Of a DNA stretch of 33,877 bases, positions 1-33,877 are shown in pieces. Below the pieces are notes generated by a model, which ran no database searches, had not been told where the DNA came from, and was given only the letters and a program-made list of their open reading frames with translations. The stretch comes from Phormidium tenue FACHB-886 (GTDB lineage: Bacteria > Cyanobacteriota > Cyanobacteriia > Elainellales > Elainellaceae). Position 1 is the stretch's first letter. Every line of letters begins with the position of its first letter. The stretch spans positions 1 to 33,877 of the forward strand of contig NZ_JACXWX010000052.1 in the NCBI RefSeq assembly GCF_014764505.1. Direction: 5' to 3'. The position numbers and the translations under genes are program-made.

Positions 1-84
1 GAGATGCGTAGCCTTGAGAAAAGATTGGAACGGAATCCAGAGTTACCCAAATGGGATATTTTTATTCGACCTGCTAGCAGGTAA
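1..84 (+). CDS. C-terminal end of an unidentified ORF entering from the left edge
   Basis: Frame 1 is open from the first base to a TAA at 82-84 and encodes 27 residues, beginning EMRSLEKRLERNPELPKW and ending in FIRPASR. The charged, helix-like start and the KWDIFIRP ending look like protein, but I do not recognise the family. The last codons run through a perfect 14-bp palindrome at 69-82. It could be the tail of a transposase or simply a chance open frame. Confidence 0.25.
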   Translation, partial: EMRSLEKRLERNPELPKWDIFIRPASR

Positions 85-111
85 ACTCATTCCTGGAAAT
101 CTCCTTAGAGG
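69..111. repeat. 14-bp palindrome followed by a 20-nt motif that recurs at 10486
   Basis: Positions 69-82 are a perfect palindrome (ACCTGCTAGCAGGT). Ten bases later, 92-111 reads CCTGGAAATCTCCTTAGAGG, which recurs with one substitution and one inserted C at 10486-10506. Both motif copies lie in gene-free DNA. They could be element-end debris or a small regulatory sequence; nothing in the sequence decides between these. Confidence 0.4.
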
Positions 112-397
112 TTGAAGCAGACCAGATGCGGAGTGTTGTTGGCTCTAAGCAACAGCAGCGGTGATTGCGGCATGCTGACCCTCGTACAGGCAAAGTGCAC
201 TCTATGCTGCGAAACTTGCTTAACTTGCAGCTTAATCGTACTAATCGTCCCTGGTTGAAAATTCTGGGGCAATGGAAAGTGGTGTTAGTGGATTTTGCAG
301 GAGCGAATGAGGGGATAGATAAGATAGTTTGTTATTTCTTACCGTCGGGATACTTTTATTTTGTCAATCGCACTTGCTTTAATTAGGGAGAAGTTCT
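112..397. other. Leader region of the ABC importer operon, no confident gene
   Basis: About 290 bases without a gene I can support. A 73-codon open frame (165-386) shows no recognisable motif and no convincing ribosome binding site. The purine-rich AGGGAG at 385-390, seven bases before the GTG at 398, is the likely ribosome binding site of the ABC ATPase gene and is the reason for choosing that start. Confidence 0.4.
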
Positions 398-1735
398 GTG
401 ATTACCGCAGCAATAACAAATTCGCCTATTGTCCTGCAAGGGGTCAGCAAACGCTACAGCCAACCCAACGGCAAGCAAATTAGTATTCTAGAAAATATTG
501 ATCTAGAGCTACGAGAAGGCGAAATTGTGGCGCTACTTGGTCCATCTGGATCGGGAAAATCAACCTTGATGCGAATCATCGCAGGATTAATTCAGCCTAC
601 CCAAGGGCAAGTGCTCTACCACGATCATCCTCTCAATAGTCTCAATCCAGGTGTAGCAATCGCCTTTCAAAACGCCGCGCTCTATCCCTGGTTAACTGTG
701 CTGGAGAACGTTGAACTGGGACTAAAAGCCAAAGGCGTTGCCCCCAAGATACGACAGCAAAAAGCGATCGAGATGATCGACTTAATTGGACTCGACGGAT
801 TTGAGAACGCCTATCCTAAGGAGCTATCGGGCGGGATGCGGCAGCGGGTCGGGTTTGCTAGAGCGCTCGCCGTCGAGCCAGAATTACTCTGCATGGATGA
901 GCCATTCTCTGCGCTGGATGTGCTGACCGCAGAAAACCTGCGAAATGAGTTGCTCGACCTCTGGATAGAGCACCGCATTCCCACCAAAGCCATTCTAATT
1001 GTGACGCACGGCATCGAAGAGGCGGTAACGCTGTCTGATCGCCTGTTGATCCTCGGTCGTAATCCAGGTCGAATTCGAGCAGAGCTACGCGTAACATTGG
1101 CGCACTATCGCGATCGCAAGAGTCCAGAGTTTCAAGCGCTGATGGATGAAGTGTACACCATCATGACCCATCCTGAACTGGAACCATCCGCCCCACAAAC
1201 CGCTCCGGTTTCCCCGTTACCTCAAAAATATCAGCAGCTTCCTCGTGTCCGAATCGGTTCTATGTCCGGTCTTCTAGAGCTTTTAGAGAACCGCCAAGAC
1301 GAAGACCTGTATCGTTTGGAACAAGAACTGCAGCTTGAAGTTGACGATATTTTACCCATCATTGATGCGGCAAAACTGATCGGCTTTATTGAGCTGCAAG
1401 CTGGGGACATTCATCTCCGTCCAGTCGCCTATCAATTTATTCAAGGCGGTGTAGATGAACGCAAACAAATCGTTCGCAGTTTACTCCTGACCAACGTGCC
1501 GCTGATTCAACAGATCAACCACCTGTTGAACGTTCAGCAAAACCACCGCATCTCCGAGGAATTGATTCTAGATATTCTAGAAAAGCACTTTAACTCTGAA
1601 GAAGCCGAACGACAAGTCAAGACTGCGATCGCCTGGGGACGATACGCTGAACTGTTTGGATACGATGAGCCATCCGGCGAACTTTTCCTGGAAGCCGCTC
1701 CTGACCACAGTACTGTTGGAGATATTCAGCCATGA
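398..1735 (+). CDS. ABC transporter ATPase, nitrate/sulfonate/taurine class, with C-terminal AAA-associated domain
   Basis: This 445-residue ATPase energises an importer at the cytoplasmic face of the membrane. Walker A GPSGSGKS lies at residues 48-55, the signature LSGGMRQR at 143-150 and Walker B LLCMDEP at 163-169, followed by SALD. The first 260 or so residues match SsuB/TauB/NrtD-type ATPases. The remaining 180 or so form an extra domain like the AAA-associated C-terminal domain seen on some cyanobacterial importers of this class. GTG start with AGGGAG upstream. Its stop overlaps the permease start by four bases (ATGA), so the two are almost certainly translated together. The substrate cannot be read from the sequence; sulfonate, nitrate, bicarbonate or a similar anion are all possible, and the sulfur genes later in the window favour an organosulfur anion. 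Confidence 0.9.
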   Translation: MITAAITNSPIVLQGVSKRYSQPNGKQISILENIDLELREGEIVALLGPSGSGKSTLMRIIAGLIQPTQGQVLYHDHPLNSLNPGVAIAFQNAALYPWLTVLENVELGLKAKGVAPKIRQQKAIEMIDLIGLDGFENAYPKELSGGMRQRVGFARALAVEPELLCMDEPFSALDVLTAENLRNELLDLWIEHRIPTKAILIVTHGIEEAVTLSDRLLILGRNPGRIRAELRVTLAHYRDRKSPEFQALMDEVYTIMTHPELEPSAPQTAPVSPLPQKYQQLPRVRIGSMSGLLELLENRQDEDLYRLEQELQLEVDDILPIIDAAKLIGFIELQAGDIHLRPVAYQFIQGGVDERKQIVRSLLLTNVPLIQQINHLLNVQQNHRISEELILDILEKHFNSEEAERQVKTAIAWGRYAELFGYDEPSGELFLEAAPDHSTVGDIQP

Positions 1736-3468
1736 TTCGCTCTCTGACACCTGCTAACCAGGTTTTAGCTCGCAATTGGGCCTGGCAAGATAGCCTGGTA
1801 ATTCTGGCAGTTTTGGTCTTGATCCTGCTGATCGTCAAAACGGCTCAGATCGAATTTACAGGCAATTACAATGCTCAGATTACGATCGACACTAGTCTTA
1901 AAGCACTGCCTGGATACACGCTACAAACCCTGCTTCGCATGGCGATCGCTTATTTTCTGTCGTTAGGATTCAGCATCGTCTATGCTTACTTGGCGTATCG
2001 CTCGGCTGCCGCATCCCGAATTTTGCTGCCTCTACTGGACATTTTGCAGTCTATTCCGGTTCTATCTTTCCTGCCGGGTGTCGTGCTGGTCTTGATTGCC
2101 TGGTTTCCAGGACAAAACCTGGGTTTAGAGCTAGCGTCGATTCTGCTAATTTTTACGGGCATGGCTTGGAACCTGACTTTTAGTTTCTACCAATCGCTGT
2201 GCAGTATCCCCTCAGACCTGCTCGAAGCTGCCGAAACTTATCGCCTTAACGTCTGGCAGCGATTCTGGACGCTGGAATTGCCAATCGGCGCGATCGGGCT
2301 GATTTGGAATAGCGTCATGTCTGTTGCAGGGGGTTGGTTCTTCTTGATGGCGATCGAGTCTTTCACGCTGGGCAATCAAAGTTTTCAGCTTCCGGGGCTG
2401 GGTTCTTATCTGTCTGAAGCGTCGAATGAAGGCAACTTTGGAGCAATGACCTGGGGACTGACCGTTTTAATTGGCATCATTATCACACTGGATTTTCTAG
2501 TGTGGCGACCGCTGATTGCTTGGGCGGAAAAATTTAAGCTGGAACTGGTCGAAACGGAGACGGTGCCGCAGTCGAGAGTACTGGATGGGTTGCGTCGATC
2601 GCCCACGCTGCGAATGCTGACTGAGCGAGTTTGGATGCCGCTCATCCAAACCGTTGATCTCACCGTTTCTCGTCGTTTTGCCGCTTATCCAGACTCCACT
2701 ATTTATCATCCAAACTCTAAAATCGGCAACTGGCTCAACTGGCTATTTATCAGCGGATTTACCTTCATTGTCCTCTGGGGGACCTGGGAAGCTGTTTTGC
2801 TGTTGCGGCTATTAAGCCTATCTGAATGGAAACAGGTGATGCTGGGTGCGATTCTGACTTCATTGCGAGTAATCGCTGCACTGATCTTGTCCTTGCTGTG
2901 GACAGTTCCGGTTGGGGTCGCAGTTGGCCGCAACCCTCGGCTTGCTCAACTGTTGCAACCCGTGACTCAAATTGCAGCGTCGGTGCCTGCTACTGCCCTG
3001 TTTCCTGTACTCTTGCTCTACCTGGTTCATCTGGGCGGCGGGTTACAAATTGGGGCGATCGTCCTAATGCTGTTAGGCACCATGTGGTACATCCTGTTTA
3101 ATGTCATTGCTGGTGCACAGGCAATTCCTGCAGAACTGTTTGAAGCGGCTGAAGTGTACCGATTATCACGAGTACAACGTTGGAAAACGCTGATCCTACC
3201 GGGGATTTTTCCCTACTTAGTCACCGGCATGATTACAGCGGTTGGCGGAGCCTGGAATGCCAGCATTGTCAGTGAGTATGTGCAGTTTCAAGGAAAAACT
3301 CTCACGACTTTAGGACTGGGATCAAGCATTTCGCAAGCCTCTGCGACCAGAAATTATGCCCTCCTGCTGGCAGCAACCGGGGTCATGTCGTTGCTGGTTG
3401 TGCTGACTAATCGGCTGGTATGGCGACGATTATACAAGCTGGCTCAGTCAAAATATCAACTGAATTAG
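1732..3468 (+). CDS. ABC transporter permease with two fused permease domains
   Basis: At 578 residues this is about twice the length of a single SsuC/TauC/NrtB permease, and the sequence explains why: two permease modules are joined in one chain. Each has its own EAA loop that docks on the ATPase: LLEAAETYRLNVWQRFWTLE in the first half and LFEAAEVYRLSRVQRW in the second. Hydrophobic segments surround both loops, and a hydrophilic linker of roughly 70 residues joins the halves (about residues 270-330). One polypeptide could thus supply the whole membrane channel. The ATG overlaps the ATPase stop by four bases. No substrate-binding protein gene follows; the nearest candidate of the right class is the SsuA-like lipoprotein at 22799. 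Confidence 0.9.
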   Translation: MIRSLTPANQVLARNWAWQDSLVILAVLVLILLIVKTAQIEFTGNYNAQITIDTSLKALPGYTLQTLLRMAIAYFLSLGFSIVYAYLAYRSAAASRILLPLLDILQSIPVLSFLPGVVLVLIAWFPGQNLGLELASILLIFTGMAWNLTFSFYQSLCSIPSDLLEAAETYRLNVWQRFWTLELPIGAIGLIWNSVMSVAGGWFFLMAIESFTLGNQSFQLPGLGSYLSEASNEGNFGAMTWGLTVLIGIIITLDFLVWRPLIAWAEKFKLELVETETVPQSRVLDGLRRSPTLRMLTERVWMPLIQTVDLTVSRRFAAYPDSTIYHPNSKIGNWLNWLFISGFTFIVLWGTWEAVLLLRLLSLSEWKQVMLGAILTSLRVIAALILSLLWTVPVGVAVGRNPRLAQLLQPVTQIAASVPATALFPVLLLYLVHLGGGLQIGAIVLMLLGTMWYILFNVIAGAQAIPAELFEAAEVYRLSRVQRWKTLILPGIFPYLVTGMITAVGGAWNASIVSEYVQFQGKTLTTLGLGSSISQASATRNYALLLAATGVMSLLVVLTNRLVWRRLYKLAQSKYQLN

Positions 3469-3676
3469 AATGAACTTTGGTTGTCTTAAATGTAAGCCTA
3501 CACTGCCAGCATTTGAATCCGGAAACTATCGACTGTATGTTACGGGTCAGGGGCTTTCCTGAATTGGAACTTGGATGGTTCAGGCAGCAACCGTCTAGAT
3601 TGGCTATTGCTTCCTGATTGATGGCTTTAGCTACGTAGCTGTCCTAGTTGTGTTACTCGCAATGCAGTTGCAATCG

Positions 3677-3709
3677 TCTTGATCTAGGCACTACGTGCCT
3701 AGATCAAGA
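3677..3709. repeat. Perfect 15-bp inverted repeat with a 3-nt loop
   Basis: Left arm 3677-3691 (TCTTGATCTAGGCAC) pairs perfectly with 3695-3709, leaving TAC as the loop. It lies about 210 bases past the permease stop. It could act as a bidirectional terminator or be a dispersed palindromic repeat. The T-run after it (3710-3714) also starts the next hairpin. Confidence 0.85.
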
Positions 3710-3752
3710 TTTTTGTATGAGAACCCTGCTTCGTGGGGTTCTCATACAAAAA
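3710..3752. repeat. Perfect 17-bp inverted repeat with a 9-nt loop
   Basis: Left arm 3710-3726 (TTTTTGTATGAGAACCC) pairs perfectly with 3736-3752, leaving a nine-base loop. It abuts the previous hairpin. With five T at one end and five A at the other it could terminate transcription in either direction, although the distance from the upstream operon also fits a mobile palindromic repeat. Confidence 0.85.
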
Positions 3753-3892
3753 CAATGTCATTACAAAGTTTTTGCAACAAAGCCATTTCTTGAAACGACA
3801 TGAATTCCGCTTGCGGAACTGAAACTTTCGGAATCTTGATGAAGCCGATACAATTACGGCATTACTCGCGACAATCATTTGGAGGGAGTTCT

Positions 3893-4387
3893 ATGATCGC
3901 CTTATCTGGAATCACCATCCAAACCAAAATCTATGAGAGTTCGGCTTCTCCAGTGTGTCGAGGCACTAGAGTGCAAGATGGACGAGCGATCGTCGTCAAA
4001 CTGCTCAAGCAAAATTATCTCTCTCCTCAAGAGTTAATCTGCTACAAACAGGAATATGAAATTGCTCGTTCGCTTCATCTTGAAGGTCTAGTCAAGGCAT
4101 ACCGTCAGCAGGAGCATCAACGTACGCTCGTCATCTTTCTAGAAGACTTTGATAGAGAATCTATCGAAGGATGGATGCGGCAACAGCCAAGTTTTTGCCC
4201 AATGTCTCCGTGCCTTTGCGTTTCCGCGTCTTCATAAATGGAATATGGCTCAGCTTCAATCCCAAAATATTATCAATAATGTAGTGGAGTTGCTGTTGGG
4301 CAAGCTGAAAAAACTACTAGAGATGACCCAATTAAAAGCCAGCCGAGTCAGGGAACAGAAATTGTTGTCGTTATGAATCAGGAGTAG
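3893..4387 (+). pseudogene. Remnant of a Ser/Thr kinase - histidine kinase hybrid gene (module A)
   Basis: Both ends of a giant cyanobacterial sensor-kinase gene remain while the middle is gone. The start is ATG 3893 behind GGAGGG; codons to about 4190 encode the N-lobe of a Ser/Thr kinase (MIALSGITIQTKIYESSASP, then VVKLLKQNY and LVKAYRQQE, then LVIFLEDFD). After WMRQQ the reading is foreign and stops at 4237. A different frame ending at TAG 4385-4387 reads SQPSQGTEIVVVMNQE, which matches the last strand of a histidine-kinase ATPase domain. The full-length family usually exceeds 1500 residues, so several kilobases are missing. The tail ends six bases before the response regulator start. Module B (5899-7113) is the better preserved paralogue. 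The GTE-type tail is short, so that assignment rests partly on the parallel with module B. Confidence 0.75.
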
Positions 4388-4393
4388 GCTGTT

Positions 4394-5017
4394 ATGAGTC
4401 CAGTGATTCGCGTTCTGATTGTGGATGATCATGCCATCGTCCAACAAGGGTTAGCCGCCATCATCAACGAAGAATCAGATATGACGGTTGTGGGTCAAGC
4501 CAAGGACGGGAGCGAGGCGATCGACTTATTCCGCCAGGTACAACCTGACGTCACCTTAATGGACTTACGGATGCCCCAAATGGGAGGCGTAGAAGCAATT
4601 GGTATAATTTGTGCTGAATTCAAAGCGGCTCGTATCATGGTATTGACCACTTACGATGGAGATGAAGATATTTATCAAGGGTTGCGGGCAGGGGCAAAGG
4701 GTTATCTACTCAAAGACTGTAGACCTAGCGACCTGCGAACCGCCATTCGTACCATCTATGAAGGGCAGCAGTATATTCCACCCCACGTTGCTGCCAAGTT
4801 AGTGCAGCGGATGAATCATCCAGAGTTGAGCCATCGGGAGTTAGAGGTGCTTCAGTTGGTCGCACAGGGCATGAGCAATCTAGAAATCGGTACTGCTTTA
4901 AATATTAGCGAAAGCACCGTCAAATCAAACATCAACCGAATTTTAAGCAAGCTGGGGGCTAAAGACCGCACCCAAGCGACGATCATTGCCTTAAAGCGGG
5001 GAATTGCTAACCTTTAA
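4394..5017 (+). CDS. NarL/FixJ-family response regulator (module A)
   Basis: A complete 207-residue two-domain regulator: receiver at about residues 1-120 and LuxR-type DNA-binding helix-turn-helix at about 140-207. The acidic pair DD at 11-12, the phosphoacceptor Asp57 in VTLMDLRMP and the conserved lysine in LLKD are present, so phosphorylation chemistry looks intact. The HTH reads LSHRELEVLQLVAQGMSNLE and continues to STVKSNINRILSKLG. The purine-rich AGGAGTAGG just upstream is a good ribosome binding site. It would have been driven by the kinase whose remnant ends six bases earlier; with that kinase destroyed, its phosphate source is unknown. The regulator at 7110 is a close paralogue; the two differ inside the recognition helix (KSNI here, KFHI there). 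Confidence 0.95.
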   Translation: MSPVIRVLIVDDHAIVQQGLAAIINEESDMTVVGQAKDGSEAIDLFRQVQPDVTLMDLRMPQMGGVEAIGIICAEFKAARIMVLTTYDGDEDIYQGLRAGAKGYLLKDCRPSDLRTAIRTIYEGQQYIPPHVAAKLVQRMNHPELSHRELEVLQLVAQGMSNLEIGTALNISESTVKSNINRILSKLGAKDRTQATIIALKRGIANL

Positions 5018-5247
5018 GCCCATCACCTACTTAAGTCTGAGATCAAACCGAACTCAAGTTTAGTTTACGTTGGTACCTCAGGTTGCCTGATGAGCGATCG
5101 TTTAGCTCATTCAAATACAAACTCTGAATTGACGACAGATTTGAGTTTATCCCTTACAGTGAGGCATACGAACGGTTACTAAAGATAGAAGAAGAGCGAT
5201 TTAACAGTACCTCTGGTACAAAAATTTGCTTTTCTTCAGAGGTGTAA

Positions 5248-5856
5248 ATGGGTCAAAATATTTTTTCTGGAGCAACTGACGATCCTTTCAATGTTTACAA
5301 AGCAGCGCGCGACCAATTAGCCGTACCGCCTTCTGAGCGAGACCATCGGCAAGGGTCATTGAACGCCAAAGTTGTACTGGTGGAGTACGGAGATTATCAA
5401 TGCCCTCAGTGTGGAGAACTGTATGCCTTAATTCAGAAGATTCAGCAACAGCTCGACACAGTCTTCCTTAAAGGGAACGATTTCTGCTTTATCTTCAGGC
5501 ATTTTCCTCAGCCACAAATTCATCCTCAAGCTCAAAAAGCAGCAGCAGCAGCAAAAGCAGCAGCAGCACAGGGGCAATTCTGGCAGATGCACGAAATTTT
5601 GTTGCAACATCAGCAAAATCTGGGAGATGGTTATTTGGCGGAATACGCTGACAATTTAGGGCTTGATGTCACCCAATTTGTTCGAGATATTGCCAGAAAA
5701 GTGTATGTCGATCTAATCAAACAGGATATTACGAGCGGAATGCATAGTGGAGTGATCAGCACTCCAACTTTATTTATAAATGGTGTTCGTTACAAAAAGG
5801 CTTTAGAACTTGAGCCGCTATTGACCGAGATCGTCAAATTTGGAGATTTTTCATGA
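5248..5856 (+). CDS. DsbA-like thioredoxin-fold protein with CPQC active site (module A)
   Basis: 202 residues in the DsbA/thioredoxin_4 fold family, which exchange disulfides with client proteins. The redox pair is Cys52 and Cys55 (YQCPQCGELY); the usual cis-proline loop is STPTLFINGV at about 171-180. I see no signal peptide or membrane anchor, so a cytoplasmic location is more likely than periplasmic, unlike classical DsbA. Between them lies an alanine-rich helix (about residues 98-107) encoded by repeated GCA codons. AGAGGTG upstream supports the ATG at 5248. It sits 230 bases behind the response regulator, as does its paralogue at 7918 in module B. The client is unknown. Confidence 0.88.
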   Translation: MGQNIFSGATDDPFNVYKAARDQLAVPPSERDHRQGSLNAKVVLVEYGDYQCPQCGELYALIQKIQQQLDTVFLKGNDFCFIFRHFPQPQIHPQAQKAAAAAKAAAAQGQFWQMHEILLQHQQNLGDGYLAEYADNLGLDVTQFVRDIARKVYVDLIKQDITSGMHSGVISTPTLFINGVRYKKALELEPLLTEIVKFGDFS

Positions 5857-5898
5857 CAAGCTGGTTTTATCAACAAATTATATTAGTACTATTTTATT

Positions 5899-7113
5899 AT
5901 GATTTCCTTGCCCAATGTCATTGTTAAAGAAAAAATCTATGAGAGTCTCAATTCCTTGGTCTACCGAGGAATTAGGGAACAAGATAATTTAGCTGTTATC
6001 CTCAAAGTTCTTAAACAAGACTATCCTGAAATTATTCAATCCCTCAATATTGAAGGGGTAATCAAAGCTTATAGCCAACAAGAGTATCAAAGAACACTCG
6101 TCATTCTTCTAGAAGATTTTGGTGGGGAGTCTTTAGAAGAATGGATGCGAGACATTGCTGAGGCATATTGTCCAATGCCCCTGCCTAATTTTTTAATTTC
6201 GCAATTACCGTTACAAGAATCTTGGCTAGTATTCATGCTGCCAATGTGATTCACAAAGACATTAATCCCGATAACATTGTTGTCAACCCAGAAACGGGAC
6301 AAGTTAAAGTCATCGATTTTGGTATCTCCACGCGTCTGGGTCGCATCAATCCTACCTTCAAAAATTCCAGCGTTTTAGAAGGTGCTTTAGCTTACATTTC
6401 ACCCGAGCAAACCGGGCGGATGAATCGTTTGCTCGACTACTGCACCAATTTTTACTCGCTCGGCATAACCTTCTACAAATTGCTCACTGGACAATTACTG
6501 TTTCCCACAACCGACGCTCTGGAGTTAGTTCATTGTCATATGCGATCGCCGCTTTTCAAGACATCACACAACGCAAGCAAGCAGAACACCTTTTAGCCAA
6601 TTACAACCGTACTTTAGAAGAACAAGTTACGGAACGAACAGCAGCGTTACAGCAAAGTGAAACCGCACTGCGCCATCGAGAACAAGAATTACGGCTGATC
6701 GCGGATGCTCTACCTGCTCTGATTAGCTACGTCGATGCCAATCGGTGCTATCAATTTATCAACGGTGCCTATGAAGTCTGGTTTAACCGTAGTCGTGATG
6801 AGATTTTGGGCAATCCTATTCGTCAACTCCTGGGTGAGACAGTTTATCAACGGGTTGAACCATTCATTAATCGGGTGTTCGAAGGACAAACGGTACCACT
6901 GGAGGCGGAAATCCCTTTTCCACGTTCTGCTCTTTACGAATTAGAGACAATGGACAAGGATTTGAAGTCAACCACACGATCCTAAGGCAGAGGTTTGGCT
7001 TACTGGGCATCACCGAACGAGCAGAGTATATTGGAGCACAGCTCTCCATTGAGAGCCAACCGGGACAGGAAACAGAAGTAATTGCAACGGTGCAGCGGGA
7101 GATAGCGACATGA
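5899..7113 (+). pseudogene. Remnant of a Ser/Thr kinase - PAS - histidine kinase hybrid gene (module B)
   Basis: Four pieces of one sensor-kinase gene lie in order but in different frames. From 5899: kinase N-lobe (KEKIYESLNSLVYRG to LVILLEDFGGES). A one-base loss in the T-run 6189-6194 shifts the frame, after which the catalytic loop IHKDINPDNI and the DFG motif (VIDFGIS) read correctly to about 6535. There LELVHCH jumps directly to SYAIAAFQDITQRKQAE, the end of a PAS domain, then a coiled linker and another PAS (about 6690-6910). Near 6920-6930 the gene jumps again, and another frame, IRDNGQGFEV to GLLGITERAEYIGAQL to SIESQPGQETEV, gives the end of a NarX/DegS-type ATPase domain, stopping at 7111-7113. 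The AAA ATPase, GAF and HisKA_3 regions expected in between are missing. The stop overlaps the next ATG (ATGA). Confidence 0.85.
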
Positions 7114-7739
7114 GCCAGCCTACGGTCGTTCGCGTTTTGATTGTCGACGACCACTCAATCGTCCGGCAAGGACTCGCGGCAATCATTGAGAATAAGCCAG
7201 ATATGACAGTGGTCGGTCAAGCGGGCAATGGGCAGGAAGCAATCGACCAATATCGGCAGCTTCAGCCAGATGTCACCTTAATGGACCTACGGATGCCGCA
7301 GCTGAACGGGGTTGATGCCACGGCAGCAATCTGCGCTGAATTTGCCCATGCTCGCATTATTGTACTCACCACTTACGATGGTGACGAAGATATCTATCGC
7401 GGATTACGGGCTGGAGCGAAAGGGTCTCTGCTCAAGGATGCTGAACCGGATACCCTACTAGACGCCATTCACATCATTCATAACGGGCAACAATACATCT
7501 CGCCAGACGTGGCTGCCAAGCTGGTGCAGCGAATGAACAATCCAGCGCTGAGCGATCGAGAACTGGAGGTGGTTCATCTCATGGCACGTGGTCTGAGCAA
7601 TTACGACATTGGTACGGCTTTAGGTATTACCGAGAGTACCGTCAAATTTCACATCAACCGAATTTTAAGCAAGTTAGGGGTGAGCGATCGCACTCAAGCA
7701 GTGATCATGGCATTGAAGCGAGGAATTGCCAAGTTGTAA
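7110..7739 (+). CDS. NarL/FixJ-family response regulator (module B)
   Basis: 209 residues, intact receiver plus LuxR-type HTH, and clearly a duplicate of the regulator at 4394: both share VRVLIVDDH or IRVLIVDDH, DVTLMDLRMPQ, VLTTYDGDEDIY, GLRAGAKG, DVAAKLVQRMN or HVAAKLVQRMN, and INRILSKLG. The phosphoacceptor aspartate of LMDLRMP and the lysine of LLKD are retained. Its ATG overlaps the TGA of the kinase remnant by four bases, so kinase and regulator were once translationally coupled. The HTH reads LSDRELEVVHLMARGLSNYD, then STVKFHINRILSKLG. That the coding sequence is intact although its kinase is broken suggests it is still used, possibly with another kinase. Confidence 0.95.
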   Translation: MSQPTVVRVLIVDDHSIVRQGLAAIIENKPDMTVVGQAGNGQEAIDQYRQLQPDVTLMDLRMPQLNGVDATAAICAEFAHARIIVLTTYDGDEDIYRGLRAGAKGSLLKDAEPDTLLDAIHIIHNGQQYISPDVAAKLVQRMNNPALSDRELEVVHLMARGLSNYDIGTALGITESTVKFHINRILSKLGVSDRTQAVIMALKRGIAKL

Positions 7740-7917
7740 CTGAACCCAAGTTCGATTGAGAGTTAGCCGCAGATGTAGTTGATGGTTGTCCTTTTGTTCC
7801 TGCAAATGCTCAACTCTGAGTGGACGACAAAGTAGCATCAGTTCTATAAGCTAAAGTCATAACAAATGCCAAGGTGAGTTCAACCATTGCAGCCAGGAGG
7901 AATCGCAGATATAAGTC

Positions 7918-8526
7918 ATGGTAATCACTTTGTGCGATGAGAACTCCTTTTCGCTTGAGTGCCTGATGAACCCAAATAATTATCCTCATCAACTTATTGT
8001 TTCACCCTCTCAACAGGACCACTACCAGGGAATGCTGAATGCCCCAGTGGTGCTTGTGAAATATGGGAATTACCAATGCCCTCAGTGTAGGGAGGTGCAT
8101 CGGTTAATCCAGACGATTCAGCAAGATTTCGCTTCCGTGTTTCCTAAGGAGAATGGGATATGTGTGATATTTCGTCACTTTATCCAGAATTCAATCCATC
8201 CGCAAGCACAAAAGGCAGCAGAAGCAGCAGAAGCCGCCGCCGCACAGGGTCAGTTTTGGCAGATGCACAACAGCTTGTTTGAGCATCAACAAGAGTTGAG
8301 AAGCGGCTATCTGGTGGAATATGCTAAAGATTTAGGACTTGATATCTGTCAGTTTCTACAAGATATATCCAAACGAGTCCATGTTGATCACATTAACAAA
8401 GACATTGAAAGTGGAAGCCAGAGTGCAGTAAAGGCTGCTCCAGCTTTGTTTATTAATGGAATTCGCTATACCGATCGCTGGAACCTTGAGTCCTTGATAA
8501 CAGCCTTGCTCAATGCAAGCCATTAA
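7918..8526 (+). CDS. DsbA-like thioredoxin-fold protein with CPQC active site (module B)
   Basis: Also 202 residues in the longest reading; paralogue of the protein at 5248. Redox pair Cys54/Cys57 (YQCPQCREVH), proline loop AAPALFINGIRY, and the same alanine-rich helix (KAAEAAEAAAAQGQFWQMH) but with mixed codons instead of the GCA run. The loop has AAP before the active proline where module A has STP. No signal peptide is visible. ATG 7918 is preceded by AGGAGG about 20 bases upstream, rather far; the in-frame ATG at 7966 (MNPNNYPHQ) is a possible alternative. The spacer before it shares an 18-base segment (7812-7829 against 5120-5137, two mismatches) with the spacer before the first DsbA-like gene, so the duplication included intergenic DNA. 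Confidence 0.87.
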   Translation: MVITLCDENSFSLECLMNPNNYPHQLIVSPSQQDHYQGMLNAPVVLVKYGNYQCPQCREVHRLIQTIQQDFASVFPKENGICVIFRHFIQNSIHPQAQKAAEAAEAAAAQGQFWQMHNSLFEHQQELRSGYLVEYAKDLGLDICQFLQDISKRVHVDHINKDIESGSQSAVKAAPALFINGIRYTDRWNLESLITALLNASH

Positions 8527-8563
8527 GCCAACTAAAACCAATCAGAAATATTGAGGTTAAACC

Positions 8564-8986
8564 ATGAATCAGATTTTACGCGCTCAATCTGCTTCCATTG
8601 CAACAAGAGATGAATGCCACTGGCAGCACAATTTAGACCCAATCCAGTTCCATTCCCAATCTCATCTTTTATCTGCAAAACGTAGCCGCAATCGAGGTAT
8701 GGTTCTATCATGCCAGGGGTGGCAGAAGTTGATGCAAGCTGGAGTATTGTACGACAAATTTGGAAATCGCTACACCTATGAACAGTTGAGTGAGCGATCG
8801 TTTCTGGATGAGCGCACCGTCAGTCGGTTGTTAAGCTGTGAAGTGAAAGTGGATAAGCGTACGCTAAGGACATTTTTTCGCGCTTTCAACTTGATATTAG
8901 AATCTGGTGATTACACCTCATCCAAGAGTGATGGAATGAGTGCTATATCGCCTGATACATCAACTCACGTTGCTTTGACACGATAG
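8564..8986 (+). CDS. Stand-alone HTH protein related to N-terminal modules of cyanobacterial multidomain proteins
   Basis: 140 residues. The centre (about 42-118) reads RSRNRGMVLSCQGWQKLMQA, then RYTYEQLSERSFLDERTVSR, then VDKRTLRTFFRAFNLILE and SGDYT. This matches a helix-turn-helix module I know from the N-termini of large cyanobacterial NACHT/WD40-type and related proteins, where it is followed by a DYT-type linker and effector or repeat domains. Here the protein stops about 20 residues after the linker, so either the module works alone or the gene is a truncated head of a larger one. The first 40 residues show no motif. It follows the second DsbA-like gene by 37 bases and may share its transcript. 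Family recognition is by memory of the motif. Confidence 0.7.
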   Translation: MNQILRAQSASIATRDECHWQHNLDPIQFHSQSHLLSAKRSRNRGMVLSCQGWQKLMQAGVLYDKFGNRYTYEQLSERSFLDERTVSRLLSCEVKVDKRTLRTFFRAFNLILESGDYTSSKSDGMSAISPDTSTHVALTR

Positions 8987-9333
8987 ACTGAGCAATTTCA
9001 CAACTAATCACTCCTCTTGTGCTTTTGAAGTCATTCGCTCAATTGCAATTTGAGGATGTCTGTATTCAATACTTGCGAATAAAGCCAGAAGTGCAAAGTA
9101 TACAACAATTAGTTCGCATCGCGCGAAGTGTCGGTTACGCGTTGCGATTCTAGTACTGTCTAACATTAAAGGTCGCACGACGCAAACAATTCTCAGCAAC
9201 GCCCAAAATCTGGCGTATTCATCTATTTAGAAACTGGCGATCGCACTGGATCGATTGCAGATCATCACGCCTATTGGGCATTGATCTGTCGATGTAGACA
9301 AACAGAACACTCGACCTCTGTGAAGGAGCACAC
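8987..9333. other. Intergenic region with a possible gene fragment
   Basis: About 350 bases without a confident gene. One frame, from GTG 9019 to TAG 9151-9153, would encode about 44 residues (FEDVCIQYLRIKPEVQS, then IQQLVRIARSVGYALRF) with a protein-like pattern. It lacks a ribosome binding site and may be the tail of a lost gene, perhaps the missing part of the HTH protein upstream. GAAGGAG just before 9334 is the ribosome binding site of the dehydrogenase gene. Confidence 0.35.
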
Positions 9334-10245
9334 ATGACGCAGATTACAACACCATTTGGACGGCATTCCACCGCTGCCGATGTCGTAGAAGGAATTGATC
9401 TCTCTGGCAAACGGGCGATCGTCACGGGAGCCGCATCGGGCATTGGCGTAGAAACAGCGCAGGCACTGGCGAGTACAGGAGCCGAGGTGACACTGGCTGT
9501 GCGGAATACCGAGGCAGGAGCGCAGGTTGCGGCTGACATTACGGCTACCACCAGCAACCAGAACATTCATGTTGCCCCGCTTGATCTCAGCGATCGCAGC
9601 TCGATCGCCAAATTTGTCGCCGCATGGAATGAACCGCTGCACATTCTCATCAACAATGCAGGCGTAATGGCACTGCCCGAACAGCGCACACCCGAAGGCT
9701 GGGAGATGCAGTTTGCCACCAACTATCTCGGACACTTTGCCCTGGCGCTCGGACTACATGACGCTCTAGCTGCGGATGGTGCCGCCCGTATCGTGTCGGT
9801 TAGTTCTAGTGGGCACCTGATGTCGCCCATTGTGTTCGATGATATTCACTTCATGTTCCGGCCTTATGATCCGTGGCTGGCGTATGGACAGTCTAAAACC
9901 GCAAGTATTCTCTTTGCCGTGGGTGCCACTGCCCATTGGTTCAGGGATGGCATTACCGCTAATGCCCTGATGCCCGGTGCGATCGCCACTAACCTCCAGC
10001 GTCACACGGGCGGTCTTAGAACCCCACCTGAGCGGCAGAAGACACCAGCGCAAGGTGCAGCAACTTCTGTTCTGCTAGCAACCTCTCCGCTACTAGAGGG
10101 CATTGGCGGGCGCTATTTCGAGGACTGCAACGAAGCCACCCTTGTTACCAACGGTAACGGCTATATGAGCGGCGTCGCCCCCTACGCCCTTAACCCAAAC
10201 AATGCCGATCGGCTCTGGGAGGAATCGTTGCGCCTGCTTGCTTGA
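9334..10245 (+). CDS. Short-chain dehydrogenase/reductase, retinol-dehydrogenase-like
   Basis: 303 residues of the classical Rossmann-fold SDR family, reducing or oxidising an alcohol/carbonyl with NAD(P)H in the cytoplasm. The cofactor motif TGAASGIG is at 31-38, NNAG at 107-110, the catalytic serine lies in VSVSSSGH (about 154-161) and the catalytic pair is Tyr184 and Lys188 in AYGQSK. The insertion FDDIHFMFRPYDP before the tyrosine is typical of the retinol-dehydrogenase/WW-oxidoreductase-like branch common in bacteria. ATG start behind GAAGGAG. Codon choice is richer in G and C than the kinase remnants to the left. The substrate is not predictable. It is alone on its strand, with large gaps on both sides. 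Confidence 0.92.
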   Translation: MTQITTPFGRHSTAADVVEGIDLSGKRAIVTGAASGIGVETAQALASTGAEVTLAVRNTEAGAQVAADITATTSNQNIHVAPLDLSDRSSIAKFVAAWNEPLHILINNAGVMALPEQRTPEGWEMQFATNYLGHFALALGLHDALAADGAARIVSVSSSGHLMSPIVFDDIHFMFRPYDPWLAYGQSKTASILFAVGATAHWFRDGITANALMPGAIATNLQRHTGGLRTPPERQKTPAQGAATSVLLATSPLLEGIGGRYFEDCNEATLVTNGNGYMSGVAPYALNPNNADRLWEESLRLLA

Positions 10246-10673
10246 TCTGACAGTAACAGTGAGCTTCACGCCGTTGATGAACAAATTCCCGCCGTAAGCC
10301 TGCCATCCTTTCGTCCATCATGCCCACGAGCACCACCGGAAATAGGAACGCACCCACCATCAGGATTGGCGAAAAACCAGCAGATTTAATTAAAGCGGAG
10401 CGTACTTCGCAAAGCATTGTCAACAAACTTAATGTTCAAGTTAAATCGCATCTCTAGCGAAATTAGCAACGAAATCATGGGTATACCTGGAGATCTCCCT
10501 TAGAGGATGTTATGAACTTCTATAGAACTTAGCCTAGAAGCGAAATTCAGCCCTCGTTGCGATTTTCGAGAAATAGTTGGAACTGGCTCACAAAGTTGAT
10601 GATTTTCAGAGTTCGTAACACTCTCTATGCCCCTTGAAAACTGGTCTATCACTTAAAAGGAAAACTCAAAACT
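10246..10673. other. Intergenic region, no confident gene
   Basis: About 430 bases. The only recognisable item is a copy (10486-10506) of the motif at 92-111; it contains the palindrome GGAGATCTCC. A minus-strand open frame ending inside the dehydrogenase gene has a hydrophobic stretch (MVGAFLFPVVLVGMM) but no other support. AAAAGGAAAA about eight bases before ATG 10674 is a fair ribosome binding site for the next gene. Confidence 0.4.
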
Positions 10674-11213
10674 ATGAATTCACAGGCAGCTCAAACCACC
10701 ACTACTGCTGACGAGTTGGCAATCCGTGCTTTCCATCGCCAGATGATTGATGCTTGGAATCGGGGTAGCGGCGAAGGCTTTGCTGCCCCGTTCAGCGAAA
10801 CTGCCGATTTCCTCACGTTCGAGGGCACGCATCTCAAGGGTCGAAAAGAAATCGCTGCATTTCATCAACAAGCGTTCGACACGGTTGTCAAAGGAACACG
10901 CTTGGAGGGTGAGGTGAATTTTGTCCGCTTCGTGAACTCGCAACTCGCGCTCATGCACGTAGTTATCAGGGTAATACTGCCCGGACAAACCGAAACTTCA
11001 CCGTCACGAGATTCGCTGCCGCTATACGTCGTAACGAAAAGTGACGAAGGCTGGCAGATCGAAGGGTTACTCAATACCCGGAAGTTAACGCTAGAACGCC
11101 AATTCTTCTTAGACGACTTTGACTCGTTGAGCGCAGAGGCTCAACGTCAAGTGACCGACCTCGTTTCAGATCTCAAGCAGCGCCATCAAGCAGATCAATC
11201 AAAGGAGATGTAA
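10674..11213 (+). CDS. SgcJ/EcaC-type protein (SnoaL/NTF2-like fold)
   Basis: 179 residues. The pattern AIRAFHRQMIDAWNRGSGEG, then FSETADFLTFEGTHLKGRKE, then IAAFHQQAF and GEVNFVRF matches the SgcJ/EcaC family of small alpha+beta-barrel (NTF2-like) proteins. These are about 130-150 residues long and annotated as oxidoreductases, though few have a proven reaction. The extra C-terminal 30 or so residues are charged and helical (VTDLVSDLKQRH). The stop TAA at 11211-11213 directly touches the GTG of the flavoprotein gene, so the two are coupled. No signal peptide, hence cytoplasmic. It may modify or bind a small substrate also handled by the flavoprotein. Confidence 0.82.
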   Translation: MNSQAAQTTTTADELAIRAFHRQMIDAWNRGSGEGFAAPFSETADFLTFEGTHLKGRKEIAAFHQQAFDTVVKGTRLEGEVNFVRFVNSQLALMHVVIRVILPGQTETSPSRDSLPLYVVTKSDEGWQIEGLLNTRKLTLERQFFLDDFDSLSAEAQRQVTDLVSDLKQRHQADQSKEM

Positions 11214-12626
11214 GTGAACATTGAATACTACGACGACATTATTGTCGGTGGTGGCAAAGCGGGTAAAACACTGGCACCTGCATTAGTTGCGACTGGACGG
11301 AGAACTGCTTTGGTTGAACACAGCTTAACCATGATTGGTGGCGGGTGTATTAACATTGCTTGCATTCCGACCAAAACGATGGTGGCAAGTGCGGAGGTTG
11401 CCAATATAGTGCGGAATAGTGCCGCTTATGGTGTGAAAACCGCCGAACCTACGGTTAATCTGGCAGCGGTCATTCAACGCAAGCGATCGGTCGTGGAAAC
11501 GGCACGGGCAGTGAACCTGCACAATTTAGAAACAGCTCTTGGTCACGATCTCATCATTGGTACAGCGCGGTTTGTCGCTTCTAACACCATTGAGGTGGCA
11601 ACAGCGGAGGGTACCATTCGGCATCTCACCGCTGAACGATTGTTTATCAATACGGGCACGCGCCCATTAATTCCATCGATACCTGGACTCAAAGAAACTG
11701 GGTTTCTCACCAGCGAATCGATTATGGAATTGGAACAATTGCCGGAGCACTTAGTTGTCCTTGGTAGTGGTTACATTGGGCTGGAGTTTGCCCAGATGTT
11801 TCGGCGCTTTGGCTCTCGTGTCACGGTGATTGGGCAAAGTGGGCAAATCCTGTCGCAGCAAGATCCAGATATCGCGATCGCTGTTCAAACCCTCCTACAA
11901 CGGGATGGTATTGATTTTTTGCTGAAGTCGAAGGTATTGAACGTCGTTCGCGAAGCATCTCCTTTGGAGAATCGCGTTGCTAATGAAACCAACCTGCAAA
12001 TTCAGATGGACGATCGTGAAATTAGCCTGCGGGGTTCGCATTTGCTCGTCGCTGTCGGTCGATTGCCAAACAGTGATTCCTTAAATTTAGCCGCTGCGGG
12101 TATAGAAGCAGACGCTCGCGGTTTTATTCCAGTCAACGATCGTTTAGAAACCAACGTACCGGAAATTTGGGCATTGGGTGACATCAATGGTGGACCGCAA
12201 TATACCCATGTGGCACTGGACGATTATCGAATTATCAGAACCAATTTGATTGAGGGCGGCAACCGCAGCACGCACAATCGCCCCATTCCCTCCTGCTTGT
12301 TTATTGATCCAGAGTTGGCTCATGTCGGTTTAACTGAAACCGAAGCGCAGCAACAAGGATATGCGATTCGAGTTGCAAAACTGGATGCTTCCGCTATTCC
12401 TAGAGCCAGAACCCTTGGTCAAACTGACGGACTGCTGAAGGCGATCGTAGACACTGAAACAGGACGGATTCTCGGTTGTTCCTTGTTGTGTCATGCAGCA
12501 GGTGAGGTGATTTCGACCGTGCAGATGGTAATGCAGGCTCAACTGCCCTACACCGTTTTGCGCGATGGCGTATTAACGCATCCCACCATGACCGAAGGGT
12601 TAAATCTATTGTTCTCAAAGCTCTGA
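11214..12626 (+). CDS. Mercuric-reductase-like FAD-dependent disulfide oxidoreductase
   Basis: 470 residues, class I pyridine nucleotide-disulfide oxidoreductase with bound FAD. The FAD-binding glycines are VGGGKAG (11-17); the redox-active disulfide is Cys45 and Cys50 in GGCINIACIPTK; the NAD(P)H Rossmann motif is VVLGSGYIGLEFAQ (about 180-195); the second FAD site is WALGDINGG; and the C-terminal dimer-interface motif is HPTMTEG at about 456-462. The N-terminal heavy-metal-associated domain and C-terminal vicinal cysteines of true MerA are absent, so mercury reduction is unlikely; it belongs to the mercuric-reductase-like group of unproven substrate. GTG start immediately after the stop of the previous gene, with GGAGATG upstream. 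Confidence 0.92.
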   Translation: MNIEYYDDIIVGGGKAGKTLAPALVATGRRTALVEHSLTMIGGGCINIACIPTKTMVASAEVANIVRNSAAYGVKTAEPTVNLAAVIQRKRSVVETARAVNLHNLETALGHDLIIGTARFVASNTIEVATAEGTIRHLTAERLFINTGTRPLIPSIPGLKETGFLTSESIMELEQLPEHLVVLGSGYIGLEFAQMFRRFGSRVTVIGQSGQILSQQDPDIAIAVQTLLQRDGIDFLLKSKVLNVVREASPLENRVANETNLQIQMDDREISLRGSHLLVAVGRLPNSDSLNLAAAGIEADARGFIPVNDRLETNVPEIWALGDINGGPQYTHVALDDYRIIRTNLIEGGNRSTHNRPIPSCLFIDPELAHVGLTETEAQQQGYAIRVAKLDASAIPRARTLGQTDGLLKAIVDTETGRILGCSLLCHAAGEVISTVQMVMQAQLPYTVLRDGVLTHPTMTEGLNLLFSKL

Positions 12627-12632
12627 GGCAGC

Positions 12633-13398
12633 GAAACTGTCAGAACTGGGTAGCCGACTTGAGGGCAGAAGCCCCGACTTGATAGACTGGCTACTGCCCC
12701 CAATCTCTGCTCCATGAACGCTCTATGAACTGCCCTGATTGTGGCTCAGCCCGCACCACCTGCTTGCAACGTACGACAAATCTGGGTTATGCCCTGTTTC
12801 ACTGCAAGGATTGTTGTCGCACCTTCAATAAGCGCACCGGCACCCCCTGCAACTTTATCGAGGTGCCCACCGATATCGTCTTTCAGGTTTTGTTATGTCG
12901 ATTCCGCTACAAGCTGAGCTTTCGTGACATTGCCGAATTCTTCCTGCTGCGAGGGTTCGAGTTCACCCATGAAACCGTGCGCGACTGGGAAGAACGCTTT
13001 ACTCCTCTATTTGCTCAGCAGTTGCGTGCCAAACGTCGAGGGAAAGTGGCAGAATCTGGTTTGTGGATGAGACGTACATCCGTGTCAAAGGTCGGTGGTG
13101 TTACTTGTACCGAGGCATTGATGAGAACGGAGATTTAGTCGATGTGAGGTTGAGCGAGAAGCGAGACATGGAAGGGGCAAAAGCGTTTTTTGCTCAAGCG
13201 TATGATGAGGTAAGGAGCTTTATGAGAGTACAGCACTATATGACAGAAGTAGTGTCACTATCCGAGCGAAGAGAACGATTTACAGAACGAGTCAGTGAAT
13301 TACAAGCGATCTTCCAAGCTGCTTAGCAAAGAAGAAGGAGAGGAAAAACATGCTTATGAAAAAGAGACGAGATTTGAATACTCAGTTCTGACAATTTC
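12633..13398 (+). mobile_element. Decayed IS6-type insertion sequence
   Basis: The inverted ends are GAAACTGTCAGAACTG at 12633-12648 and CAGTTCTGACAATTTC at 13383-13398, which pair over 16 bases with one mismatch. They bracket a broken IS6-family transposase. The total of about 770 bases is shorter than typical intact members, consistent with the internal deletion seen in the transposase. I see no clear target-site duplication; one or two outer bases may belong to the ends. The left end starts seven bases after the flavoprotein stop. Confidence 0.7.
12725..13326 (+). pseudogene. IS6-family transposase, frameshifted and internally deleted
   Basis: The N-terminus has the zinc-ribbon-like CPDC and CKDC pairs, then FRYKLSFRDIAEFFLLRGFE and THETVRDWEERF, characteristic of this IS6 branch. 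A one-base loss near 13055-13057 breaks the frame just before WFVDETYIRVKGRWCYLYRG, which carries the first catalytic aspartate. In the new frame KAFFAQA runs straight into YDEVRSFMRVQHYMTE and the usual C-terminal SLSERRERF and FQAA, so roughly 100 residues with the second Asp and the Glu of the DDE triad are missing. Two independent lesions make it inactive. The intact family is about 230-240 residues. Confidence 0.85.
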
Positions 13399-13651
13399 AT
13401 TAAAACGGCTCAGAGCGATTCTAGCCCCTTCCGCTTTAAAGCAACCGGATCAGGTGAGCGCTAGCGATCTACTTTTAGCTACTAATGGTAGAATTTGCCG
13501 TAGTTTGCTGTACTTAAGCAATAAAGATGGGCAATCGATCACGACATTAGGCGCACAACTAGCCCTTGTGTATCTCCAAGGTGAGAGCAACCCGCTTGAA
13601 ACGATCGGCTCCAGCCAAAGTCAGCTATTGCAAAAGCAAAAAATCTGCTGA
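13399..13651 (+). pseudogene. Fragment of an unidentified coding sequence beside the IS end
   Basis: An open frame that starts inside the IS remnant continues past its right end to a stop at 13649-13651. The part outside the element (LKRLRAILAPSALKQPDQVS, then SDLLLATNGRICRSLLYLSN, then ITTLGAQLALVYLQ) has a protein-like alternation but matches nothing I recognise. Its own start is missing, so it may be the 3' portion of a gene the element inserted into. It could also be a chance open frame. Confidence 0.3.
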
Positions 13652-14069
13652 TTAAATTATCAATCTTACCTGGATAAATTCAGTCAAATGATTGAAACTA
13701 AACACAGTTGAATTTAGATATCTATTTTAGGGCATTACGGTAAATTTTTTAGTTTAATCTTAATTAGCAAGATTTGTGAAAATTAATCATAAAATCAGTT
13801 TTTAATCTCTATCGATAATTGTAGATTCATACCCGTTGTGAATCATGAACTAGTTTATCTGTTTTTCGCAACCCTAGCTGTAATCATGACAAGTGTTCTT
13901 AGGTTTTAGATCGTTTGGTATCTGAATTGATTTTTCTTGTCGATCGCGGCCGTCACCAATCAGCTTGTCAACCTGGTAAGCATAAAGAGTGCATCTCTAG
14001 TCGGGTTAAGCATGCTCGCGAAAACTTCATGGTTTAAGACAACCAGCCTGCACACAAAGAAAACAAGAG
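13652..14069. other. AT-rich intergenic region upstream of the RND efflux genes
   Basis: About 420 bases, markedly richer in A and T than the neighbouring genes, especially 13660-13830. No open frame with protein-like character, and no strong hairpin or clear promoter hexamer pair. Its position makes it the probable promoter region of the efflux operon. Confidence 0.4.
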
Positions 14070-15332
14070 ATGATGTTCATGAAACCGTATCCATTAATAA
14101 GCACTATTCTTCTGTTATCTGCCTTAGCAACGGGGTGCAATCAGCCTGGTGATTCTGCCAAAGCAAGCAGTCCTTCACCTTCATCTGTGCAGGTGAAAGT
14201 GCTACGCTCCAGCACGCTTCAGGACAGTACCGACTTTGTAGGCACATTAGAGGCAGAACAGACGGTTGAACTAAAGCCACAAATTGATGGACGCATCGAT
14301 CGCGTTCTGGTAAAACCAGGCGATCGGGTGCAGCAAGGCGATCCGATTTTCTCCTTGAATCTGGATGAAACAGCACCAGAAGTAAACAGCGCGCAGGCAA
14401 ACGTGAATGCAGCTGTAGCAGCACGAAATACAGCAGCTCAACAGCTTCAAGTGGCGCAGTCTCAGCTTCGATCGGCACAGTCGCAATACGAACTAGCGCA
14501 GGTGAATAATACTCGCTATCAATATTTAGTGACCCAAGGCGCGGTTGGACAGTCAACAGGCGATCAGTACGCGACGACCCTCAAGGTGCAGTCCGATGCT
14601 GTGAAGCAAGCTCGTGATCAAGTCAAGGCAGAGGAGACAGCCATTGAAGAGGCAAATGCGAATATCCGCAAGGCTGAAGCAGATGCAGCAACGGCTAAAG
14701 TTAGCCTCAATTTCAAGCAAGTGATTGCTCCTATTTCAGGGTCAGTGGGCGACATCACGCTTAAGTCAGGGGATTATGTGGAAACCGGGCAAGTTCTCAC
14801 CACCATTAACCAGAATGAGACGTTTGATCTGCAGATTCCTATTCCGATCAGCCGTTCCAATGAATTACGAACAGGGTTAGCAGTTCAATTGCTTGATCCC
14901 AACACTGAAAAAACGCTCAGCTCAGGCACAATTTATTTCGTTGCGTCTAAAGCTGATCCAACCGCTCAATCTATTCTGGCGCGAGCAAGGTTCTCGAATG
15001 CCCAAGGCAATTTAAGAGATGCTCAATATGTGAAGGCAAGGGTGGTTTGGACGACAAAACCGGGTGTTCTGGTTCCAACGACTGCGGTCGCCACGATCGG
15101 CGGACAAAACTTTGTGTTTACCGCTCAAGACAAACCAGATCAAGACAAAACAGACAATAGCAAGACCCAAACGATCGCGCACCAGATTCCAGTGACGTTG
15201 GGCGCAATTCAAGGACAAGACTATCAGGTTGTGAAAGGTCTGAAACCGGGTGATCGCGTTATTGTCTCTGGCATTCTCAGGTTGCGGGAAGGAAGCCTCG
15301 TTGCGCCTCAATCCAGTACTGCTGCTCGTTAA
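14070..15332 (+). CDS. RND efflux periplasmic adaptor lipoprotein (HlyD/MexA family)
   Basis: 420 residues. The N-terminus MMFMKPYPLISTILLLSALA followed by TGC is a lipoprotein signal, the cysteine lying at about residue 23, so the protein is probably anchored to the outer face of the inner membrane. The order is typical: biotinyl-lipoyl half motif (VELKPQIDGRIDRVLVKPGD), a long alanine/glutamine-rich alpha-hairpin (about 110-215), the second lipoyl half (APISGSVGDITLKSGDYVET), beta-barrel and membrane-proximal domain (VVKGLKPGDRVIVSGI). It would connect the inner-membrane pump at 15405 to an outer-membrane channel, which is not encoded nearby. Same-strand spacing to the pump is 72 bases, so one operon. 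Cargo unknown. Confidence 0.94.
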   Translation: MMFMKPYPLISTILLLSALATGCNQPGDSAKASSPSPSSVQVKVLRSSTLQDSTDFVGTLEAEQTVELKPQIDGRIDRVLVKPGDRVQQGDPIFSLNLDETAPEVNSAQANVNAAVAARNTAAQQLQVAQSQLRSAQSQYELAQVNNTRYQYLVTQGAVGQSTGDQYATTLKVQSDAVKQARDQVKAEETAIEEANANIRKAEADAATAKVSLNFKQVIAPISGSVGDITLKSGDYVETGQVLTTINQNETFDLQIPIPISRSNELRTGLAVQLLDPNTEKTLSSGTIYFVASKADPTAQSILARARFSNAQGNLRDAQYVKARVVWTTKPGVLVPTTAVATIGGQNFVFTAQDKPDQDKTDNSKTQTIAHQIPVTLGAIQGQDYQVVKGLKPGDRVIVSGILRLREGSLVAPQSSTAAR

Positions 15333-15404
15333 GGGTGACCATTGAATTTCCGATTTTGATCCCATTCGATCGCTTCTCATTCGCCCCCATCATCAGGAGT
15401 CAGC

Positions 15405-18400
15405 GTGATTTTTTCCATTGCGAATACGTTCATTAGGCGACCTGTATTAACCACAGTTTGCACCGTTGTCATTCTGCTGCTGGGGGCAGTTAGCTTGCCA
15501 CTGCTGCCGATCGAATATGTGCCCCAGATTGCACCGATTCAAGTGCAGGTAAGTGCCAGCTATGTCGGGGCTGACCCAGAAACGATCGAAACAACCGTCA
15601 CGACCCCGATTGAACGAAAGCTGAACGGCACTCGCGATATGCAGTATTTCAGCTCGTCGAGTGTGGCGGGCACCAGCACTATTTCGGCATTTTTTGGGGT
15701 GGATACGAATCCCAATGAAGATCAAGTGAACGTGCAGAATAACCTGCAGCAAGCCGTGCCGCTGCTGCCTGAATCCGTCCAACAGCAGGGAATCACCGTT
15801 AAAACGGCTTCTCCCAGTCTCCTGGTTGTGTATGGGTTTTACTCTCCCGATGATACATACGATGCGACGTTCATTAGTAATTTTGTCGATTTATCAGTGA
15901 CTGATGAAATTGCTCGAATTCCGGGTGTGGGACAGGTGAATGTGTTTGGACAACTGCAATATGCGATGCGGTTCTGGTTAAACCCGGATGCGCTGGCGAG
16001 TCGGAATATCACGATCAATGATGTGGTGAGCGCAGTCTAGTCGCAAAACCTGGTGGTAGGTGGGGGTGCGATCGGGTCAGAACCCTCTCCTCCAGGGCAA
16101 CGTTACCAGATTCCGCTGAAGCTTCAGGGGCAATTTACGTCTGTTGATGATGCAGAAAATATTGTCATTAAGGTGGGCAGTGACGGAACCCAAACGAAGT
16201 TAAGAGATGTGGGTCGGGCAGAACTGGGGGCGCAAAGCTACAGTGTTTCTGCCAAGATCAATGGCAAGCCGGGAGTTGCGTTAGGGGTTTATCAGCTTCC
16301 GGGCAGCAATGCGCTGGATGTGGCAAAACAGGTGGCTGCCAAAATGGAAGATTTGAAGCAGAGCTTTCCACCAGGAGTCACCACCAAACTGGTGTATGAC
16401 ACGGTGAGTTTTATTGAAGAGTCCAACAAAGAAGTCATCATCACTCTGGTTGAGGCGATCGCGCTGGTCGTCTTAGTGATCTTCATTTTCCTTCAAGACT
16501 GGCGTGCCACCATTATTCCCACCATTGCTATTCCTGTCTCACTAGTGGGCGCAATGATTTTTGCCAAGCTGTTTGGCTTTTCGATCAATAGCTTAACGAT
16601 GTTTGGTTTGGTGCTGGCAACCGGTCTGGTCGTAGATGATGCGATTCTGGTGGTAGAAGCGATCTCCGCCAAAATGGAGCATCAAGGGATGACGGCTCGC
16701 CAGGCGAGCTATGCGGCAATGAACGACCTGACGGGAGCCGTGATTTCAACTTCACTGGTACTCATGGCGGTTTTTGTGCCCGTCGCGTTTTTCCCGGGAG
16801 CAACCGGATTACTGTATCGTCAATTTGCCCTGATTATTGCCTTCTCGATCGCTGTTTCTACCTTCAACGCGCTTAGCTTTAGTCCTAGCATTGCCGCCAT
16901 TCTGCTGCGTCCCCCCCAGGCAACACATAGTTCAGGTCGGCTCGGCTGGTTTTTTGACCGCTTCAATCGGGGCTTTGCCTGGGTGCTCGATCGCTACAAA
17001 GCCACTGTAACCCGTCTGATTGGGCTACGCTATGTCGTGATTGCGCTGTTTGTGGTTGGGCTTGCCGCCACCGTCCTTGTATTTAGAGCCGTTCCATCGG
17101 GATTCGTTCCGGCTGAAGATCAAGGCTCCACGCTCGGGTTCGTGCAGGGTCCTAATAATGCGTCTGTGCAATACACCCGTGATATCCTCGATCAGGTGCA
17201 TGCGTCGCTGGCAAAGATTGAAGAGATAGAATCAACCGCTGAAATTAGCGGAGCCGGGTTTAATGGGAATGCGGCAAATCAGGGCATCTTCTTTGCACAC
17301 TTCAAGCCCTGGAGCGATCGACCCAAGGCAGAACAAGCGGTCAGCGCCATTTTGAAAAAACTAAATGGGGAACTGGCAACCAAAATTACGGGTGCAACTG
17401 CGATCGGTTCCAGCCCACCGCCGATTCCGGGGTTTAGCCCGCTGGGTGGTTTCAATATGCAGTTGGAAGACACTACCAATGGCAGGTTAAGCTTCCAGGA
17501 GTTTGCCGACAATGCTCAAGATATTTTACAAAAAGCCAATGATAGCGGCATCTTTTCACCCCCGGGTGCATTCACCCAATTTTCTGCCAATACGCCCCAG
17601 TACGAAATTGACATCAACCGCGATCAGCTGAATGCCTTAAATGTCAATTTTAGTGATGCATTGACTGCTCTCAGCACCAGCATTGGCTCATCTTACGTGA
17701 CTCAGTTTGTCTTAGGACCCCGCTACTATCAGGTATACGTTCAGTTAGATGGCAAATATCGCGACAGCCCCCAAGCGCTGAAGCAGATCTATGTGCGATC
17801 GACAACCAACACAATGATTTCGCTCGATCAGTTGATTACCCTCAAGCCTTACACCGGGCCTGCCATTATCTCTCACTTCAACGGCTACCGTTCTATCTTG
17901 CTTCAGGGTACTCAATCCGATGGATATAGTAGCGGACAGGCGATCGAAACGATTAGCAATGCCTACAAAGAAGCAGCATTACCCGGGATCAAATTTGAAT
18001 GGTCAGATTTAACCCGTCAGGAAGTCGCTGCTGGCAGCCTGGGTCCCCTCATCTTTCTATTTGGCATCATCATGGTGTTTCTGGTGCTGTCCGCACAATA
18101 CGAAAGTTACATTGACCCGATCATCATTCTCTTGACGGTGCCGTTAGCAATTTTGGGTGCCCTGAGTGCGATCGCATTGCGACGGTTCATTGAACCCACA
18201 CTGGCAAACGATGTGTACGCTAACATTGCCCTAGTCATGCTGATCGGTCTTGCCAGTAAAAATGCCATTTTGATCGTGGAATTTGCCAACCAGGCGCGAG
18301 AACAGGGAAGTACGATCGTTAAGGCAGCCCTTACAGCGGCGGAAGAACGGTTTCGACCGATTCTGATGACCGCCTTTGCGGCACTGGTTGGCTTTTTTCC

Positions 18401-18668
18401 GCTCGTCACGGCTTCAGGCGCAGGTGCCAATGCACGTCATTCGTTGGGAACCGCCGTTTTCGGCGGGTTGCTAGTTGCCACATTTCTGAGTTTGCTGGTG
18501 GTGCCTGTGCTGTACGTGGTGATCAAAAGCTTAGAATCTCACTTTCTCAGCAATAAAACTGATCCACCCGCCCCACCCCCTTCCTTGGGTCCAGAAGCTT
18601 CTCCGAATGTCAGCCCGTCAACCCAACCGGAAGCCAGTCGAAATTTTCAGAACGGTGCCTCTAGTTAA
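15405..18668 (+). pseudogene. RND inner-membrane efflux pump (AcrB/MexB, HAE1 class) with one in-frame amber codon
   Basis: Ignoring one stop, the frame is continuous and codes for about 1087 residues, close to the AcrB-type length. GTG start behind AGGAG. The first part (15405-16040) has the usual TM1 and porter domain (NTFIRRPVLTTVC, then ADPETIETTVTTPIE); after TAG 16038-16040 the same frame resumes (SQNLVVGGGAIGSEPSPPG). TM4 keeps the proton-relay aspartates in ATGLVVDDAILVVE, and the second half has GLASKNAILIVEFANQ. The 40-residue proline-rich tail is dispensable-looking. If the stop is real, the product is a 211-residue fragment, plus possibly an 871-residue one from GTG 16053. It may be a recent null mutation, a sequencing error or read through. 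Confidence 0.85.
16038..16040 (+). other. In-frame amber codon within the RND pump gene
   Basis: TAG interrupts the context VVSAV-stop-SQNLVVGGG. In this family a glutamine is common at that place (AIQAQN-like), so a single C-to-T change CAG to TAG explains it. No frameshift accompanies it and the downstream frame shows no other damage, so the lesion is recent, erroneous or tolerated. Confidence 0.9.
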
Positions 18669-19026
18669 ACAAAATCTGGCATTGCTTAACAGGGGGCGAA
18701 ATCAGCAACACCCAAAATCTTTTCTAACATCTCTTTCTAAAAGAGCGGTGTTTGGGGGGCAAAAAATGCCGCCACTAAACAGGCATGAAGTAGACATAGA
18801 AAAGTCAGGTGCAAGGGTTTAAGCTATCCCAGCTTACCATCCACAGATTTTTGCGACACAACCCATCCCCGAACTATAGCCAAGTATGAGGTAAGTTATC
18901 TGATTGTAATTCGATATACTTCCTTTCTCGACCGACTTATGCAAGACTCTCACCTATGAACCAAAATACGGTAAATCGACCGTTTTTTAGGTGATTAAAG
19001 AGTTGGTTGCTGAGATTGGGGTGAGT
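18669..19026. other. Intergenic region between RND pump and the sulfur island
   Basis: About 350 bases with no gene. Near its end, 18968-18988 is terminator-like: ACGGT, a six-base loop, ACCGT and six T. The stem is only five base pairs. GGGGTGAG at about 19017-19024, just before ATG 19027, is the only good ribosome binding site. Confidence 0.45.
18968..18988 (+). terminator. Weak terminator-like hairpin with T-run just before a monooxygenase gene
   Basis: Stem ACGGT/ACCGT (18968-18972 and 18979-18983), loop AAATCG, T-run 18983-18988. It could end the efflux transcript or act as an attenuator in the leader of the gene at 19027; five base pairs is marginal. Confidence 0.3.
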
Positions 19027-20079
19027 ATGCTTCAACCACGCTACGGAATTTGGGTGCCTGTTTACGGAAATTGTGGGGCAATGAATCATCCAGCAGAGCC
19101 GCGTGATGCCAGCTATCAGCGGGCAAAACGATTGATTCAGTTGGCAGAAGACTGTGGATTTACCACAACGTTGATTGCCCAGCATTTGATTAATCCCCGC
19201 AATCAGGAGCTCGATCAACTGGAAACCTGGACAACGGCAGCAGCACTGGCAGAAGCCAGCGATCGCATTGAGATTATTGCCGCGATCAAGCCGTTGTTGT
19301 TTCATCCTGTTGTGCTGGCAAAGATGGCATTGAACATTGATGCTATCAGTCAAGGCAGATTTTCGATCAATCTAGTGAGCGCATGGTTTAAGCCAGAAAT
19401 TGAGAAATCGGGGATCAATTTCCTGCCCCATGACGAGCGCTATCAATATTCCGAGGAGTGGATTCGGTTAGTGAAAGCCCTCTGGCGTGGAGAGCGAGTG
19501 AACGTGACAGGCAAATACTTCCAGGTGCAGGATTTGCAGCTCACCCCTGGTTCAATTGCCCAACCTCATCCGCTTGTGTATTTGGGCGGAGAATCTGATC
19601 CTGCACGGGCATTAGCGGCACAGGAAGCGGATGTCTTTTTCCTGAACGGTCGTCCGATCGATGTCATCCGACAAACGATTCGAGAGGTGCGACAGATTCC
19701 GCGCGCGCCGCATCCTCACCCCCTGCGGTTTGCCATGTCTGCTTTTGTGGTTGCCCGATCTACCGATGCTGAAGCGCAAGAAGAGTTTCAAGCTCTGAGT
19801 CAATTAGCCGGTCATGACGATCGCTCGGAGTTGATGAAAGGGGTGGATTCAGAGGTGGTCATGTTCAAAAATTTGGCAAAGTATCCTGCGGTGGGCAGCA
19901 ATGGCGGCACTGCTGCTGGATTGGTAGGCAGTTACGACACCGTTGCTCGACGCATTGCCGAATTTGTGGATGCAGGTGTGGATACGTTCATGCTGCAATT
20001 TCAACCCTTTACAACCGAAATGCAGCGGTTTTCTGCGGAGGTTATGCCGCGCGTGCAAGCCCTAACATTGGTGGCTTAA
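19027..20079 (+). CDS. LLM-class flavin-dependent monooxygenase (SfnG/SsuD-like)
   Basis: 350 residues from ATG 19027; the frame extends to GTG 18991, but that start has no ribosome binding site whereas ATG 19027 has GGGGTGAG. Bacterial-luciferase-like TIM barrel: YGIWVPVYGN at the first strand, then AEDCGFTTTLIAQH, DRIEIIAAIKPLLFHPVVLA, ISQGRFSINLVSAWFKPEIE, LPHDERYQYSEEW, and the phosphate-binding VYLGGESDPAR. The order and spacing resemble dimethylsulfone monooxygenase SfnG and alkanesulfonate monooxygenase SsuD, which use reduced FMN and oxygen to cleave a carbon-sulfur bond and release sulfite or sulfinate. A flavin reductase is not encoded nearby. The neighbouring organosulfur genes support a desulfurisation role; the exact substrate is inferred. 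Confidence 0.85.
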   Translation: MLQPRYGIWVPVYGNCGAMNHPAEPRDASYQRAKRLIQLAEDCGFTTTLIAQHLINPRNQELDQLETWTTAAALAEASDRIEIIAAIKPLLFHPVVLAKMALNIDAISQGRFSINLVSAWFKPEIEKSGINFLPHDERYQYSEEWIRLVKALWRGERVNVTGKYFQVQDLQLTPGSIAQPHPLVYLGGESDPARALAAQEADVFFLNGRPIDVIRQTIREVRQIPRAPHPHPLRFAMSAFVVARSTDAEAQEEFQALSQLAGHDDRSELMKGVDSEVVMFKNLAKYPAVGSNGGTAAGLVGSYDTVARRIAEFVDAGVDTFMLQFQPFTTEMQRFSAEVMPRVQALTLVA

Positions 20080-20090
20080 ACCTGGGAATT

Positions 20091-20160
20091 TGTAGGGTAA
20101 TGCAGGGCTAGAGATCTCTAGACGGTCTAAAGTGAGTCCATCCCCTGTGTTGTCCCTACA
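20091..20160. promoter_or_regulatory. Nested inverted repeats in the leader of the ferritin-like gene
   Basis: Outer arms TGTAGGG (20091-20097) and CCCTACA (20154-20160) and inner arms CAGGG (20103-20107) and CCCTG (20143-20147) enclose a perfect 14-bp palindrome CTAGAGATCTCTAG (20108-20121), which overlaps an 11-base inverted repeat TAGAC-G-GTCTA (20119-20129). As RNA this could fold into a branched structure; as DNA the palindrome could be an operator. It lies in the 123-base gap between two same-strand genes. Confidence 0.45.
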
Positions 20161-20202
20161 GCTTGCCCCCAGAGGCTGTTGAAGAACTTTTAGGAGTATT
20201 CT

Positions 20203-21024
20203 ATGACGACTACGCTAACTCGTCCTACCTGGTCTTTAAAGTGGGAAGTTGAAACCTTTGATAGGCTGTTATCCCAGTACGCGCCCTACGTTCCTTCAAA
20301 GAAAGTAGGAGAACCCCGGTTACCTGATACGCCTGAAGAGTGGGACAACTTTTATCGCTATCGAATTGCAGGAGCCGCACATGATTTGTTGATTGTACAA
20401 GTTGTGGCAAGGGCGATCGCCGATCTGTTTCCCGATGACCCCGATGTGCAGTTATTTTTGAGTCGGCAACTAGGAGATGATGGTGCCCATTCGCTCAACA
20501 CTCGACAACGAGTATTGACACTGTCAGGACAGGATCCTGTTGCCGAAATTCAACAACAGGTGCAGTGGCATTGGGACTATTTAGGAGATATCTCAACCCA
20601 AAACTGGATCGGCTTTTTAGCGTGGGAATTGCACTACGAACTCTATATTGTTGCGATCTTGTTATTCACCAGTCGGTTGACCCAAATTAGTGAACCGGAA
20701 TCAGCGCAGTTCGCCAGCGATCGGATTCTACCCGATGAAGCGGTTCACCGTCAGGATGTAGTGGCGTGGTGGCAACGCGAGTATGAGCAAGCATCGCCCG
20801 GACAACGCGCCACCCTGATTACAGAGTTGCTGAAAGTGGACAACGAACTGCAACGACGACGCAATCCGTATCTAAGAGATTTTTGGCAACGTGCCCAACG
20901 TGCCCTTGGCTTTGAAGTGCCAGAGTTTGAGGTGATTTATGATACATTTCGTCAAGAGGTATTAGCAGTGTTGTTGGGTATTTCCGTTGAGCAACTGCCC
21001 CCCCTCGTCAGTATTCAAGATTAA
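20203..21024 (+). CDS. Ferritin-like candidate di-iron protein of unknown function
   Basis: 273 residues, start ATG behind AGGAG. I do not recognise the exact family, but the helices carry the metal-ligand pattern of ferritin-like di-iron proteins: FLSRQLGDDGAHSLNTRQ (DxxH on one helix), FLAWELHYELYIVAIL (glutamates on the next) and ILPDEAVHRQDVVAWW (ExxH on the last). A helix IAGAAHDLLIVQVVARAIAD precedes them and lacks an obvious glutamate. Phenylacetyl-CoA epoxygenase-type subunits and heme-oxygenase-like di-iron oxidases are the nearest things I can think of. It sits between a flavin monooxygenase and MetQ genes, so an oxygenase, or accessory role, in organosulfur use is an inference. No signal peptide. 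A MetQ remnant begins three bases after its stop, so this gene's 3' end coincides with a rearrangement joint. Confidence 0.6.
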   Translation: MTTTLTRPTWSLKWEVETFDRLLSQYAPYVPSKKVGEPRLPDTPEEWDNFYRYRIAGAAHDLLIVQVVARAIADLFPDDPDVQLFLSRQLGDDGAHSLNTRQRVLTLSGQDPVAEIQQQVQWHWDYLGDISTQNWIGFLAWELHYELYIVAILLFTSRLTQISEPESAQFASDRILPDEAVHRQDVVAWWQREYEQASPGQRATLITELLKVDNELQRRRNPYLRDFWQRAQRALGFEVPEFEVIYDTFRQEVLAVLLGISVEQLPPLVSIQD

Positions 21025-21026
21025 AC

Positions 21027-21264
21027 TTAGCACGCGCTGTAGATGATGTGAATGTAGCGGTATTTGCAACCAGCGTACGTTTGCAAGCCAAGCTAGAACT
21101 GGAGCCGATCGTGAACCGCTAGCAAATACACTATTGGATTCGTGTCCGTGCAGGGCAAAGAGACCAATCTCCGCATTCAAACGCTGAATCGCTTGCAGCA
21201 AGATCCAAAAGTCCGGGATTTTATCAACAAAAAATACAAAGGTGCTGTGATTGCTCCACTTTGA
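21027..21264 (+). pseudogene. C-terminal remnant of a MetQ/NlpA-type lipoprotein gene
   Basis: The stretch encodes LARAVDDVNVAVFATSVRLQ, then AKLELEPIV, followed by a stop at 21119-21121; one frame over it continues FVSVQGKETNLRIQTLNRL and QDPKVRDFINKKYKGAVIA before TGA 21262-21264. This aligns with the C-terminal third of the intact MetQ that starts 12 bases later (SLDDVDLAVFSSGLKLQAK, then FIDEKYKGAV). The first two-thirds are missing, replaced by the ferritin-like gene. It records a tandem metQ duplication that lost one copy. Confidence 0.88.
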
Positions 21265-21275
21265 GATAGCTAACC

Positions 21276-22157
21276 ATGAAAAAACCAAGTTCCTGGATGA
21301 GTAGCGGCATCAATCGTCGCTTCTTTTTGACGGCATTAGGTTCATTTGCCACCTCTGTGTGGGTTGCCAGTTGCACGACAACGCAGCGCCAGCCTTCTAC
21401 AAATCCAGCTAGTTCGGGTGCCTCGCCTGCCTCATTGGGAACAGTCAAAATTGGCGTGTGGACGTTTATCTCGGAAGATATTTTGAAGTTCGTCAAAGAT
21501 AATCTCGCTCCTGCAAAAGGGCTTGATCTGGAAATTGTCAAATTCAATGACTGGGTGCAGCCGAATACAGCTTTGCGCGATGGTGATATTGATGCCAACT
21601 ACTTCCAGCATCGACCCTTCATGGAAAATGCTGAGAAACAGCTCAATCTCGATCTGGTGATGTTGAGCCCGGGATTTTTGACGCCGATGGGTATTTACTC
21701 CAAACAGTTCAAATCACTGGATGAGGTAAAACCAGGCTCTAGCATTGCCATCTATAGCGATGCGAGCAATGGCGATCGCTGCTTAAAGGTGCTGGCAGCG
21801 AATAGCGTGATAAAACTCAAGCCAGGGTTTGAGAACCAGCTTGCAGCAGTCAAAGACATTGCTGAGAATCCTAAAAATCTTCAGATTAAGGAATTGGAAG
21901 GTCCTGCTATTGTGCGATCGCTGGATGATGTTGATCTGGCAGTATTTTCTTCGGGATTGAAGTTACAGGCAAAGATTGACTTGGAACCGTTGGTACAAGA
22001 GACGGAGGCTCAAAAGATCTATGGCGTTGGTTTAGTCACACTAAAAGATAAGGAAACCGATCTAAGATTACAAACGTTGAGCCAATTGGTGCGTGATTCA
22101 AAAGTCAAAACATTCATTGATGAGAAATACAAAGGAGCTGTTTTAGCCGTCTTTTAG
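21276..22157 (+). CDS. MetQ/NlpA-family substrate-binding lipoprotein
   Basis: 293 residues. N-terminus NRRFFLTALGSFATSVWVASC combines a twin-arginine-like RRFFL with a lipobox ending at Cys (about residue 33), so a lipoprotein held on the periplasmic side. The family core is present: VKIGVWTFISEDILKFVK, IVKFNDWVQPNTALRDGDID, NYFQHRPFME, SSIAIYSDASNGDRCL, IKELEGPAIVRSLDDVDLAV. NlpA/MetQ proteins bind methionine or related small thiols and amino acids for a MetNI-type importer. No metNI lies beside this copy; the only metNI in the window is at 30943-32642 with its own MetQ. The start lies 12 bases after a broken paralogue. It may feed the same importer with different selectivity. Confidence 0.92.
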   Translation: MKKPSSWMSSGINRRFFLTALGSFATSVWVASCTTTQRQPSTNPASSGASPASLGTVKIGVWTFISEDILKFVKDNLAPAKGLDLEIVKFNDWVQPNTALRDGDIDANYFQHRPFMENAEKQLNLDLVMLSPGFLTPMGIYSKQFKSLDEVKPGSSIAIYSDASNGDRCLKVLAANSVIKLKPGFENQLAAVKDIAENPKNLQIKELEGPAIVRSLDDVDLAVFSSGLKLQAKIDLEPLVQETEAQKIYGVGLVTLKDKETDLRLQTLSQLVRDSKVKTFIDEKYKGAVLAVF

Positions 22158-22218
22158 ATCATCATTTAGATCGTAAACTGTGCAGATTTAAACACACTAA
22201 ATATACACAAGGAAACAC

Positions 22219-22431
22219 ATGATGCAGTATGGACAGATTGAACAAGAATGGTTTGGCGATGATGGACGATCACTCTACCGATCCCGTCATCCCTTGAATT
22301 CGATGACTGATTTTCAGGAAGTTGAGGTTTCAAACCAGATTTATCAAGCTGAACCACCGAAAGCATCTGTCGCTTCAACCAAACATACTCTTTTAGAGGT
22401 GGCGATCGCTTTATTGACCCCAGACAAGTAA
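22219..22431 (+). CDS. Small hypothetical protein downstream of metQ
   Basis: 70 codons starting ATGATG behind AAGGA with good spacing. The product (MMQYGQIEQEWFGDDGRSLY, ending HTLLEVAIALLTPDK) has no motif I recognise and no membrane segment. The ribosome binding site and position in the same direction, 61 bases after metQ, are the only support. A 23-base hairpin follows at 22468. Confidence 0.4.
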   Translation: MMQYGQIEQEWFGDDGRSLYRSRHPLNSMTDFQEVEVSNQIYQAEPPKASVASTKHTLLEVAIALLTPDK

Positions 22432-22467
22432 CTATTCAGCACCGTTTAGCAATAACCTCCATCTCGT

Positions 22468-22490
22468 GATTTTTCCGGTTTTGAAAAATC
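22468..22490. repeat. 8-bp inverted repeat, possible terminator of the metQ transcript
   Basis: GATTTTTC (22468-22475) pairs with GAAAAATC (22483-22490) around a seven-base loop. No T-run follows on the plus strand, so termination by this element is uncertain. Confidence 0.45.
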
Positions 22491-22542
22491 AACCCTGCTG
22501 CATTGTTCGTCACGCATGCCAGGCAATTCCTGATTGCAAAGA

Positions 22543-22575
22543 TTTTCATACAGCGATTGAATCCCTGTATGAAAA
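22543..22575. repeat. Perfect 11-bp inverted repeat
   Basis: TTTTCATACAG (22543-22553) pairs with CTGTATGAAAA (22565-22575) around an eleven-base loop. With T at one end and A at the other, it could be a terminator or a protein-binding dyad located about 220 bases before the SsuA-like gene. Confidence 0.6.
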
Positions 22576-22798
22576 CAGTTTTGATATCGTTGCTTCAAAA
22601 TACAAATTTTTTGCTGAGTAAAGATTTTAGGCGACAGAATGTGGTTTCCTGAATGTGTTGAACAAACTTGTATGTTTAGAACGTCTAACTACTCATCCAG
22701 ACGTTGCATTTTTATCACTCTGACGCTTGCCTGATAGCTAACTGAAATCTTATTTATACATTCATCTATTCTCATTACGTCTCGCCGGAGAAACATCT

Positions 22799-23929
22799 AT
22801 GTTAACTCGGTTTATTTGCACGGTTTTTGGCTGGTTCTCGAATGGAATAAGGACTGGAGGTAAATTTAAGGTGAGCCGATTCATCCGGCGACCCAGTTCT
22901 TCCGCATTAACCATGCTATTTGGAATTGGATTGATTATCAGCCTAACGGTTGCAGCCTGTACCACACCTAATTCACCCACGGCTGCAAATTCACCTTCTC
23001 CGGTATCTCAAGAAAATCAGCTTAAAGTGCTGAAAATGGCGCACCAGAAAGGAATGGCAAACCTGGAAATTCTCTATGCTCAAGGTTCGCTAGAGAAACG
23101 TCTACAGCCATTAGGCATCACTGTAGAATGGACCGAATTTCCGTCAACCTCTCCACTTTTGGAGGCAATGAGCGTTAAGTCGCTCGACTTTGGCGGTGGC
23201 GGCGGTACAGGCAGCGTGTTTGCTCAATCTAGCGACAAACCCTTTGTGCGGGTTGCCAGAGAACGAAGTGCCAGCTTGACGGGGCAAGCCGTTCTGGTGC
23301 TAGATCAATCACCAATTCAGACCCTTGCCGATCTGAAGGGTAAGAAAGTAGCCTTTGCAAAAGGTGCCAGTTCTCACTACATTATTGTGCAGGCTCTCAA
23401 GAAGGCGAACTTGAAACTCAGCGACATTGAACCTGTGTTCCTCTCGCCTGCGGATGCGCTGCCTGCCTTTGAACGAGGTGATATTGATGCCTGGGTGATA
23501 TGGGACCCTTACACAGCTCAAACTCAAAAATCACTGAAAACCCGCGTCGTCGCAGATTTGAATGATATCTTTGGCGATCGCGCTACGTTTGAAAGTCCTG
23601 CATTTTATTACGCAACGCCAGAGTTAGTCAGTCAGCATCCTGATGTTCTCAACGTTATTTTGGAAGAAGTCAACAACGCTGGAGCCTGGGCAAAGGACAA
23701 TGTTGGAGATGCGGCTCAATTGTTAGCCAAAGTCTACGGTCTGGATCTGGCAATCATGAAAACGGTGCAGGAGCGGGCGGGCGATCGTCGGATTGTCCCT
23801 GTAGATGATGAAGTGCTGACAGCCTTGCAACAAATGGCAGATACGTTCACTCAGCTAAAAGTAATTCCCAAGCAGATTAACGTGAAAGACCCAAGTTACA
23901 CCTGGGTTTCTTCAAAGCAATGGTCGTAA
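22799..23929 (+). CDS. ABC substrate-binding lipoprotein, aliphatic sulfonate/taurine class (SsuA/TauA-like)
   Basis: 376 residues from ATG 22799. The lipobox ISLTVAAC ends in Cys at about residue 60, deep in the chain, so the true start may be GTG 22871, which has GGAGG ten bases ahead and would put the cysteine near residue 35. The mature part is typical of SsuA/NMT1-like binding proteins: FGGGGGTGSVFAQSSDKP, IQTLADLKGKKVAFAKGASS, HYIIVQALKKANLKLSDIEP, AFERGDIDAWVIWDPYTAQ, FYYATPELVSQHPDVLNVIL. These capture sulfonates or similar anions in the periplasm. No permease or ATPase follows; the fused permease/ATPase pair at 398-3468 is the only matching machinery in the window. A desulfurising monooxygenase gene follows after 69 bases. 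Confidence 0.9.
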   Translation: MLTRFICTVFGWFSNGIRTGGKFKVSRFIRRPSSSALTMLFGIGLIISLTVAACTTPNSPTAANSPSPVSQENQLKVLKMAHQKGMANLEILYAQGSLEKRLQPLGITVEWTEFPSTSPLLEAMSVKSLDFGGGGGTGSVFAQSSDKPFVRVARERSASLTGQAVLVLDQSPIQTLADLKGKKVAFAKGASSHYIIVQALKKANLKLSDIEPVFLSPADALPAFERGDIDAWVIWDPYTAQTQKSLKTRVVADLNDIFGDRATFESPAFYYATPELVSQHPDVLNVILEEVNNAGAWAKDNVGDAAQLLAKVYGLDLAIMKTVQERAGDRRIVPVDDEVLTALQQMADTFTQLKVIPKQINVKDPSYTWVSSKQWS

Positions 23930-23998
23930 TATAAAATGCCTGCAGCCTATCCGGTTATCGCTTGAATTTCTGCAATATATGGACGTTCGCTGGTCATT

Positions 23999-25183
23999 AT
24001 GATTCTCAGCCACCCTCCCGGTTCGATTGTAGGATGGAACCGCTTTGCCACCCCGACCGACTTTCCTGATAGCCCTCTTGCTCGTGCCCTTCAGCAGCCC
24101 ATCTTGCTTGGACTGTTTCTGCCGATTCAGGCAGGCGGTTGGAGCGCGTCTACCCTGCCCCGTACCACCGATTGGCAGTTTGAATACAACAAGTCCCTGG
24201 TGTTACGCTGTGAGTCATTGGGGTTTGATCTGATCTTTGCCCTATCTCAATGGTTGCCGAAAGGGGGCTACGGCGGTGTATTGAACGGTCAGGCGTTGGA
24301 TTCGTTCGTGACAACAGCGGCATTGACCAGCGTCACTCACAAAATTTTGCTGATCTCCACTATCCATGTGCTGTACGGACCCATTCACCCCTTACATTTG
24401 GCAAAGTATGGAGCAACGCTGGATCATATTTCGGGCGGACGCTGGGGCATTAATGTGGTGACTGGGCATCGAGCGATCGAACATGAAATGTTTGGCTGGA
24501 ATCGCATCGAACACGATCGCCGCTATGAGCTGGCTGCCGAGTTTATCGAAGTGTTGCAACGCCTGTGGAATGATGACGAAAACTTCTCATTTGCAGGCGA
24601 ATCGTCCTGGAAACTCAACGGTGCCTTTGTCACTCCCAAACCAAAATATGGTCGTCCGGTGTTGGTGAATGCAACTGGTTCTGACGCAGGCATTTCCTTC
24701 GCTGCTCGCTACTCTGACATTGTGTTTGTCACCAGTCCCGGTGCGTCAGATTTTGCCAGTGCGATCGCCCTCCTCCCGGCTCACACCGCACGAGTCAAAC
24801 AAGAGGCACGCGCGATCGGTCGTGAAGTGCGAACGCTACTCAATCCAATGGTGATTAGCCGCGACACTGAACGTGAAACCTGGGAGTACCACGACGCAAT
24901 TGTGGCTCATGCTGATTCTGCTGCCCCCAAAGGGTTTGGTCGGTTTGACAGTGATGCCCATGCCTGGAAAGGACGGGTCGGCAAAGACGCACCGAAACGA
25001 GTGGCGATCGGCGGCAACATTGAGGTGATTGGCACGCCAGAACAGGTCGTGGAACAATTTGTGCAGCTCAAGCAAGCCGGAATTGATGGACTTCAACTCA
25101 GCTTCTACGACTTCAAAGAAGACCTAGAGTTCTTTGGCGATCGCATCCTCCCTTTAATGAAGCAGGCAGGACTACGGCTATAG
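23999..25183 (+). CDS. LLM-class flavin-dependent monooxygenase (alkanesulfonate/sulfone type)
   Basis: 394 residues, second luciferase-like enzyme of the island but clearly a different subgroup from the one at 19027. After an unusual N-terminal extension (SPLARALQQP at about 24-33) the barrel begins LLGLFLPIQAGGW and continues ALSQWLPKGGYGG, ISTIHVLYGPIHPLHLAKYG, LDHISGGRWGINVVTGHRAI, NRIEHDRRYELAAEFIEVL, and VLVNATGSDAGISFAARYSD. Such enzymes use reduced FMN and oxygen; the pattern recalls SsuD/SfnG/DszA/RutA-like members, so carbon-sulfur cleavage is plausible, but other substrates are possible. It follows the SsuA-like lipoprotein and probably shares its transcript. The extension contains a motif repeated in a small ORF at 32623-32799. 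Confidence 0.87.
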   Translation: MILSHPPGSIVGWNRFATPTDFPDSPLARALQQPILLGLFLPIQAGGWSASTLPRTTDWQFEYNKSLVLRCESLGFDLIFALSQWLPKGGYGGVLNGQALDSFVTTAALTSVTHKILLISTIHVLYGPIHPLHLAKYGATLDHISGGRWGINVVTGHRAIEHEMFGWNRIEHDRRYELAAEFIEVLQRLWNDDENFSFAGESSWKLNGAFVTPKPKYGRPVLVNATGSDAGISFAARYSDIVFVTSPGASDFASAIALLPAHTARVKQEARAIGREVRTLLNPMVISRDTERETWEYHDAIVAHADSAAPKGFGRFDSDAHAWKGRVGKDAPKRVAIGGNIEVIGTPEQVVEQFVQLKQAGIDGLQLSFYDFKEDLEFFGDRILPLMKQAGLRL

Positions 25184-25283
25184 TGCCTATTAATGCTTGT
25201 ATGCTTGATCGAGCAACCTCCAGCGTTTCCAAAACTAGGAGCAGAGACTATTTCAGGATTGGCGATTTGAAGTTCTACCCAGC

Positions 25284-26474
25284 GTGTATCGGAGTGTGAT
25301 CAGCCTGATGAATGTGACCCATCTGTATTGCTCATCGTGCAACAAGCACTATCAACCTGGTCGCCTCTACAATCTCTGCGATTGTGGAAAACCGTTGTTG
25401 GTTGCCTATGACCTCGATCGTGCGTCACAGGCTCTCACCCGTAAGGCGTTGAGCGATCGCCCTCCCACGCTCTGGCGTTATGCCGAAGTTTTACCTGTAG
25501 ATGACCCGGCGAATCGGGTGAGCTTAGGTGAAGGAATGACTCCGTTACTGAAGACAGAACGCTTGGGGCAGCAGTTGGGATTAAAACATCTCTATCTCAA
25601 AGATGAATCGCAAAATCCAACCGGCTCGTTTAAGGCACGGGGGATGACAGCAGCCGTTTCGATGGCAAAAGAGTTAGGCGCAAAAAAATTAGCCGTTCCC
25701 TCTGCCGGGAATGCCGCAGGCGCACTCGCCGCTTACGCTGCAAAAGCAGGTCTGTCTGCCTTTATTTTCATGCCTCAGGATACGCCCCAAGCCAACATCA
25801 TCGAATGCCAGCAAACCGGGGCGCATGTGACCCTGGTGGATGGATTGATCACCGATTGTGGGCGCATTGTAGCAGAGCGCAAAGCCGCTGAAGGATGGTT
25901 TGATGTTTCCACGCTGAAAGAGCCGTATCGGGTGGAAGGCAAGAAAACAATGGGGTATGAACTGGCGGAGCAGTTGGGCTGGGAGTTGCCGGATGTGATT
26001 CTCTATCCTACTGGGGGTGGAACGGGGTTGATCGGCATGTGGAAAGCCTTTGATGAGATGGAGCAGATGGGCTGGATTGGTTCACAGCGTCCGCGTATGG
26101 TGAGCGTTCAGGCATCCGGCTGTGCCCCGATCGCCCAGGCATTTGAAGCAGGACTCACCACCGGGGTAGATATCACTCATGCCCATACGATCGCCTCTGG
26201 GTTGCGAGTGCCAAAAGCGATCGGTGATTTCATCATGCTGAATATTTTGCGTCAGAGTGGAGGCACTGCTATTGCCGTAAGCGATGAGGATTTGCTATTG
26301 GGAGTCAAGGATATTGGCAAAACTGAGGGTATTTTTGTCGCACCCGAAGGGGGAGCCTGTGTGCCTGCGTTACAACGCTTGATCGATGAGGGCAAGGTCG
26401 ATCGCGATGAGCGAGTCGTGCTGTTTAACACAGGTTCAGGATTGAAATATCTGGAAGCCTTTAGTCGGCATTAA
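25284..26474 (+). CDS. Threonine-synthase-family PLP enzyme (ThrC-like)
   Basis: 396 residues if GTG 25284 is used; ATG 25308 would shorten it by eight. N-terminal cysteines C16, C19, C32 and C34 (YCSSCNKHY and CDCGKP) form a zinc-ribbon-like head found on one class of threonine synthases. The PLP lysine is Lys117 in NPTGSFKARG; the phosphate-binding loop is YPTGGGTGL; KDESQNPT and VPSAGNAAGALAAYAAKAG also match. Threonine synthase makes threonine from O-phosphohomoserine. An essential thrC would normally sit with amino-acid genes; here it is inside an organosulfur island, so it may be a specialised paralogue. Cysteate synthase is one known enzyme of this fold family that uses sulfite, which is only a suggestion. 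Confidence 0.9.
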   Translation: MYRSVISLMNVTHLYCSSCNKHYQPGRLYNLCDCGKPLLVAYDLDRASQALTRKALSDRPPTLWRYAEVLPVDDPANRVSLGEGMTPLLKTERLGQQLGLKHLYLKDESQNPTGSFKARGMTAAVSMAKELGAKKLAVPSAGNAAGALAAYAAKAGLSAFIFMPQDTPQANIIECQQTGAHVTLVDGLITDCGRIVAERKAAEGWFDVSTLKEPYRVEGKKTMGYELAEQLGWELPDVILYPTGGGTGLIGMWKAFDEMEQMGWIGSQRPRMVSVQASGCAPIAQAFEAGLTTGVDITHAHTIASGLRVPKAIGDFIMLNILRQSGGTAIAVSDEDLLLGVKDIGKTEGIFVAPEGGACVPALQRLIDEGKVDRDERVVLFNTGSGLKYLEAFSRH

Positions 26475-26660
26475 CCATTCCAGTTGTAAACACAGGTTAC
26501 TCTCCCTTTCTTCAAGCGTCAGCAATTCTTGCGTTTTGGAGTCACTTGTGAGATTCTCAAGGTAGACATAATACGGCAATTTGATAGACTTATCGTAGTT
26601 TGTTTAGTTTCTACAAAGTTTAATCTGATGGCTAATAGAATTATTAGGTGACACAACGTT

Positions 26661-27623
26661 GTGCTTGGTATCCTCACCATTCTTCTCTCTGCGCTTCTCC
26701 TGGCATTTCACAATATAATTGTTCGAGTTCTATACTCCGGACACTTATTTCTGGGTTTGTTTCAACTGGGTGGATACGTCCAACCGACATTGAACAACTC
26801 TTTTTTGCTGATGTTTATGCGAATGGCGTTTGTCGTTCCGCTTCTGGCATTTCTATCTCCTAAACTTTATCCCTATGCATCAAAAGAACTCACAGATTTA
26901 GTTCAACCTGAACGCCGTAGAGTTCTATCACAGGCGCTTGGCTGTGGGGTGCTAATGTTTATCAATATTGCACTCCTTTACACGTCCATCAGTTTAATTC
27001 CTACTGGAATTGCGATGACGTTGTTTTTTACCTATCCTGTGTTTACAGCATTACTTGCCTGGCGGTTTTTTGGCGATCGCCCTTCTCTATTTCGCTGGGG
27101 AGTGATGGGGATTGTTCTACTGGGCAGTACCCTGACTATTCCTCAATCTACGACGGTTGATAGCCATCATGCGATCGCCATCGGTGTGTTTGTCAGCATT
27201 GCGGGAGGAATTGTCTATGCGCTTTACTCGGTAACGGCTCAAAAATGTTTTGCCCACCTCCATCCTGTTCCCTTTACCTGGATCAGTTTTGCTGTAACCC
27301 TGTTGCTCTCTAGCGCCAGTTTGCTGGTTCATCCTGTTTTTGATTTTCAACTCGCCTGGACACCATTATGGATTGGGGGATTGCTTTCAGGATTGTTTAG
27401 CTTTATTGGACATACCCTGAATAATTTGGGCATTCGCATGGTGGGTGCAAGTACCACTGCCATCATCGGCTCCAGCAGTCCGGCAATTACGGCGATTGTT
27501 GCCTGGGTCAGTATTCGTGAAACGTTGGACGTGATTCAAGTGATTGGAATTTTAGTGGTGACGTTGGGGATTGCGTTATTAGGCGGAGAAAAGGTGTGGA
27601 TGCGGCGATCGCCTATTCATTAA
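26661..27623 (+). CDS. DMT-superfamily (EamA) membrane transporter
   Basis: 320 residues with about ten hydrophobic segments in two EamA repeats, the pattern of drug/metabolite exporters of the inner membrane. It begins LGILTILLSALLLAFHNIIV; the loop LIPTGIAMTLFFTYPVFTAL closes the first repeat and MVGASTTAIIGSSSPAITAI the second. GTG 26661 is the likely start, with AGGTGA eleven bases upstream. Members export amino acids or small metabolites. It follows the threonine-synthase-like gene by about 190 bases in the same direction, so it might export or import a related amino acid; that is inference only. Confidence 0.88.
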   Translation: MLGILTILLSALLLAFHNIIVRVLYSGHLFLGLFQLGGYVQPTLNNSFLLMFMRMAFVVPLLAFLSPKLYPYASKELTDLVQPERRRVLSQALGCGVLMFINIALLYTSISLIPTGIAMTLFFTYPVFTALLAWRFFGDRPSLFRWGVMGIVLLGSTLTIPQSTTVDSHHAIAIGVFVSIAGGIVYALYSVTAQKCFAHLHPVPFTWISFAVTLLLSSASLLVHPVFDFQLAWTPLWIGGLLSGLFSFIGHTLNNLGIRMVGASTTAIIGSSSPAITAIVAWVSIRETLDVIQVIGILVVTLGIALLGGEKVWMRRSPIH

Positions 27624-27740
27624 CATCAATCATTTACTAACGCTAATCACAATAATGACTGAGCTTTAGGATCGACAAAATAGAATCATTGACATTACAT
27701 ACTTTTATTTTTTCAACATCATGTGTCAGAGAGAAAAACC

Positions 27741-28979
27741 ATGAGTCCAATCGCCGAAAAAAATTTAGATTCCACACTTCAGTTTTCAATACCTATCACA
27801 GCCAGTTCCCCAGAACTTCAGCAATTGTTCGATTTCATCGCGCTGGGAGCAGCTGAACGCGATCGCGATCGCATCCTTCCCTTTGATGTGATTGACTTAA
27901 TCCGGCGATCGCGACTGGGGGCATTGCGAATCCCGCTAGCGGAAGAAGGGGGTGGCAGTTCTGCGCGTGAATTGTTTGAGGTTGTGATTCGGTTGGGGGA
28001 TGCTGATCCCAACGTTGCTCACATTGTCCGAAATCATTTCTCTGTGACGGAGCGAATTTTGCGTTCCCAACGCAGTGAGAGAAACCGTCGCTGGCTCAAG
28101 CAGGTGGTTGAGGGTGCCATTATTGGGCTTGCTTTTACCGAATTGGAGGTCAAGCGAGCCGGGGGTGGCGAAGTGGCGAATACGAAATTGACACCCGATG
28201 ATGATGGCTATCGTCTGAATGGAACGAAATACTACAGCACAGGCAGCCTCTATTCAGATTTGATCTTCGTGAGTGTATTAACCCCCAATGGCGATACTGC
28301 GTTTGTTCTTCTCCCGACTAAGCGTGAAGGGGTCGAACTAATAGACGACTGGGATGGCTTTGGACAACGGTTGACCGGCACAGGAACGACGACCTTTACG
28401 AATGTCCGGATTGAAGCTGATGAAGTCATTTTGGATACCGATGCCGACAAAGACTACCTGCCCTACAATATTGTCCCGCAATTGTTTTTGACAGCGATTA
28501 ACGCAGGCATCATTCGCAGCGTTTTGCGTGATGCAACCCACCTCGTCCGCAAACGCCCCAGAATCTTTTACCATGCGGTTAGTGAGCAAGCCACAGAAGA
28601 CCCAATCCTGCAGCAAACGGTAGGTCAGATTGCTGCCAATGCTTTTGCCGCCGAAGCGATCGTTCTAGCGGCAGCAGATGCCCTCGATCGCCTCGATCGG
28701 GTTCAGCATCAGAGTGATGAAGCTGAGTCGGCAGCGGCTTTAGCCGCAGCGTTAAGTGCCGCCAAAGCCAAACTGCTAGTAGATGACCTGGCACTACGTT
28801 CAGCGACGTTGTTATTTGACGTGGGTGGGGCTTCTACTACGAAACGAACCCACAACCTCGATCGCCATTGGCGCAACGCTCGCACCCTCTCCTCCCACAA
28901 CCCCAATCCATTTAAAGCGCGGGCGATCGGCAACTACGAAATCAACGGCACACCTCCCCCGACCAAAGGATTCTTCTAA
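27741..28979 (+). CDS. SfnB/DszC-like oxidoreductase of the acyl-CoA dehydrogenase fold
   Basis: 412 residues from ATG 27741, which has AGAGAG nearby; the frame reaches GTG 27723. The order resembles SfnB and DszC: FDVIDLIRRSRLGALRIPLA, VVIRLGDADPNVAHIVRNHF, GLAFTELEVKR, GYRLNGTKYYSTGSLYSDLI, DWDGFGQRLTGTGTTTFTNV. DszC hydroxylates dibenzothiophene with reduced flavin and oxygen; SfnB belongs to sulfur-starvation sulfone use in Pseudomonas. A role beside the two LLM enzymes in using organic sulfur is thus likely. About 120 bases separate it from the transporter upstream, and TTGACA at 27689 could be a -35 box, with no matching -10 that I can defend. Repeated GCGATCGC occurs within it. Confidence 0.88.
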   Translation: MSPIAEKNLDSTLQFSIPITASSPELQQLFDFIALGAAERDRDRILPFDVIDLIRRSRLGALRIPLAEEGGGSSARELFEVVIRLGDADPNVAHIVRNHFSVTERILRSQRSERNRRWLKQVVEGAIIGLAFTELEVKRAGGGEVANTKLTPDDDGYRLNGTKYYSTGSLYSDLIFVSVLTPNGDTAFVLLPTKREGVELIDDWDGFGQRLTGTGTTTFTNVRIEADEVILDTDADKDYLPYNIVPQLFLTAINAGIIRSVLRDATHLVRKRPRIFYHAVSEQATEDPILQQTVGQIAANAFAAEAIVLAAADALDRLDRVQHQSDEAESAAALAAALSAAKAKLLVDDLALRSATLLFDVGGASTTKRTHNLDRHWRNARTLSSHNPNPFKARAIGNYEINGTPPPTKGFF

Positions 28980-29056
28980 GAATTTTGCAATCTCAGGCGG
29001 ATCTAAATAGCCATTGACAAACACTCCTAAGCGTTAAACTTAGGATTTTAGAAGCT

Positions 29057-29695
29057 ATGGCGAATTGGCAGTTGGTCATCTTTGATTGTGACGGCGTGTT
29101 GGTGGACAGCGAACTGATCGTGAATCGGATTTTTGTCGAACTGTTGACCGAAATTGGTTTGGTGATGACCTATGAACAAGCCGCCCAAACCTTTGTGGGT
29201 AAATCCTCAGCAACTTGTATAGAAATTGTTGAGCGATCGCTTGGAAAACCTGTTCCATCAGATTTCCTCGATCGGTGCAGGGAACGAGAGACGGATGCCT
29301 TAACGCGAGAGCTACAGTCTGTTCCAGGAATTGAATTGGTATTAGAGAATCTCCCGATACCCAAGTGTGTTGCATCCAATAGCAGTCTCCGTCACGTCAA
29401 TTTGGTTTTGCAGCTCACTGGACTAATCCATCACTTTAATGGCAAGTTATTCAGTGCAAATCAGGTTGCACGACCCAAGCCGTTTCCTGATGTTTATCTC
29501 CATGCAGCTCGCCAAATGGCAGTAAGCCCTGCGGATTGTGTAGTAGTTGAAGATTCGGTGACGGGTGTGCAAGCAGCCTGTGCAGCAGGGATGAAAGTAT
29601 TTGGCTACGTTCAACGGAGCGATCGCGAAGCTCTAATTGCGGCTGGGGCGCATCTGGTGTTTGATCAGATGCCGCAACTGCTTGAGCTGCTGTAG
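29057..29695 (+). CDS. HAD-superfamily phosphatase (subfamily IA)
   Basis: 212 residues. Motif I FDCDGVLVDSE places the nucleophile Asp and acid/base Asp at residues 10 and 12; motif II is the serine in VASNSS; motif III the lysine in ARPKPFPDVY; motif IV the acidic pair in VVVEDSVTGVQAA. The helical cap lies between about residues 18 and 85. HAD-IA members such as phosphoglycolate phosphatase and beta-phosphoglucomutase dephosphorylate small metabolites; the substrate is not visible. It starts 77 bases after the SfnB-like gene and is the last gene of the rightward series, ending 24 bases before the 3' end of the convergent MFS gene. Confidence 0.92.
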   Translation: MANWQLVIFDCDGVLVDSELIVNRIFVELLTEIGLVMTYEQAAQTFVGKSSATCIEIVERSLGKPVPSDFLDRCRERETDALTRELQSVPGIELVLENLPIPKCVASNSSLRHVNLVLQLTGLIHHFNGKLFSANQVARPKPFPDVYLHAARQMAVSPADCVVVEDSVTGVQAACAAGMKVFGYVQRSDREALIAAGAHLVFDQMPQLLELL

Positions 29696-29719
29696 CAAAA
29701 CGAATTACTATCTGAAGGG

Positions 29720-30943
29720 CTACGTTGATTTTGCGATCGCGGCGATTCGATTTGCCATGATATGAGCAACCAGGGCAATCGCTAAAAGGCTTCCACTCAA
29801 GCCACAGACTCCATTCCACTGCCAATTTTCCCAACAGTAAGCCCCTGCAAATGAAGCTAGCGCTCCGCCGATAAAGGTTGACACCATAAAGACCGTATTC
29901 ACTCGACTGGGTGCATCAGGAGCGAGACGATAAATCCGGGTTTGGTTTGCCACAAAGGTTAATACTTTACCCACATCCATGATCAAAATGCCGATGATTA
30001 AACCTGCAAGTTGGTTGCCGATGCTCCAGTAAAAGATAAATGCCAATAGCATATGCAACACTCCGATCGTCACGACTACTCTTGGATTGTGCTGGTCTGT
30101 TAGCCGTCCTACCCAGGGAGAATAGACGGCAGAGGCAACTCCAAGTAACCCAAACAATCCAGCAGCCTGGCTGCCATAGAAATAGGGCGATCCTTCCACA
30201 AAAAAGATGAGCGTTGCCCAGAAAGCACTATAAGCGCCAAACATGAGTGCCGCATTCAGACTGGCAGCCCGCAATTCTGGCTCTTTCTGCACCAGCTGCA
30301 CGATACTCTGCATCAGCTCGGCATAGGACAGTTTCATTTGCGGTGGATTGAGCGGTAGCCAATAGCGGAGCACCAGAGCTAACCCGATCATCAGAGCCGC
30401 TGCGATCCAATACATCGATCGCCAACCCCAATAGCCTCCGATCAATCCACTCACTGTCCGCGCCAGCAGCACTCCCATCAGCGCACCACTCAACAGGGTG
30501 CCAATGACTTTACCTCGCTCTGCGGTGGGCGTCAGTTGAGCAACGAAGGGAATAATCACTTGAGCGGTAATATTGGTTAACCCCAGGACGAGACTCGATA
30601 TCGATAGCCAGGTGAGATTGGGAGATAGCGCGGCTGCCGCCAGAGCAAAACCAGAGAAGGTTAACAGCAGCAGAATCAGTTTACGCCGCTCCATCATGTC
30701 ACCCAGGGGTGCTAGAACCAGTAGCCCCAGCGCATAGCCAATTTGCCCCAGCATGGGAACAAAGCCAATGTCTTGGACGGAAACATTAAAGTCTCGCCCC
30801 ATATTTGCCAGCAGGGGTTGGTTGTAATAGAGGTTGGCAACTGCCAAACCACAGGCGATCGCCAAAACAAAAACAGTTCCCCGTTTGCTAAACAGAGAAC
30901 TGGAGGGAGATAGACTGGAAGCAGATTTATCCTTTAAATTCAT
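29720..30943 (-). CDS. MFS transporter, YnfM/AraJ-like exporter
   Basis: 407 residues with about twelve hydrophobic segments. N-terminus FVLAIACGLAVANLYYNQPL is typical of one MFS exporter branch; the A motif appears as APLGDMMERRKLILL between segments two and three. Its ATG shares one base with the metI stop (TAATG), so it is translated as the last gene of the met operon. That coupling is uncommon: a metNI operon normally ends with the permease or MetQ. A role in exporting excess methionine or a sulfur-containing by-product fits the arrangement but is inference; multidrug export is the alternative. Confidence 0.9.
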   Translation of the reverse strand: MNLKDKSASSLSPSSSLFSKRGTVFVLAIACGLAVANLYYNQPLLANMGRDFNVSVQDIGFVPMLGQIGYALGLLVLAPLGDMMERRKLILLLLTFSGFALAAAALSPNLTWLSISSLVLGLTNITAQVIIPFVAQLTPTAERGKVIGTLLSGALMGVLLARTVSGLIGGYWGWRSMYWIAAALMIGLALVLRYWLPLNPPQMKLSYAELMQSIVQLVQKEPELRAASLNAALMFGAYSAFWATLIFFVEGSPYFYGSQAAGLFGLLGVASAVYSPWVGRLTDQHNPRVVVTIGVLHMLLAFIFYWSIGNQLAGLIIGILIMDVGKVLTFVANQTRIYRLAPDAPSRVNTVFMVSTFIGGALASFAGAYCWENWQWNGVCGLSGSLLAIALVAHIMANRIAAIAKST

Positions 30944-31599
30944 TATTTCTTTCTCAAGCTGTGAGAGAGGCGATCGCCAACTAGCTGAATCAACTGCACA
31001 ATGACAATCAGCAGCACAATCGTGATGAACATAACCAGCACATCAAATCGCTGATAGCCATACTGGATCGCTAGGTTGCCTAACCCGCCACCGCCAACGG
31101 CTCCCGCCATCGCTGAGGCACTCAGCAAATTAACGACCAAAATAGTAACTCCCAACACAAGTGATGGCAGGGCTTCAGGGACCAGCACCTTCAAAACAAT
31201 TTGCCAGTAGTTGCAGCCCATCGCTTCCGCCGCTTCAATCAAACCACGCTCAACTTCTAAAAGGCTGGTTTCGGCGAGTCGGGCAAAAAAGGGAATTGCC
31301 GCTAGGGTGAGCGGCACCAACGCTGCTGTACTGCCAATGGACGTTCCCACCACCAACCGGGTGAAGGGCGTTAGCACAACCAGCAGAATAATGAAGGGAA
31401 AGGAACGCCCTGTGTTGACGATCGCACTCAAGGGTTTATGCAGTTTAGGATTGTCGAGCAGGTTTCCCGGTGACAACATCACCAGCAATAACCCCAGCGG
31501 TAATCCTAGAATGATGGCAATTCCGACGGAGATACCCACCATATAAACGGTTTCAACCGTCGCCACCCACAAACTATCGATTAACTCTTGTCCCTGCAT
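30943..31599 (-). CDS. metI: MetI-type methionine ABC permease
   Basis: 218 residues, the usual length, with about five membrane segments. The EAA loop that contacts the ATPase is LIEAAEAMGCNYWQIVLKVL. It begins MQGQELIDSLWVATVETVYM, ends in SHSLRKK and carries the MetI hallmark SASAMAGAVGGGGLGNLAIQ. The ATG shares one base with the stop of metN (TAATG) and the stop shares one with the MFS gene. Together with MetN and a MetQ it imports methionine. Confidence 0.94.
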   Translation of the reverse strand: MQGQELIDSLWVATVETVYMVGISVGIAIILGLPLGLLLVMLSPGNLLDNPKLHKPLSAIVNTGRSFPFIILLVVLTPFTRLVVGTSIGSTAALVPLTLAAIPFFARLAETSLLEVERGLIEAAEAMGCNYWQIVLKVLVPEALPSLVLGVTILVVNLLSASAMAGAVGGGGLGNLAIQYGYQRFDVLVMFITIVLLIVIVQLIQLVGDRLSHSLRKK

Positions 31600-32642
31600 T
31601 ACTGCACCTCCACAGCAAACTTCAATTCGTGTAAGTATTTCAGTGCCTCTGCAACCTTGTCGCCAGTTAGCTCAATCTGAAATTGCCCAACGCGCCGATC
31701 GCCCACAGGTTCAACGCTGCCACTGAGAATATTTACCGTCACATCAAAGTTGCGAGTTAGGGTCGAGAAAATCGGTTCGTCTGCTAAATCTTCGTTGAAG
31801 GCGATCGTTGCAACAGACGCACCGGGACGAGGAGCACGATTGAGACGGCGGGGAAAGAACTCTTGCGATAGAAGCGATCGCGGTTGGGCAATCAAATCAG
31901 AAACTTGCCCTTGCTCTACAATTCGTCCTGCCTGGAGAACAGCGACACTATCGCAAATGTGTTTAACCACACTCATCTCATGCGTAATCAACAAAATGGT
32001 GACCCCAATCCGCCGATTTAGATCGCGCAATAGGTCTAGAATCGATCGCGTGGTTTGAGGATCGAGGGCGGATGTAGCTTCATCGGAGAGCAGCACTTTT
32101 GGCTCACCTGCCAGTGCCCGCGCGATGCCAACTCGCTGCTTTTGCCCCCCTGAGAGTTGAGCCGGATAAGCGTTTGCTTTCCCTTCTAATCCCACCAGCA
32201 CCAGCAACTCTTCCACCCTTGCCCGGCGCTGGAGTTTGCTGTATCCAATAATTTCCAGAGGAAAGGCAACATTCTGAGCAACGGTTCTGCTGCTCAACAA
32301 ATTGAAGTGTTGGAAAATCATGCCGATTTGCTGACGAGCCTGACGCAATTCGGCTCCAGCCAATCGGGTCATTTCTTGCCCGTGCACTTGAACCGAACCA
32401 GAGGTTGGTTTTTCCAATTGATTTACACAGCGAATCAGGGTGCTTTTGCCTGCGCCGCTTTGCCCCAATACACCGTAAATTTCACCCGATTTGACATTCA
32501 AACTTACGCCGTCGAGGGCTGCTATGCGGTGTTCGCCCTGTCCATACACTTTACGAACATCTGTGAAGGCGATCGCAACCTCGTTATTGAGTACCCTCAG
32601 GGATTGAGAGGCAGAAGGAGAATCATGCGTAAACGTAATCAT
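31599..32642 (-). CDS. metN: MetN methionine ABC ATPase with C-terminal NIL domain
   Basis: 347 residues. Walker A GQSGAGKS at 60-67, Q-loop IFQHFNLL, signature LSGGQKQR at 163-170 and Walker B VLLSDEATSALD. The region after about 265 (FSTLTRNFDVTVNILSGSVE, then VGQFQIELTGD) is the NIL domain by which MetN binds methionine and shuts down transport when internal levels are high. So feedback inhibition is probably retained. ATG 32642 lies inside the end of a small upstream ORF (32623-32799), which could couple their translation; GGGAG about 13 bases upstream is a weak ribosome binding site. Confidence 0.94.
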   Translation of the reverse strand: MITFTHDSPSASQSLRVLNNEVAIAFTDVRKVYGQGEHRIAALDGVSLNVKSGEIYGVLGQSGAGKSTLIRCVNQLEKPTSGSVQVHGQEMTRLAGAELRQARQQIGMIFQHFNLLSSRTVAQNVAFPLEIIGYSKLQRRARVEELLVLVGLEGKANAYPAQLSGGQKQRVGIARALAGEPKVLLSDEATSALDPQTTRSILDLLRDLNRRIGVTILLITHEMSVVKHICDSVAVLQAGRIVEQGQVSDLIAQPRSLLSQEFFPRRLNRAPRPGASVATIAFNEDLADEPIFSTLTRNFDVTVNILSGSVEPVGDRRVGQFQIELTGDKVAEALKYLHELKFAVEVQ

Positions 32643-32799
32643 TTGAGGAGGCTCCCATATATCTCAAAGTCTTAGCCCCACCTGTTTCATTGGACGTTGC
32701 CACGGGCTGCTGGAAAGCGTGCGACAAGGGGCTGTCTGGAAAGTCTGTTGGACTTGTCAGAGGAGATTCTATTGGGGTAGTTGAATTCAGTATTGTCAT
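32623..32799 (-). CDS. Small ORF between metQ and metN with PTDFPDSPL motif
   Basis: 58 codons from ATG 32799; the frame extends to TTG 32835. The product contains SPTDFPDSPLSHAFQQPV, nearly the same as TPTDFPDSPLARALQQPI in the N-terminal extension of the monooxygenase at 23999, and the DNA is similar too. The ending (YMGASSNDYVYA) is unlike that enzyme. It overlaps metN by 20 bases. Either it is a small conserved protein or leader peptide of sulfur genes, or the head of a deleted monooxygenase gene with random codons after the break. No good ribosome binding site is visible, which leans toward remnant. Confidence 0.5.
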   Translation of the reverse strand: MTILNSTTPIESPLTSPTDFPDSPLSHAFQQPVATSNETGGAKTLRYMGASSNDYVYA

Positions 32800-32837
32800 G
32801 ATTGAGCATGATGTTAGGCAGTTCTTGACTTCCAAAT

Positions 32838-33674
32838 CTAAAACACAGGTGTCACAGTGTCTTTATACTGAGTGTTAATAAAATCTCTGACTTTAGGATT
32901 AACGATCAGTTGGTTTAGTTTTTGGACATTCGGATTATTCTGTTTCTCTCGCACAGTCACTAAACCTGTGGCATAGAAAGTGTCATTCTTGGGTGCGGTC
33001 ACAATCGGAGTGAGATCGAGCTTTGCCATTTTTAACAAGGTTGCATACGTAACCGCCACATCGACATCGTCCAACGCTCTCGCTAGCGCAGGACCTTCCA
33101 CTTCTTTAAATTGCAGATTCTTGGGATGGGCAATGACATCTTTTAAGGTCAACAAGCCACTTGGATCAGCTTTCAAATTGACCAACCCGTTATTTCGAAG
33201 CAGCTTCAAGCCGCGATCGCGATTGATCGGGTCGCTATGAACAGCAATGGTTGCACCAGTAGGAACCTCATTAAGCGAACTCAGTTTCAGCCGTTTTGAG
33301 TAGATGCCAAATACGCTGATGTACACGCGATTGAGGAGTACGAGATCAAGATTTTGTCGCCTTGCTGCATCTTCCATATAGGCTTGGTGCTGGAAGAGAT
33401 TAACATCAATTTCTCCACTCTGGAGTGCATTGTTGACCTGCACCCAGTCGTTAATCTTGACGATCTCAATCTTCAGGTTCTGAGTGGGCGCTAATTCTTG
33501 TTGAACAAACTTCAAAATGTCTTCCGGCACAACGGTTGTCACTCCGACTTTGACCTGATCGACCGTTTGAGAGGATGAGTTTCTTGAGGATGAAATTGAA
33601 TTGTTGCTGCAGCTGATAAAGAAAATAGAGGCGATCGCTGAACCACCTGTCATTAAAAAATATCGACGTTTCAC
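32838..33674 (-). CDS. metQ: MetQ/NlpA-family methionine-binding lipoprotein
   Basis: 278 residues starting at GTG 33674. N-terminus KRRYFLMTGGSAIASIFFISC is a lipoprotein signal with the cysteine at about residue 22. The core reads QVKVGVTTVVPEDILKFVQQ, IEIVKINDWVQVNNALQSGE, VNLFQHQAYME, TIAVHSDPINRDRGLKLL and FKEVEGPALARALDDVDVAV. It would deliver methionine to the MetNI importer encoded 195 bases downstream. Paralogue of the lipoprotein at 21276. Upstream lie two copies of a 21-base direct repeat whose edge is six bases from the start codon, and no purine-rich ribosome binding site is seen. Confidence 0.93.
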   Translation of the reverse strand: MKRRYFLMTGGSAIASIFFISCSNNSISSSRNSSSQTVDQVKVGVTTVVPEDILKFVQQELAPTQNLKIEIVKINDWVQVNNALQSGEIDVNLFQHQAYMEDAARRQNLDLVLLNRVYISVFGIYSKRLKLSSLNEVPTGATIAVHSDPINRDRGLKLLRNNGLVNLKADPSGLLTLKDVIAHPKNLQFKEVEGPALARALDDVDVAVTYATLLKMAKLDLTPIVTAPKNDTFYATGLVTVREKQNNPNVQKLNQLIVNPKVRDFINTQYKDTVTPVF

Positions 33675-33679
33675 AGCAA

Positions 33680-33721
33680 TTAAATAGATTTATATGATGC
33701 TTAAATGGATTTACATGATGC
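33680..33721. promoter_or_regulatory. Two head-to-tail 21-bp repeats upstream of metQ
   Basis: TTAAATAGATTTATATGATGC (33680-33700 on the plus strand, 21 bases, with TATAAAT on the coding strand) is followed without a gap by a copy at 33701-33721 that differs at two positions. A period of 21 bases places both units on the same face of the helix, as expected for two adjacent regulator sites; the A+T-rich core could also be the -10 region. Immediately upstream of a methionine-uptake operon, control by sulfur or methionine level is the natural guess. Confidence 0.65.
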
Positions 33722-33781
33722 TTTTAGTGTGCGGTTAAGCAAGAATGACAAATCTGTAAAATTTCGCCTTAGGATTGTGAA

Positions 33782-33877
33782 TTAAATAACCTGTAATTCT
33801 GGTTTGGCTGTGTAGTTCCATTGCGGTAGAAGCTCGTCGAAGACAATCTTCATGCTAGCTTTGAAGCCTTCAACCAC
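33782..33877 (-). CDS. C-terminal fragment of a gene entering from the right edge, possibly a transposase
   Basis: On the minus strand the frame is open from the window edge to TAA at 33782-33784 and encodes 31 residues: VVEGFKASMKIVFDELLPQW followed by NYTAKPELQVI. The LPQWNYTAKP ending is reminiscent of the C-termini of ISAzo13-like transposases as I remember them, so this may be the tail of an insertion sequence. The identification rests on a short match. Confidence 0.4.
   Translation of the reverse strand: MVEGFKASMKIVFDELLPQWNYTAKPELQVI

Follow-up and report, generated by a model that had tools for sequence, protein, structure and literature searches.

Some cyanobacteria carry many hybrid Ser/Thr-histidine kinases, Nostoc PCC 7120 having 12 (PMC1262709), and the portions of the literature searched say little about their partners and targets. 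HstK-type members include Alr2258/HstK of Anabaena PCC 7120 (PMC2176072) and Alr0709 (PMC12282138). As described in excerpts of these accounts, they unite a Ser/Thr kinase, a GAF domain and a histidine kinase within a single chain; in the same excerpts neither a cognate NarL regulator nor a DsbA-like partner or a promoter is mentioned. Three full-length paralogues of Phormidium tenue FACHB-886 share this make-up; from this genome a stretch of 33,877 nucleotides (hereafter the window) was analysed. The window kinases differ from HstK-type kinases in being broken, and their likeness to HstK rests on domain make-up rather than on the Alr2258 sequence.

Rre1 is a LuxR/NarL response regulator with the proposed motif 5'-GTNCGGK-3' in PCC 7942 (PMC13421787), and offers a parallel in that it too is a NarL-type response regulator of cyanobacteria, one whose regulon is defined. 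However, within the accessible part of that account, its motif differs from the palindrome AACTNNAGTT found here, its sensor is Hik2 instead of a hybrid Ser/Thr kinase, and its regulon comprises proteostasis genes. The scytonemin cluster of Nostoc punctiforme also has a two-component pair (NpF1277/NpF1278) near a dsbA-like gene (NpR1268) (PMC2726228). Compared by description only, from part of the paper, it differs in gene order, with the dsbA-like gene inside the biosynthetic cluster, and its regulator is discussed with an AraC-XylS reference.

The two DsbA-like proteins of the window match the Thioredoxin_4 profile (E-values of 1.8e-21 and 2.6e-18) and share with Thioredoxin_4/DsbA-like proteins a CXXC motif in both copies and the cis-proline position, the best solved relative by sequence being BdbD 3eu3 (E-value of 1.7e-8). 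They differ in having no signal peptide, as judged by eye, and the wider family lacks CXXC in 59 of 96 rows.

Gene content and kinase remnants

Within positions 3893-8526, the trio of kinase remnant, NarL regulator and DsbA-like gene is present twice (Table 1), as a sequence-only reading had described. The reading frames of both regulators and both DsbA-like proteins are open, with CPQC in each of the latter, in agreement with their having been called intact. The two NarL copies share 73% identity over 204 residues, and the two DsbA-like copies 61% over 175 residues. Both regulators match the Response_reg and GerE profiles; in the receiver, D52 and D57 (numbering of the first sequence) are invariant in 17 of 17 sequences, and D57 is presumably the phospho-acceptor.

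Table 1. Features of the two gene sets and of the region downstream (window positions)
Feature	Position	Strand	Remark
N-terminal Ser/Thr kinase part of first kinase remnant (residues ~15-124)	3893..4204	+	72% to C178 kinase, same genome
Middle piece of first kinase remnant (~609-640), in another frame	4236..4331	+	From comparison with full-length kinases
Extreme C-terminus of first kinase remnant (~1989-2016 of C178 kinase)	4301..4384	+	46% over 28 residues
NarL-type response regulator copy 1 (REC + GerE)	4394..5017	+	91% to NarL of L033
Distal palindrome GAACTCAAGTTT, copy 1	5050..5061	+	
Proximal dyad AACTCTGAATT + GACGACA, copy 1 (the 18-base spacer match)	5120..5137	+	Distal AACT to GACGACA 80 bp, start to start
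DsbA-like (Thioredoxin_4) protein copy 1, CPQC	5248..5856	+	
N-terminal part of second kinase remnant	5899..6195	+	
Remaining Ser/Thr kinase domain of second kinase remnant, frame shifted	6189..6650	+	
PAS stretch of second kinase remnant	6527..6937	+	
HATPase domain end of second kinase remnant	6922..7110	+	71% to C235 kinase
NarL-type response regulator copy 2	7110..7739	+	80% to C235 regulator
Distal palindrome GAACCCAAGTTC, copy 2	7742..7753	+	One mismatch to AACTNNAGTT
Proximal dyad AACTCTGAGTG + GACGACA, copy 2	7812..7829	+	
DsbA-like (Thioredoxin_4) protein copy 2, CPQC	7918..8526	+	
Small protein, no Pfam match	8564..8986	+	61% homologue in L127 genome, with one-mismatch element upstream of homologue
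Short-chain dehydrogenase (SDR)	9334..10245	+	91% to counterpart in Nostoc C057 plasmid cluster
SnoaL/DUF4440-type protein	10674..11213	+	96% over first 80 aa to Nostoc C057 plasmid cluster
Pyridine-nucleotide disulphide oxidoreductase	11214..12626	+	

The kinase remnants were mapped against the three full-length paralogues found in the window's genome. All three paralogues contain Pkinase, AAA_16, GAF, PAS, HisKA_3 and HATPase_c in one chain, that is, an N-terminal Ser/Thr kinase together with a C-terminal HisKA_3/HATPase module, whereas the window copies are fragments only. Besides its N-terminal part, copy 1 retains a 32-residue middle piece and some 28-33 residues at the very end. In copy 2, what remains is residues ~16-275, interrupted by a 12-residue gap and a frame change, the PAS stretch (C235 kinase residues ~1628-1771) and the final ~63 residues. 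The earlier description of kept termini and of middles lost by different deletions was thus borne out, with additional inner fragments.

Pairwise dN/dS against near relatives was 0.07-0.11 for NarL and 0.16-0.31 for the DsbA-like genes. The values are low, as expected of genes that do not evolve neutrally, but this check is weak and measures old history, since comparable values are obtained for the kinase remnants (0.09-0.30 for pairs with finite dS); dN/dS was therefore dropped as evidence of recent selection. For the proposal that regulator and DsbA-like gene are selected independently of the kinase, the open frames beside broken kinases stand in its favour, while dN/dS does not discriminate.

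The genes might instead persist in a decaying genomic island, hitch-hiking on plasmids or islands without a functional link. Such decay would fit the broken kinases, a NarL gene broken in C113 and a DsbA frame broken in C244, as well as the short-chain dehydrogenase and SnoaL neighbours, which are 91-96% identical to a Nostoc plasmid, and the presence of one cassette on a plasmid typed conjugative. Nevertheless, we find this account very improbable: frames remain open with low dN/dS over a long divergence (which does not date the constraint), the promoter-like element described below is kept at DsbA-like genes lacking NarL, and its dyad symmetry is kept through base changes.

Conservation of the cassette and ancestry of the two copies

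Gene order and conservation define a cassette that opens with an HstK-type hybrid kinase of very large size (with Ser/Thr kinase, AAA ATPase, GAF, PAS, HisKA_3 and HATPase domains), continues with a NarL gene directly behind it and ends, mostly 170-360 bp downstream of NarL, in a DsbA-like gene that has a promoter-like region to itself; the literature searched yielded no published description of this cassette. Among the best 80 named loci of at least 560 named relatives, NarL lies within 600 bp upstream of the DsbA-like gene at 55 and 600-5000 bp upstream at 16, with none at nine. Ser/Thr kinase, histidine kinase and close NarL occur together at 45 of these 80 loci. The suspected link between the three genes is therefore real and widespread among cyanobacteria, and adjacency is common rather than rare. 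The 36 family genomes examined contain 80 DsbA-like hits, of which 38 have NarL within 600 bp and 35 have no such NarL within 5 kb (five at contig edges, others partial or remoter). In the genome of the window, a close NarL paralogue stands just upstream at 12 of 18 DsbA-like places, three of them with a full-length kinase, and five of 17 regulator hits have no DsbA-like gene behind. DsbA copy 1 had no match among viral contigs.

The two window sets had been read as a tandem duplication of the three-gene module, followed by independent loss of both kinases under selection on regulator and DsbA. Their identical gene order side by side accords with this, as do the spacers, in which 16 of 18 bases are indeed equal, and further tandem pairs in L025, L027, L029 and the Nostoc C057 plasmid p057_G. 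However, each copy has closer relatives in other genomes. In both the DsbA and NarL trees the window copies fall into different supported clades, representing two old lineages, and a tree constrained to unite them is worse by about 90 log-likelihood units (AU test, p of 7.2e-5 for DsbA and 0.0012 for NarL). They are thus not each other's closest relatives, and a recent tandem duplication is ruled out by trees and AU tests. Moreover, the second DsbA of L025, L027 and L029 falls in a third lineage, so that tandem pairs join different lineages. We accordingly give the duplication scenario very little credence, and the spacer likeness is better explained by a conserved promoter-like element.

A conserved promoter-like element

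The element consists of the distal palindrome (AACTNNAGTT), followed 80-83 bp on by GRCGACR. A proximal dyad, AACTCTGAGTT and variants, overlaps GRCGACA, and CCTATATTGAAT follows 25 bp further in many copies. A search of 1.607 Mb from 96 loci found 71 exact sites at spacings of 80-83, compared to 0, 0, 2 and 0 for four other spacing sets and none for the reversed pattern in the same sequence. Forty-eight sites precede a DsbA-like gene and 23 precede other genes, including redox enzymes; five of the 23 are divergent from a kinase. The enzyme genes that carry the element encode SDR, isochorismatase-type hydrolase, FMN reductase, SnoaL, GMC and cupin proteins. In the DsbA-like upstream regions, the exact element at spacing 80 or 83 occurs in 44 of 96 rows versus none in 20 shuffles, and with at most one mismatch in 57 of 96 versus a mean of 0.05; twelve other spacings gave no exact site, except for two in one. 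The window's genome has seven exact sites at spacing 83, six beside a NarL or DsbA-like gene and the one on C62 divergent from a kinase start, and two at spacing 80, namely window copy 1 and C235.

Symmetry was assessed on 57 sites, i.e. 70 non-redundant stretches minus 13 judged chance by eye, a choice that favours symmetry and shared outer bases. The outermost palindrome bases are complementary in 44 of the 57 (C-G 20, G-C 11, T-A 11, A-T 2), and the distal and proximal sites have the outer base in common in 34, against 17.3 by shuffling; the sites partly share descent and are not independent, and the outer bases follow lineages.

DsbA-like genes without upstream NarL still carry the element in L026, L031 and L036. 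In an intact cassette of Trichormus variabilis ATCC 29413, whose NarL regulator is AVA_RS28515, an exact element precedes the DsbA-like gene AVA_RS28490 some 4 kb away. At up to two mismatches and spacings of 79-84, it is absent from 24 of 96 upstream rows, among them one lineage (L041, L043, L044, L048, L051, L052, L060, L075), another keeping only the downstream part (L077, L080, L087, L092, L095) and both C178 DsbA-like genes of the window's genome. Looser patterns are poorly enriched, and hence only exact spacing and location were taken as evidence. Across the family, spacing 60-85 with GRCGACA gave 64 sites versus 70 reversed controls (summed), and a TATATT pattern 72 versus 43 (summed), but 35 of these 72 do not lie near a cassette, including one in the window's genome (C24). 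In that genome, the element pattern with two mismatches was noise, controls exceeding hits. Class-wide, 388 genomes held 137 exact spacing-83 sites versus 61 reversed controls (summed from the table); 21 of the 137 are read as chance because they have no shared middle sequence. A literature search with the exact string AACTTAAGTT returned no cyanobacterial paper by title among the matches listed.

This stretch is probably the target of the adjoining NarL regulator. Among the 36 family genomes, element and regulator occur together in 17 (one of which, G011, has only a chance-like site), the element alone in one, the regulator alone in two and neither in 16 (Fisher, 6e-7). Inverted half-sites fit LuxR/NarL-type dimer binding, and the AACT half-sites are so arranged; in the window's genome, each of the nine exact sites with spacing 80 or 83 has a cassette gene next to it. 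These observations argue against a promoter read by another regulator, such as a global factor or sigma factor, with regulator-DsbA adjacency reflecting operon history. That explanation is unlikely, although it would account for exact sites without NarL just upstream (13 next to DsbA and 13 others, five of the latter divergent from a kinase), for the G028 genome, where the element occurs although no NarL hit passes the cut-off, and for a conserved stretch of 115-150 bp, longer than two dimer sites need. A structured RNA, whether leader or small RNA, in place of DNA operators is highly improbable. The palindromes and the middle inverted repeat could pair in RNA, and outer G-T pairs occur in six of the 57 sites; yet no consensus structure emerged from RNAalifold on the 57 non-redundant sequences, the two strands have similar mean z-scores of folding (-1.48 and -1.26), and an Rfam search of window positions 3400-9400 gave no match at E <= 0.5. 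This candidate was rejected for want of support from Rfam or consensus folding.

Proposed signalling route and the DsbA-like family

We consider it likely that the window sets, which come from two old lineages, are members of a widespread cyanobacterial cassette in which signals would pass from an HstK-type kinase through the NarL regulator to a two-dyad promoter driving the DsbA-like protein and small-molecule redox enzymes. The kinase would phosphorylate the regulator, a regulator dimer would bind both dyads, and the bound regulator would switch the DsbA-like gene and the enzyme genes sharing the element. The window regulators, whose own kinases are lost, may serve under a full-length paralogous kinase of the genome, or alternatively may act without phosphorylation. 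With a regulator of their own, a defined promoter-like region and a short target list, such kinases would have a signal and an output that a reporter can test.

The sequence-only reading had taken "disulfide protein" as the shared function, which does not hold across the family: the 96 rows comprise 37 CXXC, 46 CXXS, two SXXC, three CXXF and eight without either cysteine (one place of the window's genome standing in two rows, L012 and L013), while the cis-proline is kept in all 96. The AlphaFold model of DsbA copy 1 has a pLDDT of 45. Repeated CXXC loss in a family kept beside its regulator provides a handle on non-catalytic thioredoxin-fold proteins. As a tentative extension, on which we lean towards doubt, the HstK family might supply interchangeable sensors to one NarL class reading a portable two-dyad promoter. 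Its hallmark output would be a cytosolic thioredoxin-fold protein with redox cysteines repeatedly lost, hence a binding or adaptor role, perhaps in feedback on kinase or regulator, alongside electrophile- and quinone-handling enzymes.

Downstream of the second set, the small protein at 8564-8986 had no match in PHROGs. A pyridine-nucleotide disulphide oxidoreductase of the same family as that in the window lies on C178 of the same genome, with a one-mismatch element upstream, the likeness being judged by eye.

Two gene sets and the cassette they represent

The window carries the same set of kinase remnant, NarL-type response regulator and DsbA-like (Thioredoxin_4) gene twice in a row, as a sequence-only reading had recognized, and the 18-base match between the two spacers was confirmed, with two differing positions.

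Coordinates of the two gene sets in the window
Feature	Copy	Position	Strand
Kinase remnants	1	3893-4384	+
NarL	1	4394-5017	+
DsbA-like	1	5248-5856	+
Kinase remnants	2	5899-7110	+
NarL	2	7110-7739	+
DsbA-like	2	7918-8526	+

The window is C204:1-33877 of a genome of 8.93 Mb in 255 contigs, which encodes three full-length relatives of the kinase elsewhere, on contigs C42, C235 and C178. They are of ~2000-2100 residues and possess Pkinase, AAA_16, GAF, PAS, HisKA_3 and HATPase_c domains, the same layout as in HstK-type kinases; a NarL gene and then a DsbA-like gene follow each of them. The copy 1 remnant retains residues ~15-124, 609-640 and approximately the last 30; in copy 2, residues ~16-275 survive, split over two frames, along with a PAS stretch and approximately the last 63 residues. 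Compared to the C235 kinase, the PAS and C-terminal pieces of copy 2 have pS values of 0.52 and 0.43, whereas the N-terminal piece is remoter (0.90), suggesting that this remnant may have arisen by recombination between two kinases instead of by deletions within one.

The relatives listed by a scan of named genomes are cyanobacterial. Among the best 80 of at least 560 relatives, which are the closest and thus give a biased share with NarL, a NarL gene lies upstream of the DsbA-like gene within 600 bp in 55, at 600-5000 bp in 16 and not at all in 9; 45 of these 80 have a Ser/Thr kinase, a histidine kinase and NarL within 600 bp. In a family set of 36 genomes, with 80 DsbA-like (E ≤ 1e-20) and 81 NarL (E ≤ 1e-85) matches, NarL lies within 600 bp of 38 DsbA-like matches and within 5 kb of a further 7, leaving 35 without it. 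In the genome of the window, a close NarL gene is located just upstream at 12 of 18 DsbA-like places (read from match lists, two rows on C244 being one place), and 5 of 17 NarL matches have no DsbA-like gene behind them. The proposed link among kinase, NarL and DsbA-like genes is borne out by these counts.

Origin of the tandem arrangement

The two copies had been taken for a tandem duplication. In quick trees of 96 DsbA-like and 85 NarL sequences, copies 1 and 2 fall into separate supported clades, each with relatives of other genera, and the joint clade expected from one duplication was rejected (AU p 7.2e-5 and 0.0012). The NarL of copy 1 shares 91% identity with that of Nostoc sp. ATCC 43529 (L033), the NarL of copy 2 shares 86% with that of Scytolyngbya (L045), and the two share 73% with each other. 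Altogether, the sequence-only reading was right in its observation and wrong on the duplication, and its functional link is right and sharper than proposed.

Tandem cassette pairs were also found at three loci (L025, L027 and L029) and on plasmid p057_G of Nostoc sp. C057. The annotated order on p057_G is AAA family ATPase (in the place of the kinase), response regulator and DsbA family protein, then PAS protein, response regulator and DsbA family protein, followed by alpha/beta hydrolase, DNA starvation protein, GMC oxidoreductase, SDR and SgcJ/EcaC-type protein. The second kinase has dCache, HAMP, PAS, HisKA_3 and HATPase_c domains, with no Ser/Thr kinase match in the domain scan. Given the shared order and the high identity of the neighboring SDR (91%) and SnoaL-type protein (96% over 80 aa) to their p057_G counterparts, the window appears to be an eroded form of a gene arrangement known from elsewhere.

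The SDR and SnoaL-type proteins encoded at window 9334-11213 are 91-96% identical to those of the Nostoc plasmid, compared to only 74% for DsbA-like copy 1 against that plasmid, and a recent transfer is possible. Two consecutive perfect hairpins with 15- and 17-base arms (3677-3752) separate ABC transporter genes from copy 1. Beside the enzyme genes, 20-base inverted repeats of 90% complementarity (12633-13398) flank broken frames at 12725-13326 that read as transposase in translation, probably an insertion-sequence remnant.

A two-dyad element upstream of the DsbA-like gene

The gap from NarL to the DsbA-like gene, measured between matched stretches rather than from start codons, is 170-360 bp in 60 of 96 rows and 360-600 bp in 3; NarL is further away in 17 and none is reachable in 16. 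Among 59 non-redundant upstream regions, AACTTAAGTT occurs in 19 and GTGGACGACA in 13, compared to 3 for the top 10-mer in one shuffle. A constant distance separates them, 80 bp for the two copies in the window as well as for many of their lineage mates, and 83 bp in most others. The resulting element, a distal palindrome followed by a proximal dyad, is present exactly at spacing 80 or 83 in 44 of 96 upstream regions (0 in 20 shuffles) and at up to one mismatch in 57 (mean 0.05 in shuffles), whereas 24 have no element even at two mismatches and spacings of 79-84. In 1.607 Mb from 96 loci picked by presence of a DsbA-like gene, there are 71 exact elements at spacings 80-83, against 0, 0, 2 and 0 at four wrong-spacing sets and 0 for the reversed pattern. 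A literature search found no recognizable description of the cassette or the AACTNNAGTT element; most subscription papers were outside its reach, and an earlier description is possible.

The genome of the window has seven exact sites at spacing 83, six adjoining a NarL or DsbA-like gene and the seventh (C62) divergent from a kinase start, and two at spacing 80, namely window copy 1 and C235; the element of window copy 2 has one mismatch. Across 388 genomes of the class, exact spacing-83 sites occur in 69 genomes and total 137, versus 61 for the reversed control.

In 44 of 57 non-redundant sites the outermost bases of the palindrome complement each other (C-G, G-C or T-A for the most part), and the distal and proximal sites share the same outer base in 34 of 57, versus 17.3 by shuffling, both counts being inflated by lineage effects and hand removal of 13 chance-like stretches. 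The palindrome symmetry survives base changes. Between the two dyads of many copies lies a further inverted repeat, typified by GATGGA-N8-TCCATC, with paired changes such as GATGGG..CCCATC (elements of L064 and L066; G279:C94:18014). We also considered that the element acts as RNA; folding gave neither a consensus nor a strand difference and Rfam gave no match, so that operators or a promoter fit better. The spacer between NarL and the DsbA-like gene contains a conserved two-dyad promoter-like region, which marks other genes too.

The candidate reader of this promoter-like region is the adjacent NarL regulator. Among the 36 family genomes, an exact element at spacing 83 co-occurs with a close NarL in 17 (one of which, G011, has just one chance-like site), and 16 have neither; only G028 has the element alone, and G003 and G014 have NarL alone, G003 possessing sites of the spacing-80 type. 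We regard a widespread cassette, with an element read by the adjacent NarL, as the probable explanation of the whole, at a confidence lowered slightly because looser patterns are hardly enriched genome-wide over controls (64 versus 70 and 72 versus 43).

The DsbA-like gene is next at 48 of the 71 exact sites; the other 23 lie directly behind NarL (10), divergent from a kinase gene (5) or in neither position (8). Downstream of exact or one-mismatch sites (Pfam was run on 17 of the next proteins) are SDR, isochorismatase-type hydrolases, Flavodoxin_2/FMN reductase, SnoaL, GMC oxidoreductase, cupin, alpha/beta hydrolase, peptidoglycan-binding and crystallin-type proteins, a homologue of the product of window ORF 8564-8986, and a pyridine-nucleotide disulphide oxidoreductase of the same kind as that encoded at window 11214-12626. 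Similar enzyme genes, in the annotation as deposited, surround plasmid cassettes of Nostoc, Trichormus and Chroococcidiopsis, which together may point to the handling of reactive small molecules.

At L016, a further NarL paralogue (5002-5625; C113:6001-6624) is broken by stop codons; behind it lie an element copy and a GMC oxidoreductase and, 4 kb further on, another element copy and a DsbA-like gene that lacks CXXC. At L106 (3400-5400, on C36), the end of a NarL gene precedes a one-mismatch element, behind which lie an SDR and other genes, and a kinase begins at C36:8743; this appears to be another worn cassette.

The DsbA-like protein and selection

The DsbA-like protein matches Thioredoxin_4 and DSBA, with BdbD as the nearest solved relative. 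Both window copies have a CPQC active site. Over 96 rows, in which one place of the window's genome is present twice, the active site reads CXXC in 37, CXXS in 46, SXXC in 2 and CXXF in 3, and is without either cysteine in 8, whereas the proline that aligns with the cis-proline position in thioredoxin folds is present in 96/96. As CXXC is found in just 37 rows, any family-wide function would be independent of the dithiol.

Selection on the regulator and thiol protein independently of the kinase had also been suggested. Pairwise dN/dS against near relatives is indeed low for NarL (0.07-0.11) and DsbA-like (0.16-0.31) genes, but the kinase remnants yield 0.09-0.30 where dS is finite, so the low values show long constraint and not the present state. 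Outside the cyanobacteria, a protein annotated as formate/nitrite transporter on the haloarchaeal plasmid pNVE500 of Natrinema versiforme (L225, 4995-6518) has an N-terminal DsbA-like domain with 49% identity to window copy 1.
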